Assembly: GCF_001544555.2 (NCBI RefSeq)
Contig: NZ_FCOK02000004.1
Location: 124,001 to 188,000 of the forward strand
Reading direction: 5' to 3'
DNA length: 64,000 nt
Source of the DNA: Caballeronia udeis
GTDB taxonomy: Bacteria > Pseudomonadota > Gammaproteobacteria > Burkholderiales > Burkholderiaceae
The notes beneath the pieces are model-generated. The model worked only from the letters and a program-made list of their open reading frames with translations. It did no database searches and was not told where the DNA came from. Made by a program: the position numbers and the translations under genes. Below, in pieces: positions 1-64,000 of the stretch (position 1 is the first letter of the stretch; every line of letters starts with the position of its first letter).

Positions 1-2034
1 ATTGATGCGGTCCTGTTCATCGGGCGCATCCATGTTTTCCGGCGTCCAGAACACCGTCTCCCGCAACCCTGGTTCTTCACCTTCGGGCAGTAACGCGGGC
101 GCCCAATGCGGGGCGTTGCTCGCGACGCGGCCAAAGGGCATTGCGCGGTCTTCAGCGCCCTTTGCATACACGCGGCCGTCCTCGAAGCAAATGTCCTCGG
201 GCCGGCAGCCAAGCTGCGACGAAACAATGCGCGCCAGCTTGTCCCGCACCCGCATGGCCGCAAGATGCACCGTGCCCGCGACGGCGCCGGCAAAGCGGCT
301 TGAATAGTTGCCCGCCGCCACCGACCACGCGTCCTTGTGCGTATCGAACTCCACGTTCACCACGATCTCGTGCGGCGCGAGCCCGAGCACATCCGCCACC
401 ACTTGCGCGCACACGGTCATGTGGCCCTGCCCCGCCGGTGTCGACGCGACCGTCACGACCACGCCGCCGAGCAGATCGACGCTGACCGTCGCACTCGCAA
501 TCGCGCCGCTCTTGGGTCCGGCCTTCTTGCGTGCCTCAGCGGGCATCACGGTCGTGATGTAGCCCATGTTCGATACCGACGGTTCGACAATTGCCGCAAA
601 GCCGATGCCGTATAAACGGCCTTCCTTGCGCGCGGCTTCGCGGCGTGCCTTGAGCTCGTCGTAACCGCCCTCGGCGAGCGAGCGCCTCAACGCTTCCTGA
701 TAGTTGCCGGAGTCCAGCAATGCGCCCGCCGCCGCACGATAAGGGAAGGCATCGGCGGGAACGAAATTGCGCCGGTACACGTCGAGCACATCAAGCTTCA
801 ACTCGATCGCGATGCGTTGCACCAGGCGTTCGAGCGCGAAATAAACTTGTGGACCGCCAAAACCGCGTACGAGGCCGGTAGGCGTCTTGTTGGTCAGTAC
901 AACCCTGTTGCGCACCAGCAGCGCGGGAATGGCATAGGCACCCGTTAAACAGCCGTGCATACGATAAAACGTGGCAGGCTCGGGCGCGCGCAGATAACCG
1001 CCGCAATCCTCGATCTGGTCGTAGTTGAGCGCGGTGATCCGGCCGTCGTTTTCCACGGCCGCTTCGAGCGTGGTCAATCGCGCCGTGGCGGAGGTCGCCG
1101 CGCTCAGGTGTTCAAGCCGGTCTTCCACGTATTTCACCGGCGCGTTCGCCTTGCGCGAGGCCAGGCACATCAGCACCACGTACGGGAACACCGCCTGCTT
1201 CACGCCGAAGCTGCCGCCCGAATCGCGCGGCGCCTTGTGACGCAGGCGGTTGGCCGGCACGTTCAGCGCGAGCGCCATCACCGCGTGCAGCGAGAACGGC
1301 CCCATGAAATTCGAGGTCACGTCATACCCTTCGTCACCCGAAAGATATTCGGCGATGACCACCCCGCATTCGATCGGCGCGCAGGTATTGCGCGGATAGT
1401 GCGCTTCGAGCTTCACGCGATGCGGCGCGTTCCTGAATGCCGCCTCGGGCTCGCCGTAGCGAAAGCTGCGGTCGCTGATCACATTGGTCTGGACGTTCGC
1501 ATGCAGTACGGGTGCATCGCTTTTGAGCGCGCCTTCTATCGACGTGACCGGGTCCAGCGTCTTGTATTCCACCTTGATCAGGTCGAGTGCGTCTTCGGCC
1601 AGCGCACGCGTTTGTGCCATCACCACCGCCACTGGTTCGCCGACGTAACGCACGCGATCCGTCGCGAGCGCCCACTGCTCCATCTTCGACTTCACGCCGA
1701 CCACGAACGGCCGGGACCACGCAGCGAGGTCGTCACGCGTCAGGACCGCCCGCACGCCTTCGTATGCGAGCGCGGCCGTCGTATCGATGGAAATCAGCTC
1801 GGCATGGGCGTGCGGCGAGCGCAGGACCGCTGCGTGCAGCGTGCCCGGCTTGATCCCCAAGTCGTCGCCATAGCGGCCGCGGCCAGTCAGGATCGCGGGG
1901 TCCTCGAAGCGTTCGAGGGACTTCCCGACGTGAGTGGTTCTGGGCTTTGGCGGCAGCGCCTCCTGCACCAGTTCGACCGCTTCGGGTGCGCGCGCGTCGG
2001 CACCGGAGAAACCGGTCTGTTCGCGCTGATTCAT
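1..2034 (-). CDS. Molybdenum hydroxylase large subunit (xanthine dehydrogenase/CoxL family), partial
   Basis: Predicted molybdopterin-binding catalytic subunit of a xanthine dehydrogenase-type hydroxylase. The frame is open from the ATG at 2034 to the window edge (678 codons), so roughly the last 100 residues of a usual 770-800 aa protein are missing. The N-terminus has the expected opening (SLERFEDPAILTGRGRYGDD), followed by family signatures such as APIECG, DSGGSFGVKQ, STPAGQGH and AGNYSSRFAG. Its ATG overlaps the ubiX stop by 4 bp (ATGA), so it is translationally coupled. The ubiD-ubiX context suggests hydroxylation of a heteroaromatic ring, for example a furoyl-CoA dehydrogenase subunit (HmfA-like). 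The substrate is inference; FeS and FAD subunits would be expected beyond the left edge. Confidence 0.88.
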   Translation of the reverse strand, partial: MNQREQTGFSGADARAPEAVELVQEALPPKPRTTHVGKSLERFEDPAILTGRGRYGDDLGIKPGTLHAAVLRSPHAHAELISIDTTAALAYEGVRAVLTRDDLAAWSRPFVVGVKSKMEQWALATDRVRYVGEPVAVVMAQTRALAEDALDLIKVEYKTLDPVTSIEGALKSDAPVLHANVQTNVISDRSFRYGEPEAAFRNAPHRVKLEAHYPRNTCAPIECGVVIAEYLSGDEGYDVTSNFMGPFSLHAVMALALNVPANRLRHKAPRDSGGSFGVKQAVFPYVVLMCLASRKANAPVKYVEDRLEHLSAATSATARLTTLEAAVENDGRITALNYDQIEDCGGYLRAPEPATFYRMHGCLTGAYAIPALLVRNRVVLTNKTPTGLVRGFGGPQVYFALERLVQRIAIELKLDVLDVYRRNFVPADAFPYRAAAGALLDSGNYQEALRRSLAEGGYDELKARREAARKEGRLYGIGFAAIVEPSVSNMGYITTVMPAEARKKAGPKSGAIASATVSVDLLGGVVVTVASTPAGQGHMTVCAQVVADVLGLAPHEIVVNVEFDTHKDAWSVAAGNYSSRFAGAVAGTVHLAAMRVRDKLARIVSSQLGCRPEDICFEDGRVYAKGAEDRAMPFGRVASNAPHWAPALLPEGEEPGLRETVFWTPENMDAPDEQDRIN

Positions 2035-2654
2035 TCGTCTGCTCCTTCGTTGCGCCTGGTGCCGAACTCATCGGCAAGACCGCTCCAGCGCCGGGTTATT
2101 TCGCTGTGCTCGATACTGAACAGATCGAGAATCCGGCCGACGGTATGGTCGACAACGTCTTCAATGGTCTTCGGATGTGCATAGAACGCCGGGACCGGCG
2201 GCATCACGATCGCACCCATTTCCGTCGCCATGGTCATGTTGCGCAAGTGCGCAAGATTCAGCGGCGTTTCGCGCGCCACCAGCACGAGCCGGCGCCGCTC
2301 TTTCAGCATGACGTCGGCTGCGCGCGTGAGCAGGTTGTCGGCAAAACCATTGGCCACGGCGGCCAGCGTTTTCATCGAACACGGAGCCACGACCATGCCG
2401 CTCGTCACAAACGAACCGCTCGCAATCGATGCGCCGACATCGCGTATGTTATGCACGACATCCGCCAGCGCATCCAGATCGGTGCGCGTGATGCCAAGCT
2501 CCTGCGCCGCGGTCACCGCCCCCGACGCCGACACGACCAGATGCGTCTCGTGCGTGCCGATCCGGCGCAGCGCGGCAAGCAGCCGCACGCCGATGACAGC
2601 GCCGCTCGCCCCTGAAATGCCGACGACCAGGCGCGGCTTTTGATCGGCGCTCAT
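2031..2654 (-). CDS. UbiX-family flavin prenyltransferase
   Basis: 207 aa, normal length for UbiX. It makes prenylated FMN, the cofactor that UbiD-type decarboxylases need. The N-terminus carries the FMN-binding GISGASGAVIG motif, followed by VSASG, a central APCSMKTLAA segment and RETPLN near residues 125-130, all typical of the family. The ATG at 2654 overlaps the stop of the upstream ubiD-like gene by 4 bp, and the stop overlaps the next ATG by 4 bp, so the three genes form one tightly coupled operon. This is probably a dedicated copy serving the neighbouring decarboxylase rather than the ubiquinone-pathway gene; that specialisation is inferred from context. Confidence 0.9.
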   Translation of the reverse strand: MSADQKPRLVVGISGASGAVIGVRLLAALRRIGTHETHLVVSASGAVTAAQELGITRTDLDALADVVHNIRDVGASIASGSFVTSGMVVAPCSMKTLAAVANGFADNLLTRAADVMLKERRRLVLVARETPLNLAHLRNMTMATEMGAIVMPPVPAFYAHPKTIEDVVDHTVGRILDLFSIEHSEITRRWSGLADEFGTRRNEGADE

Positions 2655-4135
2655 TCCCTGTCGCTCAGATAGCTGTCGAAGCCGGCGTTGTCGGCGGCGA
2701 CGAGCGCTTCCAGGTCGACTGCGTCGTAGCCTGGAATCCGCACGCGGGTGAACACATGGCCCGAATACATCACCGGCCGCGTGGCGTCGAGACCCATCTT
2801 CGTGCTGATGCCCTGCAGATGCGGGGGTGCGTCGTCGGGATGACCGACGGTTGTCGACGGGTCCAGCGGCGAGCCTTGCGCGCCTTCGATCAACACAAGA
2901 TCGCGGTCCGCCTGGAACCGCGTGGCGACCGCCCATTCAATTTCGGCTGGATCATGAATGTCTACGTCGGTGTCCACCACCACGACCTGCTTGATGTCGT
3001 AATGCGCGCCGAATGCACACAGGATCACGTTCTTCGCCTCGCCCTCGCGCTTCTTCGCGAACTGCACCCACAGGTGATAACGGCACACGCCGCCTACCGA
3101 AAGATGCACGTCGGTCACGCCGGGGTGACTGCGCTGAAGGTGCGATAAAAGCGTCGCCTCGCGGGGAATTCCGCCCAGCAGCAAGTGCTCCATTTCGGCT
3201 GGCACGATCGTGTGATAGACCGGATTCTTCCGATGCGTGACCGCCGTCACCTCGATCACTTCGCGCGCTTCCTGAGCGCTGTAGTACTTCGGGAATTCAC
3301 CGAACGGTCCTTCCGCTTCACGCACGTCCGGCAGGATGCGACCCTCGATCACGATCTCCGCGAACGCCGGTACGCGCACATCGTTCGTGACGCATTTGAC
3401 GACCGGCAAGGGTGCCCCGTGCAGTGCGCCGGCAATCTCCAGTTCGTCGAAATCGATGGGAGAAATGGCTTGGGATGCGAGCATGGTCAGCGGATCGACG
3501 CCGATCGCCACCGCAATATCGAGTGCATCGCCAGCGGCTTCGGCTGCCTTCTGGAACGCATACAGATGGCGCGGCAGCAGCAGGATCGCCATGCGATCGC
3601 GGGCGTGAACCTGGATACGGTTGATCGAGACGTTCTGCACGCCGGTGCGGGGATTACGCGCAATCACGAGCCCTGCCGTAATGTACGGACCGTTGTCGTG
3701 TTCGCTATGAGTGGGGATCGGCAGCAACGCGTGAAGGTTGATGTCGTCGGTATGCAAGACCTGCTGGCAGGCTGCTTCACCAGCGGGCACTTCCTTCCAC
3801 GGCAGCGGATGGTCGGCTGCATCGCGGAAACGTTGCAGCAGGTCTTTCTCGGGCACGCCCATGGCTTCGGCAATCCACGCGCGCCGGGACATGAAACCGC
3901 TGACCACCGGCATGGCGTGACCGCCGGGCGCCAGGAACACCGCCGCTTGCTTGCCGTCGAGCCGCTTCGCCACTGCCGCGAGTTCGTGTTTCAGGGAAAC
4001 CGGCCTGGCAATAGTCGCCAGACGGCCGGTGGCGGACAGGTGGGCGAGCCAGCCGCGCAGCGACAGCGCGCCGGCAAATTTCGGCGCGGGTTGGGTTGAT
4101 GCGGTACCGTTCGTTGCGGCGTCACGTTGGTTCAT
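2651..4135 (-). CDS. UbiD-family decarboxylase
   Basis: 494 aa prenyl-FMN-dependent reversible (de)carboxylase of an aromatic, heteroaromatic or acrylic acid. The UbiD catalytic region is visible: EIVIEGRILPDVREAEGPFGEF carries the conserved acidic residues, shown here as segments EIVIEG and EGPFGEFPKYY. Other family blocks are NVSINRIQVH and STKMGLDATRP. The start is set at 4135 because GGAG lies six bases before that ATG; an in-frame ATG at 4150 has no such site. It heads the ubiD-ubiX-molybdenum hydroxylase operon, opposite a LysR gene. In characterised furan degraders the analogous trio is HmfF, HmfG and HmfA. Pyrrole-2-carboxylate or phenolic acid substrates remain possible. Confidence 0.88.
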   Translation of the reverse strand: MNQRDAATNGTASTQPAPKFAGALSLRGWLAHLSATGRLATIARPVSLKHELAAVAKRLDGKQAAVFLAPGGHAMPVVSGFMSRRAWIAEAMGVPEKDLLQRFRDAADHPLPWKEVPAGEAACQQVLHTDDINLHALLPIPTHSEHDNGPYITAGLVIARNPRTGVQNVSINRIQVHARDRMAILLLPRHLYAFQKAAEAAGDALDIAVAIGVDPLTMLASQAISPIDFDELEIAGALHGAPLPVVKCVTNDVRVPAFAEIVIEGRILPDVREAEGPFGEFPKYYSAQEAREVIEVTAVTHRKNPVYHTIVPAEMEHLLLGGIPREATLLSHLQRSHPGVTDVHLSVGGVCRYHLWVQFAKKREGEAKNVILCAFGAHYDIKQVVVVDTDVDIHDPAEIEWAVATRFQADRDLVLIEGAQGSPLDPSTTVGHPDDAPPHLQGISTKMGLDATRPVMYSGHVFTRVRIPGYDAVDLEALVAADNAGFDSYLSDRE

Positions 4136-4420
4136 CTGCGTCTCCATCATTTCTGAAATGAAGCGTAACGAGAACGCGATATAACTTCTAATACTGTTTT
4201 TTGATGCGTTCGATCAGTACCCGTGATATCCGTATTTGCCCCGATGTAAGTGTTTCGTTAGTGGAATATCAATAGCATGGGACTTGGGCGCACTACCCGC
4301 CGGCCGGGAATCTGATAAATAATTGCTCCCTCATTAGACTTACTGATGGCCTGCTGCCGGGCCGCTATCCGCTGTCTTTAATGAACTGAGCTGAACCGAG
4401 CCGACCGAAATGGACCCGAA
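4136..4420. promoter_or_regulatory. Divergent intergenic region between ubiD operon and lysR
   Basis: 285 bp without a gene separate the two divergent starts. It is clearly more AT-rich than its surroundings. Such a region should hold both promoters and the LysR binding sites. Several AT-rich T-N11-A spacings are present, but none stands out, so no operator is assigned. Confidence 0.5.
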
Positions 4421-5335
4421 ATGGACCTGAAGCAGATTCAGTATTTCATCGCGCTGTTCGAGGATGGCTCGGTCACGCGGGCGGCCAAGCGGCTGAACAT
4501 CGTGCAGCCGGCCCTGAGCATGCAGATCGCCAAGCTGGAGGACGAACTGCATCAGCAACTCTTCGACCGCGGCGCACACGGCATGGCGCCCACCGCGGCG
4601 GGACGCCTGATGTACCGCCTGTTCCTGCCGATCATGCGTGACCTCGCGCACGCGCGCCAGCAACTGGTGCAGCGTGATGAAGTGGTGACCGGGCACGTAT
4701 CGATCGGCTTGATTGCGTCGGTGACGGAGAGCGTGCTGGCAGATTCGCTGTCGCGGTTTCACGCTCGCTACCCGCATGTGGAAGTGACCGTGTCCGACGG
4801 TTACAGCGCAACGTTTATCGACTGGGTATCGGGGGGACAACTCGACGCCGCGCTGATCAACAAACCGCGCTCGCGGCTGTCGCTCGACTCACAACCCCTG
4901 CTTGATGAAGAGATGGTGCTGGTCACCAGCGCCGTGCATGGCCCTGACCTGCCGCACGCCATCGAGCTTGCGCAGCTTCCTGAACTCGAACTGGTGTTGC
5001 CCACGAAGCGCCATGGCTTGCGCGGCGTACTCGATACCGCCGCCCAGCACGAAGACGTATTGCTCGCACCGCGCTTCGAGATCGACGTGCTCAGCACGAT
5101 CGTCAGGCTGGTGGAAAGCACGCGCTTTGCGACGATCCTTCCGCGCATCGTGGTTGAGCGCGCAGTGCGGCATGGCACGCTGCGCGCCTATCCCATCCTT
5201 GCGCCGCGGATCGTGCGCCATATCGTGCGGATCAGCCATCCGCGACGCCCGTTGAGCGCGGCGGCGGAAGCGCTGATTGCAATCATTGCGGACGAATTGC
5301 GGCTGGTTTCCAGTGAGTCGACAATGGAAGCTTGA
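4421..5335 (+). CDS. LysR-family transcriptional regulator
   Basis: 304 aa, standard LTTR length. The N-terminal winged helix-turn-helix covers about residues 1-60 (MDLKQIQYFIALFEDGSVTR, then AAKRLNIVQPALSMQIAKLE), followed by a substrate-binding domain with GHVSIGLIASVTESVLA and a terminal helix. It is divergent from the ubiD-ubiX-molybdenum hydroxylase operon, the usual arrangement for an LTTR controlling its neighbour in response to a pathway intermediate. The function as activator of the decarboxylation operon is inferred from position only. Confidence 0.93.
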   Translation: MDLKQIQYFIALFEDGSVTRAAKRLNIVQPALSMQIAKLEDELHQQLFDRGAHGMAPTAAGRLMYRLFLPIMRDLAHARQQLVQRDEVVTGHVSIGLIASVTESVLADSLSRFHARYPHVEVTVSDGYSATFIDWVSGGQLDAALINKPRSRLSLDSQPLLDEEMVLVTSAVHGPDLPHAIELAQLPELELVLPTKRHGLRGVLDTAAQHEDVLLAPRFEIDVLSTIVRLVESTRFATILPRIVVERAVRHGTLRAYPILAPRIVRHIVRISHPRRPLSAAAEALIAIIADELRLVSSESTMEA

Positions 5336-5350
5336 ACGTAGCCAGTGGCT

Positions 5351-5743
5351 TTATCGTTCTTCCAGTACCGAAAAAATGTTACCGGACGGGTCCTTGAACC
5401 AGGCAATCACCGGGCCTCCGGAGCTGCGGCAAATCCCTTTGGCATCGGTCTTGAGACTCGGCATGTCGTAGTGCTCGAAACGCACACCCTGCGCGCTCAG
5501 CGTCTCGACTGCCTGGTCCACGCTGTCGACCGGAAAATTCAGCACCGTGTACGTCGCCGGCACATGATTGGCCTTGGGATAGACCAGCACGTTGTTCCCG
5601 CCTGCCAGATGCAGCTTGAGAATGCCCATGGATCCGCTGGTCACCTTCAGGCCCAGCGTCTCGCTGTAGAACGCCTTTGCTTCGGCCAGATCCTTCACGG
5701 CAAAGCCGCTGAACGCGTGACTGTCTTTCAATAGCGTTGGCAT
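5351..5743 (-). CDS. VOC (glyoxalase/bleomycin-resistance fold) family protein
   Basis: 130 aa single-domain vicinal oxygen chelate protein. The beta-alpha-beta-beta-beta pattern is visible: the start [20 protein letters not shown] is typical, as is the ending [15 protein letters not shown], in which the final Glu is a usual metal ligand. A good Shine-Dalgarno (AAGGAG) precedes the ATG. It lies 26 bp downstream of a DGPF/YCII gene on the same strand; this pair is often found together in proteobacteria, sometimes with an ECF sigma factor, which is absent here. The substrate cannot be told from sequence. Confidence 0.88.
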
Positions 5744-5769
5744 TGTTGGCTCCTTTCAGGTTGTGCAAC

Positions 5770-6138
5770 TCATGCGTCCGACCATGACGCGCGCAACTCC
5801 TTGACCGGACGCACTTCCACTCCGCCCAGGCGCGCGCCGGGAAAGCCCGATGCCACGCGCATGGCTTCATTCATGTCTCGTGCCTCGACCAGGATAAAGC
5901 CGCCCACCTGCTCCTTCGTCTCGGCAAACGGGCCGTCCGTGATCGAGACATGCTCGCCACGGACCCTGAGCGTGACCGCTTCCCTGGCGGACTGCAGCGC
6001 CTGTGCCGCGATAAAATGGCGGCTCTCGCGCAAACGTTCGTCATACGCCAGGGATTCGTCGACCAATGCGTCGTACTGCCGTTTCGAAAGATCGTCGAGC
6101 ATCCGTTCGTCAAAGAAAATAAGGCACAGGAATTTCAT
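5770..6138 (-). CDS. YCII/DGPF-domain protein
   Basis: 122 aa protein of the YCII-related family, recognised by TDGPFAETKEQVGGFILVEA near the middle (conserved DGPF and G-G-F core) and by a PxxxxGxVEVRP-like end (GARLGGVEVRPVKEL). Start chosen at 6138 (ATG, GGAG six bases upstream); three bases further out the codon is TTG. The biochemical role of the family is unclear; a ferredoxin-like alpha/beta fold related to muconolactone isomerase-like proteins is usual. Co-transcribed with the downstream VOC gene. Confidence 0.88.
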   Translation of the reverse strand: MKFLCLIFFDERMLDDLSKRQYDALVDESLAYDERLRESRHFIAAQALQSAREAVTLRVRGEHVSITDGPFAETKEQVGGFILVEARDMNEAMRVASGFPGARLGGVEVRPVKELRASWSDA

Positions 6139-6354
6139 CAATGTCTCCGGTTAGGCGCTGCATCCACTAGACGCTCGAACCGGGTCCGAATCGACCTCAA
6201 CCGTGCACAAGAAAGTATCGAAATGTAACGGGCCGCTTCCGCTTGCGGGATCCGGGGGGATCCGCCCGACTCTGGTGCGACGATCCGCTGGATGCGGCGT
6301 GTCGGGCGGGTCTGTTAATCTGCGCCTTTCTTCCCGCCGGCAAGACTTCGAACC

Positions 6355-6771
6355 ATGCAACAGAATCTCCCTTTCAACGAACGAGGTATTACATTTGCCC
6401 GTGCTGGCCTGAGTGCGTCGGGCCAGTTGTTTCCGTTACGCGATTTGCTCGGCGCAACGGTGGTGATGGTGCCGCGGCAAAAACCCTTGCCTATTGGCTT
6501 GGGCGTGATCGGCCTGATCGTCGCGGTGACGGGTGGAATTCTCGGCTCGGGGCCGGCGTTGCTGCTCGGCGTGATGATTGCGGTGGTGGGGTATTTGTCG
6601 TGGATTACGCAGGACGTGATCTACCGGATGTACGTGACCACGCCGGCAGGCGAGCGTGAGGTGTTCACGACGAAGGACGAGGAGTTTGCGCAGCGTGTCG
6701 CGAAGCTGGTGCGCGAGGGCATTCCGGGGGCGCCTGCCTCTGCCCCCCCGTCTGCGCCCATGCCCGGTTAA
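6355..6771 (+). CDS. DUF6232-like small membrane protein
   Basis: 138 aa. The N-terminal ~40 residues look soluble, two hydrophobic stretches follow (about 45-62 and 66-82, LGVIGLIVAVTGGILGSG and LLLGVMIAVVGYLSW), then a short soluble part with YRMYVTTPAGEREVF and a Pro/Ala-rich tail. This organisation matches the uncharacterised DUF6232 family as I recall it. No operon partner is evident. Function unknown. Confidence 0.75.
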   Translation: MQQNLPFNERGITFARAGLSASGQLFPLRDLLGATVVMVPRQKPLPIGLGVIGLIVAVTGGILGSGPALLLGVMIAVVGYLSWITQDVIYRMYVTTPAGEREVFTTKDEEFAQRVAKLVREGIPGAPASAPPSAPMPG

Positions 6772-6877
6772 CGCTTTCTTTACGCGGACCGCAGCGATCC
6801 ATGCCCCTTGTTAATGCGCCGCTCGCTAAAGTGGAGTTGTTCCCACCACCGCCCGTCGCGAGACGGCGCACTTCCCG

Positions 6878-7207
6878 ATGCTTCAGGCAAGCGTTGCTTC
6901 CCCGGTCCGTTCCTCTTCTGTTCCTGTGCCCCAGCCGTTCGTTCGGGCCGCGCGAAAACTTCAAACAGTAGTTGCCTTTGATCTCATCCTGCCGGGGCTT
7001 GACTCCAGCGGGCCGCGGCGCGTTTTGCAGAAGGCGTTGGGCGGCGAAGCACGCATGCAGGTCGTGGCGACGGATCGCCGGCATGAATGCGTCACGTTGC
7101 ACGTTGAAGTGCCGTCGCGGTCGTTGAGCGATGTGATTGGCGTGGTGACTTCGCGGTTTGAACAGGCGACGCTCGGGCATGCGACCACGTTCACGCTGCG
7201 GCGCTGA
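6878..7207 (+). CDS. Hypothetical protein, small alpha/beta
   Basis: 109 aa, not recognised. The first 25 residues are low-complexity and may not be translated. The rest alternates strands and helices (TVVAFDLILPGL; ARMQVVATDRRHECVTLHVE; SLSDVIGVVTSRFEQAT), as in a ferredoxin-like fold. Third-position G+C is high and consistent with real coding sequence here. No clear Shine-Dalgarno before the ATG; an internal start is possible. It could be a small ligand-binding or regulatory protein, but that is only a fold-level impression. Confidence 0.55.
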   Translation: MLQASVASPVRSSSVPVPQPFVRAARKLQTVVAFDLILPGLDSSGPRRVLQKALGGEARMQVVATDRRHECVTLHVEVPSRSLSDVIGVVTSRFEQATLGHATTFTLRR

Positions 7208-7392
7208 AAGTCTGCCTGAAAGTCCGGCTGGCCCTGACCGGGTCTGGTGAGCCGAAGGGCTCTTCCATCACGAGCACCTCAGATCCGGCGGTCACCTTGG
7301 CTTGGCGATCTGCTCGCGCTACCCATGCCGCCGGGAGTTGTTTCCGGAGATCCCAGGCCGTCCGCGTGAACACCGGCCCCTTTCAAACATCA

Positions 7393-7410
7393 TGGTGTAA
7401 TCGTTTTCCA
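7393..7410. promoter_or_regulatory. Candidate LacI-family operator upstream of the lacI gene
   Basis: TGGTGTAATCGTTTTCCA contains GTAATCGTTTTCC, which is repeated (reverse orientation) at 16237-16250 and nearly repeated at 16055-16066, both in front of the facing operon. The central CG and flanking A/T-rich half-sites are typical of LacI-family operators. Its position about 80 bp before the lacI start suggests autoregulation. The surrounding gap (7208-7485) holds no gene. Confidence 0.65.
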
Positions 7411-7485
7411 CTTATAGCGCCGAGTGCTAAACTAACCCGGCACTACGAAGAAGGAACGTGATCCTTCGACCTATTTCGTCGAGCC

Positions 7486-8550
7486 ATGAACAGACAGAAA
7501 GCCAAACCCAACATCAACGTGTTTGACGTCGCGAAGGCGGCAGGCGTGTCAGTCGCTACGGTCTCGCGCGCTTTCAACATCCCCAATCGTGTCAGCGCGG
7601 TGAGCAGGGAGAAGGTGTTGGCCGTGGCCAAGGAACTCGGCTACAGCCCCGACCCGGCAGCCAAGGCGTTACGCCTTCGCAAATCGTTCATCATTGGTGC
7701 AGTGATTCCATCACTCGACTACTCCATGTTCGCGCGGCTGACGCATGCGTTCGAAGAGCAACTGACATTGGCGGGTTACAGCGTGTTCGTGGTGACGAAC
7801 GGGTTCGACAACCGAAACATGCTCGATGCAGTCAAGCGGATCGTCGAACGCGGCGCGGAAGCGTTGTTACTGGTCGGGAAGATGGTGGATCCCAAGCTGC
7901 AAAGCTACCTTGCCGACAAGCAGATTCCCTGCGTGACTACCTACTCCTACAACGACGATGACCTCGTACCGTCCATCGGCTTTGACAACTTCGCGGCAAC
8001 CCGGCAAGCGGTCGAATTCCTGATCCGGCTGGGTCATCGCGAGATGGCGATGATCGCAGGTCCGCTGCAAGGAAACGATCGGCAACAAGCCCGGCTCAGC
8101 GGCTTTGAGAAAACCATGCAGGCTCAAGGACTGGGCGACAAGGCTCATGTCATCGAGAAAAGCTACGGCTCGGCGACGCATCAGGGGGCGGATGCAATGC
8201 GGCAGATCCATCATGAGTTTCCGGACGTCACCGCAGTCGTCTGTAACGCCGATGTCTTCGCACTCAGCGCGATAGCAGAATGCCGACGGCTTGGCCTGCG
8301 GGTGCCGGAAGACATGTCTGTTGTCGGATTCGATGACGACGACTACACCACCATCTTCTCCCCGGCGCTGACGACCATCGCTGTTCCTGCCGCGGAGATG
8401 GGGCGTCTTGCGGCGCGATCGCTGATCGGCGCCCTGACGCATGGAGGCAAAGTCACGCCTGCGCGGCTGGACACTCAGCTGATCGTGCGGGAGTCAACGA
8501 GTGTCCCCCGCATTGCCTGCACGAGTACAACACCGAAAGCAGTCGCGTGA
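7486..8550 (+). CDS. LacI-family transcriptional regulator
   Basis: 354 aa. The N-terminal LacI helix-turn-helix is clear (NVFDVAKAAGVSVATVSRAF, residues 10-29), followed by the hinge helix region (PAAKALRLRKS) and a periplasmic-binding-protein-like effector domain (GAVIPSLDY, FDNFAATRQAVEFLI, VVGFDDDDYTTIFSPALTTI). It faces the nine-gene minus-strand operon ending at 8624. A shared operator motif lies before this gene and before that operon, so it is very likely the operon's ligand-responsive repressor (inference). The effector is unknown. Confidence 0.95.
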   Translation: MNRQKAKPNINVFDVAKAAGVSVATVSRAFNIPNRVSAVSREKVLAVAKELGYSPDPAAKALRLRKSFIIGAVIPSLDYSMFARLTHAFEEQLTLAGYSVFVVTNGFDNRNMLDAVKRIVERGAEALLLVGKMVDPKLQSYLADKQIPCVTTYSYNDDDLVPSIGFDNFAATRQAVEFLIRLGHREMAMIAGPLQGNDRQQARLSGFEKTMQAQGLGDKAHVIEKSYGSATHQGADAMRQIHHEFPDVTAVVCNADVFALSAIAECRRLGLRVPEDMSVVGFDDDDYTTIFSPALTTIAVPAAEMGRLAARSLIGALTHGGKVTPARLDTQLIVRESTSVPRIACTSTTPKAVA

Positions 8551-8580
8551 AGTAGCCGCATAAAGGAAGCGCCGCCCGCT

Positions 8581-8596
8581 CACCGCACAGGCGGTG
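8581..8596. terminator. Possible terminator hairpin between convergent lacI and SDR genes
   Basis: CACCGC-ACAG-GCGGTG forms a perfect 6-bp stem with a four-base loop in the 73-bp gap between two convergent genes. There is no U-tract, so termination is uncertain. Confidence 0.35.
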
Positions 8597-8623
8597 TACC
8601 CGCGCAAGTTCCAACGAGCGGCG

Positions 8624-9376
8624 TTATCGTGCTGTATAACCGCCATCGACCGTGAACATGCCGCCGGTCGCAAACGAAGACTCGTCGCACGCCAGGAACA
8701 AGACCATCGTGGCGATCTCCTGCGGCGTGCCCATCCGGTTCACTGGCGCACGCGCTTTCAATCCGTGTACGAACGCGTCGGGATCAGGAACTTCCTTGAG
8801 CATCTTTTCGTAGTAGTTGGACCAGATCACGCCCGGCGCAATACTGTTGATTCGAATGTTCTTGTCCGCATGGTCGAGCGCCATCGAACGGGTGAGCGAG
8901 GCGACCCCACCCTTCGCTGCCACATAGGCCGCACGATCGGGAATGCCGCACACGGCGGCGGTCGACGAGATGTTGACTACCGCCCCCCCGCCCCGCTTTT
9001 CAATCTCCGGTATCCCATACTTGGAGCAGAGATAGACGCTTTTCAGATTCACGTCGATCACCTTGTCCCAGTCCTCTTCATCCGTGTTGACGACGCTGCC
9101 GCGAATACCGTAACCCGCATTGTTGACCAGGATGTCGAGTCCGCCAAATTCGGCTACGGTCGCGGCAATGAGGCGCTTGATCTGCGACGCAACCGTGACG
9201 TCCACACCTACTGCAAGCGCGTTTTCACCCAGCCCGCGCGCGACCTTCTCAGCTTGCTCGAGGTTGTTGTCCGCGACCACCACCCTTGCGCCTTCCTTGA
9301 CGAACAACGCTGCCGTGGCGGCTCCGATTCCGGCCGCCGCACCCGTCACGACAGCTACTTTTCCTTCGAGTCGCAT
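8624..9376 (-). CDS. SDR-family NAD(P)-dependent oxidoreductase
   Basis: 250 aa classical short-chain dehydrogenase. The Rossmann motif TGAAAGIGAATAALF (about residues 11-25), NNAGYG, the catalytic Ser in VNISSTAAVCG and the YVAAKGGV (YxxxK) motif are present, with the usual C-terminal FTVDGGYTA. An Asp (VADNN) at the end of strand beta-2 suggests NAD rather than NADP. Last gene of the LacI-associated operon. It probably oxidises or reduces a hydroxyl/keto intermediate of the pathway; the substrate is unknown. Confidence 0.93.
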   Translation of the reverse strand: MRLEGKVAVVTGAAAGIGAATAALFVKEGARVVVADNNLEQAEKVARGLGENALAVGVDVTVASQIKRLIAATVAEFGGLDILVNNAGYGIRGSVVNTDEEDWDKVIDVNLKSVYLCSKYGIPEIEKRGGGAVVNISSTAAVCGIPDRAAYVAAKGGVASLTRSMALDHADKNIRINSIAPGVIWSNYYEKMLKEVPDPDAFVHGLKARAPVNRMGTPQEIATMVLFLACDESSFATGGMFTVDGGYTAR

Positions 9377-9393
9377 CTTCTTTTCTCACAAGA

Positions 9394-10257
9394 TTAAATT
9401 GAATGTTCAAGACGGCGGATAACCGCATCCTCAATGCTCATTGCAGCAAGCCATGACGTTCGGGGGTTATCCGGCAATGGATTATTTTCGAGGCGAATCG
9501 ACAAGCGGCCAAACGCGCCGACCGCGTCGATTTCATGCACGTTCTTGTCGACGCCCGGGTCGGCCATCATGGTGACCGTCGTTCTCTCAAAGCCGATCCC
9601 AGCCAGCGCGATCGCCGCAGTGACGTTGGCGTTCTTCGGGAATAGCCTTGCCGACTCGCCGGCCGTGCCTTCGAAGATCACCGTGGGTTTGTCGATAGTA
9701 AGCATATCGAACTGTGCTTCTGCCGGAGAGCCCTGCCATGCACGAGGCGGTTTTCGTCCGGTGTAGCGGACTGAGTCGAGACCTCCCATGCGCGCCGCGT
9801 GCAATGCATCGATGCCCCCAATCGCGCCGGATACCAAGGTCAGCGTCGAACCGCCGAGTGTCATCGCGCGATTGATCTTCTCGAGCAGCGGCGCGGACGC
9901 CAGCGCGCCGAGCGAAACAAGGATGGTGTCGACTCCACGCTCAAGAAGCGGAATGACCGCCTCATCCACTGCCGCGTGGCCCGCGCACTCGACGCAAAGC
10001 GTCGGGTTCCATGAAACAAGAGAGGCGACGTCATGGAAAACCTCGATCCCGATTGATTGCATGTTGAGAGAGCCCGCCTCATGAGCGGGAACGAGACAGG
10101 CCAGTTGGCGAGCCCTGACGCCTCGTTCACGTAACGTGGCCAAAACGCGCTTTCCCATCGCACCCATACCGACGATCGCGATCCGTTCATCCAGGGCAAA
10201 ATTTGTGTCGCGATCCACGGGGACCGCCGAGTGTCCGCTGAGCTCCGGCATCGTCAT
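9394..10257 (-). CDS. L-aspartate dehydrogenase-like NAD(P)-dependent enzyme
   Basis: 287 aa, of the NadX/aspartate dehydrogenase family. The N-terminal dinucleotide motif IAIVGMGAMGKRV follows a ~28-residue extension. The C-terminal domain has the family blocks PKNANVTAAIALAGIG and DPGVDKNVHEID, containing the conserved His. In NadX this enzyme deaminates aspartate to iminoaspartate; here, in a LacI-controlled importer operon, it more likely oxidises or reduces another alpha-amino or imino acid (inference). It sits 4 bp after the alpha/beta hydrolase gene. Confidence 0.85.
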   Translation of the reverse strand: MTMPELSGHSAVPVDRDTNFALDERIAIVGMGAMGKRVLATLRERGVRARQLACLVPAHEAGSLNMQSIGIEVFHDVASLVSWNPTLCVECAGHAAVDEAVIPLLERGVDTILVSLGALASAPLLEKINRAMTLGGSTLTLVSGAIGGIDALHAARMGGLDSVRYTGRKPPRAWQGSPAEAQFDMLTIDKPTVIFEGTAGESARLFPKNANVTAAIALAGIGFERTTVTMMADPGVDKNVHEIDAVGAFGRLSIRLENNPLPDNPRTSWLAAMSIEDAVIRRLEHSI

Positions 10258-10260
10258 GAG

Positions 10261-11034
10261 TCATCTGTCCAGGAATGTGCCGATCCGCAATGCGAACGCT
10301 TGTGGATCGACCTGTGGGAAAAAATGACCGCCCTGAGCCTCGACGAGCGTCGCGTTCCGAATGCGTTGCGCGAGATCTTCCGAGTGATGGAACGGCACGA
10401 TGAAATCGTCGCGTGCACCCATGACCAGCGTTTCTTTGTCGATCACTGCCAGTTCGTCGGCGCGGTCATACCCAAGCAACATCTCGATTCGATTGATCAC
10501 TGTCTGCTTGTCAAACTCATCGTCGCCGTCGAACTGCAGCGGCGACGACGCCACATTTTTTTCGTACCACTGAGCGTCATAACCGCCTAGCCGCGAGAAC
10601 GCCGAATAGGCGCGCGTACCCAGCTTCTCCAGCATCCGCCGCCGCAGATCAAAGAGATCCCTGAAGCGTCGGTCCGGCTTCACCCAGCCGCCGCTCAGAA
10701 CAAGCTTGCCGCACCGGCCCGGATGATCGAGCGCAAGCGTCTGTACCACCAGGCTGCCCGTGGAGTGCCCAATAAAATGCGCATGGATCACGCTTTCGGC
10801 GTCGAGCACGTCCAGAGCGGCTTGCGCGATCGCTGGTATGCGCTGGTCCGCGTCACTGACGCTACGCCCAACTCCCGGATGGTCGAAACAGATCACCTGA
10901 TAGCGGTCCGCCAGCAACGCGGCAACCGGGCGCCAGAAGGATGCGAGACCGCCAAGCCCGGAGATGCACACGAGGGCCTCGCCACTGCCGGCTGCTTCGT
11001 AGTGGATGCCTGAATTTGTACGGCCTTCGGTCAT
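10261..11034 (-). CDS. Alpha/beta-fold hydrolase
   Basis: 257 aa from the ATG at 11034, whose first bases overlap the cupin stop by 4 bp. Strand order and motifs of the family are visible: VCISGLGGLASFWRPV (oxyanion region), FDHPGVGRS, the nucleophile elbow GHSTGSLV, an Asp in GARDDFIVP and the catalytic His in QGGHFFPQVDP. It resembles RutD or 3-oxoadipate enol-lactonase in size and layout. Probable role: hydrolysis of a lactone, amide or carbamoyl intermediate in the pathway, but the bond is unknown. Confidence 0.88.
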   Translation of the reverse strand: MTEGRTNSGIHYEAAGSGEALVCISGLGGLASFWRPVAALLADRYQVICFDHPGVGRSVSDADQRIPAIAQAALDVLDAESVIHAHFIGHSTGSLVVQTLALDHPGRCGKLVLSGGWVKPDRRFRDLFDLRRRMLEKLGTRAYSAFSRLGGYDAQWYEKNVASSPLQFDGDDEFDKQTVINRIEMLLGYDRADELAVIDKETLVMGARDDFIVPFHHSEDLAQRIRNATLVEAQGGHFFPQVDPQAFALRIGTFLDR

Positions 11035-11582
11035 CCCGGCCTCTTGCTGCTCTGGCCAGGCTGGGTGAACACGGTTCGGGCCTCGATTTGTGCCGCGTCC
11101 GCCGGACGTGCAAAGGGTGCTGGAGCAGCTTCGCCCGGCGTGCGCGGCCGGCCGATCTCGCGAAAGAAGGTTTCGAGTCCCGCGGGCACGAAGAACCACA
11201 CCCAATGCAGATCGACATCGCCATCGTTGATGAACCTATGCTTGCGCAGTTTGCCGAGGAACAGCGTCACCCCAGGTTCGAGCCGATACTCCTTGCCGTC
11301 CAGTTCGGCCTTGCCCGCGCCGGAGATGAAGTGCAGCACCTCTTCGTTATCGGTGTGAGAGTGAAGGCGAACAACGCCGCCCGGCGGCAGGGTTTGCGTG
11401 CCAACCGCAAACTGACGGTCCATCGGCACCAGGTGCGGCCCGACATGGACCGACGCGTATCCGTTCGCCGGCTGCGGCTGCCAGTAACTTTCTTCCTTCC
11501 CGGGATGCACGTACAGATACCTGCCCGTGCCGGCGACCTCTGCGGGTGCCTCGTTATGACGTTCAATCAGGTCGTCGATCAT
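11031..11582 (-). CDS. Cupin-domain protein
   Basis: 183 aa. Start at 11582 has an ideal site (GGAGATTGAG before ATG); a longer reading frame exists but lacks one. A single cupin barrel spans about residues 50-125: motif 1 is LPPGGVVRLHSHTDNEEVLHF (His-x-His and Glu metal ligands, quoted in two parts: PPGGVVRLHSHTDNEE, VLHF), motif 2 is LFLGKLRKHRFIN. A mostly polar C-terminal tail follows. Cupins in catabolic operons act as isomerases, dioxygenases or lyases; the sequence does not decide. Confidence 0.85.
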   Translation of the reverse strand: MIDDLIERHNEAPAEVAGTGRYLYVHPGKEESYWQPQPANGYASVHVGPHLVPMDRQFAVGTQTLPPGGVVRLHSHTDNEEVLHFISGAGKAELDGKEYRLEPGVTLFLGKLRKHRFINDGDVDLHWVWFFVPAGLETFFREIGRPRTPGEAAPAPFARPADAAQIEARTVFTQPGQSSKRPG

Positions 11583-11732
11583 CTCAATCTCCAGTTCAAA
11601 AATGAACACCGCGATACGGGAAACTCTTGCATGTCCCGCGATGGAAAACGTTTACGCGCATGCGCGTAAACGCGTCCCTCTGCGCAACCGGCACCCGCGA
11701 CGACGATCCCGGCTTGCGTTGCTTCAACGCCC

Positions 11733-12767
11733 CTAAGCCCTTTTCTTCCAGAGGTCGTTTAACGTGTAGCCCGTTGGAAAGGGATCCGATGAATCAAGCA
11801 CGTACTGATGAAATCCCGTGATCCACGCGCCGCCGGAAATAGCGGGGCGTATACCCGGCTTGCCACCCACCGTAAGCGTCTCGACGATCTCACCGGTAAA
11901 TTCAGAGCCGATGATCGATTTGTGGACGAACCGCTCGCCCGGCTCGATCAGGCCACGTGCATGAAGAACCGCCAGCCGGGCGCTGGTTCCCGTGCCACAC
12001 GGCGAACGATCGAGGCGGCCCGGCGAGACGATCACGCCGTTCCTTGACGAAAGGCCGTCCGGTCCGCGTTCGAGAGGCCCGGCGAACAAGGTCTGGTTGA
12101 TCGTATGGATCTGCGGATTCTCCGGATGCACCGCGGGAATCTGCACCGCCGCCGCTGCCTTGATCGCCTCGCCTGCTTCGACCATATCGGCGGCTTCATC
12201 CGGAACGATGGAAAAACCAAACGCCGCCGCGTTGACAAGCACGTAGATCATTCCGCCATAAGCAACATCCACCGTCAGCGTGCCAATACCCGGCACCTCC
12301 AGCGGAAGATCAAGTCCGAACACGAAACACGGCACATTGGCGAAGCGGACATTGAGGCACTTGCCGTCGCGGCACTCGGCCCGAACCTTTATCAGGCCGC
12401 CGGGCGCCTCCAGCGTCAGGTCGGTGTATGGCTCCTGCATGGGCAACATGCCCGTCTCCAGCAGCGCGGTTACCGTGCAGATCGTGTTGCTGCCCGACAT
12501 GGGCGGGTAATGCTCGGACTCCATGATCACGAATCCCGCGTCCGCCTGGCGGTCGCAGGGCGGAAGCACGAGGTTGATACATTGAGTCACTGTCCCTCTC
12601 GGCTCCTGCAGCAAGAATTTGCGCAGATCGTCAGCCTGTGTTTCCAGATATCGCATCTTCTCGAACATCGTTTTCCCGGGGACGTCGAGAACGCCGCCGG
12701 TGATCACGTCGTTGCGCTCGCCGCCGGTGTGCATGCCCACAACACTCACCATTCGCTTCATTTTCAT
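11733..12767 (-). CDS. Proline racemase / hydroxyproline epimerase family protein (Ser/Cys type)
   Basis: 344 aa from 12767, where GGGAG stands eight bases upstream (the outer ATG at 12773 is too close to it). The family opening VVGMHTGGERNDV and the C-terminal DRSPCGTGTSA motif are intact. The first catalytic position is Ser (PPMSGSNT, about residue 91) instead of the usual Cys, while the second (about 254) is Cys. Members with Cys/Cys are racemases or epimerases, and Cys/Thr members are 3-hydroxyproline dehydratases; Ser/Cys is a minority type. Next to an amino-acid importer, it probably epimerises an imported imino or amino acid. Exact substrate unknown. Confidence 0.88.
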   Translation of the reverse strand: MKMKRMVSVVGMHTGGERNDVITGGVLDVPGKTMFEKMRYLETQADDLRKFLLQEPRGTVTQCINLVLPPCDRQADAGFVIMESEHYPPMSGSNTICTVTALLETGMLPMQEPYTDLTLEAPGGLIKVRAECRDGKCLNVRFANVPCFVFGLDLPLEVPGIGTLTVDVAYGGMIYVLVNAAAFGFSIVPDEAADMVEAGEAIKAAAAVQIPAVHPENPQIHTINQTLFAGPLERGPDGLSSRNGVIVSPGRLDRSPCGTGTSARLAVLHARGLIEPGERFVHKSIIGSEFTGEIVETLTVGGKPGIRPAISGGAWITGFHQYVLDSSDPFPTGYTLNDLWKKRA

Positions 12768-12794
12768 CTGCATCGCTCCCGAAACATTTAGCCA

Positions 12795-13454
12795 CTAGAA
12801 CCGCTGGAGTACCTTTCGTTCGATATGCCCGACGCATCGCGTCAGCGGATACGCGACCACGAAGTAAATGAGCGCCGTCGTCGTCAGGACTTCCACCGGC
12901 CGGGCGCTGGTGTTCGCAATGTTCTGGCCGACGAACATCAGGTCGGCCATGCCAAGCGCGGAGACCAGGGCGCTTTCCTTGAACAGGCTGACTATGTTCG
13001 AGAGCAAGGTGGGCATCGAACGGATAAAAGCGAGAGGCAGGACAACGTGCGTCACGCGTGTCATGCGGCTCAGTCCAAGCGCCACGCACGCGTCCAGTTC
13101 TTCCTTCTTGATGGTCATCAGCGCCCCGCGGAAGGTCTCGCACGTGATTGCGCCCATGTACAAGCTAAGCGCGGCAAACGATGCGACGCCTACGCTGATG
13201 TTTACATGAAGCAAAAGCGGCAGGCAGAAGAAGAACCAGAACAACTGGACCAGCAGCGGTGTCCCTCGAAACACTTCCACATAACCGATCGCTATTGCGC
13301 GAGCAAAGCCGGGGCCGTAGGTGCGTACGAGGCTCGTCGCGAATCCCGCGGCGATGCCGGCGATCGCGGACGCCAGGGTCAGCCTGACGGTAAGCGCGAG
13401 CCCGTCGAGCAATGGTTCGATATACCCCAGCAGGAACACGAAATTGAATTTCAT
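12795..13454 (-). CDS. Amino-acid ABC transporter permease (second subunit)
   Basis: 219 aa, HisM/GlnP-type inner-membrane permease with about five transmembrane segments. The EAA loop is readable near residues 120-150 (EELDACVALGLSRMTRVTHV, then VLPLAFIRSMPTL), and the start region holds LALTVRLTLASAIAGI. It follows the first permease by 6 bp and pairs with the ATPase and binding protein of the same operon to form a polar amino-acid importer. Confidence 0.93.
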   Translation of the reverse strand: MKFNFVFLLGYIEPLLDGLALTVRLTLASAIAGIAAGFATSLVRTYGPGFARAIAIGYVEVFRGTPLLVQLFWFFFCLPLLLHVNISVGVASFAALSLYMGAITCETFRGALMTIKKEELDACVALGLSRMTRVTHVVLPLAFIRSMPTLLSNIVSLFKESALVSALGMADLMFVGQNIANTSARPVEVLTTTALIYFVVAYPLTRCVGHIERKVLQRF

Positions 13455-13460
13455 GACTGG

Positions 13461-14135
13461 CTACGCCGCTGAATAGCCGAAGGACCGTTTGCGCTCGATC
13501 ACACGCAACGCCTGCGCAACGAGCACCGACACAACGAGGTACAAAATGCCGATCGTCGTGAAAACCTCCAATGGCCTATAGGTATCCGAAGCAATCTGCT
13601 TGCCTCGGTACATCAACTCCTGGATCGCCACCACCGAGAGCAGCGACGTCTGCTGCAACGCCGAGATGCCATTGGTGACAAGAACCGGCAGCGCCACGCG
13701 AAAAGCATGCGGAAGCACGATCAGCGTCGTGCGCTGAAAGGGCGAGAAGCCCAGTGCGACACCGGCGTCGTGCTGGTCGTGCGGAACCGATTGGATGCCG
13801 CCCCGGTACGCCTCGGCATTGAACGCTGTCAGGTTCAAAGAAATGGCGAGAATGCCCATTACCATGGGACTGAGAAACACGTTGAAGATTATCGGCACGC
13901 AGTAGAAGAACCAGACCACCTGGACCAGCGCCGGTGTGCAGCGGAAGAACTCAATGAACGCCGAGACCGGCAGGCGGACAAGCCGTGACTTGCTTTGAGT
14001 CAGCATCCCGACAGCAAAACCCGCTACCACGCCTATTGCATTCGCACATAACGCGATCACGAGCGTAACCGCCAGGCCGTGCCACAGAAGACCCAGTCCC
14101 GAGGAGATCCAGGAGAAATCCAGAGAATAGTTCAC
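13461..14135 (-). CDS. Amino-acid ABC transporter permease (first subunit)
   Basis: 224 aa, HisQ/GlnP-type permease. GTG start at 14135 with AGGAAAGAG just upstream. Typical features are LLWHGLAVTLVIALCANAIG, FFRCTPALVQVVWFFYCVP and the EAA loop DAGVALGFSPFQRTTLIVLP. It forms a heterodimer with the next gene product (inferred). Confidence 0.93.
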   Translation of the reverse strand: MNYSLDFSWISSGLGLLWHGLAVTLVIALCANAIGVVAGFAVGMLTQSKSRLVRLPVSAFIEFFRCTPALVQVVWFFYCVPIIFNVFLSPMVMGILAISLNLTAFNAEAYRGGIQSVPHDQHDAGVALGFSPFQRTTLIVLPHAFRVALPVLVTNGISALQQTSLLSVVAIQELMYRGKQIASDTYRPLEVFTTIGILYLVVSVLVAQALRVIERKRSFGYSAA

Positions 14136-14144
14136 GGCTCTTTC

Positions 14145-15026
14145 CTAGTTCACATGCAGGACGTTGTTCAGAAATTCCTGGGTCCTGGTGTGTTTTGGGT
14201 TCTTGAACATTTCGTCGGGCGTTCCTGACTCGACGACCACGCCGTCCGCGCAGAACACGATGCGGGACGCGACTTTCCTCGCAAACCACATGTCGTGCGT
14301 CACCATGACCATGGGCATTCCCTGCGAAGCCAGCTCGAGGATGACAGTCTCGACCTCCGCAACCAGTTCGGGATCCAGCGCGGATGTGACCTCGTCGAAC
14401 AGCATGAGCCGGGGGTCCAGCATCAAGGCGCGTGCGATCGCAACGCGTTGCTTTTGGCCGCCTGAGAGCTGTGCGGGATAGGCGCGCGTTTTAGTTGCCA
14501 GTCCGAAACGATCCAGAAGTGACGTCGCCCTTCGTTCCGCCTCGGCCCGCGGTTCGCCTTTCACCTTGCAGGGCGCGAGCGTCAGGTTGCGCAAGACGTC
14601 CAGGTGAGCAAAGAGCGTGTAGTTCTGGAAGACCATCCCTATCTGCTTGCGGATGCCCAGGTCCATGCGTGTGCGCTGGTTTGCCTCGTCAAACGACAGA
14701 TAGGGGCTGCCATTGAACTCGACAGTGCCACCGTCGATAGTTTCAAGCCCCATCAGTACACGCAGCAACGTGCTCTTTCCCCCTCCGCTCGGTCCGATCA
14801 CCACCAGGCGATCATCGTGCTGCATATCCAGATCGAGACCCTTGAGGACCTTTACCGTAGGACCGTATTGCTTGGATAAGCCCTTGATGCTGACAAGTGG
14901 CTGCGTGCCCGCTTGCAAGGCCGGGCGGCCCGGCACATGCCCTTCCTGCCATCCTGCCGGGCGCGCATCGGCGTCATGTTTCATCAGCCGGCTCACTTTC
15001 ATGACCTGTTCCATGTCGTTGCTCAT
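14145..15026 (-). CDS. Amino-acid ABC transporter ATP-binding protein
   Basis: 293 aa, about 40 residues longer than typical GlnQ/HisP because of an N-terminal extension of roughly 45 residues ahead of the conserved LVSIKGLSKQYG. Walker A GPSGGGKST, signature LSGGQKQRVAIARAL and Walker B LMLFDEVTSALDPE are intact. A later in-frame ATG could be the true start. It powers the importer of the LacI-associated operon. Confidence 0.94.
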   Translation of the reverse strand: MSNDMEQVMKVSRLMKHDADARPAGWQEGHVPGRPALQAGTQPLVSIKGLSKQYGPTVKVLKGLDLDMQHDDRLVVIGPSGGGKSTLLRVLMGLETIDGGTVEFNGSPYLSFDEANQRTRMDLGIRKQIGMVFQNYTLFAHLDVLRNLTLAPCKVKGEPRAEAERRATSLLDRFGLATKTRAYPAQLSGGQKQRVAIARALMLDPRLMLFDEVTSALDPELVAEVETVILELASQGMPMVMVTHDMWFARKVASRIVFCADGVVVESGTPDEMFKNPKHTRTQEFLNNVLHVN

Positions 15027-15053
15027 TGTCTGGCTGTCTATGGAAAAAACCGG

Positions 15054-15944
15054 CTACTGTTTTACCGACTGCGCCGCCTGCTTCACGGCCGCTTCGACGC
15101 TGGATTTGACGAAGCCGCTCTTGGTTTGCTGCTGGATGAATTGATTCAGCTCGTTGAGGTCAGCGCTTGTGTAGCTCTTGTTCATTCCGAAGGCCACGTC
15201 CTGAAGATTGAAGGGCGGGTCCGGCCGGTAGATCTCCGCCCAGTCGGGATGGGCCGCCTGGAAGATCAGGTTGGCATCGGATTGGTCGGCAAGAAAATCG
15301 GCACGATGCGACATGAGCGCAAGGCGGGTGCTGTCGGCGTCGGGCAGACGAAGGATCTGCGCCTGCTTAAGCACCGGACTGATCGCCTTGTCGTCGGTCG
15401 TACCCTGCACGACGGCAACAATTAAATCGGGCTTGTCGATATCGGCGACCGACTTGATCTGTTTCGGCACCTTTACATCGGAATGGCTGTACACGAAGTT
15501 CGTATCGTTACGAACGACGGCCGTCGAGAAGTTGATCACCTGCTCCCTCACGGGCGTCCGATTGATCGCCATGGCCAGATCCCATTTGTCGGTCTGCAAC
15601 CCGGCAATCATGTTGTCCCAGGTCGTATCGACAAACTTCACCTTGACCTTCAGAACGTCCTCACCGAAGCGGCGGCACAGGTCGCTGAATGCACCCGTAT
15701 AACTACCAGTCTTCGCATCACGCACGACAAACGGAGGCGCCAGCGCAGCGCCGCAACGCAGTTCGCCCGCTTTGCGCACTGACTGGAAAGTCGTTGGATC
15801 AGCCGCGTGAGCGGGAACAACCAGGCTGCTCATGCCTGTAGTAAAACAAACCAGAGCCAGCACAGCCTTGAGCAGCGGGCGAAGCGTTTGGGCGGACGGA
15901 GCGCGGCGAGGGGCCGGTATAAGCGTGTTCTTCATGGTGGTCAT
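15054..15944 (-). CDS. Amino-acid ABC transporter substrate-binding protein
   Basis: 296 aa, family 3 solute-binding protein (SBP_bac_3). An Ala-rich signal peptide ends near AHAADP (about residue 48 from 15944); the n-region is long, so the ATG at 15935 is an equally good start. The mature part begins with the typical KAGELRCGAALAPPFVVRD and contains DLAMAINRTPVREQVINFS. First gene of the nine-gene operon; it defines the imported ligand, probably a polar or imino acid, but the specificity cannot be read by eye. Confidence 0.93.
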   Translation of the reverse strand: MTTMKNTLIPAPRRAPSAQTLRPLLKAVLALVCFTTGMSSLVVPAHAADPTTFQSVRKAGELRCGAALAPPFVVRDAKTGSYTGAFSDLCRRFGEDVLKVKVKFVDTTWDNMIAGLQTDKWDLAMAINRTPVREQVINFSTAVVRNDTNFVYSHSDVKVPKQIKSVADIDKPDLIVAVVQGTTDDKAISPVLKQAQILRLPDADSTRLALMSHRADFLADQSDANLIFQAAHPDWAEIYRPDPPFNLQDVAFGMNKSYTSADLNELNQFIQQQTKSGFVKSSVEAAVKQAAQSVKQ

Positions 15945-16054
15945 GGACTCCAAGGAATATGGACGAATTAACACTTCCCTTAACGCTCCGCGGGCTCAAG
16001 GCGACTTTCCGGACTTCGCTCACCCCTACCAATCAACTTTGCCTCAGTTGGGTG

Positions 16055-16066
16055 GTAATCGTTTAC
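16055..16066. promoter_or_regulatory. Candidate LacI-family operator 1 of the operon
   Basis: GTAATCGTTTAC is a near-perfect dyad (GTAA and TTAC arms) within TGGTAATCGTTTACGA, closely matching the sites at 7397-7409 and 16237-16250. It is about 110 bp before the binding-protein start. Confidence 0.65.
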
Positions 16067-16171
16067 GAGGATGATCGGAGCCAATCACCGTTGGGATGAC
16101 GACCGTCCTGTCGCCAGGAAACAGCTGATGTCTGAGCGCGTACAACCATGCTAGTAGAAAAAAATTAAAGC

Positions 16172-16183
16172 GTAAAGCTTTAC
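16172..16183. promoter_or_regulatory. Perfect 12-bp palindrome, possible further operator
   Basis: GTAAAGCTTTAC is a perfect inverted repeat with the same GTAA/TTAC arms and spacing as the site at 16055, but with AGCT instead of TCGT in the centre. It could be a variant operator or a site for another protein. Confidence 0.45.
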
Positions 16184-16236
16184 AAACTTGACCAGTCATT
16201 TTCACTAGGCTCAATGCCTATAAAGGTTCTATGAAT

Positions 16237-16250
16237 GGAAAACGATTACC
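16237..16250. promoter_or_regulatory. Candidate LacI-family operator 2 of the operon
   Basis: GGAAAACGATTACC read on the minus strand is GGTAATCGTTTTCC, whose 13-base core is identical to the site before lacI (7397-7409). Two sites about 180 bp apart would allow looping, a known LacI-family behaviour. Confidence 0.65.
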
Positions 16251-16459
16251 AATATTGGTTTGGCAGCAGTGTTAAACCGGCAGTCCGTCCATCCGTATGA
16301 CGGCCGGACGCGGGCGGTCCGGCCGGTGAGCGCGGCTTGATGAAAGGGGCGAGGATATTGAGCGAAGCAGAGGGCGATACGCGTGCGCGCCCTGGCCGCG
16401 CGCTGAGATCGACGGCCTGATGTGGCCTGTCCGGGGAGGACATGGTGTGACGGGAGATT

Positions 16460-16499
16460 GAGAGCTTCTGCAGGGCGGATATCGGCAGCAGAAGCTCTC
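16460..16499 (-). terminator. Hairpin downstream of glycogen phosphorylase
   Basis: Perfect 12-bp arms, GAGAGCTTCTGC (16460-16471) and its complement (16488-16499), around a 16-base loop, 35 bp beyond the glgP stop. No U-tract follows on the minus strand, so it may protect the mRNA end rather than terminate. Confidence 0.5.
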
Positions 16500-16533
16500 G
16501 GGGGTTACAGGTCGAGGCAAACTTGCAGCAGGC

Positions 16534-18990
16534 TCAGGACGTCACCGACAGCGGCTCCACATGCCAGATATGCTTCGCATATTCCGCAATGGTCCGGTCT
16601 GAAGAAAAAATCCCCATCCCGGCGACGTTTTCAATCGCACTGCGCGTCCACGCTTCCTTGTCGAGAAACTTCGCGTCGACGTCCGCCTGCGCTTTGTCGA
16701 AACTCTCAAAGTCCGCCAGCACCATGTAGTGGTCGCCCCAATCCACCAGCGTATGAAAGATGTCATAGAACCGATGCGGCTGGTCCGGCGAAAAATGCCC
16801 CAGCCGAATCTGGTCAAGCGCCATCTTCAGTTCGGGATTCTCCTCGTAGATATGACGCGGCCTGTATCCAGTCGCCCGCAGCGCGTCAATCTCCTCAGTC
16901 GAGTGCCCAAAGATAAACATGTTCTCGCGGCCAACGGCATCGCAAATCTCAATATTTGCGCCGTCCAGCGTCCCGATAGTCAACGCCCCGTTCAACGCAA
17001 GCTTCATGTTGCCCGTGCCTGACGCCTCGGTCCCCGCCATGGAAATCTGCTGCGATAAATCCGCCGCCGGAATGATCAGCTCGGCCACGCTCACCCCATA
17101 GTTCGGAATGAAACCGACTTTCAACCGGTCCCCGATCAACGGGTCGTTGTTGACCTTCTCCGCCACGTCGTTGATCAGCTTGATGATCGTCTTGGCCATC
17201 TTGTACGCCGACGCCGCCTTGCCGGCGAACATCACCACGCGCGGTGTCCACGCCTTCTCCGGCTGCTCGCGGATCCGGTTGTAGCGCACGATCACATGCA
17301 GGATGTTAAGCAACTGGCGCTTGTATTCGTGAATCCGCTTGACCTGCAAATCGAACAGCGCGTTCGGGTCAATAATCGCACCCGTCTCAAGCTTCGCGCG
17401 CGCAGCCAGCCGCACCTTGCTGGCAAACTTCGCGTCGTGGAAGGCTTTGGTGAACTCGGGGTCGTCGCGCCATTCACGCAGCCGGGCCAGCTCGAACAAG
17501 TCGGTCCGCCAGCGCGGCCCAAGCCGTTCATCGATCAATGACGACAGCGTCGGACTCGCCTGCGACAACCACCGTCGCGGCGTGATGCCGTTCGTTACGT
17601 TCGTGAACCGCTCGGGATACATGCGCGCGAAATCGGCGAAGATGTTTTGCGTCATCAACTGCGAATGCAGCTTCGACACACCATTCACCGTGTGGCTTGC
17701 AACAATGGCCAGATGCGCCATGCGCACGCGCCGCTGACCATATTCATCCACCAGCGAAATGCGGCGGATCAGGTCAACATCGCGCCCGAATTTTTCACCC
17801 ACCTGCTTGAGAAAATCCGCGTTGATGTCGAAGATGATCTCAAGGTGGCGCGGCAACAGCCGCGACAGCATCTCCACGTCCCAGGTTTCCAGCGCCTCGG
17901 GCATCAAGGTGTGGTTCGTGTACGAGAACATCTGCTGCACGAGCTTCCAGGCCTTGTCCCACGGCAGGTGATGCGTATCGACCAGCAAACGCATCAACTC
18001 GGGAATGGCCAGCACCGGATGGGTGTCGTTCAGGTGCACCGCCACCTTCTCCGCCAGCCGCCCAAAATGCGTGTGCGTGCGTTGATAGCGGCGAATCAGA
18101 TCCTGCATCGTCGCGGACACGAAGAAGTATTCCTGGCGCAAACGCAGTTCGCGGCCGGCCTGCGTGGAGTCGTCCGGATATAGCAGGCGCGACACGTGTT
18201 CGGACGTGTTCTTCGCTTCAACCGACCGCCGGTAATCGCCCTGGTTGAACGCGGACAGGTCGAATTCATCGGTCGCCCGCGCCGACCAGAGCCGCAATGT
18301 ATTGGTTGCGGTCGTGGCAAATCCGGGGATCACGGTGTCGTACGCCATGGCGTTCACGTGTTCCGTGTCGATCCATTCGGTCCGGTCGCCGTGACGTACC
18401 GTACTACCGCCAAAATGGATCACATAGTTCACTTCCGGGCGCGGAAACTCCCACGGATTGCCCGCGCGCAGCCAGTAATCGGGGGTTTCGACCTGATTGC
18501 CGTCCACGATGGTCTGCCGGAACATGCCGTATTCGTAGCGGATGCCGTAACCAAAACCGGGAATGCCCACGGTTGCCATGGAGTCGAGGAAGCACGCGGC
18601 GAGGCGGCCCAGGCCACCATTGCCAAGCGCCGCATCCGGCTCCAGGTTCTCGAGCGTATTGATATCTATGCCCAAGCCTGCGAGCGCGTCGCGGACTTCG
18701 TCGTGAATGCCCAGCGCCAGCAACGCGTTGGTGAAGGTCCGGCCGATCAGGAACTCCATCGACAGGTAGTAGACACGCTTGACGTCCTGCTCGTACTGCT
18801 GGCGCGTGGTCTTCATCCAGCGCGCCACCAGCCGGTCGCGGACCGCCAGTTCCGCTGCATGAAGCCAGTCGCGCGGCTGCGCGGTGACTGCGTCCTTGCC
18901 GACTCCGTACATGAGACGGTTGGAAATGGAGCGCCTGAGCGCATCAACGGTGCTGTTCAGCTGTTCGAATTCCAGGTCGACGGATGTCAT
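16534..18990 (-). CDS. glgP: Glycogen/starch/alpha-glucan phosphorylase
   Basis: 818 aa, full length. It releases glucose-1-phosphate from alpha-1,4-glucans using pyridoxal phosphate. The PLP-lysine region GTEASGTGNMKLALNGALTI is present near residue 660, as are NLEPDAALGNGGLGRLAACF near the N-terminus and TNHTLMPEALE mid-protein. Start set at 18990, with GGAGAG just upstream; a frame extension to 19020 is not supported. It stands alone here; no other glg gene is adjacent. Confidence 0.95.
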   Translation of the reverse strand: MTSVDLEFEQLNSTVDALRRSISNRLMYGVGKDAVTAQPRDWLHAAELAVRDRLVARWMKTTRQQYEQDVKRVYYLSMEFLIGRTFTNALLALGIHDEVRDALAGLGIDINTLENLEPDAALGNGGLGRLAACFLDSMATVGIPGFGYGIRYEYGMFRQTIVDGNQVETPDYWLRAGNPWEFPRPEVNYVIHFGGSTVRHGDRTEWIDTEHVNAMAYDTVIPGFATTATNTLRLWSARATDEFDLSAFNQGDYRRSVEAKNTSEHVSRLLYPDDSTQAGRELRLRQEYFFVSATMQDLIRRYQRTHTHFGRLAEKVAVHLNDTHPVLAIPELMRLLVDTHHLPWDKAWKLVQQMFSYTNHTLMPEALETWDVEMLSRLLPRHLEIIFDINADFLKQVGEKFGRDVDLIRRISLVDEYGQRRVRMAHLAIVASHTVNGVSKLHSQLMTQNIFADFARMYPERFTNVTNGITPRRWLSQASPTLSSLIDERLGPRWRTDLFELARLREWRDDPEFTKAFHDAKFASKVRLAARAKLETGAIIDPNALFDLQVKRIHEYKRQLLNILHVIVRYNRIREQPEKAWTPRVVMFAGKAASAYKMAKTIIKLINDVAEKVNNDPLIGDRLKVGFIPNYGVSVAELIIPAADLSQQISMAGTEASGTGNMKLALNGALTIGTLDGANIEICDAVGRENMFIFGHSTEEIDALRATGYRPRHIYEENPELKMALDQIRLGHFSPDQPHRFYDIFHTLVDWGDHYMVLADFESFDKAQADVDAKFLDKEAWTRSAIENVAGMGIFSSDRTIAEYAKHIWHVEPLSVTS

Positions 18991-19253
18991 CGAACTCTCC
19001 AGAAATGCATCGCTGGACAACGCGCTAGGTGCGAGCCGCGTTCTGTCAAGCGGGACGGGGCCGGGTGAACAGGCAGGTTACGCTATTTTTATTTTTTTGG
19101 TAATGGCCCCCAGCTGCCGTGGAATCGGCACGACAGCCGCCGGCAGTCCGTCCTTTTGTCGCATTTCCGTCATCGTGAACAGCCCGGCTGATCCCGGAAC
19201 AGAATTGTTAAATTATTTTGGTTTCCTGATCATTGTCCCGTTAGAACGCGGAT

Positions 19254-19817
19254 TCATGCCGCCGCGCGGTGGTTTTCCGCCAGCCTTTCGATTAGCTGAA
19301 TATAGTGGTCGAGCGGGGGCGTAACGCGCTCGGGGCGCTTGGCGAGGTCATCCCAGCGGCGCAATGAAAGCGCGTCTTGCGCGAAAGGTTTGGACAGAAA
19401 AACGTCCGCCTCCTCCTTGCTGAATATGCCGCCTTGCAGTTTCAGGCTACGGACCGAATCCGCGGATAGTGTCGAGAAATAGCCGTCGTCAATGGCACAT
19501 AAACAGCGTTTCGCGTCCACGTGCAGGCGGATCGGCTCGAGCACGGCATTGCCGAACAACGGCCGCAGGAACGGCAGCGCGAAATATTGGTGCAGGTCGT
19601 CAATACCCCGCTCGCTCGGCGTCTCGCCCTGGAGATTCAGCAAGTGGCCCAGGTCGTGCAAAAACGCCGCGCCCACGAGTGTTTCGTCAGCGCCCGCTTC
19701 CTCGGCCAGTGCCGCCGTCTGCAACGCGTGCTGGAGTTGCGTGACCGGTTCACCGCTATAGGCAATGGCGCCGTAGGTATCGAAGAGATGCCGGATGTCA
19801 GTAAGCGTAAGCGCCAT
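19254..19817 (-). CDS. PhnZ-like HD-domain phosphonate oxygenase
   Basis: 187 aa. HD-fold protein with the pattern of PhnZ, the diiron mixed-valent oxygenase that cleaves (R)-2-amino-1-hydroxyethylphosphonate to glycine and phosphate. Y20, E23, H30, H54-D55 and H58 (YSGEPVTQLQH; FLHDLGHL) fall at a constant offset of four from the residues I recall as Y24, E27, H34, H58-D59 and H62 of PhnZ. It lies 3 bp after phnY and ends the phnA-phnY operon. The alpha-ketoglutarate hydroxylase PhnY* that makes the known substrate is not in this window, so its physiological substrate is open. Confidence 0.82.
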   Translation of the reverse strand: MALTLTDIRHLFDTYGAIAYSGEPVTQLQHALQTAALAEEAGADETLVGAAFLHDLGHLLNLQGETPSERGIDDLHQYFALPFLRPLFGNAVLEPIRLHVDAKRCLCAIDDGYFSTLSADSVRSLKLQGGIFSKEEADVFLSKPFAQDALSLRRWDDLAKRPERVTPPLDHYIQLIERLAENHRAAA

Positions 19818-19820
19818 GAT

Positions 19821-22585
<2,765 letters not shown>

Positions 22586-22640
22586 CTAACCGTTACTGCC
22601 AGGCACAAGATTCCATATTTTGATGCACAACACCAATATT

Positions 22641-22652
22641 TGCCACATTTTT
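22641..22652. promoter_or_regulatory. 12-mer shared with the phnS/phnW promoter region
   Basis: TGCCACATTTTT stands about 100 bp before phnA and recurs exactly at 26859-26870 between phnS and phnW. A common site in two promoter regions of one regulon is a candidate operator for the local DeoR-type regulator. Confidence 0.45.
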
Positions 22653-22661
22653 CGCCGCAAG

Positions 22662-22697
22662 CCGGTCCCGAAAAATGGGATTTTCGGCGGGACCCGG
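22662..22697 (-). terminator. Hairpin after phnV, before phnA
   Basis: CCGGTCCCG (22662-22670) and CGGGACCCGG (22688-22697) pair over nine bases with one bulge. It begins six bases past the phnV stop on the minus strand and is followed by a modest AT-rich run, so it may separate phnSTUV from phnA transcription. Confidence 0.45.
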
Positions 22698-22702
22698 CTG
22701 GA

Positions 22703-23542
22703 TCAGACCATTCGCCGCCGTGGCACTTTTGCCGCGATCAGCAACAATGCAGCGAGCGAGACGGCCAGCAAGATCAGCGAAAGCGCCGACGCCGGCAAGT
22801 AATAACCGCGGTTCACCTGCCCGACCACCACGATGGGCACGGTCGCAAAACCCGGGGGATAGACGGTCAGCGTCGCGCCGAGTTCGCCCAGCGATAAAGC
22901 GAACCCCAGTGCAAGGCTCGCGCGGATCGCGGGGACAAGCTGCGGCAGGACAACGCGTGAGAGGACCATCGAAGGCGGCGCGCCGAGACTGGCTGCCGCT
23001 TCGCGCAGGATCGTGAGTTCGGGGCGCAGCGCAGCGGCTGCGCATCTATAACAAAAGGGCAGCACGAGCGCGAGCTGCACCAGCACCACGATTGCCGCCG
23101 ACCCCGAGATGTCCAGCGGTTTCTTGTGGTACGCAATCAACACGGACAACCCGAGCACGACGCTCGGCACGCCATTGGGCATCATCGCAATGGTGTCGAC
23201 CCACGCGCCCACGCCGCGGCGGTCGCGGCCTTCCAGAGCCAAGGCAAGCCAGAGGCCAAGCACGGTGCCCAGCACCGCGACGCCGAAGCCGACTTCAAGG
23301 CTCGTGGTCAATGCATCGAAGTCGCTTCCACTCAGGCGTTCGAACCAGCGCATGCTGAAACCGTCGGGAAAGATGGTCCCCGACCAGTGCGACGCCACAC
23401 TCGAAAGCGCGACCACGATCACCGGCAACACGAACAGCCAGAAGCACAGCAGCGCGGCAAAACCCGTGAATGCCCACGCGCCAATCCGCTTCAGCGAATG
23501 CGGCTTCGAAGTCGTGGCGGGCAGCGTGAAATCAGTTGCCAT
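22703..23542 (-). CDS. phnV: AEP ABC transporter permease PhnV-like
   Basis: 279 aa, inner-membrane permease with about six transmembrane segments. The EAA loop is around REAAASLGAPPSMVLSRVVL. Start at 23542 (GGGAGGC five bases upstream) and overlapping the preceding permease gene by 11 bp. Together with PhnS, PhnT and PhnU it would import 2-aminoethylphosphonate. Family-level evidence is of the putrescine/Fe3+/AEP permease type; the AEP specificity is taken from the cluster. Confidence 0.88.
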   Translation of the reverse strand: MATDFTLPATTSKPHSLKRIGAWAFTGFAALLCFWLFVLPVIVVALSSVASHWSGTIFPDGFSMRWFERLSGSDFDALTTSLEVGFGVAVLGTVLGLWLALALEGRDRRGVGAWVDTIAMMPNGVPSVVLGLSVLIAYHKKPLDISGSAAIVVLVQLALVLPFCYRCAAAALRPELTILREAAASLGAPPSMVLSRVVLPQLVPAIRASLALGFALSLGELGATLTVYPPGFATVPIVVVGQVNRGYYLPASALSLILLAVSLAALLLIAAKVPRRRMV

Positions 23543-24431
23543 TACGGCCTCCCGTGCGTCGATTGACTCGTCTGTAGAGCGCATACAACGAGAGCGACAT
23601 CGCCAGCATGACGACAGCGCCGGCGGCTGCCGTCGGCAAGTCGAGGTCGACCGTGGCCGAGCTATAGATGGCCATCGGCAATGTGATCAGATGCGCGCTG
23701 CCGAGCACCAGCAGAATGCCGAACTCATTGAGCGTCAGCAGGAAGCACAGGATCGTGCCCGCCGCAATGCCGGGCCACGCGAGCGGCAGGATGACCTTGA
23801 ACGCGACCATCCAGCCGTTCGCGCCAAGGCTCTTGGCGGCTTCGATCAGGCGCGTGTCGAGCGTCGCGAACGACGCGAGCGTGGGGCGCACGACGAACGG
23901 CGCGTAGAACACGACTTCCGCAAGAATCACGCCGCCAATACCGAACAAGAAGTTGAGCGGCGGGTCCTGCAGGTTGAACAGCCGCTGCAAGCCGATGCTC
24001 ACCGACCCCTGCGAGCCATATAAGAAGATCAGCGTGAACGCGACCAGGAATGACGGGAACGCAACGAATAATTCGAGAAATCGAGTAACGAGCTTTGCGC
24101 CGGGGAACGGCTTGAAAAACAGCATGGCAGCGAGCAGCACACCGAGCACTGAAGCGAGTGTCGCACTGGCGAACAGGATGCCGAGCGTTGTGCCGACCAC
24201 CCCACTGGTCTCGGGATTGCTGAAGAACGCGGTGTAGGCATGAAAGCTCACGCCATGCGCACCGCTCATGCTGAGAATCAGGAGTTGCAGCAGCGGATAG
24301 ATGACCAGCGGACCCAGAATAACAACGAGAATGAACCACAGGTGCCATTGCGCCAGCCGTTCGCGACGCCGCTTCGCGGCCGTATGCGCGACGTCGTCGA
24401 CTACATGCTCACTCACTGATAAGGACGACAT
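23532..24431 (-). CDS. phnU: AEP ABC transporter permease PhnU-like
   Basis: 299 aa permease with a ~35-residue cytosolic N-terminus and six predicted membrane segments; the EAA loop reads EAAKSLGANGWMVAFKVILP. Start 24431 is preceded by GAGGTTGACG and overlaps the phnT gene end by 23 bp, consistent with coupled translation. Forms the channel with PhnV (inference from family). Confidence 0.88.
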   Translation of the reverse strand: MSSLSVSEHVVDDVAHTAAKRRRERLAQWHLWFILVVILGPLVIYPLLQLLILSMSGAHGVSFHAYTAFFSNPETSGVVGTTLGILFASATLASVLGVLLAAMLFFKPFPGAKLVTRFLELFVAFPSFLVAFTLIFLYGSQGSVSIGLQRLFNLQDPPLNFLFGIGGVILAEVVFYAPFVVRPTLASFATLDTRLIEAAKSLGANGWMVAFKVILPLAWPGIAAGTILCFLLTLNEFGILLVLGSAHLITLPMAIYSSATVDLDLPTAAAGAVVMLAMSLSLYALYRRVNRRTGGRNGN

Positions 24432-25506
24432 CGTCAACCTCATGGCGTAGGGAAACGCGCGCGCCCTTCACGGGCATCGGGCCGTGGGCACGCTGCATGG
24501 TGACGAGCACCGGCTGATCGGGGAGCGCGTCGATCATGACCGATACCGACAGGGCCGCGCCGTACCACTCCACCGAAGTAATAGTGCCGTGCAGCTGGGC
24601 ATCCCCAAGCGGCACGATCTTGAGGCACTCGGGACGCACGCACGCGACATGCTCGCGATCGTCATGTCGGGCGTCTCCGATGGGGAACATGATGGACGGC
24701 GGCAACAGGTTCGCCGCGCCAAGATAGCGCGCGACGAACGCGTCCTTCGGGTTGTCGTAGAGTTCGCGCGGCGTGCCGAGTTGCGCAATGCGGCCATCGC
24801 GCATCAGCAACGTGCGGTCGGAGAGCACGAGCGCGTCGTCCTGGTCATGCGTGACGCATACGATGGTCAGGTTCGGCAAACGCTCATGCAACGCCTTGAG
24901 TTCAGTCCGGACCGAGGCGCGCAGGTTGGCGTCGAGTGCGGACAGCGGCTCGTCCAGCAGCAGCACATCCGGCTCGATCACCAGCGCCCGCGCCAGGGCC
25001 ACGCGCTGCTGCATGCCGCCCGACAACTGCGCGGGCATCACGTGCCCCGCGTCGCCGAGCTGCACGAGCTTGAGCGCATCGGCTACGCGCCGTGCGATCT
25101 CCCCTGCTTTCAGACGCCGCGCCCGCAGACCGAACGCGACGTTGTCATACACCGACAGATGCGGAAACAGCGCATAACTTTGAAACAGCAAGCCGAGATT
25201 GCGCTTGAACGGCGGCACGTGCGTGAGGTCACGCCCCGCCACCGTCAACGTCCCCGCCAGTCCGTCCGCCTCGATGAAGCCCGCGATAAACCGCAGCAAC
25301 GTGGTCTTGCCGCATCCGCTGCGGCCAAGCACGGTCAGCAGCTCCCCGCGCTCGATGGTCAATGACAGGTCATCGAGCACGGTGCGTGTGCCGAAGCGCA
25401 CGCTCAGCCGGTCGATACGCACGCCGCCGTGCGCATGCTGATCTGAATCCACGGCGGCGGCTTCACGAGCGGCCGGAGCCAGCGTCAAAGTGTTCACGGT
25501 TCGCAT
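24409..25506 (-). CDS. phnT: AEP ABC transporter ATP-binding protein PhnT-like
   Basis: 365 aa. Walker A GRSGCGKTT, signature LSGGMQQRVALARAL and Walker B VLLLDEPLSALD are intact, and a C-terminal TOBE-like regulatory part covers roughly residues 270-365. This long form is typical of the PotA/FbpC/PhnT branch. An N-terminal leader of about 28 residues precedes the conserved domain. Confidence 0.92.
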   Translation of the reverse strand: MRTVNTLTLAPAAREAAAVDSDQHAHGGVRIDRLSVRFGTRTVLDDLSLTIERGELLTVLGRSGCGKTTLLRFIAGFIEADGLAGTLTVAGRDLTHVPPFKRNLGLLFQSYALFPHLSVYDNVAFGLRARRLKAGEIARRVADALKLVQLGDAGHVMPAQLSGGMQQRVALARALVIEPDVLLLDEPLSALDANLRASVRTELKALHERLPNLTIVCVTHDQDDALVLSDRTLLMRDGRIAQLGTPRELYDNPKDAFVARYLGAANLLPPSIMFPIGDARHDDREHVACVRPECLKIVPLGDAQLHGTITSVEWYGAALSVSVMIDALPDQPVLVTMQRAHGPMPVKGARVSLRHEVDDVVLISE

Positions 25507-25568
25507 CCTTGAAAGCTTGGGGAAAACAGGACGAGCCCGAAGGTCAAGGCAGATTGAAGCTCAGACGC

Positions 25569-26663
25569 TCAGGACTTCGGCTTGACGACCTCGAGCTGCT
25601 TGTCGGAGTTGCCGATCACGTCGTTTTTCCAGCGCGTGGTCCACGCAGCCTTCTTCTCCATCACCTGGTTCCAGTCCACCGGAATCAGCTTCACGCCGGC
25701 TATTGCCTGCTTGACCGTCTCGCCGTTCTTGCCCGCCAGCGGTACGTCCGTGCGGCCCGGAATGCCGTAGATATCCGGCACCTTCGCCTGCACTTCCTTC
25801 GACATCAGGTAGTCCACCAGCTTCTTGCCTTCAGCCTGGTTCGGGCCGCCCTTGATCAGGCCGATTGCGTAGGGCAACTGGAACGTGGTCGGTGCTTCGC
25901 CGGGCTTGGCCGAGAGGAAGATCGGCTTGAGCGACAGGCCGCCGTTGGTCGAGTCGTCCAGGTCCATCTGCAGGTCGCCGTTGGCGAACGCGATCTCGTT
26001 ACGCGAGAGCAGGACGTCGAGATAACCCGTGCCCTTGGTGTGGAATTTTGCGCTCTTTTCCAGGTCCTTCAGGTAGTCGAACGCCTTGTCTTCGCCCATC
26101 AGCGCGCTTGTCAGGATGATCACGGCCATGCCGTCGCCGGCGGTGGCGGGATTCGAATAAGCCACCTTGCCGCTGAAGTCGGGTTGCAGCAGATCGCCAA
26201 AGGTCTTCGGTGCGGTCTTCGTGATTTCAGGGTTGATCGCGAACGAGAAATAGTTGTTCACGAAGGTCGCCCAGGCGCCGTCCGCAGCCTTGGCAATCGC
26301 CGGCACGTTCTTGTAGTTGACGCTCTGGTACGGCTGCAGCAAGCCGCTTTGCGAGGCCTGCTGAATGAACGGCGGCAGCGTGACGAGCACGTCCGCTTTC
26401 GGCGAATCCTTCTCCACGGTCGCGCGATTCACGACTTCCCCGCTGCCCGCGATCACGATATTGACCTTCACGCCTTCCTTCTTTTCGAAGGCCGGCAGTA
26501 CGTCCTTGTACAGGTTTTCCAGGCCGTCGGCGCTGTACAGCACGACTGCGTCGGCAGCAAAAGCCGGCACGGTCACAACGCTCGCGAAAGCGGCCACGGC
26601 CAGGGCCAGGGCCGGCAACACGCGCTTTGCAAAACGGGATGCGGGAAAGCGATTTTTCGTCAT
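25569..26663 (-). CDS. phnS: AEP-binding periplasmic protein PhnS-like
   Basis: 364 aa extracellular solute-binding protein. Signal peptide with cleavage after PAFA near residue 37, then the mature start ADAVVLYSADGLENLYKD. The start at 26663 is preceded by GGAG; the upstream frame extension to 26693 is not supported. The sequence follows the family-1 ABC-binding pattern (GTGYLDVLLSRNE, NGDLQMDLDDS). First gene of phnSTUV, divergent from phnW, and so probable AEP receptor. Confidence 0.9.
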   Translation of the reverse strand: MTKNRFPASRFAKRVLPALALAVAAFASVVTVPAFAADAVVLYSADGLENLYKDVLPAFEKKEGVKVNIVIAGSGEVVNRATVEKDSPKADVLVTLPPFIQQASQSGLLQPYQSVNYKNVPAIAKAADGAWATFVNNYFSFAINPEITKTAPKTFGDLLQPDFSGKVAYSNPATAGDGMAVIILTSALMGEDKAFDYLKDLEKSAKFHTKGTGYLDVLLSRNEIAFANGDLQMDLDDSTNGGLSLKPIFLSAKPGEAPTTFQLPYAIGLIKGGPNQAEGKKLVDYLMSKEVQAKVPDIYGIPGRTDVPLAGKNGETVKQAIAGVKLIPVDWNQVMEKKAAWTTRWKNDVIGNSDKQLEVVKPKS

Positions 26664-26989
26664 GGTGCTAGTTCTCCGGGATAGCGGATACAACCAGGTG
26701 GCGTGAGGTTAGATGCACGTTTGGCACGTTTTTCTAAACATCGGCTCGATTCTTTTAAGTCCGATGCGTCTGATGATTCATTGGTGCGGCATCCCGAATT
26801 TCAGTCCGCCAGCAGCCCGAACGAAGAATCACAGAACTTCATGACAGCGACATGACGATGCCACATTTTTCCAACAAAGAACACATTTCGCCAAAAATAC
26901 GACGTAGACTATTTCATGCCTGCCGAACGATGCGAAGTCGTCGACGAAGCCATCGAAACGGCGCTTGAAAGCTATGAATGGAGAAAAAC
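26664..26989. promoter_or_regulatory. Divergent promoter region between phnS and phnW
   Basis: About 325 bp without a gene. It contains TGCCACATTTTT at 26859-26870 (shared with the phnA promoter region) and, 10 bp further on, CACATTTCGCC, which resembles the CACATTTTTCGCC beginning at 22644. The rest is AT-rich without a motif I can name. Confidence 0.5.
26859..26870. promoter_or_regulatory. 12-mer shared with the phnA promoter region
   Basis: Second exact copy of TGCCACATTTTT, about 120 bp before phnW and 195 bp before phnS. Candidate operator site of the phosphonate regulon. Confidence 0.45.
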
Positions 26990-28105
26990 GTGATCAACGG
27001 AAGCGACCCGATTTTGCTGACCCCTGGCCCACTGACAACCTCGCCTGCCACTCGTCAGGCGATGCTGCGCGACTGGGGTTCCTGGGACGCGGCTTTCAAC
27101 CGGATGACAAGCGACATCTGCCGCGATCTCCTCACGATCGTGTCCGGCCAAAAAGATTTTGTGTGTGTCCCCATGCAAGGCAGCGGCACGTTTTCCGTGG
27201 AAGCCGCGCTCGGCTCGCTCGTGCCGCGCGATGCGGTCGTGCTCGTGCCGAACAACGGCGCGTACTGCACACGCTTACTGAAAATACTCGAGCGGTTGGG
27301 CGTGGCGTCAGTAGAACTGAAGTTTCGCGATGACGAGCCGGCCAGCGTCGCGCGGATCGAAGAGATGTTTCGCCGCGAGCCGCGCATTACGCACGTGGCG
27401 CAGGTGCATCTGGAAACAAGCGCAGGCTTGCTGAACCCGCTCGACGAGATTGCGGCGCTGTGCAAGCAACATGGCAAGAGCCTGATCGTCGACGCGATGA
27501 GTTCGTTCGGGGCCTTGCCTATCGATGTATCGAAGGGCGGCATTGATGCGGTGATTTCCGCCAGCGGCAAGTGTCTCGAAGGCGTGCCGGGAATGGGCTT
27601 CGTGATCGTGCGGCGCGCGCTGCTGGAAGCATCGGCGGGCAATTCGCGCTCGCTCGCACTCGATCTCCACGATCAATACGCGTACATGATGAAGACCACG
27701 CAATGGCGTTTTACGCCGCCTACGCATGTGGTCGCCGCGTTGCGCGCGGCGCTCGATCAGTTCATCGCGGAAGGGGGGCAGCCGGCGCGTGGCGCGCGGT
27801 ATCGTAACAATTGCTCGGCGTTGATCGACGGCATGGCGTCGCTGGGTTTCAAGCCGTTCCTGGATGCTGCGGTGCAAGCGCCGGTGATTGTCACGTTCCA
27901 TGCGCCGAACGATCCGGCCTACGATTTCAAGCGTTTTTATGAAGCCGTGCGCGAGGCGGGGTATGTGCTCTATCCGGGCAAGCTGACGGAAGTGGAGACC
28001 TTCCGCGTGGGGTGCATCGGAGCCATCGATGCAAACGAAATGTGTAACGCGGTAGCGGCCATCGGGCGGGCGCTGGGCACGCTGCACGTGCGTCTGGCAG
28101 CATGA
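26990..28105 (+). CDS. phnW: 2-aminoethylphosphonate-pyruvate transaminase
   Basis: 371 aa from GTG at 26990, where GGAG sits six bases upstream; the ATG at 26978 (375 aa) overlaps that ribosome site. PLP-dependent class V aminotransferase converting AEP plus pyruvate to phosphonoacetaldehyde plus alanine. It opens with [19 protein letters not shown] and has the Asp of [14 protein letters not shown] and the PLP lysine in [16 protein letters not shown], all characteristic of PhnW. First catabolic step of the cluster, divergent from the importer. Confidence 0.94.
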
Positions 28106-28137
28106 AACAAGCGCCGCGACACGTGAACCCCTGGCAC

Positions 28138-28893
28138 TCAGGCGATCACCAGCTCCGGCCCGCGCGCGGCGATGGCACGGCGCATGGCTTTGTCGGGCGC
28201 GACTTCGGTGATGAGGTAACGCGCCTTCTCGAAGTCGCGGATACGCACGGGCGTGACGTTGCCGAACTTCGAGTTGTCCGCGACGATAACCGCCGCGCCC
28301 GCCGCCAGGATCATGCGGCTGCGCACTTCGGCGGCGAGACGCGAGTAGTCGGTCAGGAAGCCTTCGGGCGTGATCGCGCCCGCGCCGACAAATGCGAAGT
28401 CCACGTGATATTGCGAAAGTTGCTGGACGGTGTCCAGCCCGAATACCGCGTCCTCGTTGTCCGAGAGCTCACCGCCGAACAGCGTGACCTTGTTGTCGTT
28501 GTGGCGGCCGAGCAGCAGCGCGATGCGCCAGTCGTTGGTGTAGACCATCAAGCGGTGCCGGTCGCCCAGTGCGCGCGCGACGGCTTGGGTCGTGCTGCCC
28601 GAGTCGATGATCACCGACGCGCCGTCCGGTACGAGTTGCGCGGCACGTTCCCCGATCGCGCGCTTGGCGGCTGCGTTCGCCGCTTCGCGCACGTCGAGAT
28701 CAGGCTCCCGCCGGTCGTTGGACAGCGCACCGCCATGGGTGGTCGCGATCAGGCCGCGCTCGGCAAGAGCGTTGAGGTCGCGCCTGATGGTCTCGCGCGA
28801 CACGTCGAGTGCGCGGACGAGCTCGGCGACCGACAACGCGCCGTTCTTCGACAACTCCGACAGGATGTATTGATGACGTTGTTCGGCGAGCAT
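28138..28893 (-). CDS. DeoR-family transcriptional regulator
   Basis: 251 aa from the ATG at 28893; the upstream frame extension to 28983 is not protein-like. The N-terminal DeoR helix-turn-helix reads YILSELSKNGALSVAELVR, then ALDVSRETIRRDLNAL. The C-terminal sugar-isomerase-like sensor has DSGSTTQAVARAL and GVGAG-like FAFVGAGAITPEG. It lies between phnW and the FAD oxidoreductase gene and is divergent from the latter, so it probably represses the AEP genes. Effector is probably a phosphorylated or phosphonate compound (inference). Confidence 0.92.
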   Translation of the reverse strand: MLAEQRHQYILSELSKNGALSVAELVRALDVSRETIRRDLNALAERGLIATTHGGALSNDRREPDLDVREAANAAAKRAIGERAAQLVPDGASVIIDSGSTTQAVARALGDRHRLMVYTNDWRIALLLGRHNDNKVTLFGGELSDNEDAVFGLDTVQQLSQYHVDFAFVGAGAITPEGFLTDYSRLAAEVRSRMILAAGAAVIVADNSKFGNVTPVRIRDFEKARYLITEVAPDKAMRRAIAARGPELVIA

Positions 28894-28985
28894 CGAGTAC
28901 GGCCGGGCATGCCGGCAATGAATGAACGGGCAAAGGGATAAACACGGGACCGCGCGTATTGTAGTACGCGAAGGCCGCCACACGG

Positions 28986-30164
28986 ATGATCATGACAACA
29001 ACGCATACTCCTGTTCACACCGATGTCGCGATTGTCGGCGCGGGTATTCTCGGGCTGGCGCATGCCTGTGCGTTCGCTCAACGCGGCTTGCGCGTGACCG
29101 TATTCGAGCGCAGCGGTACGCCGGTGGGCGCATCGATCCGCAATTTCGGCATGGTGCTGGTGACCGGCCAGCCGCCGGGCGCGATGCATGCGCTTGCGCA
29201 GGCGTCGCGGAAAATATGGCTCGACTGGGCAGCCGGCGCGGCGCTGCATGTCCGGCGTTCCGGCTCGCTGATGTTCGCCCGCAGCGCGGCCGAGGCACAG
29301 GTGATCGAGGCGTTCGCGGCGACCCGTGCCGAAGCGGCGGGCTACGAGACCGCGTTGCTTTCGCGCGCCGCGCTCGACGATCTCTACGACGGCCGCTTCC
29401 GGAAACATCGTGCGGCACTGCATGGACGCGCCGACTTGCAAGTGTTTTCACGCGAAGCGGTGCCTGCACTCATCGACTACTTGCGGCGCACGTACAACGT
29501 CGATTTTCGCTTCGGCACGCTCGTGCAGAACGTCGATGGCGGCCGGATCGAGACGACTGCGGGCCCGTGGCGCGCGGAGCATGTGGTGGTTTGCGCGGGA
29601 CATGATTATCTGTCGCTGCTCGCGCCGCAACTCGCCGCGCTGGCGCCGCGCGTCTGCCGGTTGCAGATGCTGCGCGTGCGGCCGGCCATCCCGTTCGCCC
29701 TCGATCACGCCGTGCTGACCGGGCTGAGCTGCCTGCATTACGGCGCGTTCTCGGACCTTCCCGAAGCCGCCGCATTGCATGCGGAAGTGGCGGCGCGGGA
29801 ACCCGCGCTGCTCGAGCACGGCATTCATCTGCTGGCGAGCCCGACGCCTGAAGGGGATCTGATCGTGGGGGATTCGCACGACTACGGTGACGATCCGTCG
29901 CCGTTCAATGCGCAGGCTATTGATGAACTCCTGCTGGGTCTAGCGGAATACACGCTCGGCAGTACGTTGCAGGTCGTCGAGCGATGGCAAGGGGTGTATG
30001 GCGCGCGCACCGGGACGTCAGGCGCACCATTTTCCGTCCTGCGGGCCCCACCGAATGTGACCGGTGTGTACATGCATAGCGGCGTGGGCATGAGCATCGG
30101 GCCCGCGCTGGGCGAGCGCGTGGTCAGTCATCTGATTGACGGGGCAGCGCTGCCCACGGCGTGA
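28986..30164 (+). CDS. FAD-dependent oxidoreductase of phosphonate clusters (TIGR03364 type)
   Basis: 392 aa DAO-family flavoprotein. The N-terminal FAD site is VAIVGAGILGLAHACAFAQ (residues 11-29), followed by FERSGTPVGASIRNFGMVL; the C-terminal end holds YMHSGVGMSIGPALGE. It resembles the flavoprotein family that co-occurs with phosphonate-degradation genes and is thought to act on N-alkylated or modified AEP; I judge this from its opening motif and location, not from a search. It is divergent from the deoR gene by about 90 bp. Confidence 0.82.
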   Translation: MIMTTTHTPVHTDVAIVGAGILGLAHACAFAQRGLRVTVFERSGTPVGASIRNFGMVLVTGQPPGAMHALAQASRKIWLDWAAGAALHVRRSGSLMFARSAAEAQVIEAFAATRAEAAGYETALLSRAALDDLYDGRFRKHRAALHGRADLQVFSREAVPALIDYLRRTYNVDFRFGTLVQNVDGGRIETTAGPWRAEHVVVCAGHDYLSLLAPQLAALAPRVCRLQMLRVRPAIPFALDHAVLTGLSCLHYGAFSDLPEAAALHAEVAAREPALLEHGIHLLASPTPEGDLIVGDSHDYGDDPSPFNAQAIDELLLGLAEYTLGSTLQVVERWQGVYGARTGTSGAPFSVLRAPPNVTGVYMHSGVGMSIGPALGERVVSHLIDGAALPTA

Positions 30165-30326
30165 CAACTTGTCGCAGACGCAACGTCTTCAGGCCTTGCG
30201 GCGCCGGTCCGCTTCGTTGAACCATCGGCAAGAGACTGTTTTTTCCTCGCCGCGCGCCAATGAAGACGGACTGGCCCGGTAAGATCGACGCCTGTTCTTT
30301 TCTGCGACCGCGCGGAGTGTTGATCG

Positions 30327-30515
30327 ATGGGCTACAAGAAAGGCATTGTGCTGGAGATCCAGTTTCCGCCCGAGCGTCTGAACGACGGCGCGGGAGACCC
30401 GTACTGGATCGACCTGACACTCGAGGAAGCCCGCCGTCTCCACGACCAGCTGGCGAGACGCTTCGCCGGCGAGGCGCAGGCGAATCAGCCGCTCGATACC
30501 TTCACGATGGGATGA
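30327..30515 (+). CDS. Small conserved-looking hypothetical protein
   Basis: 62 aa, with GGAG about nine bases before the ATG. The sequence is well-formed: GYKKGIVLEIQFPPERLND, then DPYWIDLTLEEARRLHDQLA and a short polar tail. No transmembrane segment or signal peptide. Function unknown; stands alone between the phosphonate cluster and an exported protein gene. Confidence 0.65.
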   Translation: MGYKKGIVLEIQFPPERLNDGAGDPYWIDLTLEEARRLHDQLARRFAGEAQANQPLDTFTMG

Positions 30516-30563
30516 GGGGCCGTTCGGGGCGGCGCTGATGACCGGGGGCGAACCAGCATCCGC

Positions 30564-31079
30564 TCACCCCCCGTTGCACGTGGGACTCGACAGATTGCGG
30601 AAACGGCTCGGCCAGTCGCCCGACATGGCCGCCTGCGCGTCTGCCAGCGGCATGTCGCCGGTGCACACACAGCGCTTCAGGAACACCGCCAGCCGCTCCT
30701 TGCGACGCTGCCCGGCACGCCCGTCCCAGCGGCGGATATCGAGGTTCGCCGCGGCAGTCGGGGAGCCTCCCAGGAGGATCGGCATGCGGTGATCGAGCGC
30801 GTAGTCCGAGGCGCTCTGCGGGTCCACATGGCGCTGGCTCAGCAGTTGCTGCTTCTGGCGCTGCAAGGTGTCGAAGGGAGGCAGGACGTCGTCGGCATAA
30901 CCGGGGCGGCAGATGGTGTCCACGATGGTCGACTGGGTGACGCGCGGATCCAGCAGCTCGGGTTTTTGCGCGTGAACCGGCACACTGCCGGCGGCGAACG
31001 CAAGCAGGAACCATACGGCGGCAACACGCCGGCGACTGTGGCGGCGGTGACGGTAATGCGAAAGAAGCCTTCTATTCAT
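30564..31079 (-). CDS. Exported protein with HNH-like motif
   Basis: 171 aa from the ATG at 31079. Basic N-terminus, then a hydrophobic core (VAAVWFLLAFAAGSVPVHA), so it is probably exported. The region YALDHRMPILLGGSPTAAAN followed by L resembles the LDHxxPLxLGG...NL core of HNH nucleases, and CVCTGDMPLADAQAAMSGDW follows; this arrangement is common in Burkholderiales hypothetical proteins. Whether it cuts nucleic acid is unknown. Confidence 0.65.
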   Translation of the reverse strand: MNRRLLSHYRHRRHSRRRVAAVWFLLAFAAGSVPVHAQKPELLDPRVTQSTIVDTICRPGYADDVLPPFDTLQRQKQQLLSQRHVDPQSASDYALDHRMPILLGGSPTAAANLDIRRWDGRAGQRRKERLAVFLKRCVCTGDMPLADAQAAMSGDWPSRFRNLSSPTCNGG

Positions 31080-31256
31080 TCGGCGATCGGGCCGCGCCAG
31101 AAACGCAACGGCCAAGTGTCGGAGCGAGAGGAGGGGCTAATTAAAACACATGCGCGTTCCCGGAACGGAATCGGACATTAATCAAGACGCGGGAACAAGC
31201 GGGATGCAAGCGGGGGTGGCTCGCCGCCGAGCGACCGTAAAAGCCTCGTGGCGGAC

Positions 31257-34200
31257 TTAGGCAGGGTGCTGCTCAAGCGCCGTATCGAGTGCTGTCGCTT
31301 CGGCGTGGAAACGGGCGTAGGCAATGCGGATCGCCGCGGTCTCGTAGCCTTGTCCCGGCGTTATCACGCATGCATGCTGCAGGTCCAGGCAGGCATCGGA
31401 GAAAGACGTGGCGCCGATCACGAACGCAGCGCCCTTCATCCGGTGCGCAAGTTCGAGCAGACGCTGGAAGTCCGCCGATGCGAACGCCCGGCGCGCCTCA
31501 TCGAGATCCTGCCGGTTCGCCGATTTAAGTGCGTCGACCAGCGCGGCGGCTTGATCGCCGAAGCTGTTGAGCTGGTCTGCGTTGAAACGCGGAACCGTGG
31601 CGGGGGTGGCAAGTTGATCAGGTTCGGGGGCCGTGCCGGGTGCAGGCAACACCGCCCGGCGAACGACAATGTTAGCCGGGAAGTTTTGCGTGGGGCCATA
31701 GGCAACGGCATGCCCACGACCCGGCCTGGAGCGCCCCGCAGAACCAGTCGATGCGGTCGGCATATGCATGGGTGCAACACGCGATGCCGCGAGCAAGGAA
31801 CCGTCCGGCGCCTCGGCCTTCGGCTCCTGTCCATCATGCAGGGCAACCACCAGCGCCCGGTGCAGCGCGTCGAGCCCAAGCGGTTTGACCAGACACAACG
31901 TCATTCCCGCAGCCAGCGCTTGCGTGAGCGCCTCGGCCTGCGCATTTGCCGTGACGCCTACGATCGGTGTCGGCGTCACATCGGCGTTCATGCGCAGCAG
32001 CGCCTGTTCACGTGCACGAATTGCACGCGCGAGATCCTCGCCGCTCATCGTGGGCATCGAACAATCGGTCAGGATCAGGTCGAACGGCGCGCCCTCTTGC
32101 CGCTGCCGGTCCCAGCGCACGAATGCCGCCTCTCCGTCGTTGGCGGTTTCGATCACGCAACCGAGCGTACTCAACTGGCTCGCCAGCAGGATGCGATTCG
32201 CCGGATGATCGTCGACAATGAGTACGCGCAGGCCCTGCAAATCACCTGTATCGAGCGCGGGGATGAGCGCCGGCGCATGGCCTTCGACCGGCGGGCGGGT
32301 TACAGGCAAGCGCACTCGCACGGTGAAGCGGCTGCCCTGCCCGGGTCTGCTCGATAAGCGAATCGTGCCACCCATCAGGGTCATCAGGCGCAGACAGATG
32401 GTGAGACCGAGACCCGTGCCGCCGAAGCGGCCGGGCCGTTCCTGACGCGCCTGCGCGAATGGTTCAAACAGCAACGCTTGTTGATCCGCGGCAATACCGA
32501 TGCCGGTGTCGCAGACCGTCAGCAACAGTTCGCAATACGAAGTATGTTCGTCACCCTTCTTCACTGCCCCGACCGCATATTCGAGCGTCACGTGTCCCGC
32601 CTCCGTGAACTTGATCGCATTCGACAACAGATTGCCCAGCACTTGCCTCAGGCGCAGCGCATCAGCCATCACCCATGCATGCCCATGCGTGAGGCCACCC
32701 CGCATGCGCACCACCAGCGCGATACCCTTGCTGCGCGCCGCCTGCTCGTAGATCGCCGCCACGCTGTCCACCCATCCACCCAGTTCCAGCGGCGCGGGTA
32801 TCAACACAAGCCTTCCCGCTTCGATCTTCGCCATATCGAAGATATCGTCGATCATGCCGAGCAGATCGCGGGCGGCCTGATGCGCAGTGCCAAGCGCTCG
32901 CTCGGTCGATGCGCGATCCCCCGGACTACGCAATTCGAGTTCCAGAAGCCCCAGCACGGCGTTCATCGGCGTCCGGATTTCATGGCTCATGGCGGCAAGG
33001 AACGTCGACTTCGCGCGGTTCGCGGTTTCGGCTTCTTCCTTCGCCACGCGCATCGCATGCTCGGCCGCCCGCCGGCGCGCGATCTGCGCTTTCAACGACA
33101 CCGCCCAGCCGGTCAGCAGCGCCAGCATCAGCCCACCCAGCAGCAGGCCAAGAAGAACCTGCGGACGCCGCCGTTCCCACAGGCTCTCCGGATGGTTCAC
33201 CAGCACCCATCGACGGCGCATGGCATCGAGTTCCGTCGGCTGCATGTGTTCGATCGCCTGATTCAGGATCGTGAGCAGCATCGGCTGGTTTCGCGCGACA
33301 AGAAAGCCGTACGGCACGGGTTGCTCGGAGAACGCGCCGGTGATGACAAGCTTGCCGCGATACGCGTCGCCAACCGCATAGTTGGCGAACGGAAGGTCGG
33401 CGATGGTTGCGTCCGCCTCGCCTTTCACGACGGCTTCGAACTGGCCATCGACCGGCGAGGTCGCAACAATCCGCGCCGACGGCACGCGTTCGCGCAGCAT
33501 CGCGATGATCGGGTGATTGGGCCATAACGCAATACGCTTGCCGGCGAGCGCACGCACATCGCGCAGCGCCGGCGCGCCCACGCGCGTCAGGATCACGAAT
33601 ACGCCTTCGCCGTAGGGCCGGGTTGCCGCGACTTCCGGCGGAACCTCGCCGTTACTCACGCTATGCGCAATCAACATTGCGCTGCCATTGCGTATATCGC
33701 CCATGACCTGGTTTGTCGAAGCACGCAAGCGGCCTTCGAACCGCAACCCCGTCAACTTGCCGATAGCAGCGAGCACATCGACGGACAGGCCCGCCGGTTC
33801 GCCGCTTGCATCGCGGAAGGTCATGGGCGCGGCGTTGGCATAGGTGGTGTAGTCGATCACCGGATGCGCCTTGATCCACGCACGCTGCGCGTCGTCCAGC
33901 GTAAGTGGCCGGGTAAATGTCACGGCCGACGCGGCAGCCCATCGGGCGCCCACTTCCAGCGCAAAACGCTCTGGCAGCGCAGCCAGCGCCGCATCCACGC
34001 GCTGACGCAACTGTTCGCCCTGTGCGTCCGCTGCGAAAGCAAAGCTGTAACCCGCTTCGTCGAACGGGGTGAAACCCGACAGAGTGAGGTTGATCAGATC
34101 GAGGTGATCGACGGTATAACCGGCCGTGACGAGATCGCCGACAAACGCGTCTGCATCTCCCTGCGACACCGCAAGCAATGCGCTCAGCGTATCGGCATAT

Positions 34201-34700
34201 CCGACCGGATACAGCGCCGGATAAGCGCGGTGCAGCCGCTGCACCGAAGTCTGCTGCCCGACATAAGCGATACGCCCGGTATGCGGGTCAGCCACCCGGC
34301 GTTCGACGAAGACCTGCTTGGTGACCACATACGGGCGGCTGTAGAGCAACGCGTGACCGGAGTCATTGCCCGTCGCGCTGGTGGCGGCATCGATCTCATG
34401 GCGGCGCAATGCGTCGATCATGGCGGCGCGGTCATGAAAGGTCTTCCATTCGAGCGGCCTTTTCAACGCGCCGGCAATACGCTGAGCAAAATCGGCGGAC
34501 ATCCCGCGAACGCTGTTGCCGGATCCGCTCAGGTCTTTCATTTCCATCGGCGGCAACGCGCCGGGCACCGCGCCAACAATAAACGGCTTGAGCGTGGAGG
34601 CATGGGCTGCAACGGAAAGCGCGAGCAGACAGATGAACAAGAGTGCCTGGCGAAACACTGCGGCAATTGGTGTCGCTGCGTGTGTCCTTAGCGAATTCAT
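31257..34700 (-). CDS. BvgS/EvgS-type hybrid sensor histidine kinase
   Basis: 1147 aa from ATG 34700. Order: signal/anchor (~15-33), two tandem periplasmic SBP_bac_3 sensor domains (~35-255 and ~265-500), one membrane segment (~525-545, VLLGLLLGGLMLALLTGWAV), HisKA with phospho-His in AAMSHEIRTPMN (M at 571), ATPase domain (LGNLLSNAIKFT, DTGIGIA, GTGLGL), receiver (LIVDDHPANRILL, phospho-Asp in LILTDCSMP) and a C-terminal Hpt domain (LAHRMKGAAF). No PAS domain between membrane and HisKA, unlike BvgS. No DNA-binding response regulator lies nearby, so the partner is encoded elsewhere. Confidence 0.94.
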   Translation of the reverse strand: MNSLRTHAATPIAAVFRQALLFICLLALSVAAHASTLKPFIVGAVPGALPPMEMKDLSGSGNSVRGMSADFAQRIAGALKRPLEWKTFHDRAAMIDALRRHEIDAATSATGNDSGHALLYSRPYVVTKQVFVERRVADPHTGRIAYVGQQTSVQRLHRAYPALYPVGYADTLSALLAVSQGDADAFVGDLVTAGYTVDHLDLINLTLSGFTPFDEAGYSFAFAADAQGEQLRQRVDAALAALPERFALEVGARWAAASAVTFTRPLTLDDAQRAWIKAHPVIDYTTYANAAPMTFRDASGEPAGLSVDVLAAIGKLTGLRFEGRLRASTNQVMGDIRNGSAMLIAHSVSNGEVPPEVAATRPYGEGVFVILTRVGAPALRDVRALAGKRIALWPNHPIIAMLRERVPSARIVATSPVDGQFEAVVKGEADATIADLPFANYAVGDAYRGKLVITGAFSEQPVPYGFLVARNQPMLLTILNQAIEHMQPTELDAMRRRWVLVNHPESLWERRRPQVLLGLLLGGLMLALLTGWAVSLKAQIARRRAAEHAMRVAKEEAETANRAKSTFLAAMSHEIRTPMNAVLGLLELELRSPGDRASTERALGTAHQAARDLLGMIDDIFDMAKIEAGRLVLIPAPLELGGWVDSVAAIYEQAARSKGIALVVRMRGGLTHGHAWVMADALRLRQVLGNLLSNAIKFTEAGHVTLEYAVGAVKKGDEHTSYCELLLTVCDTGIGIAADQQALLFEPFAQARQERPGRFGGTGLGLTICLRLMTLMGGTIRLSSRPGQGSRFTVRVRLPVTRPPVEGHAPALIPALDTGDLQGLRVLIVDDHPANRILLASQLSTLGCVIETANDGEAAFVRWDRQRQEGAPFDLILTDCSMPTMSGEDLARAIRAREQALLRMNADVTPTPIVGVTANAQAEALTQALAAGMTLCLVKPLGLDALHRALVVALHDGQEPKAEAPDGSLLAASRVAPMHMPTASTGSAGRSRPGRGHAVAYGPTQNFPANIVVRRAVLPAPGTAPEPDQLATPATVPRFNADQLNSFGDQAAALVDALKSANRQDLDEARRAFASADFQRLLELAHRMKGAAFVIGATSFSDACLDLQHACVITPGQGYETAAIRIAYARFHAEATALDTALEQHPA

Positions 34701-35065
34701 TGAGTGATTGCCTGCGCGACGACGCCGGACACGCCTGTTTTGATAGGAGCGCCAGTGTCGCAAATGCAGGCGGCCACGCCAATTGAATAAGCTGAAACGA
34801 TCGATCCACCTAAACGACACAATCACTCGGCCCGGTGTGGGAACGCGCGACGACTCGTGGAGCCTCGATTAACCCAGAAATTAACCAAACGGTTCACCGC
34901 ACCGATCCAGTGCATTCATTATTGCGAGATGCACAACAATATTTCGACAGATTCGCGGCTAATGCAGCAACGCTTGCTTACCTACACTTCAGTGTTGAGA
35001 TTGTTCGGCATGACCTCACCGGTCCTGGAACAAACTCGACCCACAAGATCCGAGGAGATTCCATC
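34701..35065. other. Intergenic region, hybrid kinase / DUF4148 gene
   Basis: 365 bp between divergent genes. AT-richer than average in 34860-35000. It must hold promoters for both genes, but I see no clear motif or coding potential. Confidence 0.5.
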
Positions 35066-35386
35066 ATGTTCAAGTCACTGGTTCCCGCAATGGCGCTGGC
35101 TTGCGCGCTGGGCGCACCGGCATTCGCTTATGCGCAAGATGCAGACACGGTAAGCCGCCCTGCAGTCAAGGCCGATCTGATTCAGATGGAACAATCCGGC
35201 TATAACGTCGAAGGCGATCACACGACCTACCCGGCGCAGGCCCAGGCAGCAGAGCAACGCGTGGAAGCGAACCGTGGTGTCACGGCGACCTCTTACGGCT
35301 CGCCGACAGACAGTTCGTCCGCGGCCGGCATGCGCATGCCGATGGCGCAACCCGACGGAACACATTCGGTGTACTTCGGACACTAA
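35066..35386 (+). CDS. DUF4148-domain exported small protein
   Basis: 106 aa with strong Shine-Dalgarno (GAGGAG). Signal peptide (LVPAMALACALGAPAFAYA, cleavage near residue 23) followed by the DUF4148 core: KADLIQMEQSGYNVEGDHTT, then YPAQAQAAEQRVEA. Such proteins are abundant in Burkholderia and Paraburkholderia, are presumably periplasmic, and have no known function. A strong hairpin terminator follows at 35466. Confidence 0.88.
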   Translation: MFKSLVPAMALACALGAPAFAYAQDADTVSRPAVKADLIQMEQSGYNVEGDHTTYPAQAQAAEQRVEANRGVTATSYGSPTDSSSAAGMRMPMAQPDGTHSVYFGH

Positions 35387-36005
35387 GCTCGATATCAATA
35401 ATCCGACGGACATGATCCGCCAGAGATCGAGTGAAAATTAACGCTTTAGTTAAATTGAGTTGATAAAGAGGGCCGCCATGCAGCGGCCCTCTTCATTTAA
35501 ACCTCGCCTCCAAATCTTACAAAAAGCGCCATCCAAACTTTACAGTTCGACAGGCATGCGAGCCGCGTTCCATCTCAGGTCCTGCCCGCTAGCCAGGCTC
35601 CAGGTTGGGCCTTCTCTGACAGAAACTGATTTCACCGCTACCATTCAGCAAGGTTCTGTTGCCGTACCCAATCAGTTCGCTCATTGCGATACAAGACACA
35701 TTCATGTCACATCGCTCAGGCGAACCATCCGGACAAGGCCACATTCAACCTGACCGGTCAAACGCCGAAGTTCATTGTCGGCATGACCCTGTTCGTTCGT
35801 TTTTCCCAACGTGTTTTGTGTCACTCGTATCAAGCCGTCCGTTTCGCTTAGCTTAGTCGTGTAACGCACCACCCACGACCATCAGTCATGAGCTGTCGGC
35901 CGATGGTTTTTCCTGCGGCCGGCGCAAGCGTGTCTCCGGTTTTCCAACCTGAACCCGCATGGGCGTCCCGCATGCCCGTTCATTCACTCGCGCAAAAGGA
36001 CACAC
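35387..36005. other. Intergenic region
   Basis: About 620 bp. Apart from the terminator at 35466-35493 it shows no convincing gene: the reading frames across 35500-35850 have poor composition and no ribosome sites. The last ~100 bp before 36006 probably hold the promoter of the PRC-barrel gene. Confidence 0.5.
35466..35493 (+). terminator. Rho-independent-type terminator after DUF4148 gene
   Basis: Perfect 11-bp stem AAGAGGGCCGC (35466-35476) with its complement (35483-35493) around a six-base loop, about 80 bp after the stop. Short T-containing run after the stem. Confidence 0.75.
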
Positions 36006-36443
36006 ATGAAGACGAAACTCATCGCAGCGCTACTCGCGGCAGCGCTTGCTCAAGTCGCCCTTCCTTCGCAGGCGCAAGTTGCCGGCTCGCAGCCACTCGG
36101 TATCAGCGTGCAGGAGTCCACCGCCATCCTCGGCGGCTGGAGCATCAAGAAATCCATCCTGAACAAGCCGGTGGTCAACGAGAACGGTGCGCGGGTCGGT
36201 GTGATCCACGACATCATCGTGGCGCCGGACAAGTCGGTGTCGTTTGCGATCATTGCGGCCAGCCAGTTTGCCGGCGTCTCGCATCACGACGTCGCCATTC
36301 CTATCGAGCAACTCGATATAGTCGGCGGGAAGATTGTGTTGGCGGGCGCGACAAAGGACGCGATCAAGGCATTGCCGGAGTTCGAATACGCGAAGATGCC
36401 GGCCACGCCGAAACCCCGCGCGGACTTCCCCGAGCATCATTGA
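36006..36443 (+). CDS. Exported PRC-barrel domain protein
   Basis: 145 aa. Signal peptide (LIAALLAAALAQVALPSQAQ, cleavage near residue 24), then a PRC-barrel: GWSIKKSILNKPVVNENGAR, followed by VGVIHDIIVAPDKSVSFAII. The stem resembles the photosynthetic-reaction-centre H-subunit barrel found in many small bacterial stress or envelope proteins. Role unknown. A bidirectional hairpin at 36483 follows. Confidence 0.87.
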   Translation: MKTKLIAALLAAALAQVALPSQAQVAGSQPLGISVQESTAILGGWSIKKSILNKPVVNENGARVGVIHDIIVAPDKSVSFAIIAASQFAGVSHHDVAIPIEQLDIVGGKIVLAGATKDAIKALPEFEYAKMPATPKPRADFPEHH

Positions 36444-36482
36444 ACCCGCTTTGAAATGATTGATCTGAAATGAGTCGGTAGG

Positions 36483-36516
36483 CCTGCTGCGGCGTTGCAC
36501 TCAACGCAGCAGCAGG
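36483..36516. terminator. Bidirectional terminator hairpin
   Basis: Arms CCTGCTGC (36483-36490) and GCAGCAGG (36509-36516) enclose, after one mismatch, a second perfect stem GCGTTG/CAACGC with a four-base loop. It lies between the convergent PRC-barrel and monooxygenase genes. Confidence 0.7.
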
Positions 36517-36537
36517 TGACACCCATGCCGCGTGCGT

Positions 36538-36840
36538 TCAGCCCGGCAGCTTCGCTGCCAGCAGATCGACCTTCACGATCTGCGGCGGCGAAGCAAGCAG
36601 TTCATCCGCCTTCGCCATCAGCGCTTCGGCGACCTTGCCGGAAAGATGCGCATCGCGACCGGCTTCGTCGGGGAAGGCATCGAAGATTCCGAACGTGCTT
36701 GCGTTCAACTTCAGCGCAAACCATGCAGTCGTGGCGGGCTCCTGCTCGACCAGCGCCAGGCCACCCAGCAAGAACGCCTCGACATCTTTCTCCTTGCCGG
36801 GTTTGGCTTCCAACCGGACCCACAATGCTGTCTTGACCAT
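36538..36840 (-). CDS. Antibiotic biosynthesis monooxygenase (ABM) domain protein
   Basis: 100 aa, YgiN/quinol-monooxygenase-like dimeric alpha+beta barrel. Typical features: ALWVRLEAKPGKEKDVEAFL at the N-terminus, FGIFDAFPDEAGRDAHLSG in the middle. The start at 36840 is preceded by GGAGG. Lies 69 bp downstream of katE on the same strand with a tandem repeat in between, so it may be co-expressed in oxidative stress (inference). Confidence 0.88.
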   Translation of the reverse strand: MVKTALWVRLEAKPGKEKDVEAFLLGGLALVEQEPATTAWFALKLNASTFGIFDAFPDEAGRDAHLSGKVAEALMAKADELLASPPQIVKVDLLAAKLPG

Positions 36841-36857
36841 GTCATCCTCCGTGGAAA

Positions 36858-36893
36858 TTAATCGGCTGATTAATCGGCTGATTGAGCGGCTCA
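36858..36893. repeat. Tandem 12-bp repeat upstream of the ABM gene
   Basis: TTAATCGGCTGA occurs twice head to tail (36858-36869, 36870-36881), followed by a diverged third copy, TTGAGCGGCTCA. Each junction creates the dyad AATC...GATT. It stands directly before the monooxygenase ribosome site on the minus strand and could be an operator. Confidence 0.6.
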
Positions 36894-36908
36894 ACCAGTC
36901 ACCCTCGA

Positions 36909-39059
36909 TCACGCCGGCACGCTTTCCGCCTTTTCAGCCCGCGTCCATACGCGATGTTTCGACATCGCGGCAATAAATGCCTTCATCACCTTCTTCACGT
37001 CACTGCCCACGCTGACGCCCTCGTCATCTGTCGGCAAATGCGCGGCGGCCAGCACGTCCTCGCCGTCGCCCACTGCGCCGATAGCCTTGAGATGCTTGAA
37101 CGATTCAAGTACGAAGTGGCGGGCATCGCCGGATTCCGACAGGATCTTTGCGCTCGCCGCGCCGCCGGCCACCACCACGCCGTCGAACATGATCGATGGC
37201 AAACCAAGAATGGTTGCATCGACTTCCACGCCGTCGCCCAGCGTGCCGAGCTGCGGCGCCACCACCTTTGCATGCGCGCCTTCAGCGGCCAGCGCCTCCT
37301 TGATCGCCTTGATCGTGGCGACATCCGCGCCCTTGGCCGCGAGAATGGCGACCTTGCGCGTCTTCACCGACGGCTTGGTCTTCGCGACAATGCTCAGCGC
37401 CGGCGACTCCGCCAGCGACGACTTGCCCAGTTCGGCCGCGCTTGCAGTCGCTTTCGGCGCTGGCAGACCGAGATTCCCGGCAACCCGCGCACACAGTTCA
37501 CTGTCGATATTCGCGAGAATCCCAAGCTGGCGTTCGCGGATGAACTTGCGTTCGACCTTGCTCAGCTCGAACGAATACGCGCCCACAATATGATCCTTCT
37601 CCGGTTTCGTCATGCTGTTCCAGAACAGCGTGGCTTGCGAATAATGGTCGGCGAAGGACTCGCTGCGCTGCCGGATCTTCACGGCATCCACGCGTTCCGG
37701 ATAGGTTTCGAAACCACCGCCCGCTGCGGCGGGTTCAGTTTCCTTCGGCCAGCCGTTATCGATGGAATTCGGCTCATACGACGCCTGACCGCGATTCACC
37801 GTCATCCGGTGTTTCGCGTCGCGCTGATTGTTGTGCATTGGCACGATAGTGCGGTTGATCGGGATTTCGTGGAAGTTCGGACCACCCAGGCGGCTGATCT
37901 GCGTGTCGGTGTATGAGAACAAACGGCCTTGCAGCAGCGGATCGTTCGAGAAATCGATGCCCGGCACAATGTGCCCGGGACAAAACGCCACCTGTTCCGT
38001 TTCCGCGAAAAAGTTGTCCGGGTTGCGGTTCAGGGTGAGTTTGCCGAGCATGGTGATCGGCACGATTTCCTCCGGGATGATCTTGGTCGGATCGAGCAGG
38101 TCGAAGTCGAACGAATGCTCGTCGTCCTCTTCCACGATCTGCACGCCCAGCTCCCACTCCGGATAGTCGCCCATATCAATCGCCTCCCACAGATCCCGCC
38201 TGTGGAAATCCGCATCCTTGCCGGCCAGCTTCTGCGCTTCGTCCCACAGGAGCGAAGCCGACCCGATGGTCGGACGCCAGTGAAATTTCACGAACCTCCC
38301 TCGGCCTTCGGCATTCACCAGACGAAACGTATGGATACCGAATCCTTCCATGGTGCGCAAGCTGCGTGGAATGGCGCGGTCGGACATGGTCCACAACACC
38401 ATGTGCGCGGACTCCGGCACGAGCGAGACGAAGTCCCAGAATGTGTCGTGGGCTGAGCCGCCCTGCGGCATTTCGTTATGCGGTTCCGGTTTGACCGCGT
38501 GAACGAAGTCGGGAAACTTGATGGCGTCCTGGATGAAGAAGACAGGCATGTTGTTGCCGACCAGGTCGAAGTTTCCCTCTTCCGTGTAGAACTTGACGGC
38601 GAAGCCGCGAACGTCGCGCACCGTGTCTGCCGATCCGCGTGATCCCTGCACCGTCGAGAATCGTACGTACACCGGAGTTTCCTTGTCCGGGTCTTGCAGG
38701 AACGCGGCCTTGGTCAGGTCGCTATGCGCCTTGTACGGTCTGAACACGCCATGCGCGGCCGAACCGCGGGCATGCACGATCCGCTCCGGAATCCGCTCAT
38801 GATCGAAGTGCGTGATTTTTTCACGCATGATGAAATCTTCGAGCAGCGAAGGTCCGCGAGGACCGGCCTTGAGGGTGTTCTGATTGTCGGAAACCTTGAC
38901 GCCCTGATTAGTCGTCAGGGCTTGATTCGTCGCGTCCGAGCGGAACTGCTCAAGACTGTCAAGCTTCGTGTTGGTGTTGTTTTGCGAGGGTGTCCGCGCA
39001 ACTGCGCTGGCGTTTTTCGACGGCGCAGTTGCGCCACCATTCTTCTTCGAGGTCGGCAT
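36909..39059 (-). CDS. katE: Large-subunit catalase HPII
   Basis: 716 aa, long-form monofunctional haem catalase. Catalytic His in [14 protein letters not shown], catalytic Asn in [15 protein letters not shown] and the haem-ligand Tyr in [14 protein letters not shown]. The last ~150 residues form the extra flavodoxin/DJ-1-like domain of large catalases ([20 protein letters not shown]). Start at 39059 with GGAG eight bases upstream; further N-terminal extension lacks a site. Degrades hydrogen peroxide, probably stationary-phase expressed. Confidence 0.95.
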
Positions 39060-39169
39060 CGGGGGAACTCCAGTGTGCAATTGAAGTGACGCATTCCATA
39101 TGCGCTCGTTCATCCATTCGCAACTTGTGTTCCCGCCGACGCCGTGATCCAACCCTCGCTAATGGCCTG

Positions 39170-40807
39170 CTATTTCAGTTCAGCCTTGCGTTGCTGCAGT
39201 GCGCGAATCCGGCTCATTGCCTGATGATCCGTTGTCGCTGCCTCGTACATCTTCGCCAGATCCGCCTTCAATTGCGTACGCGAAGGGCCGTCGAGATAGA
39301 TCATGTGTCCCGACGGATAAAACTTCGCCGATAAATTCTCCCTCACGGTTTTATCGATCAGCGGCATTTGCTGCAGGTCGATTATCGTCTGGTAGAACGG
39401 CGTCACGAAGTCGTAGAAACCATTTGCCGACAACACCTTCAGGTCGATGTTGAGCGCCATCACCGCAGCCAGGTCGCCGGCCGTATAGAGAATGATGTTG
39501 CCCTGCGCGTCTACGCCCTTCTGCGCGCCGGTCGGGTCCGTGTGATGAAAGTCCCAGTTGGCGAACGCCTGGTCATTCAGGTCCGTGAATGACGACGTGG
39601 ACGTGAACTTCAGCTGCTCGTTCAGGTACTCGTTCCACATGACGGTGTACACGCCGGTCACGGCCGTCATGGTGGGGTCGTTGCCGCCGGAGTTCGGATC
39701 GATCTTGCCCGCTATGCCCGTCGAGATCGCCGTCACGCGGCCATCGTAGGAGCCTAGCGCCACGCCTTTGGACTTCAGCAGCGTTGTGAGAAACAGCGAG
39801 TTGCCCTGGCTGTCGTACGAAGCCACGTCGAGACTCCAGGCGATCAACGTGACTTTGTCGATGCCCGTGTATTCGGACAGTTTCTCCACCGTGTCGTTGT
39901 CGGTCTGCGGGAATTTGCGCAACGCCGCGATGTAATCCGTGCGCGAGAACTGCGCGACTTCCTCGGCGAACGTCAGCAGGTCGGTCGGACGCGGATGCAC
40001 CCCCAGCTTGCGATGAAACCACGCGTCGGCGGCGGCCGTCGGCAGCGCGCCCACGGGGTTGCCGGATTGCGTGTAGTCGAGAATCGACGACTGCAGCGTG
40101 ACGCCGTTCAGGTCCACGCCGTCCTCGTGCAAGAGGTACGCAAGCACGCAACTGCGCGCGGTGCCGTACGATTCGCCGTACAGGAATTTCGGCGAATTCC
40201 AGCGGTTGTTTTTCGTCAGGTAGCGCTTGATGAATTGCTTGAGCGAGTTCGCGTCCTGGTCGACGCCCCAGAAATCGATGTTCTTGTTCGGGGCAATGGC
40301 CGCCGAATAACCCGTGCCGACCGGATTGATGAACACGAGATCGCTCTTGTCCAGCAAGCTGTCCGGGTTGTCCTCCATTTGGTAGGGCGCGGGCGGAGTG
40401 AACGAGGGCATCGAGGTCTTGATGCGTCGGGGGGCGAAAGATCCGAGCAACACGAATACCGACGACGATCCCGGTCCGCCGTTGTAGAAAAACGTGACCG
40501 GGCGCGATTCTTCTGTCTGATTATTCTGCGTGAACGCGACGTAAAAAAGTTTCGCGTCGGGCTTAGAACTGCTTGGATCGACAATCACAAGATGGCCGGC
40601 CGTCGCCGTGTAGTCGATCTGCTTGCCGCCTATGACGACCGAATGCTGCGTGATGGCGGCGTTTTCGTCGGTCAGGCTGGCATCGATGGAATCATTGGGG
40701 CCATTGCCATAGGGAGTGGGATCGAAATAAGGCTGATCCGGCGCTGTTGTAGAAGTACCTGCAGACGTGCCTGAAGATGTATTTGCCGCTGAACCGGAGT
40801 TCGTCAT
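39170..40807 (-). CDS. S10-family serine carboxypeptidase
   Basis: 545 aa from ATG 40807 (GGGAG five bases upstream); the outer frame opens with GTG at 40858. Serine in LYGESYGTARS, catalytic Asp in SANGFYDFVTPF and His in PSGHMIYLDGP give the full S10 triad; the oxyanion segment FFYNGGPGSSS is present. N-terminal ~35 residues are Ser/Thr/Gly-rich and lack an obvious signal peptide. Located 117 bp downstream of an S53 peptidase gene; both families usually work at acid pH. Confidence 0.9.
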   Translation of the reverse strand: MTNSGSAANTSSGTSAGTSTTAPDQPYFDPTPYGNGPNDSIDASLTDENAAITQHSVVIGGKQIDYTATAGHLVIVDPSSSKPDAKLFYVAFTQNNQTEESRPVTFFYNGGPGSSSVFVLLGSFAPRRIKTSMPSFTPPAPYQMEDNPDSLLDKSDLVFINPVGTGYSAAIAPNKNIDFWGVDQDANSLKQFIKRYLTKNNRWNSPKFLYGESYGTARSCVLAYLLHEDGVDLNGVTLQSSILDYTQSGNPVGALPTAAADAWFHRKLGVHPRPTDLLTFAEEVAQFSRTDYIAALRKFPQTDNDTVEKLSEYTGIDKVTLIAWSLDVASYDSQGNSLFLTTLLKSKGVALGSYDGRVTAISTGIAGKIDPNSGGNDPTMTAVTGVYTVMWNEYLNEQLKFTSTSSFTDLNDQAFANWDFHHTDPTGAQKGVDAQGNIILYTAGDLAAVMALNIDLKVLSANGFYDFVTPFYQTIIDLQQMPLIDKTVRENLSAKFYPSGHMIYLDGPSRTQLKADLAKMYEAATTDHQAMSRIRALQQRKAELK

Positions 40808-40879
40808 GATTGCTCCCTTGCCGGTGTTGTTGGAATTCTTGCCTGGGCCCATCGTCACAACTCAACCAACCTCAACTAC

Positions 40880-40904
40880 GTCAACTCAACTGCGTCAACT
40901 CAAC
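40880..40904. repeat. Short direct repeat between the two peptidase genes
   Basis: GTCAACTCAAC at 40880-40890 is repeated at 40894-40904 with a 14-bp period, embedded in further CTCAAC copies from 40861. Lies between the S53 stop and the S10 start. Confidence 0.5.
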
Positions 40905-40923
40905 CAATCCGGACCTGCAACCG

Positions 40924-42486
40924 CTACTTCAGCGCAGCCGCGACTTTCGCGCCGTCCGGGCTGCCCAGCCCCGTGCAGGCGTCCCAACCCGCCGTCGCCT
41001 CGAAGCTGCCGTTGTTTCCCTGCGTGATGTCGTGGCCCGCGGTCTTCGCAGCGTACAGCTTCGGGTTGAGGAAACCCACCGGCTTTCCCGCCGCCGCGTT
41101 GATCCGGGTGATCAGCCCGGCCCATAGCGGCGCGACCGCGCTCGTGCCACCCACCACCGTCTGCGTCCCGCCAATGATCACATCGTAGCCGGTGAGCGGC
41201 GACGCGTCGCCGGCAACATCGGGCACGCCGCGTTTGGTCAGCGCCGACCTGGCGCCGTTGACGCGCGTGACGCTCAGGCCGTTCTGCCAGACCGGCAGCG
41301 CAAACACAGCGCTCACGCCGCCACCGCCCGCGCCGCCCTGGTCGCCGTCGTTCCACACCACTTCACTTCGGATCCCGCTCGCCGATGCCAACAGTTGCGT
41401 CCCGCCGCACGCGAGCACGTACGGGCTCGACGCCGGGAAATCGACATGATCGCCGTTCGCGGCGCCGTCGCCGGAACCGCTGTCGCCGGAAGCTGCGCAC
41501 ACCGTCACGCCCAGCGCCGCGGCCGATTGCAGGACTTCATCGAAGGCGTTTTGCGACTGCGGCGTCCAGTTGGTTTCCGGCCCGCCCCAACTGATCGAGA
41601 TGACCGATGGCTTGTTGGTATCGTCGTGGATTGCGCGGTTCACGGCGTCGATAAAACCCGCGTCGCTGTTGGCCGTGAAATACACCGCGATGCGCGCACC
41701 CGGCACGATCGCACCGACAATCTCGATGTCCAGCGTCACCTCGCCGTCAGGCCCGTTCGGGTTGCCGGACGGCGAGTTGTTCGCCTGGTCGACGCCGATC
41801 GCAACCACGTTCGGCTGGGCCACGCCCAGTTGCGAAAAATAGGCGCTCAGGTCGCTTTCGTTATACCCCCCGCCCAGTTCGATAATGCCGACACACTGGC
41901 CACTGCCGTCGCCGCCGGGGAAGTCGTAGAGCCGCGCGAGATCGAGTGGCGTGTATGACGTGCTGGATTCGCTGCGCGCCGTCTTGAACGGCGGCCGGAA
42001 GCGGAAATGCGGGCGCGCCTGTGGCCGGCTGTCGAGACCCAGCACGGCGGTCACCAGGTCCTTCATGTCCTCCGGCACATTCACCGGTCCCGTGCGCCCG
42101 CGATACTCGCCGATCGCGTGATGCTCGAAGCGCTCCAGCTTGACGCCAAACACCGTGCTGAACTGGGCGATCGTGCCGGAGAGCACCACGCTGCGCGCGC
42201 CCGGATCGGCGCGGACTACGGTCAAGCCGTGCGCCTTCGCGAACGCTTCCGTCCTGGCCACATCCGACGCCGATGCCCCGAAGCGTTTGCTGAATTCCTC
42301 GCGTGAAACCGGCACGGCGTCGGCAGCGCCGCTGTTGATCTTTTGCATCAACTGCCGGAATGCGTCCTCGTTTTGCCGCCGAAGCATGACCACCACTTCG
42401 ATTTTTTCGTCCGGGTTGCATGCACCGAGGCAACGAGCGCCTTCGGGTTGCGGCTTGTCGCTGCCAGCTATGGGTTGCTTGCTCAT
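40924..42486 (-). CDS. S53-family peptidase (sedolisin/kumamolisin type)
   Basis: 520 aa with AAGGAAC before the ATG at 42486. The pro-kumamolisin activation domain covers about residues 25-165 (EEFSKRFGASASDVARTEAF). The catalytic domain shows Glu and Asp in GEVTLDIEIVGA, the oxyanion Asp in ASGDSGSGDG and the nucleophile in GGTSAVAPLWAGL, all intact; the C-terminal calcium site is around CTGLGSPDG. No clear Sec signal peptide at the N-terminus, so the export route is uncertain. Adjacent to the S10 gene. Confidence 0.93.
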   Translation of the reverse strand: MSKQPIAGSDKPQPEGARCLGACNPDEKIEVVVMLRRQNEDAFRQLMQKINSGAADAVPVSREEFSKRFGASASDVARTEAFAKAHGLTVVRADPGARSVVLSGTIAQFSTVFGVKLERFEHHAIGEYRGRTGPVNVPEDMKDLVTAVLGLDSRPQARPHFRFRPPFKTARSESSTSYTPLDLARLYDFPGGDGSGQCVGIIELGGGYNESDLSAYFSQLGVAQPNVVAIGVDQANNSPSGNPNGPDGEVTLDIEIVGAIVPGARIAVYFTANSDAGFIDAVNRAIHDDTNKPSVISISWGGPETNWTPQSQNAFDEVLQSAAALGVTVCAASGDSGSGDGAANGDHVDFPASSPYVLACGGTQLLASASGIRSEVVWNDGDQGGAGGGGVSAVFALPVWQNGLSVTRVNGARSALTKRGVPDVAGDASPLTGYDVIIGGTQTVVGGTSAVAPLWAGLITRINAAAGKPVGFLNPKLYAAKTAGHDITQGNNGSFEATAGWDACTGLGSPDGAKVAAALK

Positions 42487-42681
42487 GGGTCGCGGTTCCT
42501 TGCTGTTACGGGAAAATTCGTGTCGCGCGGATTCGGGGTTCGAGATGACCGGCAAACGATGATCTCAATTGCGGGGGACCCCTTGCTTGCTTCAGCCTGA
42601 TATCCGACACGGCGCAATGGGCACAGTTCCAGCATAGGCAAACGATTGCCTTCTGCTTGTGCATTGAGGGCAAGAAGACGG

Positions 42682-43242
42682 TCAAGTCGGGGTCGCTCCC
42701 ACCGTCGTGCCGGATTCCGGATAGATCACAGTGCCGTCTGCTTGCGGTTGCGCTTGCGGCGTAAGTGTCGCGGGCCTGACCTGGTGCGGGCCCATGATGT
42801 GCAGCACGGTTTCACCTCGTGCGAGCAGATAATCCGCCACGATTCGCCGATGACACCGCCACCACACTGCTTCCGAGCACATGATCGCGCAGCGTCGGGT
42901 GTGGCCGAGGTCGAGCAGTTGTTCCAGGCCTTCGCGGAAGGGTTCACCCAGCGCGTAGTCGGCGTAATGGCGGAACGCCGGATGGGTCCAGTAGGTGTTC
43001 TTCGACGGGTGGTCCATCTTGCCCTTGCCGCGCCGCCCGCCCAGAGCCTCGAGGTGCACATATCCCACCCCCTCCGTACTCAGCGAAGCCGGCAAGCTGT
43101 CCAGGTTGAACTGCGGATTGGTTCGTGATCGCGGAATGCTGCGGACATCGACCAGCATGTCGATCTCGCTTTCCTTCAGCAAACCGGTAAATTCCGCCAG
43201 CGGACGGGTCGAATGACCAATGGTGAAAAAAGGCGCGGTCAT
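42682..43242 (-). CDS. DUF488-domain protein
   Basis: 186 aa, from ATG 43242. The DUF488 pattern is plain: FFTIGHSTRPLAEFTGLLKE at the start, VDVRSIPRSRTNPQF, and IMCSEAVWWRCHRRIVADYL near the end, whose Cys and Cys-His are conserved. Family members are uncharacterised; a nucleic-acid or thiol role has been suggested. It runs in the same direction as the upstream GFA gene (28 bp apart). Confidence 0.9.
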   Translation of the reverse strand: MTAPFFTIGHSTRPLAEFTGLLKESEIDMLVDVRSIPRSRTNPQFNLDSLPASLSTEGVGYVHLEALGGRRGKGKMDHPSKNTYWTHPAFRHYADYALGEPFREGLEQLLDLGHTRRCAIMCSEAVWWRCHRRIVADYLLARGETVLHIMGPHQVRPATLTPQAQPQADGTVIYPESGTTVGATPT

Positions 43243-43270
43243 GTGGTGGTCTGGCAACCCGGTGCGCTCG

Positions 43271-43690
43271 TCAGGAACGGTCTTCGGAATATTCGCGCCG
43301 TCCGGCGCCGGACAGCCACGGCTCGCGGTGGATGCACCAGAGTTCGTAGGTGGGATCGAGGAAGCCGGTTTCATCGAAGGCGCCAATCGGCAGGTCGATC
43401 TCGTCATTGTTGACATACGCCATGTAGGCCACCGACCCGCAGACCGGGCAGAAGTGGCGGCGGGCATCGGCGGAACTTTGCCAGGCTTTGGTCGCGCCCG
43501 ACATGGTGACCTGTTCCTCAGGGTACACCGCGTACGCGCCAAACGCCGAACCGTGCACGCGGCGGCACGTCATGCAATGGCAAAGACCGACACGGTCCGG
43601 CTGCGCCGATACCGTAAAGCGCCATGCCCCGCAAGCGCAACCACCTTCGTGTCGTACTTCCTGACGAGTTTGATCATTGATGCCATTCAT
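43271..43690 (-). CDS. GFA family zinc protein
   Basis: 139 aa with GGGAGG before ATG 43690. Zinc Cys motifs of the glutathione-dependent formaldehyde-activating (GFA)/CENP-V family: GGCACGAWRF, CHCMTCRRVHGSAFGAY and FCPVCGS. Probable role in binding a glutathione adduct or other electrophile; true formaldehyde activity is not established for most members. Confidence 0.92.
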   Translation of the reverse strand: MNGINDQTRQEVRHEGGCACGAWRFTVSAQPDRVGLCHCMTCRRVHGSAFGAYAVYPEEQVTMSGATKAWQSSADARRHFCPVCGSVAYMAYVNNDEIDLPIGAFDETGFLDPTYELWCIHREPWLSGAGRREYSEDRS

Positions 43691-43879
43691 CGCGGCCTCC
43701 CTATAATCTGGTATCTGTCATCTGATGGCATGCAGGACGCTGCCATCAGGCAGCAGTTGCAGCAACAAATCGTTCGAGCAATCCGCGTGGTAGCAACCTG
43801 CGCGCCGCATCGGCGTTGCGTCGTACAAAAAAACGCGTTTTTGCTACGATGACACCCCCACGAGACGGAGATGGCACTC

Positions 43880-45199
43880 ATGAAGCACCTATCCTTGCTG
43901 GCTCTGCTCCCCTCCGGCGCGGCTGTTTCCACCGCGACCGGGCCGCATGCGGTGCCAGGCGCTCCCGATCTCGCCGCCTACGTGCTGTCGCACGAACGCT
44001 ATGACGCGGCTGAAAACGCGCCGTCCGCACGCAAGGATTACAAAAACGTGCACGTTGCGGATGTCATGACCGACGAGTACGTGTTCCCGCTTGGAGAAAC
44101 CGGCAAGTCGATCGTGCTGTCCGGTTATCAGATTGCAGCAGGATTTCTGGCGGAGCGCGCGGCAGACGCATGGCTCGAACTCGCGCGCCAGCAACACGTG
44201 GAAAACGGCGGTGCAGACAGCGATGGCACGCGGCACGTACCCGATCCCGCCGAAGCCGATCAGTTGATGGATCGGGCAATGGAATCCGCGGAGCGCATTC
44301 TTGCGCCGTTCGAAACGGCGCCGATCGCGTCGTTGTTCGAAACGCACTATCGCGGCGCTCGCGAATTTCTTCGCCTGAGCTGGGAAGGCTTGCCGGAGGA
44401 CCTGGTGCCCAAGTCGCGACGGCCGGCCGTGGTGTTGAAAACGGCCACGGATCCGGCGCCTGCAGCGGCCGCAGCGGCCGCGCAGGACTACGACCCGTAC
44501 GGACTGGAGGGCACGAGCGATTACGACGTCGACAAGCCGTTGGCCTATCGGGAAAAAATCGGCCCGTTCCTGCTGACCATGACGTATCGGCATGAATATC
44601 CGCAGGTCGACGACGAGCGGCTCGGCACGGCTTTCGCCGTATTTCATGAGGCGGGTACGGATATTGTCGCGGCGGCGGTCGAGTTGAAACTCGTGAAAGT
44701 GCCGCCCATCCACAGCAGCGCGGACCTGGTGTATGTCCTCGACACCTATTCCGGCGAGATGCTGTCCCTCGCGCTCGCCGCTACCGAAGCCCTCGGGCCG
44801 GAGCGGCTGTGCAGCGTGTTCAATACGCACCGGGTGGTGTACATCAGCACGTGGGAGGTGAGGAAACAGTGGCGCGGCCAGGGTCTGGGCGTCGCGTTGC
44901 TGCGCGAAGCGTTGCAACGCCTGCCCGCGGATCCCGATGGCCGTCCCGACGCGTTGTGCGTTGCGCCTGAGCCGTATCAGACCGAAGCGCGGTATCTCGG
45001 TCAGTTGCCGCCCGCGTTGCGCGCCGAAATCGATGTACCTGCGCAAAGGCTCACCCGGCATCTGACGGAGTGGCTGGATCGTGCAGACCTGCCGAACGTG
45101 AAGACGCATTTTTTCATTCCGATGGCCAAGCATGAAGGCATCGGATCGGCGGGTGAAAACGCCCGGTTGATTGACCGGATCATGGAAAGTGAAGCCTGA
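43880..45199 (+). CDS. Uncharacterised protein with C-terminal GNAT-like domain
   Basis: 439 aa. Start at 43880 has GGAG nine bases upstream; an ATG at 43871 is also in frame. The N-terminal ~200 residues match nothing I know; an Ala-rich linker (residues ~195-205) follows. The C-terminal ~200 residues carry an acetyl-CoA-binding-like segment VRKQWRGQGLGVALLREAL (R-x-x-G-x-G) preceded by beta strands, as in GNAT acetyltransferases. Overlaps the start of the isochorismatase-like gene by 11 bp, so the two are probably functionally linked. Confidence 0.7.
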   Translation: MKHLSLLALLPSGAAVSTATGPHAVPGAPDLAAYVLSHERYDAAENAPSARKDYKNVHVADVMTDEYVFPLGETGKSIVLSGYQIAAGFLAERAADAWLELARQQHVENGGADSDGTRHVPDPAEADQLMDRAMESAERILAPFETAPIASLFETHYRGAREFLRLSWEGLPEDLVPKSRRPAVVLKTATDPAPAAAAAAAQDYDPYGLEGTSDYDVDKPLAYREKIGPFLLTMTYRHEYPQVDDERLGTAFAVFHEAGTDIVAAAVELKLVKVPPIHSSADLVYVLDTYSGEMLSLALAATEALGPERLCSVFNTHRVVYISTWEVRKQWRGQGLGVALLREALQRLPADPDGRPDALCVAPEPYQTEARYLGQLPPALRAEIDVPAQRLTRHLTEWLDRADLPNVKTHFFIPMAKHEGIGSAGENARLIDRIMESEA

Positions 45200-45713
45200 C
45201 CCGGTGCTTGTCGTCATCGATATGCAGGCGAAACTGATGCCGCATATCGACACCGGCGCGGCCGTGTTGAAGCGTTGCGTGACGCTGGTGAAAGCGGCTG
45301 ATCTGCTCGATATCCCGGTGCTTGTCACCGAGCAGAATCCACGTGGGCTTGGGCGGAGCGTCGCTGGCCTGATCAGCGAGCGGCATCGCGTGATAGAGAA
45401 GGATACGTTCGACGCAACGCTGTGCCCGGACTTCGTGGCGGCGTTGCCATCAAACGACTCGGTGCTGTTCGTGGCTGGCTGCGAAGCGCATGTGTGCGTG
45501 TTGCTGACGGTGAGCGGCTTGCTGAAGCTCGGCTACACGGTGGAACTGATTGCCGATGCCGTCGGTTCACGCACCCCGGAGAATAAGGCAATCGCGCTGG
45601 CCAGAGCGCAGCGCGAAGGAGCGCTTCCCACCACCACGGAAAGCACGATCTTCGGCTGGCTGGGAAGCTGCCGGCATCCGCGTTTCAGGGACGCGCTGGC
45701 GCTGATCAAATAA
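45189..45713 (+). CDS. Isochorismatase-family cysteine hydrolase
   Basis: 174 aa from GTG 45189, overlapping the preceding gene by 11 bp (a TTG at 45171 is a poorer alternative). The Asp-Lys-Cys catalytic triad is complete: VLVVIDMQAKL, VIEKDTFDA and VAGCEAHVCVLL. Family members hydrolyse amides such as nicotinamide or ureidoacrylate; the small size and GCEAHVC motif resemble YcaC/nicotinamidase-like hydrolases. Substrate unknown. Confidence 0.9.
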   Translation: MKPDPVLVVIDMQAKLMPHIDTGAAVLKRCVTLVKAADLLDIPVLVTEQNPRGLGRSVAGLISERHRVIEKDTFDATLCPDFVAALPSNDSVLFVAGCEAHVCVLLTVSGLLKLGYTVELIADAVGSRTPENKAIALARAQREGALPTTTESTIFGWLGSCRHPRFRDALALIK

Positions 45714-45891
45714 CATCGGCAAATGCGCCCCAAGCCATGCACGCCGATCATGGCTGGCATGAGCATATTTCGATTGTTGCGGGTTTTTGGCCTGCCTAGA
45801 GTGCTTTCACGCGTACGGTCACGTAGCGCTCCGGGATGTCGAGTGGTTAGCGACCTCCCGCTCCCCGAATTTTCTGCTCAAGGCCACCATC

Positions 45892-46692
45892 ATGACGACT
45901 CGCTTCTCCCGCCTTTCCCGGCGCCTCTTCGTGGCTACGGCTTTCGCCCTGCCCCTGGCGGCCACGGCCACTTTCGCCCACGCGGACGCCCTCGATACCG
46001 TGCAGAAAAACGGCGTGCTCCGGGTTGGCGTATTCATGGACTATCCGCCGTTCGGCTCGATCGGTCCGGACATGAAACCGCAGGGTTATGACATTGAGAT
46101 GGCCGACTATCTGGCCAGGACGATGAAGGTGAAGGTCGACCTTGTCCCGATCACCGGCGAAAACCGCATGGCTTATCTCGCCACCGGCAAGGCCGACGTG
46201 CTGCTGAGCGTGGGCCAGACACCGGAGCGCGAGAAGGTGCTCGATTTTTCGCGGCCGTATGCGCCTTACTATCTCGCGGTGTTCGGACCGAAGTCGTTGC
46301 CGGTTAAAAGCGAAAAGGATCTGGCAGGCAAGACGATTTCGGTGGCGCGCGGAACACTGGAAGATTTGAGCGTGACGAAGGTGGCGCCGCCGGACGCGAC
46401 AATCAAGCGTTTCGACGACCCCAACGGCGCTATTTCAGCGTTTCTGTCGGGGCAGGTTCAGTTGATGGTGGTGGGTAATGACGTCGGTGCGACGATCATT
46501 GCGCGTAATCCGCCGATCGCGCCCGAGCAGAAATTCGCGCTTTTTAGTTCACCCGATCATGTCGCCGTGAACAAGGGTGAGGGGCGCCTGCTGAAGGAGG
46601 TGGATGCAGCCGTGTTGAAAGCGAAGAACGACGGCACGCTGAACAAGCTCTCGACAAAGTGGCTCAAGGCGCCGTATCCGAGCGATTTGTAA
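45892..46692 (+). CDS. Orphan amino-acid-type substrate-binding protein
   Basis: 266 aa from ATG 45892. Signal peptide (LFVATAFALPLAATATFAHA) then the SBP_bac_3 opening LDTVQKNGVLRVGVFMDYPP, and the motif LSVGQTPEREKVLDFSRPY. No permease or ATPase genes adjoin it; upstream is the isochorismatase-like gene (178 bp), downstream is a hairpin and a toxin-antitoxin pair. It may supply a transporter encoded elsewhere or act as a sensor. Confidence 0.9.
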   Translation: MTTRFSRLSRRLFVATAFALPLAATATFAHADALDTVQKNGVLRVGVFMDYPPFGSIGPDMKPQGYDIEMADYLARTMKVKVDLVPITGENRMAYLATGKADVLLSVGQTPEREKVLDFSRPYAPYYLAVFGPKSLPVKSEKDLAGKTISVARGTLEDLSVTKVAPPDATIKRFDDPNGAISAFLSGQVQLMVVGNDVGATIIARNPPIAPEQKFALFSSPDHVAVNKGEGRLLKEVDAAVLKAKNDGTLNKLSTKWLKAPYPSDL

Positions 46693-46716
46693 GCAAGGCT
46701 GAAGCGTTACTGATGC

Positions 46717-46756
46717 GAAATGCAAACTGCCACCTTACGGTGGCAGTTTGCATTTC
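46717..46756. terminator. 18-bp perfect hairpin after the orphan binding protein
   Basis: GAAATGCAAACTGCCACC (46717-46734) pairs perfectly with 46739-46756 around a TTAC loop. It starts 25 bp past the stop and separates it from the convergent mqsA gene. The lack of a U-tract is unusual for such a stable stem. Confidence 0.7.
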
Positions 46757-46780
46757 TGGCTAGTGCGGCCAAACATCTGC

Positions 46781-47182
46781 TTAAGCCGCCCTTACCTCGT
46801 CGAGTAAATCAGGGTGGTGATCCAGTATCTTCAATAGCTTGACCAAGGCCAACGGTGGCTTGGTTTTACCATTCTCATAGCGCGAAAACGCGTTGACGCC
46901 CCCACCGAAGATTTCAGCGGCTTCGCGCTGGTCCAGAGCAAGCTTTTTACGGACGCTCGCAATAAAAGCCGGATCGACAATTGATGCGTTCACTTGCTTG
47001 TTGAATTCGAGCATCGCAGCACTGACACGCGTCGACTCGGATAAATCAAAAATAGCCTCGCTACAAGCGGGGCAAAAATCGCCTGTCACTTCCGGAATGA
47101 CGGTCGACTCACCCTTGTAGATGTATGGCACATCGCGCGTGTCATGCACCAGCTCCGCCGCCGCGCAAATTGGACACTTCAT
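46781..47182 (-). CDS. mqsA: MqsA antitoxin (zinc finger plus HTH)
   Basis: 133 aa from ATG 47182. AAGGAG stands eight bases before this ATG but only two before the alternative at 47188. This start also puts the zinc cysteines at 3, 6, 37 and 40 (MKCPIC, DFCPAC), the same positions as in E. coli MqsA. The C-terminal XRE-type HTH reads RKKLALDQREAAEIFGGGVN, then FSRYENGKTKPP. Neutralises MqsR and represses the operon. Confidence 0.93.
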   Translation of the reverse strand: MKCPICAAAELVHDTRDVPYIYKGESTVIPEVTGDFCPACSEAIFDLSESTRVSAAMLEFNKQVNASIVDPAFIASVRKKLALDQREAAEIFGGGVNAFSRYENGKTKPPLALVKLLKILDHHPDLLDEVRAA

Positions 47183-47184
47183 GT

Positions 47185-47481
47185 TCATAGCTCCTTGAAG
47201 GACACGACGAGGACGTCATCAACCACCGTCAGTTTCAGATAAACCGGTCCAGCGATGGTAGTGGGTTGGTACACGTCCTGCCAGATGCGGTGATCGGCAT
47301 GCGTAGTCATGCTTTTATAAAAGTCGGCTGACAGCAGCGCTTTGACCACGCCGATGATTCCCTCAAAGTCGAAGCCCAGCGCGGCTCCGCCGGCGAGCGC
47401 CGACACGGTTGAGCGGACTTTACCCGCTTCGATCAAGGCGATGATGAGAGACAGCTTGCAATGCGGGACGCCTTTTTCCAT
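47185..47481 (-). CDS. mqsR: MqsR-family toxin (mRNA interferase)
   Basis: 98 aa, RelE/YoeB-like fold. Family signature at start (MEKGVPHCKLSLI) and DFYKSMTTHADHRIWQDVYQ in the middle; the end reads YLKLTVVDDVLVVSFKEL. In E. coli MqsR cleaves mRNA at GCU. Toxin-first gene order, with the antitoxin start 3 bp past the end, as in the E. coli operon. Its operator lies 9-27 bp upstream. Confidence 0.92.
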   Translation of the reverse strand: MEKGVPHCKLSLIIALIEAGKVRSTVSALAGGAALGFDFEGIIGVVKALLSADFYKSMTTHADHRIWQDVYQPTTIAGPVYLKLTVVDDVLVVSFKEL

Positions 47482-47489
47482 CTATTTAC

Positions 47490-47508
47490 AATAACCTATT
47501 TGGTTATT
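47490..47508. promoter_or_regulatory. MqsA operator palindrome
   Basis: AATAACCTATTTGGTTATT is a dyad with core AACCT-ATT-TGGTT at 47493-47505. The consensus described for E. coli MqsA is AACCT-N3-AGGTT, so nine of ten arm bases agree. It overlaps the expected core promoter of mqsR. Confidence 0.75.
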
Positions 47509-47882
47509 TTTGGCAAGTACACACTCTGGCTGTGTTGAGAATGACTTGACTGTACAAAGTCAATGAAAGTAAGCCCACGGTAACCTGATCGAACAGCGCC
47601 GAGCCCGACTCAACCCACTGCAAACCCCTGCGAACCACCCCGATTTACCGATGAATGTAGCCCTTACCTGCAATCCTGAGCGGCAAACACCGTAAGCGCG
47701 CGGCCCTCATCGATGGCATTGGATTTGCAGACTCCCTCGGTCGCCATTCGCCTCATTGGCTTGCACTCCGCAAGGTCCAGGCGAATGGTGTCAGCGCCTC
47801 GGTTAGCCAGACACGCCAACTCCTCCGACGCGTCCAGCCAAACACAGCGCTCACTCGATCGAGCGAGGAGCTTCATATCGCC
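47509..47882. other. Intergenic region between mqsR and paoA
   Basis: About 370 bp between divergent genes. A 75-codon minus-strand frame (47664-47891, GTG start) has protein-like composition but no ribosome site and runs into paoA; I do not call it a gene. The paoA promoter should lie here. Confidence 0.4.
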
Positions 47883-48593
47883 ATGCGCCACATCAACGTC
47901 CCCCGTAACAGCAACCCAGACACCGCATCATCCGAAGCAATAAAACCGTCGCGCCGCAGGTTTCTGCAATCCGCGGCGGCAGCGGCGACCGTTTCCGCCG
48001 TGCCGCGAGTTCATGCGCAGCAACCGGCAGCGACATCCGCACCGCCGCCGTCAGCGCCCGTCACTGCTGCGCCGCTCATGCCCGTGAAGCTGACCATCAA
48101 TGGCCATGCTTACGACATGCAGCTTGAAGCACGTACGACCTTGCTCGACGCGTTGCGCGAATACGCGAGCCTCACCGGCACAAAGAAAGGCTGCGACCGC
48201 GGCCAGTGCGGCGCATGCACGGTGATCGCGAACGGCCGGCGCATCAACTCGTGCCTGACGCTCGCCGTCATGCACGAGGGTGAATCGATCGTGACCGTGG
48301 AAGGACTCGCCAACGCGCAGACGCTCAGCCTCAGCCCGATACAAAAGGCTTTCATCGATCACGACGCCTTCCAGTGCGGTTTCTGTACGCCCGGCCAACT
48401 GTGTTCGGCAACCGCGCTGCTAGACGAATTCCGTGCGGGCGACGCCAGCGCCGTGACCGCCGATGTCCGCTACCGTCCGCCCCAACTCTCCGACGATGAA
48501 ATCCGCGAGCGCATGAGCGGCAATATCTGTCGCTGTGGCGCCTATCCGAACATTGTCGCCGCGGTGAAAACCGTCGCGATCAATAAAGCTTAG
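47883..48593 (+). CDS. paoA: Periplasmic aldehyde oxidoreductase FeS subunit
   Basis: 236 aa. Twin-arginine signal (SRRRFLQSAAAAATVSAV, about residues 23-40), so the folded complex is exported to the periplasm. Two [2Fe-2S] clusters: CDRGQCGACTVIANGRRINS, C (plant type) and CGFCTPGQLC...CRCGAYP. Sequence parallels E. coli PaoA closely (IGTKKGCD-like TGTKKGCDRG, ERMSGNICRCGAY). First of four genes: paoA-paoB-paoC-mocA. Confidence 0.93.
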   Translation: MRHINVPRNSNPDTASSEAIKPSRRRFLQSAAAAATVSAVPRVHAQQPAATSAPPPSAPVTAAPLMPVKLTINGHAYDMQLEARTTLLDALREYASLTGTKKGCDRGQCGACTVIANGRRINSCLTLAVMHEGESIVTVEGLANAQTLSLSPIQKAFIDHDAFQCGFCTPGQLCSATALLDEFRAGDASAVTADVRYRPPQLSDDEIRERMSGNICRCGAYPNIVAAVKTVAINKA

Positions 48594-48602
48594 GAGCGCC
48601 GC

Positions 48603-49592
48603 ATGGATGCCATTTCCTACGAACGCGCCACGGACGTGAGCGCGGCGATCAAGGCAGCGCAGCAGCCGGGGGTCGCGTTTATCGGCGGCGGAACGAATCT
48701 GCTCGACCTCATGAAAGGCGGTGTAGCGCGGCCGGTGAAGCTCGTCGACATCACGCATATAGCCGGCTTGAACACGGTGAGCGAACTGCCCGACGGCGGC
48801 CTGCGGATCGGTGCGCTGGTTCGCAACAGCGACGCCGCGAATCACACGTGGATTCGCGAACGTTATCCGCTGCTGTCGCAGGCGTTCCTCGCGGGTGCAT
48901 CGGCGCAGTTGCGCAACATGGCCACCGTCGGTGGCAACCTGATGCAACGCACGCGCTGTTATTACTTCTACGACACCGGCTTTCCCCAATGCAACAAACG
49001 CACCCCCGGAAGCGGCTGCGCAGCAATAGAAGGCAACAGCCGCATCCATGCAATCCTGGGTGCAAGTGCGCAATGCATCGCGACGAATCCATCCGATATG
49101 AATGTCGCGCTCGCAGCACTCGACGCCGTGGTGCACGTGAACGGCCCTCAGGGTGAACGTGCGATTGCGTTCGCGGAGTTTCATCGTTTGGCCGGAGATC
49201 ATCCTGAAGTCGATACCACGCTGCAACCCGGCGAACTGATCACGTCCGTCGATCTGCCGCCCCCGCTCTTTGCGCAGCACTCGCACTACCTGAAGGTGCG
49301 TGACCGCGCGAGTTACGCGTTCGCACTTGTGTCGGTGGCCGCCGCATTGCAGATGGACGGCAACACGGTGAGGACAGCGCGCATCGCGCTGGGAGGCGTC
49401 GCACACAAACCGTGGCGTGCCACGGCGACTGAGCAAGCGCTCAATGGGCAGCCGTTATCACGCGACACGTTGCGTAGCGCAGCGGCGCTTGCGGTTCGCG
49501 ATGCGCGGAGTTATCGCGACAACGGCTTCAAGATCGAACTGGCGCAGCGCGCGATTGTCCGCGCGGTGTCGACTGCCGGAGGTGTGGCATGA
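48603..49592 (+). CDS. paoB: Periplasmic aldehyde oxidoreductase FAD subunit
   Basis: 329 aa, FAD-binding medium subunit. GGTNLLDLMKGG and the FAD loop ATVGGNLMQRTRC are visible. A Cys-rich insertion (TRCYYFYDTGFPQCNKRTPG, then SGC) matches the additional [4Fe-4S] cluster known in E. coli PaoB. Starts 9 bp after paoA and overlaps paoC by 4 bp. Confidence 0.92.
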   Translation: MDAISYERATDVSAAIKAAQQPGVAFIGGGTNLLDLMKGGVARPVKLVDITHIAGLNTVSELPDGGLRIGALVRNSDAANHTWIRERYPLLSQAFLAGASAQLRNMATVGGNLMQRTRCYYFYDTGFPQCNKRTPGSGCAAIEGNSRIHAILGASAQCIATNPSDMNVALAALDAVVHVNGPQGERAIAFAEFHRLAGDHPEVDTTLQPGELITSVDLPPPLFAQHSHYLKVRDRASYAFALVSVAAALQMDGNTVRTARIALGGVAHKPWRATATEQALNGQPLSRDTLRSAAALAVRDARSYRDNGFKIELAQRAIVRAVSTAGGVA

Positions 49593-51817
49593 GTGTTCTT
49601 GGACAACCGCTCGACCGCACCGACGGTCTTCTGAAAGTCACGGGCCAGGCGAAATATTCCGCCGATAACCCGGAAGCCAAGCTCGCGCATGCGGTTCTGG
49701 TGACGAGCACAATCGCTCATGGCAGAGTGGCTTCCATGGATACCGCGCGCATCCAGGCCATGCCCGGCGTGCTGCTCGTGATGAACCATGAAACCGCAAT
49801 GCGCCTGCCTAATGGCGGCAAACCGAATGCGGAGCCACCGGCTGTGCGCGGATTGTCGCTCCTGCAAACCGACGAAGTACGCTACAGCAATGAACCCGTT
49901 GCCGTAGTCGTTGCCGATACGCTGGAACGCGCAACCGATGGCGCCCGCAAGCTCCAGGCATCGATTCGTTACGAAGCCGCGACGCCGAATGCGGACTATC
50001 AGCGCGCGAAGGCCACGGCATATCAGCCGGAAAAGATGATGGGCCGGCCAATCAACACCCAGCGAGGCGATGTGGCCGCCGGACTGCGTCAGGGGCCTAC
50101 CCGCCTCGACGCGGTCTACACCACGCCGAACGAGCACCACAATCCAATGGAGCCGCACGCCACGCTGGCTCGCTGGGATGGCCCCAACCTCACGCTCTAC
50201 GATGCCACCCAAGGCGTCTCCGGCGCACGCAACGCGGTGGCGAAAACGCTCGGCATCCCGGATGCGAACGTGCGCGTGCTCTGCCCGTTTGTCGGCGGCG
50301 GTTTTGGATGCAAGGGCTCGGCCTGGTCGCATGTCGTACTGGCTGCCATGGCCGCGAAGCAGACCGGCCGGCCGGTTCGGCTGGTGCTGGAACGTCCGCA
50401 GATGTTCGGCATGGTCGGCAACCGGCCGTTCACGGATCAGCATATCCAGATCTCGGCCCGCGACGACGGCACGCTCACCGGCATGCGCCATGACGTGATC
50501 TCGACCACATCGACGTTCGAAGACTGGAACGAAAGCTCGGCCATCGTCACGCGCATGCTGTATGCCGTGCCGAACCAGGCGACCACGCACAAGCTGGTGA
50601 AACTCGATGTCGGCACGCCGACGTTCATGCGCGCGCCCGGTGAAACGAGCGGCTCGTTCGCGCTCGAATCCGCGATGGATGAAATGGCCTACCAGTTGAA
50701 CATGGACCCGCTCGCGTTCAGGCTGAAGAACTATGCCGAGATGGAACCACAGGAAAAGAAACCGTGGTCGGAGAAGTCGCTGCGCGAGTGTTATCAGATC
50801 GGCACCGATAAATTCGGCTGGTCGCGGCGCAATCCGAAGCCGCGTTCCATGCGCGACGGCAACATGCTGATCGGTCTCGGCATGGCGACGGCGACGTACC
50901 CTGCAAACCGCAGCGAGGCATCGGCTATTGCGCGCATCTTCCCGGACGGCACGGCGATGGCCGCATCGGGCACGCAGGATCTCGGCACCGGCACCTATAC
51001 CGTGATGACGCAAGTCGCCGCCGATGCGCTCGGCTTTCCGGTGGACAAGGTCGACTTCGCACTCGGCGATTCGTCGTTGCCGCATGCACCGGTGTCGGGC
51101 GGTTCGCAGTCGGTGGCGAGCGTCTCGCCCGCGGTGCGCGAGGCGGCGGCGCAGGCGCGCGCCAAGTTGATCGCAATGGCGATAGCCGATCCAGGATCGC
51201 CGCTAAGCGGGGGTTCCATGGACGATGTCACCGTCGATAACGGCTGGGTCATCAGCCGCGCCGATCCATCGAAGCGCGATCCGGCTGCCGCGGTGATCGC
51301 ACGCAATGGCGGCAAGCCGATCGAAGCCATGGCGACCACGAAGCCCGGCGACGAGAAACAGCAGTTCGCGTTTCACTCGTTCGGCGCGGTGTTCACGGAG
51401 GTTCACGTCGATGCCGACCTGGGCACGATCCGCGTCCCGCGCATTGTGGCGGTGTATGACGTCGGCAGCCTGCTCAACGAAAAGACCGCGCATAGCCAGT
51501 TGATGGGCGGTTTGGTCTGGGGCATAGGCTCGGCGCTGACCGAGAAGAGCGAACTTGATACGCGGTATGGCCGGTACATCAACGCCAACCTTGCCGAATA
51601 TCACGTGCCGGTGAACGCCGATATCGGTCTGCTCGACATCACCTTGCTGGGCAAACCCGATCCGCATATCAATCCGCTCGGCGCGCGGGGCATTGGCGAA
51701 ATCGGCATTACGGGGGTGGCGGGATCGATCGGGAACGCCGTGTATCACGCGACCGGCGTGCGCGTGCGCGATTTGCCGATCACACTCGACAAGGTCATGC
51801 CGAAAACAACGGTCTGA
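49589..51817 (+). CDS. paoC: Periplasmic aldehyde oxidoreductase molybdenum subunit
   Basis: 742 aa, close to the usual ~730. Molybdenum cofactor and active-site blocks: HNPMEPHATLARW, GGGFGCKG, MRAPGETSGSFALESAMDEM, GTQDLGTGTYTV and the C-terminal catalytic Glu in ARGIGEIGITGVA. In E. coli this complex oxidises aromatic aldehydes with a cytosine-dinucleotide molybdenum cofactor and detoxifies the periplasm. No own signal: it would be co-exported by the PaoA Tat peptide. Confidence 0.93.
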   Translation: MSVLGQPLDRTDGLLKVTGQAKYSADNPEAKLAHAVLVTSTIAHGRVASMDTARIQAMPGVLLVMNHETAMRLPNGGKPNAEPPAVRGLSLLQTDEVRYSNEPVAVVVADTLERATDGARKLQASIRYEAATPNADYQRAKATAYQPEKMMGRPINTQRGDVAAGLRQGPTRLDAVYTTPNEHHNPMEPHATLARWDGPNLTLYDATQGVSGARNAVAKTLGIPDANVRVLCPFVGGGFGCKGSAWSHVVLAAMAAKQTGRPVRLVLERPQMFGMVGNRPFTDQHIQISARDDGTLTGMRHDVISTTSTFEDWNESSAIVTRMLYAVPNQATTHKLVKLDVGTPTFMRAPGETSGSFALESAMDEMAYQLNMDPLAFRLKNYAEMEPQEKKPWSEKSLRECYQIGTDKFGWSRRNPKPRSMRDGNMLIGLGMATATYPANRSEASAIARIFPDGTAMAASGTQDLGTGTYTVMTQVAADALGFPVDKVDFALGDSSLPHAPVSGGSQSVASVSPAVREAAAQARAKLIAMAIADPGSPLSGGSMDDVTVDNGWVISRADPSKRDPAAAVIARNGGKPIEAMATTKPGDEKQQFAFHSFGAVFTEVHVDADLGTIRVPRIVAVYDVGSLLNEKTAHSQLMGGLVWGIGSALTEKSELDTRYGRYINANLAEYHVPVNADIGLLDITLLGKPDPHINPLGARGIGEIGITGVAGSIGNAVYHATGVRVRDLPITLDKVMPKTTV

Positions 51818-51829
51818 CGTTTTGCCGGG

Positions 51830-51848
51830 AAAACCGCGCGGTTTTTTT
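51830..51848 (+). terminator. Terminator between paoC and mocA
   Basis: AAAACC-GCGC-GGTTTT (51830-51845) followed by further T residues (seven-T run in all), 13 bp after the paoC stop. A compact rho-independent terminator; mocA 75 bp further on would then depend on read-through or its own promoter. Confidence 0.7.
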
Positions 51849-51920
51849 GGAGGCTTGCGACACATCCTGGGGCTTGTCAAAATCGACCCTTCTTACCTTC
51901 TTACTATCAGGAAGCCGGCC

Positions 51921-52508
51921 ATGAGTTATTCATCGAGTGCGACCGGCATTCTGCTTGCAGCCGGCTACGGTTCCCGCTTCGATCCAAGCGGTCTTCATAA
52001 CAAACTCCTGGCCACGCTTCCAGACGGTACGCCGGTCGTGTTTCAGTCTGCCCGGCGCTTGCTGTCGGCGGTGTCGCGGGTGGTCGCCGTGGTGCGCCCG
52101 GGGTCGGAGAAGCTGGCGGAAGTGTTGAACGAAGCGGGCTGCGACGTGATGTTTTCCATCGATGCCGAACGCGGCATGGGCGCTACGCTTGCCGCCGCGG
52201 TGCGTGCAACGCAAGACGCGGAAGGTTGGCTCGTGACGCTTGGCGATATGCCGTGGATCGAGCCGGAGACGGTCGAAGCGGTGGCGCGATCGCTGGACGC
52301 GGGAGCGTCGATTGTTGCGCCGTTTTATCGCGGGCAAAGGGGGCATCCGGCGGGGTTTGGCGCCATGCATCTGGAAGCGCTCAGCGCGCTTGACGGCGAT
52401 GCCGGCGCGCGGGCGCTGTTTATGTCGCAGGCGGTGGAACGCATCAATGTTGAAGACGCGAACATTTTGCGGGACGTGGATTTGCCGGCGGACCTGGGGT
52501 TGCATTGA
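51921..52508 (+). CDS. mocA: Molybdenum cofactor cytidylyltransferase-like protein
   Basis: 195 aa NTP-transferase fold. Opening ATGILLAAGYGSRFDPSG is the nucleotidyltransferase LAAGxSxRxG motif with a longer loop (SRFDPSGLHNK), then LVTLGDMPWIEPETV and APFYRGQRGHPAGFG. MocA-type proteins add CMP to molybdopterin; its place after paoABC suggests supply of the cytosine dinucleotide cofactor to PaoC. Confidence 0.88.
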   Translation: MSYSSSATGILLAAGYGSRFDPSGLHNKLLATLPDGTPVVFQSARRLLSAVSRVVAVVRPGSEKLAEVLNEAGCDVMFSIDAERGMGATLAAAVRATQDAEGWLVTLGDMPWIEPETVEAVARSLDAGASIVAPFYRGQRGHPAGFGAMHLEALSALDGDAGARALFMSQAVERINVEDANILRDVDLPADLGLH

Positions 52509-52617
52509 GATGTTGAAGCGATCGGCGATCGTCGCAAAGAACTCGCGCTCGGCGATTATCCCGACCTGACGCTCGCGGCATGTAAGGCCGCTCGTGCGAC
52601 GCGCGTCGAAATCAGCA
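52509..52617 (+). pseudogene. Fragment of a P4-type integrase N-terminal domain
   Basis: In the frame through 52518, translation gives GDRRKELALGDYPDLTLAAC followed by KAARA, which matches the LGDYPxLSLAxARxxA core of the DUF4102 arm-binding domain of tyrosine integrases. No start, no catalytic domain; truncated at about 36 codons. It marks an old integration next to the relE/phd toxin-antitoxin pair. Confidence 0.6.
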
Positions 52618-52639
52618 ATGGTGCTGGTCGGCTACGGTC

Positions 52640-52924
52640 CTACTGCCGTTCTTCCGCTGCGTCGTACACGTCGCCGCCGTCGCGCTTGCCAACCGCGATA
52701 ACGACAACCGTCACAATCTCGTCGTGTACCTGATAGACAAGCCTGTATCCTCGGGTACGAAGCTTGATCTTGTAGCAGTCCTTCATTCCGTACAACCGTG
52801 AAGCCGGCACTTTCGGGTTCTCGAGCCTCTCATCCAGTTTCTTAGCGAACTGCCGTCGCGTCTCGGCGTCAAGTTTTCGCCATTCCTTCTCCGCGTTGAG
52901 TTTGAACCTCAGCTTGTATGTCAT
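52640..52924 (-). CDS. RelE/ParE-family toxin
   Basis: 94 aa. RelE-type pattern: YKLRFKLNAEKEWRKLDAET near the N-terminus, PKVPASRLYGMKDCYKIKLR, then GYRLVYQVHDEIVTVVVIAVGKR, the typical strand-strand ending. Probably a ribosome-dependent mRNA endonuclease. Start codon overlaps the antitoxin stop by 4 bp. Confidence 0.92.
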   Translation of the reverse strand: MTYKLRFKLNAEKEWRKLDAETRRQFAKKLDERLENPKVPASRLYGMKDCYKIKLRTRGYRLVYQVHDEIVTVVVIAVGKRDGGDVYDAAEERQ

Positions 52925-53163
52925 TTATGGATGTCGACCTCAACCATCGGTTCATCCTGCCTGGCTCGGACAATGTCGGCCAATTCATAGTCTTCCAACC
53001 GATCGAGCAGCGCTTCGTAATGATCTGCCGGCAGCAGGTACGCCACCGGCTTGTTGCGATTGAGGATGGCGACCGCGCCGCCGTCCGCGCTTTCGATAAC
53101 CGCGCTCGGGTTGAGCTTCAGCTCCGAAATTCCCACAGATTGGGTAGCATGAATAGCTTCCAT
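52921..53163 (-). CDS. Phd/YefM-family antitoxin
   Basis: 80 aa from ATG 53163. N-terminal DNA-binding part (QSVGISELKLNPSAVIESAD), then AVAILNRNKPVAYLLPADHY, the Phd/YefM signature, and an acidic C-terminus that would wrap the toxin. Precedes the toxin gene (antitoxin first). Autoregulation expected from the family. Confidence 0.9.
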   Translation of the reverse strand: MEAIHATQSVGISELKLNPSAVIESADGGAVAILNRNKPVAYLLPADHYEALLDRLEDYELADIVRARQDEPMVEVDIHK

Positions 53164-53429
53164 GACGCTCTTCTCCAACGAAATGGCCTTCAACAAGACC
53201 TGATAATAGCTCTTTTCACAGGTCACTGCAAAGCCGCGCTATCAATACTGCCGCCGGAGCCCGTCCTCCCCGCCCTCCGATAGCTGTCCAAACGGCTAAC
53301 AAGTAACTCACCGAAACATTTTGAGACCCAACTGAAACAACACGTAACCTGAGTCAACTTTCCTGAAAGCTTGGCGTTAACCCGTGGATAGCGCCAATCC
53401 TGGCGACGCTTTTCAAGGCAACCGACTCC

Positions 53430-53927
53430 ATGGCAGCCCTTCCGTTTTCAGCACTTCAGCAACGTCGACAAAAACAAGGCCATGCGGCACTCGTTCCGAG
53501 ATCCGCCGGGCAACTCAAGGCGGAGCACGATCGCATCGTCGGCCGGGCGCAGTTTTTCCTCTACGCAACCATCGCTCTGGCTATTGCGGGCGTGATTGCC
53601 GTCGCCATGCTGCCGTTCTCGCCCATTCCGAGCGACTTCAGTTTCGGCGCCCAGGAAGTGGTCGGCGTAGCCGTGTTCGCGGCTTGCCTGTTCCTGCTGC
53701 AGGAGCGCACGGAACTCACGCTGCGGCTCTACAACTACGAACCCGTCGAACAAACCACGCAGGGCGAGCTGCGCGCGCTGCTGCATCGCGTACCGGAAGG
53801 CATCTCGTACCAGAACGCCCTCGCCGCCGACAACCGGACGTTCGTGACCGTGGAAGCCGAAGAAATTCGCCGTCGCGCCGATGCCTTCAAACCGCAAACC
53901 GAAGGTCTGGAAGCAGCAGAAAGCTAA
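53430..53927 (+). CDS. Hypothetical membrane protein
   Basis: 165 aa. A basic N-terminus of ~38 residues, two hydrophobic segments (about 41-60, FFLYATIALAIAGVIAVAML, and 72-92, VVGVAVFAACLFLLQ) and a C-terminal cytosolic part with GELRALLHRVPEG. Not recognised. A strong hairpin follows the gene. High GC3 and lack of a good Shine-Dalgarno noted. Confidence 0.75.
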   Translation: MAALPFSALQQRRQKQGHAALVPRSAGQLKAEHDRIVGRAQFFLYATIALAIAGVIAVAMLPFSPIPSDFSFGAQEVVGVAVFAACLFLLQERTELTLRLYNYEPVEQTTQGELRALLHRVPEGISYQNALAADNRTFVTVEAEEIRRRADAFKPQTEGLEAAES

Positions 53928-54012
53928 TAGTCCAACGGTTGATCCACCGCCAGACCTGGCGAAAGACACCGCAAAAGTCGTCGTCTCCGCCAGGGTGAAA
54001 CTCCGGGCGTAA

Positions 54013-54062
54013 AAAAATGAAAGCCGCCGTCCTGCATTCGCGGGCCGGCGGCTTTCATTTTT
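54013..54062. terminator. Strong 17-bp hairpin terminator
   Basis: Perfect arms AAAAATGAAAGCCGCCG (54013-54029) and its complement (54046-54062) around a 16-base loop, with A-run before and T-run after, functional in both directions. Confidence 0.8.
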
Positions 54063-54421
54063 GCGCGGGTGTGCGGAGTCTGTTTCTTGCCAAATGGCTT
54101 CCCGCCCGCGAAACGCACCCTCGCCGTTCGCCTCTGTTGACCCACGGAGCGACACCGCATCAAGTGCGAGCCTGCACCCGTCGGGCTGCGAAAGTTGGTC
54201 GTGCAGGTAGCTTGAGGACCCACCGCGCATGAACGCGGCACTCCTTTAATTGTCACTGGACGGTGCAGTGCAGACGGTTGCGCAAACCGTTACCCGCGTG
54301 GCGCTCGGCCACATTCATGTGCACGGGCAGCCTGTGCCGCCTGCCTTCCAGCCCGCTTGCGCCTATGCTGGAGAACACGACATAGACAAACTGTCGACGA
54401 TGGACCAGACGGAGGCCACTC

Positions 54422-54601
54422 ATGAACCCCATGAACATCCTGCAGCCCGCACGATACGACCTGCAGTCCAACCCGATTCCAGACCCGCTCGCCGATCCGA
54501 ACCGTGACCCCGAGGCCGACCCGCTGTCGCCGCCATCGCCGGGGCACCGGCCGGAGGAGCCGCAGCATCCCGATGCGCCGCCGGACGGGCATCCGGTTTA
54601 G
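54422..54601 (+). CDS. Small Pro/Asp-rich protein
   Basis: 59 aa, too short for routine calling. Good ribosome site (GGAGG seven bases before ATG). Sequence opens MNPMNILQPARYDLQSNPIP and continues with Asp-Pro repeats (DPLADPNRDPEADPLSPPSP), ending in a Pro/His-rich tail. Probably unstructured. Convergent with the MFS gene. Similar Pro-rich small proteins are common in Burkholderia (recollection). Confidence 0.6.
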   Translation: MNPMNILQPARYDLQSNPIPDPLADPNRDPEADPLSPPSPGHRPEEPQHPDAPPDGHPV

Positions 54602-54622
54602 ATCAGGGTTCAGCAACCCATG

Positions 54623-55918
54623 TCATGGCGCGGTTTCCGGTCGTTCGTCGACAACGACGATCGTGGTAACCGCGCGGCTCTGAGCAACGGGCTCCGCGGC
54701 AGGATCGGAGAAAATCTTCGCGCCGCGCTGATAGTTGAAAATGAACAGCACGACCGATGCGGTGGACGCCAGCATCACGCAGAACACGAACACCGCGCGA
54801 TAACCCCAGGTCGCGGCCACAAAGCCCGACGCCACCCCCGCCAGCACGGAGCCCGTGCGCATGGTGTTAAAAAACAGGGTGGTCGCGCGGGCCAGCGCGC
54901 CGGGCATCAGTTCCTGAAAGTACGACATGCCGAGACATGACGTCACCGCGACAACGACAGCGTTCAGGATTTGCAGCGGCACGAGCACCCAAAGGTTCGG
55001 TGCGAGCGCGATCCCCGCGAAATACACAATGTGCGATAACGACGCAAACGCGATCATGTTCGCCTTGTTGATGCGCCTCGACGCGCCGCCGAGCAGGAGC
55101 ATCATCGGAATCTCGGCAAACGCGCCGAGACCGACCATCTGTGCGACGTGTGCGGTCGTGCCGTGCAACTGATCGACGATCAGCACCGGCAGCATGATGG
55201 TCGCGATCGCCGAGCCCATGCCAATCAGCGTAAAACTCACCAGCGCCGCATAGACGTGTGCATTTTTGGCTTGCGGCGGGATCTCGCTGGAGGTCTTGTC
55301 GGCGGCTTCGTAGGTGTCATAGGTCTTGGGCTCGCGCATGCACAGCACGATCAATCCAGCCGCCGCGAACGCACCCGCCGCCGACAGGAACAGCCCGTTG
55401 AAACCCGACACCCCCAGCACGATCGCACCCACCGCCGGACCGAACACCCATGCGCAGGACAGCGTGGTGCGCAAGGTGGCCATCGGCAGTTCGGTATGTT
55501 CGATGCCCTCTGCGTGCAGCCGTGCTTTGCCGAACGTGAAAAGCTGCGGGAACACCGCCGCGCCGATGCTCAGGAATACGCAGCCGAAGATCGTCAGCAA
55601 CACGTAGTTGCGGGTGACGCACAGCAATGCATAACCGAGCGCAGATCCCGCAATGGACAGCAACACGATACGTTTTTTATCGCTCCGGCGATCGGCGATA
55701 CGCCCCAGATATGTACTCACGATCACGCTGCTCACCGCTGTCAGCGTCATGAAGATGCCGAGCCGGACCGGCGTCATGTGCGCCTCGGTCGCGCCGAACA
55801 GCGACGTGTACGGCACCGCGAATGAGGAAGCGATGCCCGACAGGAACATCGCGAGGGAAATGCCGGGATAACCGGGAAGACGGATAAGCGCGAGAAAAGT
55901 CTTGAAAACGGCGTTCAT
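54623..55918 (-). CDS. MFS transporter, sugar-efflux (SetA/SetB) type
   Basis: 431 aa with about 12 membrane segments. The loop-2 motif GRIADRRSDKKRIV is typical of the major facilitator superfamily, and the N-terminal FLSGIASSFAVPYTSLFG with the middle Lys/Glu-rich loop resembles the Set sugar efflux subfamily. Substrate unknown; no neighbouring regulator. Confidence 0.9.
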   Translation of the reverse strand: MNAVFKTFLALIRLPGYPGISLAMFLSGIASSFAVPYTSLFGATEAHMTPVRLGIFMTLTAVSSVIVSTYLGRIADRRSDKKRIVLLSIAGSALGYALLCVTRNYVLLTIFGCVFLSIGAAVFPQLFTFGKARLHAEGIEHTELPMATLRTTLSCAWVFGPAVGAIVLGVSGFNGLFLSAAGAFAAAGLIVLCMREPKTYDTYEAADKTSSEIPPQAKNAHVYAALVSFTLIGMGSAIATIMLPVLIVDQLHGTTAHVAQMVGLGAFAEIPMMLLLGGASRRINKANMIAFASLSHIVYFAGIALAPNLWVLVPLQILNAVVVAVTSCLGMSYFQELMPGALARATTLFFNTMRTGSVLAGVASGFVAATWGYRAVFVFCVMLASTASVVLFIFNYQRGAKIFSDPAAEPVAQSRAVTTIVVVDERPETAP

Positions 55919-56388
55919 TGAAATTCACGTTGGCGGCGAAGGTCCGTCGCGTGACGGTCCGTTTGAGCGAGAGAAACGACGTTCAGCGGGCACTTAAACA
56001 CGCGCTCACGTTTTTTTCAATAACGTTTTCCTTTGATTTCAGACTGGCGAAACCTGCTCGCGGATAAACGCAACGCTATTCGGCGATCAGCGTGGAAACC
56101 GGACATGCAATCGTGCGTGCATTCGTCCGAGTCGCCAGCGCGTCCTGATCATCGGCGGGGGTGGAGGCAAATACCAGGGCGGAGCATCGACACCGTCACG
56201 CATCACCGGGAACGAGACAAAACCTGAGGAAGACCGCGAAAACGCAAGTCCAGTCGCACTCGCCATGCGTTCACGTTCAGATTGTGTTACCGCATTAATA
56301 GCCCTCACAAAGGCTACAACCCAAGGTAAAAGCCCATACAAGGATTCTCAAATCCTAAATTCAACAGCATTGCCGTTAAACTACTATA
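55919..56388. other. Intergenic region upstream of hipB
   Basis: About 470 bp. The distal part (56000-56250) shows no credible gene. The last 60 bp hold the hip operator and a TATAAT box (separate entries). Confidence 0.5.
56341..56356. promoter_or_regulatory. Inverted repeat, candidate HipB operator
   Basis: AGGATT-CTCA-AATCCT is a perfect 6-bp dyad about 42 bp before the probable start of hipB. HipB-like repressors bind short dyads before their own operon. Confidence 0.6.
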
Positions 56389-56390
56389 AT
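56361..56390 (+). promoter_or_regulatory. Predicted hipBA promoter with consensus -10 box
   Basis: TATAAT at 56385-56390 with TTCAAC around 56360-56365 as a weak -35 box. Transcription would begin about 56397, next to the ATG at 56398, so the message may be leaderless. Confidence 0.55.
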
Positions 56391-56397
56391 GGCCCAT

Positions 56398-56766
56398 ATG
56401 GAGCCTATTAAACCCTTTAAAAGCCCTTCTGAAGGCCGTAAAGCTGGTAAACCGCTTCCTATCCCGGTACAACGGACACTCACGAAGCTTGGCGAAGACC
56501 TCAACCGTGCGCGCCGCCGCAGAGGGCTGACGCAGCAGGCGCTCGCCGGACGCATCGGGGCGGGGCTCAATACCGTCAAGCGGATGGAGAACGGCGATCC
56601 ACACGTGCAGTTGCACTTCCTCGTGAGAGCGCTCCATTTCTTTGGAGAGCTGCAGCGGCTCAATGATCTTCTCGACAGCGGCCAGGACGATATCGGCCTC
56701 GCATTGATGGACGAAAAGCTGCCGCAGCGAGTGCGAACCGCGAAGAAAACCACCAAAGCGTTCTAA
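56398..56766 (+). CDS. hipB: HipB-like antitoxin (XRE family)
   Basis: 122 aa from ATG 56398. An ATG at 56389 is in frame, but it overlaps the -10 box. HTH segment LGEDLNRARRRRGLTQQALA followed by GRIGAGLNTVKRMENGDPHV fits an XRE fold. Forms an operon with hipA, 4 bp apart. Longer N-terminus (~30 aa, basic) than E. coli HipB. Confidence 0.88.
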   Translation: MEPIKPFKSPSEGRKAGKPLPIPVQRTLTKLGEDLNRARRRRGLTQQALAGRIGAGLNTVKRMENGDPHVQLHFLVRALHFFGELQRLNDLLDSGQDDIGLALMDEKLPQRVRTAKKTTKAF

Positions 56767-56770
56767 CGGC

Positions 56771-58120
56771 ATGGCAATGAAAACCCAACCCGCCAGGTCC
56801 GGCAAGCCCGGTATCAGTACAGCCCTGGAGGTTCACCTCGGGGCCGCCGGCACACTCGTGGGTCACCTGAACTACGTGAGCCAGGGGCGGCGCGAAGTGT
56901 CGCAGTTCGCCTATGACGAAACCTGGCTGGCCAATCCGGACCGGTTTGAAGTCTCTCCCGACCTGCCCCTCGAACCTGGCTACCAGCCGCGTCGCGCGCC
57001 CAACGCCGTGGACTCCGTGTTTCACTTCGCACTGGCCGACACCGCCCCTGACGCCTGGGGACGCCGTGTCATCAACCGGATACATGCCAAGGCGCGCCGT
57101 GATAATCCTCGCTTGCTGCCGCTGAACGAGCTCGACTATCTGTGCGCAGTGGACGACTTCAGCCGCATCGGAGCGCTGCGCCTTTGCAAGGAGGGAATCT
57201 GTCTGAGGACGGTTGACGAAGGCCGGCGCACGACGCCGCCCATGATCGAACTCGAGCGGATGTACAGAGCTACGCGTGCGGTCGAGACAGCCAGGGAAAC
57301 CGTCGAGGACCTGCGCTATTTGCAAGGCAAGGGCACCTCGCTCGGGGGCATGCGGCCCAAATGCACCGTGCTGGATGAAAACGGCAAGCTCGCCATCGGG
57401 AAGTTTCCAAGCGTCAACGACACCGTCAACGTGACCCGGGGCGAAGTGCTGGCGCTAAGACTCGCGCGCCAAGCCGGCATTACGACGGCCAATGCGCGGT
57501 GCGTCACATTGAATGACGCACCGGTCGCCATCATCGAACGGTTTGACCGGGAGGATGGCGACCTGCGCGTCCCTTACCTGTCGGCTGCATCCATGCTGCA
57601 GGCCTCGCGCCAGAACGCCCACGCCTACACGGAGATCGTGGATGTCATGCAGCAAAAGTGCTCGCACCCCGACAACGACGCGCGGGAGCTATGGCGCCGC
57701 CTGGTTTTCAACCTGCTCATCACCAACACCGACGACCGTCTGCAGAACCTGGGTTTCCTATACGACGGCAACGGCCTGTGGCGCATTTCTCCTGCGTTCG
57801 ACGTGAACCCGATGCCCGGCAAGGTGCGAGAGTCCAAGACCTGGCTCACTGAAGACGCAGGTCCTATCGAATCAGTCGGGATGCTTCTGGATACGTGCGC
57901 CTATTTTTCACTGACCGACGCGCAGGCAAAGATGATCCTGGCCGAAGTCCTGGATGCAGTCATGGACTGGCGGCAAGTTGCCGTTACGCCGGAAGTCGGG
58001 CTCGGCGCTCAGGAGCTGGACGACTTCGAGGACGCCTTCGAGCACGCCCAGACGGATCAGGCCCGCAAGATATTGGGCCGGCCCATGCTGCGGCCTGAGC
58101 TCGCGGAAGATGCCCGTTAG
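56771..58120 (+). CDS. hipA: HipA-like serine/threonine kinase toxin
   Basis: 449 aa. The kinase pieces are in order: the P-loop GKGTSLGGMRPK (its Ser is the autophosphorylation site equivalent), catalytic NTDDRLQN, and FDVNP as the DFG-type metal site. In E. coli HipA phosphorylates glutamyl-tRNA synthetase and causes growth arrest. The N-terminus carries the HipA-N1 domain. Toxicity of this copy is unknown. Confidence 0.9.
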   Translation: MAMKTQPARSGKPGISTALEVHLGAAGTLVGHLNYVSQGRREVSQFAYDETWLANPDRFEVSPDLPLEPGYQPRRAPNAVDSVFHFALADTAPDAWGRRVINRIHAKARRDNPRLLPLNELDYLCAVDDFSRIGALRLCKEGICLRTVDEGRRTTPPMIELERMYRATRAVETARETVEDLRYLQGKGTSLGGMRPKCTVLDENGKLAIGKFPSVNDTVNVTRGEVLALRLARQAGITTANARCVTLNDAPVAIIERFDREDGDLRVPYLSAASMLQASRQNAHAYTEIVDVMQQKCSHPDNDARELWRRLVFNLLITNTDDRLQNLGFLYDGNGLWRISPAFDVNPMPGKVRESKTWLTEDAGPIESVGMLLDTCAYFSLTDAQAKMILAEVLDAVMDWRQVAVTPEVGLGAQELDDFEDAFEHAQTDQARKILGRPMLRPELAEDAR

Positions 58121-58374
58121 GAGCCCCGCAGCAAGCCGTGGGTCGAGCACATTCGACCGTCGGGCAAAGGTCGCCAGGCTAAGGTTTCTTTAAGTATTTC
58201 CGCCTACTCTTGTGATAACGGCTGTTCACAGACGCCGGCACGGACGATAAAACCGTTCAATCCTCAGCCCGGCTATTTCCCGTGTATACGGCTCGAAGTG
58301 CGAGGGTGTTCGTGTCGTTATGTCCCTCGACGAGCGCAACGCCTTGCATGAAACGCGTAGCCTGGGAGTCCATC

Positions 58375-58596
58375 ATGAAACAGCTTGTCTGCGCGGTCAT
58401 CGCCGCTTCGGTCCTGATGTTGCCCGCCGTGTCGTTTGCCGCCCAAGCCGATGGTCCAAGAGCGCTGGACCGCATCGTTCAACAGAACGAGAAGTATGAA
58501 AGAGATCACCCGCGGCAATCACCAACGGTCAATGGCGAGCGCAAGGCTGCGGATAAGTCCATAGGCGAGTCCCCTTCCAACGCAGACTCGCGTTAA
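58375..58596 (+). CDS. Small exported protein
   Basis: 73 aa with GGGAG eight bases before ATG 58375. Signal peptide (LVCAVIAASVLMLPAVSFAA, cleavage near residue 21); the mature part is hydrophilic (ALDRIVQQNEKYERDHPRQS) and rich in charged residues. Function unknown. Confidence 0.75.
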   Translation: MKQLVCAVIAASVLMLPAVSFAAQADGPRALDRIVQQNEKYERDHPRQSPTVNGERKAADKSIGESPSNADSR

Positions 58597-58827
58597 GCGG
58601 ACATTAAACCGACGCACCGAGAGGTGTGCCCGCGCCGGGCGCACCGCATTTCTCGCCCTCGTGCTCCCTACATGCTGCGTACGTGGTCGATCGGCGCCTG
58701 CCATCGGCTAGCGGTTATCACCTGCGCTCGTCATGTCCGACAATTGCTTACACATCTCACAAGCAGACGGTAAGCGTGCACTCCGGCGGCTGCGTTGTAT
58801 AGGGACGCATCCACCCTGGAGATTGCC

Positions 58828-59523
58828 GTGAGCGCCAATCCGAACGTGTCAGAGTCCTCAGAGTCACTCCGCAGCCGTATTCACCCGTTGATTGCAGCCG
58901 CCGCAGTAGCGGTCATTGTTGTCAGCGGCGTGGGGGTCGCTGCATTGACCGGGATTCTCCCCTCATCGAAAGCGGTTCCGGCCGCAGTGTCCGCTCCCGC
59001 GCTCATCGATACACAGCCCAGCGATTCCTTGAACGGCTTGAAGCCCAATGTGCAGCCGCAAGCGCCGAGCATAGCGCCGGCTCAGCCCGTGACGCACCAC
59101 CATCACGTTGCCCCGCCGCCGCAAAACTACGCATCGAACGAACTCAATCGCGCGCCTGCGGGACCGGCTTTCCCCGCCGCTCCCGCTATGGACCCGTACG
59201 CCGGCCAGGTCGTGTCCATCACCACGGTCAGGACGGCTGAGCCCACCACGGGCCTGGGTGCCTTGGGCGGCGCTGTATTGGGCGGTCTTGCCGGTACTCA
59301 GATTGGCAACGGGCATGGACGTACGGCCGCAACCATAGTCGGTGCACTTGGCGGCGGCCTGGCGGGCAACACGGTGGAGCATGCGGTGCACAAGGCAACC
59401 ACATACGATGTGCAAGTCCGCATGGAAGACGGTAGTTACCGGAACTTCAGCTACCAGACGGACCCGGGTCTTCAGACAGGCCAGCGCGTGCATGTTTCCG
59501 GCGACTCGCTGACTGCATCCTGA
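58828..59523 (+). CDS. Glycine-zipper outer-membrane/envelope protein
   Basis: 231 aa from GTG 58828, which has GGAG six bases upstream; the ATG-like frame to 58795 lacks one. One N-terminal membrane segment (LIAAAAVAVIVVSGVGVAAL), a Pro/Ala/His-rich linker including HHHH, and a C-terminal glycine-zipper 2TM domain (GLGALGGAVLGGLAGTQIGN, then GALGGGLAGNTVEHA) with the SlyB-like VRMEDGSYRNF. Probably an envelope-spanning stress protein. Confidence 0.85.
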   Translation: MSANPNVSESSESLRSRIHPLIAAAAVAVIVVSGVGVAALTGILPSSKAVPAAVSAPALIDTQPSDSLNGLKPNVQPQAPSIAPAQPVTHHHHVAPPPQNYASNELNRAPAGPAFPAAPAMDPYAGQVVSITTVRTAEPTTGLGALGGAVLGGLAGTQIGNGHGRTAATIVGALGGGLAGNTVEHAVHKATTYDVQVRMEDGSYRNFSYQTDPGLQTGQRVHVSGDSLTAS

Positions 59524-59701
59524 GTCACTGCGATGGCGGGGGTTGGGGGGTGCAAACTTCGACCTTCGACTTTCGACCTTGTCTCGCAAACCGAACGCCG
59601 CAGCGATGTCTGCGAAGCCGTTTCCTCATGGGGATAAAACGGCTTCGCGAAAATGGCTGCGGCGCTTGATACTCAATCGGCAATTCTCACGCAAGCGGCT
59701 T

Positions 59702-59839
59702 TCACCCGAACAGGTGTCTGATTTTTTGCCAGAACGCGAACCGGTGCCGGGGTGTGACCTCCGCCGACACTTCTTCGTCGGGATGAAAGTGGACCTCCTT
59801 AACCTGCCGAACCTGTGAGACAAGCAGCCCGATGTACAT
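59702..59839 (-). CDS. Small protein, 45 aa, unrecognised
   Basis: Too short for routine calling. GGGAGAG is perfectly spaced before ATG 59839. Begins MYIGLLVSQVRQVKEVHFHP and ends in RHRFAFWQKIRHLFG. It has coding-like high GC3. It lies on the strand opposite to the glycine-zipper gene, 178 bp from its end. Function unknown. Confidence 0.5.
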   Translation of the reverse strand: MYIGLLVSQVRQVKEVHFHPDEEVSAEVTPRHRFAFWQKIRHLFG

Positions 59840-60119
59840 GGTGACTCTCCCAACGTTAGACTTTTAAGTTCACGGAAAAGTCGGAAGCTCGGAGTTTGAA
59901 CGCGCAGGCGCGTGGCGACGGGCTTACCCTCTTCCGCTAGTAGCGGGAATTGCGTATGAAGATATTGTTGTTTCCGCCATAACCCCCCTTTCTTTTCCGC
60001 TTATCAGTCGTCCGTTGTTAGCCGCCGCTATCGCGGTGACCATCATTCTTATACTAGCAGTTCAATAAGATAAGTATCCCAAACTATTGGTGTGTCCCTT
60101 AACGCATTCAAAACGCCGG
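59840..60119. other. Intergenic region
   Basis: 280 bp, AT-rich in its second half, with no gene. A short dyad TTCCGC-TAGTA-GCGGGAA is seen around 59930-59950. Confidence 0.4.
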
Positions 60120-60374
60120 TCAATGTTCGGTGACACATCCCATGGTCATGTTAGGCCGACCCGACGCCGGGGGGAACACACACCAGCAGCCGTCATCGTG
60201 CCGAAAGAAAAGCAGTGCGCGAGATCCAAGCGGCAATGCGGTTTCTACACACACATACCGCCTTCCACCTGACCGTGTGCGGCTGAACTCGGTGACACGA
60301 ACTGGCGTTGAGAGGCCGGGAGCCAGCCATTTGTCGACCTGCGTACGTAGCGAATATTCATGCGTGGATTTCAT
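60120..60374 (-). CDS. Small conserved-looking protein
   Basis: 84 aa from ATG 60374 with GGAG six bases upstream. Sequence EYSLRTQVDKWLAPGLSTPV, then RRYVCVETALPLGSRALLFF and RHDDGCWCVFPP looks like a real beta-rich protein; I recall similar small proteins in Burkholderia, which I cannot confirm. Overlaps the gene before it by 17 bp. Confidence 0.6.
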   Translation of the reverse strand: MKSTHEYSLRTQVDKWLAPGLSTPVRVTEFSRTRSGGRRYVCVETALPLGSRALLFFRHDDGCWCVFPPASGRPNMTMGCVTEH

Positions 60375-60570
60375 GTGCTGCTCCGGCAAACGACTCTTGC
60401 TCGACCTCGTTTCGCGCGGACTTGATGCTGTCCGTGGGCCGCCCTGTTTCTTCATCCGGGCTTTGATCTATGGTCCTGCTGAGCGCCGACGCCCTCAGTG
60501 CGCTACACCGCGCGAGATGCTTTAAATCCGCAAGTTGAGCAACAAGCTGTCTGGCTGTCCTGCGTTTCAT
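60358..60570 (-). CDS. Small hypothetical protein
   Basis: 70 aa from ATG 60570 with an excellent site (GGGAGG eight bases upstream). Basic N-terminus (MKRRTARQLVAQLADLKHLA), mixed polar rest. Overlaps the following gene by 17 bp, so likely one small operon. Function unknown. Confidence 0.5.
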   Translation of the reverse strand: MKRRTARQLVAQLADLKHLARCSALRASALSRTIDQSPDEETGRPTDSIKSARNEVEQESFAGAAHEIHA

Positions 60571-61096
60571 GACAAACCTCCCGCACCGCAACCTGAACTT
60601 GATAAAACACTTTAACTGTATGCCTGGATCGCCCGTTTGGGAGCGTTGTAGGCAAAATCGCAACACTTTGTCGCAAAGGGAATAAGCGCCGGATTGATCA
60701 CCACGTATTTGCGATGGCTGTTTAAATCGGCGGCTGCTCGCCATGTTTGTTTATCGGCACAGGGGATTCGGACTTGAGTGTCGGCGATCAATACCGCGGA
60801 CGTTTTTTTAGGTAGGGGTGACCGCCGTACGGCAACGGCCGGCTGTCATGGACAAGAGGCGTCACGCTACGCCTCACGCGACAGCGTTGTTATTAGTCGC
60901 CCTCAGATGCGCAAATGGCTCCGCCGAAGTATCGAGGGAGCCATTGCGCGGCGCATTGAAAGCATGCAATGGAGGAACAATCAGTCGACGCTTCTCATGG
61001 CACCGGCGCGAGCGTGCGCGGCGCGTCGTCGGGCTGAAACGAATTGGCGGCGGCAGGATTCACAGTTGGTGAACGCTACGGACTCGCGGCCGTTCT
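60571..61096. other. Intergenic region
   Basis: About 525 bp. No credible coding region; frames on both strands lack ribosome sites and normal composition. One dyad ATGGCTCC...GGAGCCAT spans about 60912-60943. Followed by two truncated genes, so it is likely decayed sequence. Confidence 0.5.
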
Positions 61097-61252
61097 TTAC
61101 AGTCCCGCCTCACGCGCCAGCACCGTATCCAGCTCGCGAATGGTCTGATACAACACGCGCGTACCGTCGACCAGCTGTTGCGGTTCGATCCATTCTTCAT
61201 GGCAGTGGCTGCGGCCGTTCAAACAGGGAATGAAGATCATGCCGATCGGTCC
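61097..61252 (-). pseudogene. C-terminal stub of an M20-family amidohydrolase (carbamoylase-type)
   Basis: About 50 codons end at 61097 and resemble the end of N-carbamoyl amino acid hydrolase/hydantoinase-associated proteins: PIGMIFIPCLNGRSHCHEEW followed by a helical tail. The rest of the gene (about 350 residues) is missing, so this is a remnant. Confidence 0.6.
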
Positions 61253-61498
61253 CGTCGCATCAGGCGTCCGCGTGCCGAATCCAAGCGGCAAGGTATGGAT
61301 AGGGAGGACGAAGACGCGCTGTGCGATCCACTAGCCCGGCGGTACATCTGGACTGCGACATAGGTGAGGACGGCGGCGAACAGCACCGTAAGCAGAAGAA
61401 CGTTGAGCGAAATTTTGATTTGTTTCCAATCTCTATAAATAGTTATCCGAAATAAAATTTCGTGATCTTAAAAGATAGCGATTCAATTATCGAATGGA
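61253..61498. other. Decayed segment with a membrane-peptide remnant
   Basis: On the minus strand around 61320-61420 there is a start-less frame with ISLNVLLLTVLFAAVLTYVA, a single hydrophobic segment, suggesting a broken membrane-protein gene. Not callable as a gene. Confidence 0.35.
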
Positions 61499-61696
61499 CG
61501 AAATTTGACACAGCCCAAATACAACCAGTTCAACCTGACGGCTGAATATGCGTTGTCGAAGCAGACATCGGTGTATGTGCTGGGCGTATTCCAGAAAGCG
61601 GCCGGCGATGCATCCGTCGCCCAGATCGCGGGCTTCAATCCTTCAAGCAACCAGAAGCAGGCGGTGGGACGAGTGGGGATTCGCAGCAGTTTTTGA
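61499..61696 (+). pseudogene. C-terminal fragment of a Gram-negative porin
   Basis: About 65 codons ending in VGRVGIRSSF (terminal Phe, as needed for the BAM machinery). TQPKYNQFNLTAEYALSKQT, then VYVLGVFQKAAGDASVAQI match the last beta-strands of Burkholderia porins. No start or upstream part. Confidence 0.65.
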
Positions 61697-61956
61697 TTCC
61701 ATGATCTGACCACTGGCAGTACAGCGGCGTGACCGGTTGCGCTATGAAGTTGTGCAACCGGTCACACACCTATAGGTATCTGTATCGCACAGTCTTATCG
61801 TCTGATGAATCGAATGACGTGCTTGTTTCACTGCTACGGGTTATCCCAGCCCTACATTCCGGTACCGCTTTGCCGTAAAGAAGACAGGCATAGCGTTCGG
61901 CAACGCCCGACGCCGCGCATTTAATCAGACGATTCAATTTAGGCGATGGCGGAAAC

Positions 61957-63510
61957 ATGAAGAAGATGACGTTGAATCAGAAGCTAGGATCAATGATCGC
62001 CGTGCTATGGCTCGGACTGGTCGCGATCGGAGTCATAGGGGCATGGCAAGGCCGTTCATCAACGATGGACGATCGTCGTGATCAGTTGAAAGCGCTGGTC
62101 GCCGAAGGTATCAGCACCGTGACGCATTTCCAGAGTCTCGCCGCGAACAAGACGATCTCCGAAGACGAGGCGAAAAAGCGCGCGCTTGAAGTGCTTTCTT
62201 CAATGCGCTACGGCACGGACGGCTACATCTCGGTCAACGACTCGCAGGCCACGATGATCATGCATCCGATCAAGCCGGCCATGAACGGGCACAACTTCGC
62301 GAACTTCACCGACCCGGCGGGCAACAAGCTCTTTATCAATCTCATCAACGCGGCCAACTCGACGCCCGATGGCGGCTTCGCCAACTATCTGTGGTCGAAG
62401 CCCGGCAGCGATGCCCCGGTGCCGAAGATGAGTTTCGCGAAGCACTTCGTGCCGTGGGACTGGATCGTCGTGACCGGCATGTACACGGATGACATCGACG
62501 CCGCGTTCTACGCAAGCGCGCTGCGCTGGTTCGCAATCACGGCCGTACTCGGCGTGCTCGCTTCAGTGGTCATGTTGCTGGTGTTACGCAGCATCAAGCG
62601 CGAACTCGGCGGCGATCCGTCGATTGCTGTCAGCGCGGCACAACGCATTGCACGAGGCGACCTGACCACGCACGTACCGCTTGCCGACGGCGATTCCCAC
62701 AGCCTGATGTTCGCGTTGAGCGAGATGCAGAGCGGCTTGGTGGAAACCGTCACGCGCGTGCGCACCGGGACCGAGAACATCAACGTGGGAGCATCGGAGA
62801 TTGCAGCGGGGAATACCGACCTGTCGCAACGCACCGAGCAGCAGGCGGCCGCACTCGTACAGACTGCATCGAGCATGGACGAGATGACGGCGAACGTGAA
62901 GCAGAACGCCGACAGCGCGACGCAAGCGGCCAAGCTGGCCGGCGAAGCCGCCGATGTGGCCCAACGCGGCAGCGGCGTGGTTGAACAGGTCATTCACACC
63001 ATGACGCGCATTACGGAAAGCTCGAAGCAGATTGGCGACATCATCGGCGTAATCGACGGCATTGCGTTCCAGACCAACATCCTGGCGCTGAACGCGGCCG
63101 TGGAGGCTGCGCGCGCCGGTGAACAAGGACGCGGGTTTGCCGTGGTGGCAGCAGAAGTGCGCAGCCTCGCACAACGCTCGGCGACCGCCGCGAAGGAGAT
63201 CAAGGCGCTGATCGGGACGTCGACGGAGACGGTGAAGGAAGGCGCGTCGCTGGTGTCGAACGCCGGCGCCACGATGGGAGAAATCGTGAGTTCGGTGCGC
63301 CGAGTGAACGAGATCCTCGATGAAATCAGCCACGCTTCGAATGAGCAAAGTGCCGGTATTGAACAGGTGAACCGCGCAGTGGGTGAAATGGACCAGGTGA
63401 CGCAGCAGAACGCGGCGCTGGTGGAAGAAGCGGCAGCGGCGGCGCATTCACTGAAGGATCAGGTCGATGTGCTGCGTGAAGCGATCGGGAGCTTTTCGCT
63501 GCCGGCTTGA
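61957..63510 (+). CDS. Methyl-accepting chemotaxis protein with sCache domain
   Basis: 517 aa. TM1 about residues 12-30, a periplasmic single Cache domain ([20 protein letters not shown], then [15 protein letters not shown]), TM2 about 192-212, HAMP, and a cytosolic signalling hairpin with the conserved tip [20 protein letters not shown]. Tsr-type 36-helical class in length. Ligand unknown; small-Cache receptors often sense carboxylates. Terminator follows. Confidence 0.95.
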
Positions 63511-63535
63511 GCGGCTCTATTGAGTTGCACGATGA

Positions 63536-63565
63536 ACGAAAGGGCCATTCATTTGGCCCTTTCGT
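63536..63565 (+). terminator. Terminator after the chemotaxis receptor gene
   Basis: Perfect 12-bp stem ACGAAAGGGCCA (63536-63547) with its complement (63554-63565) around a six-base loop, 25 bp after the stop; bidirectional, as the next gene converges. Confidence 0.75.
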
Positions 63566-63600
63566 CTTGAATCCCCAGGCACTCTGTATTGCGCTACGGG

Positions 63601-64000
63601 TCAGTTTTGCAACGGATGATCGAGGAAAAAGCGCATCATGATCGTGCTCGCATCAGGGCCCATTGAATCGGTGTACGAACCATTGGCGTTACCACCCGCC
63701 CACGCGTGCGGTGCGCCGTGAATAAGCCACAGCTCTGCATCAACGCCGTCCGCTGATTTCAGCCGTTCCACCGTGCTCGTACGCTTGCCCGCTTCGGCAC
63801 GGGAGGTCTCGTCGAACACCACGGCCTGAGCGCCGAAACCACGCAGCAGCCCAGCCGCATTCGACGGATGCACAGTTGCGTCGGCATCACCGTGAAACAC
63901 GATCAGCGGTCGCTTCGGTGCTTCCGCTCGACGAGCACGAGGTGGCTTTCCGCCCCGCATGGCCGCCAGCGCGGACTGCAGGTCATGTGCCGAACCCACG
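63601..64000 (-). CDS. PHB-depolymerase-family esterase, C-terminal part only
   Basis: About 133 codons on the minus strand, running off the right edge; the GTG at 63999 is unlikely to be the true start. Conserved ends of the alpha/beta-hydrolase core: RPLIVFHGDADATVHPSNA carries the catalytic Asp and GAPHAWAGGN the catalytic His. The N-terminal nucleophile region lies outside. Likely a poly(3-hydroxybutyrate) depolymerase/LpqC-family esterase. Confidence 0.85.
   Translation of the reverse strand, partial: VGSAHDLQSALAAMRGGKPPRARRAEAPKRPLIVFHGDADATVHPSNAAGLLRGFGAQAVVFDETSRAEAGKRTSTVERLKSADGVDAELWLIHGAPHAWAGGNANGSYTDSMGPDASTIMMRFFLDHPLQN

Follow-up and report, generated by a model that had tools for sequence, protein, structure and literature searches.

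A nine-gene operon of Caballeronia udeis, accompanied by a facing lacI gene, probably imports an uncommon ring compound resembling hydroxyproline, opens its ring and makes aspartate. It lies at positions 7393-16250 of the window, the whole stretch of 64,000 nucleotides that was analyzed, and encodes an importer, a proline-racemase-family enzyme, a cupin, an alpha/beta hydrolase, an aspartate dehydrogenase (AspDH) and an SDR. As a whole, an oxidized-hydroxyproline ring-opening route towards aspartate is the best explanation of this gene set, one that we put forward tentatively. The set is no chance assembly, since the same genes recur in other genomes and an operator word clusters at the operon.

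In this soil-type bacterium, ORF and Pfam analyses of the window confirmed nine minus-strand genes and a convergent lacI on the plus strand, all of them where the initial annotation had placed them. lacI (7486-8550) encodes a predicted repressor with LacI and Peripla_BP_3 domains. The operon starts with a periplasmic binding protein (SBP) of family 3, amino-acid type (15054-15974, SBP_bac_3), followed by the ABC importer ATPase (14145-15026, ABC_tran), permease 1 (13461-14135) and permease 2 (12795-13454; both BPD_transp_1); these four have relatives of 49, 64, 56 and 57%, respectively, at the Pararhizobium cassette L082. Homology of the SBP names no ligand, its best PDB matches being ancestral cyclohexadienyl dehydratases. 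Next come the proline-racemase-family enzyme (11733-12773; PF05544, E 9e-126), with a Ser/Cys dyad (MSGSN ... DRSPCGTG), the cupin (11031-11609, with an alternative start at a Met codon at 11582), the RutD-like hydrolase (10261-11034; Abhydrolase_1), AspDH (9394-10257; Asp_DH_C, PF01958) and the SDR oxidoreductase (8624-9376; adh_short_C2, YxxxK at 151-155). Several 4-bp overlaps had been claimed; there is just one, the ATGA shared by cupin and hydrolase at 11031-11034, by which the start of the latter was placed. The other intergenic gaps, calculated from ORF ends, measure 3 to 27 bp, apart from the racemase-cupin gap of 123 bp, or 150 bp if the cupin starts at the internal Met.

A neighborhood comparison, which had been suggested as a check, found the five enzymes grouped at a single locus in 6 of the 13 cupin loci and 2 of the 24 alphaproteobacterial loci, and also present in one Acinetobacter, where the cluster is split. 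A lack of conservation had been expected to betray chance assembly; recurrence of the set in distantly related bacteria contradicts it. Among the 13 cupin loci, relatives of the hydrolase lie beside the cupin in 10, AspDH relatives are found in 10, an SDR of at least 57% (57-97%) in 8 and a Ser/Cys racemase-family enzyme in 8. The alphaproteobacterium L127 carries an operon ordered LacI-PRAC-CUP-ABH-AspDH-SDR-NIPSNAP. Genes of the relatives were called with a simple codon-score or longest-frame caller, which may miss genes and misplace starts, and tblastn served to recheck which genes are present in the 13 cupin loci and the 24 alphaproteobacterial loci. Over ten loci, the divergences of cupin, hydrolase, AspDH and SDR were correlated (r 0.91-0.96), and that of the racemase less so (r 0.60-0.76), with shared ancestry uncontrolled in both cases.

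The word GTAATCGTTTWC occurs in three exact copies, flanking lacI and the operon's first gene. Operator-like site GTAATCGTTTTC (7397-7408, plus strand) lies upstream of lacI and GTAATCGTTTAC (16055-16066, plus strand) upstream of the SBP gene; both are exact matches and conserved in L071 and L072. The palindromic site TGGAAAACGATTACCA (16236-16251), also upstream of the SBP gene, has the exact word at 16238-16249. The limits 7393-16250 almost match the outermost sites, 7397-7408 and 16238-16249. A fourth site, GTAAACGTTTTC (11644-11655, minus strand), is located in the racemase-cupin gap, with one mismatch to the window motif, and this word is also present in L071 and L072. Allowing at most one mismatch, the operator word was found five times in the window, four of them in the operon, with 0.32 expected, and none of 100 shuffles reached five matches. 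Genome-wide it was no commoner than a reversed control (7 versus 7); it is solely the clustering at the operon that stands out. Three further matches in the genome (C8, C20 and C25) were attributed to chance, as no cassette-type enzyme is nearby; the C20 match coincides with the beginning of another LacI-family gene. In Pseudomonas, Acinetobacter and Cupriavidus, related sites are found ahead of genes of the cassette. A 14-base operator pattern run on 17 loci fitted sites of L074, L076-L079 and L083, matched once in L121 and once in L134, and gave no site in the window, L071, L072, L073, L075, L080-L082 or L127; the sites of the window, L071 and L072 rest on other motif comparisons. LacI homologues of 46-49% are found at the cassette in L076, L078 and L083, and of 42-43% in L127 and L134. 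Judging from sequence, LacI may repress the operon. The earlier reading, in which a catabolic operon that has a LacI-type regulator acts on a cyclic amino (imino) acid, is supported.

Hydroxyproline-type genes at L121, L134, L081, L063, L073 and L075 make the pathway look hydroxyproline related. Besides the five enzymes, L121 encodes a D-amino-acid oxidase-family protein, a DHDPS-family protein and a 4-hydroxyproline epimerase scoring 577 bits (cut-off 376). Next to the cassette in L121, L134 and L081 stand both a racemase-family gene of Cys/Cys type and a gene of the oxidase family. Within the hydroxyproline-type loci L063, L073 and L075, the cupin occurs without hydrolase and AspDH. In L073 its neighbors are a pyrroline-carboxylate-reductase family gene and an aconitase X (PF04412), which matches the cis-3-hydroxyproline dehydratase model NF051439 best among NCBIfam models but, at 398 bits, misses the cut-off of 700. 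The host genome has, elsewhere, two 4-hydroxyproline epimerases (4HypE) and one trans-3-hydroxyproline dehydratase (t3HypD). Its canonical-type hydroxyproline genes are outside the operon, in C17 and L141, and oxidase- and DHDPS-family genes adjoin a different epimerase at L141, as they do in relatives. The initial annotation had regarded the hydroxyproline enzymes as absent, which holds for the operon but not for the rest of the genome or the surroundings of the cassette in relatives; its interpretation thus stands in part, the pathway appearing hydroxyproline related rather than unrelated. As the host already has two 4HypE and a t3HypD, the operon probably serves another isomer or an analogue. 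Ordinary hydroxyproline epimerases also act on cis-4-hydroxy-L-proline (PMC4364671), which weakens the need for a second epimerase for another 4-hydroxy isomer.

In the proposed route, ABC import would be followed by C2 epimerization by the Ser/Cys enzyme, and the SDR would oxidize the ring hydroxyl to give 4-oxoproline or, after C2-N oxidation, its 4-hydroxypyrrole form. The cupin would cleave the enol at C4-C5 with oxygen, yielding N-formyl-aspartate (or N-formyl-aminofumarate), the hydrolase would remove formate, and AspDH would interconvert aspartate and iminosuccinate/oxaloacetate. We infer the substrate, the order of steps, the ring cleavage and aspartate as the product. The roles of hydrolase and cupin had initially been left open; their neighbors and homologies suggest ring cleavage and then amide hydrolysis. 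The specific version in which the cupin opens 4-oxoproline or 4-hydroxypyrrole-2-carboxylate at C4-C5 to give aspartate and formate, with a LacI operator core common to beta- and gammaproteobacteria, is a doubtful one.

We propose that the Ser/Cys enzyme is a hydroxyproline-type 2-epimerase. Its dyad is found also in L071, L072, L074, L076, L077, L079, L081, L082, L121, L127 and L134, and agrees with the two-base dyad of 4HypE (Cys/Cys, or Ser/Cys in the orange cluster). It scored below the 4HypE models (NF010578, 254.6 against 376; NF052296, 159.4 against 450; NF010577, 116.7 against 442) and passed no matched NCBIfam equivalog cut-off, with trans-3-hydroxyproline dehydratase as the best model (430.5 against 550) and another at 254.2 against 540. 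It has the Ser/Cys dyad, SGSN motif and fold family of the orange-cluster 4-hydroxyproline 2-epimerases (4LB0; PMC4113996), but resembles the Ser/Thr members (4K8L, 357 bits) more than it does 4LB0 (287.5 bits). For the SDR, we propose a ring-hydroxyl dehydrogenase; activity on cis-4-hydroxy-L-proline is known for human BDH2 and the bacterial L-KDF dehydrogenase (PMC8914325, PMC11199699), and neither is named among the best 60 PDB matches of the window SDR.

The hydrolase, a proposed amide (N-formyl) hydrolase, has RutD (3v48) as the best PDB match of its profile (E 3.4e-34) and keeps the Ser-Asp-His triad (S90 in 25 of 26 sequences, D209 and H236 in all 26); it remained below the curated RutD model TIGR03611 (154.1 against 238.5). 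AspDH is proposed to catalyze the last step, with predicted activity on aspartate/oxaloacetate. It matches PF01958 (117 against 27) and passes two of eight matched NCBIfam aspartate dehydrogenase models (NF009828, 280.3 against 177; NF009827, 275.1 against 226), failing the other six, including TIGR03855 (174.7 against 206.55). N239, H241, N264 and S268 are present in all 20 aligned sequences, the window's included, and T267 in 19; in an alignment to 2dc1, the NxHE and NPxTS motifs are shared with A. fulgidus AspDH. In aspartate dehydrogenases, this His has a catalytic role. A gene of L082 passes the aspartase model TIGR00839 (695.2 against 681.2), which fits aspartate as the end of the route.

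The substrate might instead be a larger N-heterocycle or one with other substituents (plant alkaloid, hydroxypipecolate or N-heteroaromatic), the hydroxyproline likeness being family history, with GMC, ALDH and dienelactone-hydrolase-family enzymes acting on a side chain in some relatives; we regard this as possible, if somewhat doubtful. L074, L076, L077 and L079 add dienelactone-hydrolase-family and NIPSNAP genes, and most also an ALDH and a GMC oxidoreductase (by family scan only in L076, by eye in the other three). These genes are superfluous to our scheme, and several follow operator-like sites, ALDH, GMC and dienelactone-hydrolase-family genes among them, which favors a heterocycle. So do L132, in which an HpaB-type monooxygenase is grouped with cupin, hydrolase and AspDH and a molybdenum-hydroxylase-type gene is found, and other alphaproteobacterial loci that pair this trio with a B12-binding-type protein, an FAD_binding_2 protein and E1/E2 genes. 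The trio occurs without a racemase-family gene in L080 and 8 of 24 alphaproteobacterial loci, and the cupin without AspDH in 14 of 24, indicating that cupins of this family are used for other substrates as well. However, the Burkholderia-type operon has none of the extra genes, and L121, L134 and L081 hold hydroxyproline-type genes beside the cassette.

It is unlikely that the operon serves 3-hydroxyproline, with the Ser/Cys enzyme epimerizing or dehydrating trans-3-hydroxy-L-proline and either the SDR oxidizing cis-3-hydroxy-D-proline or AspDH replacing a ProC/OCD-type enzyme as ketimine reductase. Among PRS proteins, the orange cluster, with a Ser/Cys dyad in its solved member, is promiscuous for 3-hydroxyproline epimerization (PMC4113996), PA1255 is described as a bifunctional dehydratase/2-epimerase on trans-3-hydroxy-L-proline (PMC5144071), and the L073 cupin adjoins an aconitase X. 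Against this, the host t3HypD passes its model (654.7 against 540), and by chemical inference 3-oxoproline cleavage would yield no AspDH substrate, yet the AspDH residues are kept in 20 of 20 sequences. A beta-alanine/oxalate outcome from 3-oxoproline was set aside because it leaves AspDH without a role.

For the favored ring-opening route, the cupin is proposed to be a dioxygenase, with O2-dependent cleavage predicted from its sequence and a structural model. Quercetinases are its nearest PDB matches by sequence and also occupy the top row of the fold list, and its His-x-His...Glu...His metal site is strictly 3-His/1-Glu, the four ligands being present in 38 of 38 sequences. Unlike the quercetin 2,3-dioxygenases YxaG and QueD, it consists of one cupin domain of about 183 residues with a WQPxPANG motif, and it is 19-24% identical to two YxaG entries over the structural alignment. 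Isomerases and lyases have the cupin fold as well, and the leading entries of the fold list differ little in Z (model pLDDT 66). Nevertheless, given the quercetinase matches, the ligand set and the neighbor logic of L132, we find it improbable that the cupin is an isomerase, a lyase or noncatalytic and the hydrolase a lactonase/esterase in a purely hydrolytic and redox pathway. Chance or degenerate assembly with no common pathway is very improbable: close hydrolase relatives are rare (2 of 298 genomes of L077's genus, both already in the set, and only its own genome among 369 of the class), but the same genes in similar order in unrelated orders, the operator-like sites and the correlated divergence speak against it, and recurrence already contradicts it.

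The canonical trans-4-hydroxy-L-proline pathway consists of 4HypE, D-hydroxyproline dehydrogenase, a DHDPS-family deaminase and alpha-ketoglutarate semialdehyde dehydrogenase. The operon resembles it in having a proline-racemase-family first enzyme and in sharing loci with it in L121, L134 and L081. Unlike it, the operon has the cupin, hydrolase, AspDH and SDR and, among its genes examined, no oxidase, deaminase or semialdehyde dehydrogenase beside the racemase; the host's canonical-type locus, L141, is separate. Nicotinate breakdown proceeds in the order hydroxylase, ring-cleaving dioxygenase (NicX), deformylase (NicD), and the gene grouping of L132 resembles it. As with NicX/NicD and the aminoacrylate hydrolase RutD, a dioxygenase would open the N-ring and an alpha/beta hydrolase remove the acyl/amine part. 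The NicX fold differs from the cupin fold, and, unlike in the nicotinate pathway, the end product is probably of aspartate type and the start compound a saturated imino acid. Inspection by eye of six AspDH-centered regions showed, in five, the family-typical clusters of AspDH with a ThDP enzyme, Rieske oxygenase, ALDH, SDR and hydrolase. These likewise pair AspDH with an SDR and, in four called, with a hydrolase. They differ in that no racemase-family gene was called and in sequence (identity to the window proteins is 47-51% for AspDH and 31% at most for the hydrolase), and an origin from this context was rejected on these grounds. A cupin was recognized in two of them, L064 and L065, and a search with the window cupin hit neither of these cupins.

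Collagen and plant walls are rich in hydroxyprolines. Rarer isomers occur in peptide antibiotics (PMC5144071). In the literature covered, described bacterial routes epimerize, oxidize, deaminate or dehydrate hydroxyprolines to alpha-ketoglutarate or proline. The operon had been thought to lack a described match, and the literature searched indeed held no route with its enzyme combination: papers on 4-oxoproline and cis-4-hydroxyproline offered an SDR precedent only, titles and abstract openings on N-formylaspartate did not contain the route, and the portion of an aspartate dehydrogenase paper covered (PMC5554190) held no gene-context information. The set is compact, with a binding protein, five enzymes and a repressor with defined candidate operators. 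If the proposed route is true, oxygen-dependent ring opening ending at aspartate would be a new type of step in hydroxyproline catabolism, and it would give a function to a so far unassigned cupin subfamily and to a Ser/Cys branch of the proline-racemase superfamily.

The window occupies positions 124001-188000 of contig 4 in a host genome of 10.05 Mb and 242 contigs. The initial annotation had described nine minus-strand genes with a lacI gene facing the operon end, and this arrangement was recovered: the genes for the binding protein, ATPase, two permeases, proline-racemase-family protein, cupin, alpha/beta hydrolase, aspartate dehydrogenase (AspDH) and SDR lie at 8624-15974, opposed by lacI at 7486-8550. 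The several 4-bp overlaps also claimed came down to a single such junction, and the sole sizeable gap, of 123 bp, is found ahead of the cupin gene. The nearest named relatives of the operon are in Burkholderia sp. S171 and a Caballeronia metagenome bin (loci L071 and L072).

An operator-like word, GTAATCGTTTWC, occurs exactly at 7397 ahead of lacI and at 16055 and 16238 ahead of the binding-protein gene, and with one mismatch at 11644 in the racemase-cupin gap. All four sites are kept in L071 and L072. With up to one mismatch, the window holds 5 matches versus 0.32 expected, a number reached by 0 of 100 shuffles; the fifth, at 22436, is outside the operon. Across the host genome GTAAWCGTTTWC gave seven matches, the same number as its reversed control pattern, and thus the word in itself is not uncommon. 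Four of the seven are clustered in the 9-kb stretch of the operon, and no cassette-type gene was found near the other three.

We searched 17 loci for a related 14-base palindrome, allowing one mismatch and taking the expectation from 20 resamples of each. Six loci (L074, L076-L079 and L083), assigned in their records to Pantoea, Paucimonas, Pseudomonas, Cupriavidus and Acinetobacter, together hold 25 sites versus approximately 0.25 expected in resampled sequence; the Pantoea-labelled locus groups with the genus of the Pseudomonas genome. Almost all sites (23/25) are at a called gene or at most 320 bp upstream of one, including cupin, ALDH, GMC, dienelactone-hydrolase-family, chemoreceptor-like and transport genes. 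One site each was present in L121 and L134, and none in the window, L071-L073, L075, L080-L082 or L127. The Burkholderia-type sites have the palindrome core in common and differ in their outer bases, and the core word directly precedes the gene for a racemase-family protein with a Ser/Cys catalytic dyad in L127 and L134. The operator-like word is also ahead of a gene judged by eye to be chemoreceptor-like in L077 (near 7671-7759) and L074 (near 8749-8839), which suggests that Pseudomonas-type hosts are chemotactic towards the substrate.

In an evenly drawn sample of 200 family genomes (E<=0.001), AspDH was matched in 102 and the cupin in 38. Cupins of 54 to 62% identity were found beyond the host's own genome in G051 and G034 only, and one further genome, G120, has a cupin of 41% identity. 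An AspDH cluster common in the host family (L064-L067, L070) carries, by eye, a ThDP enzyme, a Rieske oxygenase, an ALDH, a hydrolase and an SDR. A cupin-alignment scan of the genomes of 84,980 species, which may omit very near relatives, yielded 13 loci; L081 among them is, judged by its genes, the locus already met in G034. Relatives of the hydrolase (at least 39% identity) and of AspDH (at least 33%) are each present in 10 of them, of the SDR (at least 57%) in 8 and of LacI (at least 46%) in 5; a racemase-family gene of any kind is found in 10, with the Ser/Cys dyad in 8. The racemase-cupin-hydrolase-AspDH-SDR set, the enzyme core of the operon as initially annotated, does recur in other genomes, being complete in six of the 13 loci (L071, L072, L074, L076, L077, L081). 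L079 and L083 appear to be parts of a cluster split over two contig ends in one Acinetobacter genome. The hydrolase is rare: it was matched in 2 of 298 genomes in the genus of L077's genome (E<=1e-40), both at loci already known, and among 369 genomes of the class in the host's own only (E<=1e-45). Over ten loci, with the common ancestry of the hosts uncontrolled, pairwise identities of cupin, hydrolase, AspDH and SDR covary (r 0.91-0.96), and the racemase-family enzyme covaries less with those four (0.60-0.76).

With the Pararhizobium cupin as query, matches were obtained in 9/297 genomes of its family and 27/297 of its order. We took 24 of the 33 distinct new alphaproteobacterial matches, called genes and rechecked their presence by tblastn. 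AspDH is present in 10 of these loci, the hydrolase in 15 and the complete five-enzyme set in two (L121, L127), while L134 lacks the hydrolase and AspDH but has the other three enzymes (the racemase-family one with the Ser/Cys dyad) and LacI. Eight loci (L122-L126, L128, L131, L132) contain cupin, hydrolase and AspDH without a racemase-family gene, indicating that this trio forms a module of its own. In the remaining 13 the cupin is accompanied neither by a racemase-family gene nor by AspDH; the cupin subfamily thus extends past the operon's pathway. A conserved alphaproteobacterial cluster in L080, L122-L126 and L131 combines cupin, AspDH and hydrolase with a FAD_binding_2-type protein, and most of these loci also have E1/E2 dehydrogenase genes, a 3-hydroxyacyl-CoA-dehydrogenase-like gene and an unassigned protein of about 580 residues, which carries a B12-binding domain in both cases scanned (L124 and L121).

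The host has further racemase-family genes. That on C17 passes a 4-hydroxyproline epimerase model (575>376) and neighbors oxidase-family, DHDPS-family, GntR and Xaa-Pro-dipeptidase-like (255.7 of 500) genes; C4:88955 passes another such model (478>442), and the C9 gene passes a trans-3-hydroxyproline dehydratase model (654.7>540). Trans-4- and trans-3-hydroxyproline therefore seem to be served already. A broken Ser-type copy on C5 (~191708-192344), with internal stops and 42% identity to the window protein, is followed by a regulator-like remnant, possibly the trace of a related cassette. In L121 a protein that passes the 4-hydroxyproline epimerase model (577>376) is within the same cluster as the cassette, in L134 and L081 a Cys/Cys-dyad gene and an oxidase-family gene adjoin it, and in L073 the cupin adjoins aconitase X and a pyrroline-carboxylate-reductase family gene. 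Two different epimerases at one locus suggest distinct substrates, such as another pair of stereoisomers or a closely related analogue. One report indicates that ordinary hydroxyproline epimerases also accept cis-4-hydroxy-L-proline (PMC4364671), which slightly lowers the odds of our best explanation and of its more specific, novel form.

In that explanation the end product would be aspartate, which requires the skeleton N-C(COOH)-C-COOH. Cleavage of the C4-C5 bond in a 4-oxidised proline ring would yield exactly N-formyl-aspartate, and the same cleavage of the hydroxypyrrole form N-formyl-aminofumarate; removal of formate would leave aspartate or its enamine, so that each of the five enzymes would have one role. 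Supporting hints come from a gene of the Pararhizobium locus passing an aspartate ammonia-lyase model (695>681), from PEP-carboxykinase-like and aspartate-aminotransferase-like genes after AspDH in L077 (by eye only), and from the order HpaB-type monooxygenase-cupin-hydrolase-AspDH in L132 (8145-11768). The latter resembles the order in nicotinate breakdown; the same 20 kb hold a molybdenum-hydroxylase-type gene and a FAA hydrolase gene, and the L132 cluster may represent an N-heteroaromatic pathway. SDRs oxidising cis-4-hydroxy-L-proline are described in PMC8914325 and PMC11199699, and are not named among the best 60 PDB matches of the window SDR. The dienelactone-hydrolase-family, NIPSNAP, ALDH and GMC extras in L074, L076, L077 and L079 (families scanned in L076, by eye in the others) are unexplained by the scheme and count against it.

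We tentatively predict that a hydroxyproline-like compound is opened by the cupin and ends at aspartate. It is slightly less likely that the cupin cleaves oxidised hydroxyproline at C4-C5 to N-formyl-aspartate or N-formyl-aminofumarate, giving aspartate and formate, under a LacI regulator whose operator core is common to beta- and gammaproteobacteria. Searches of an open-access library, which has few subscription papers, turned up no account of such a set of enzymes or of the route. Regulated imino-acid catabolic operons are of a known kind; what is possibly new here is the ring-opening step.
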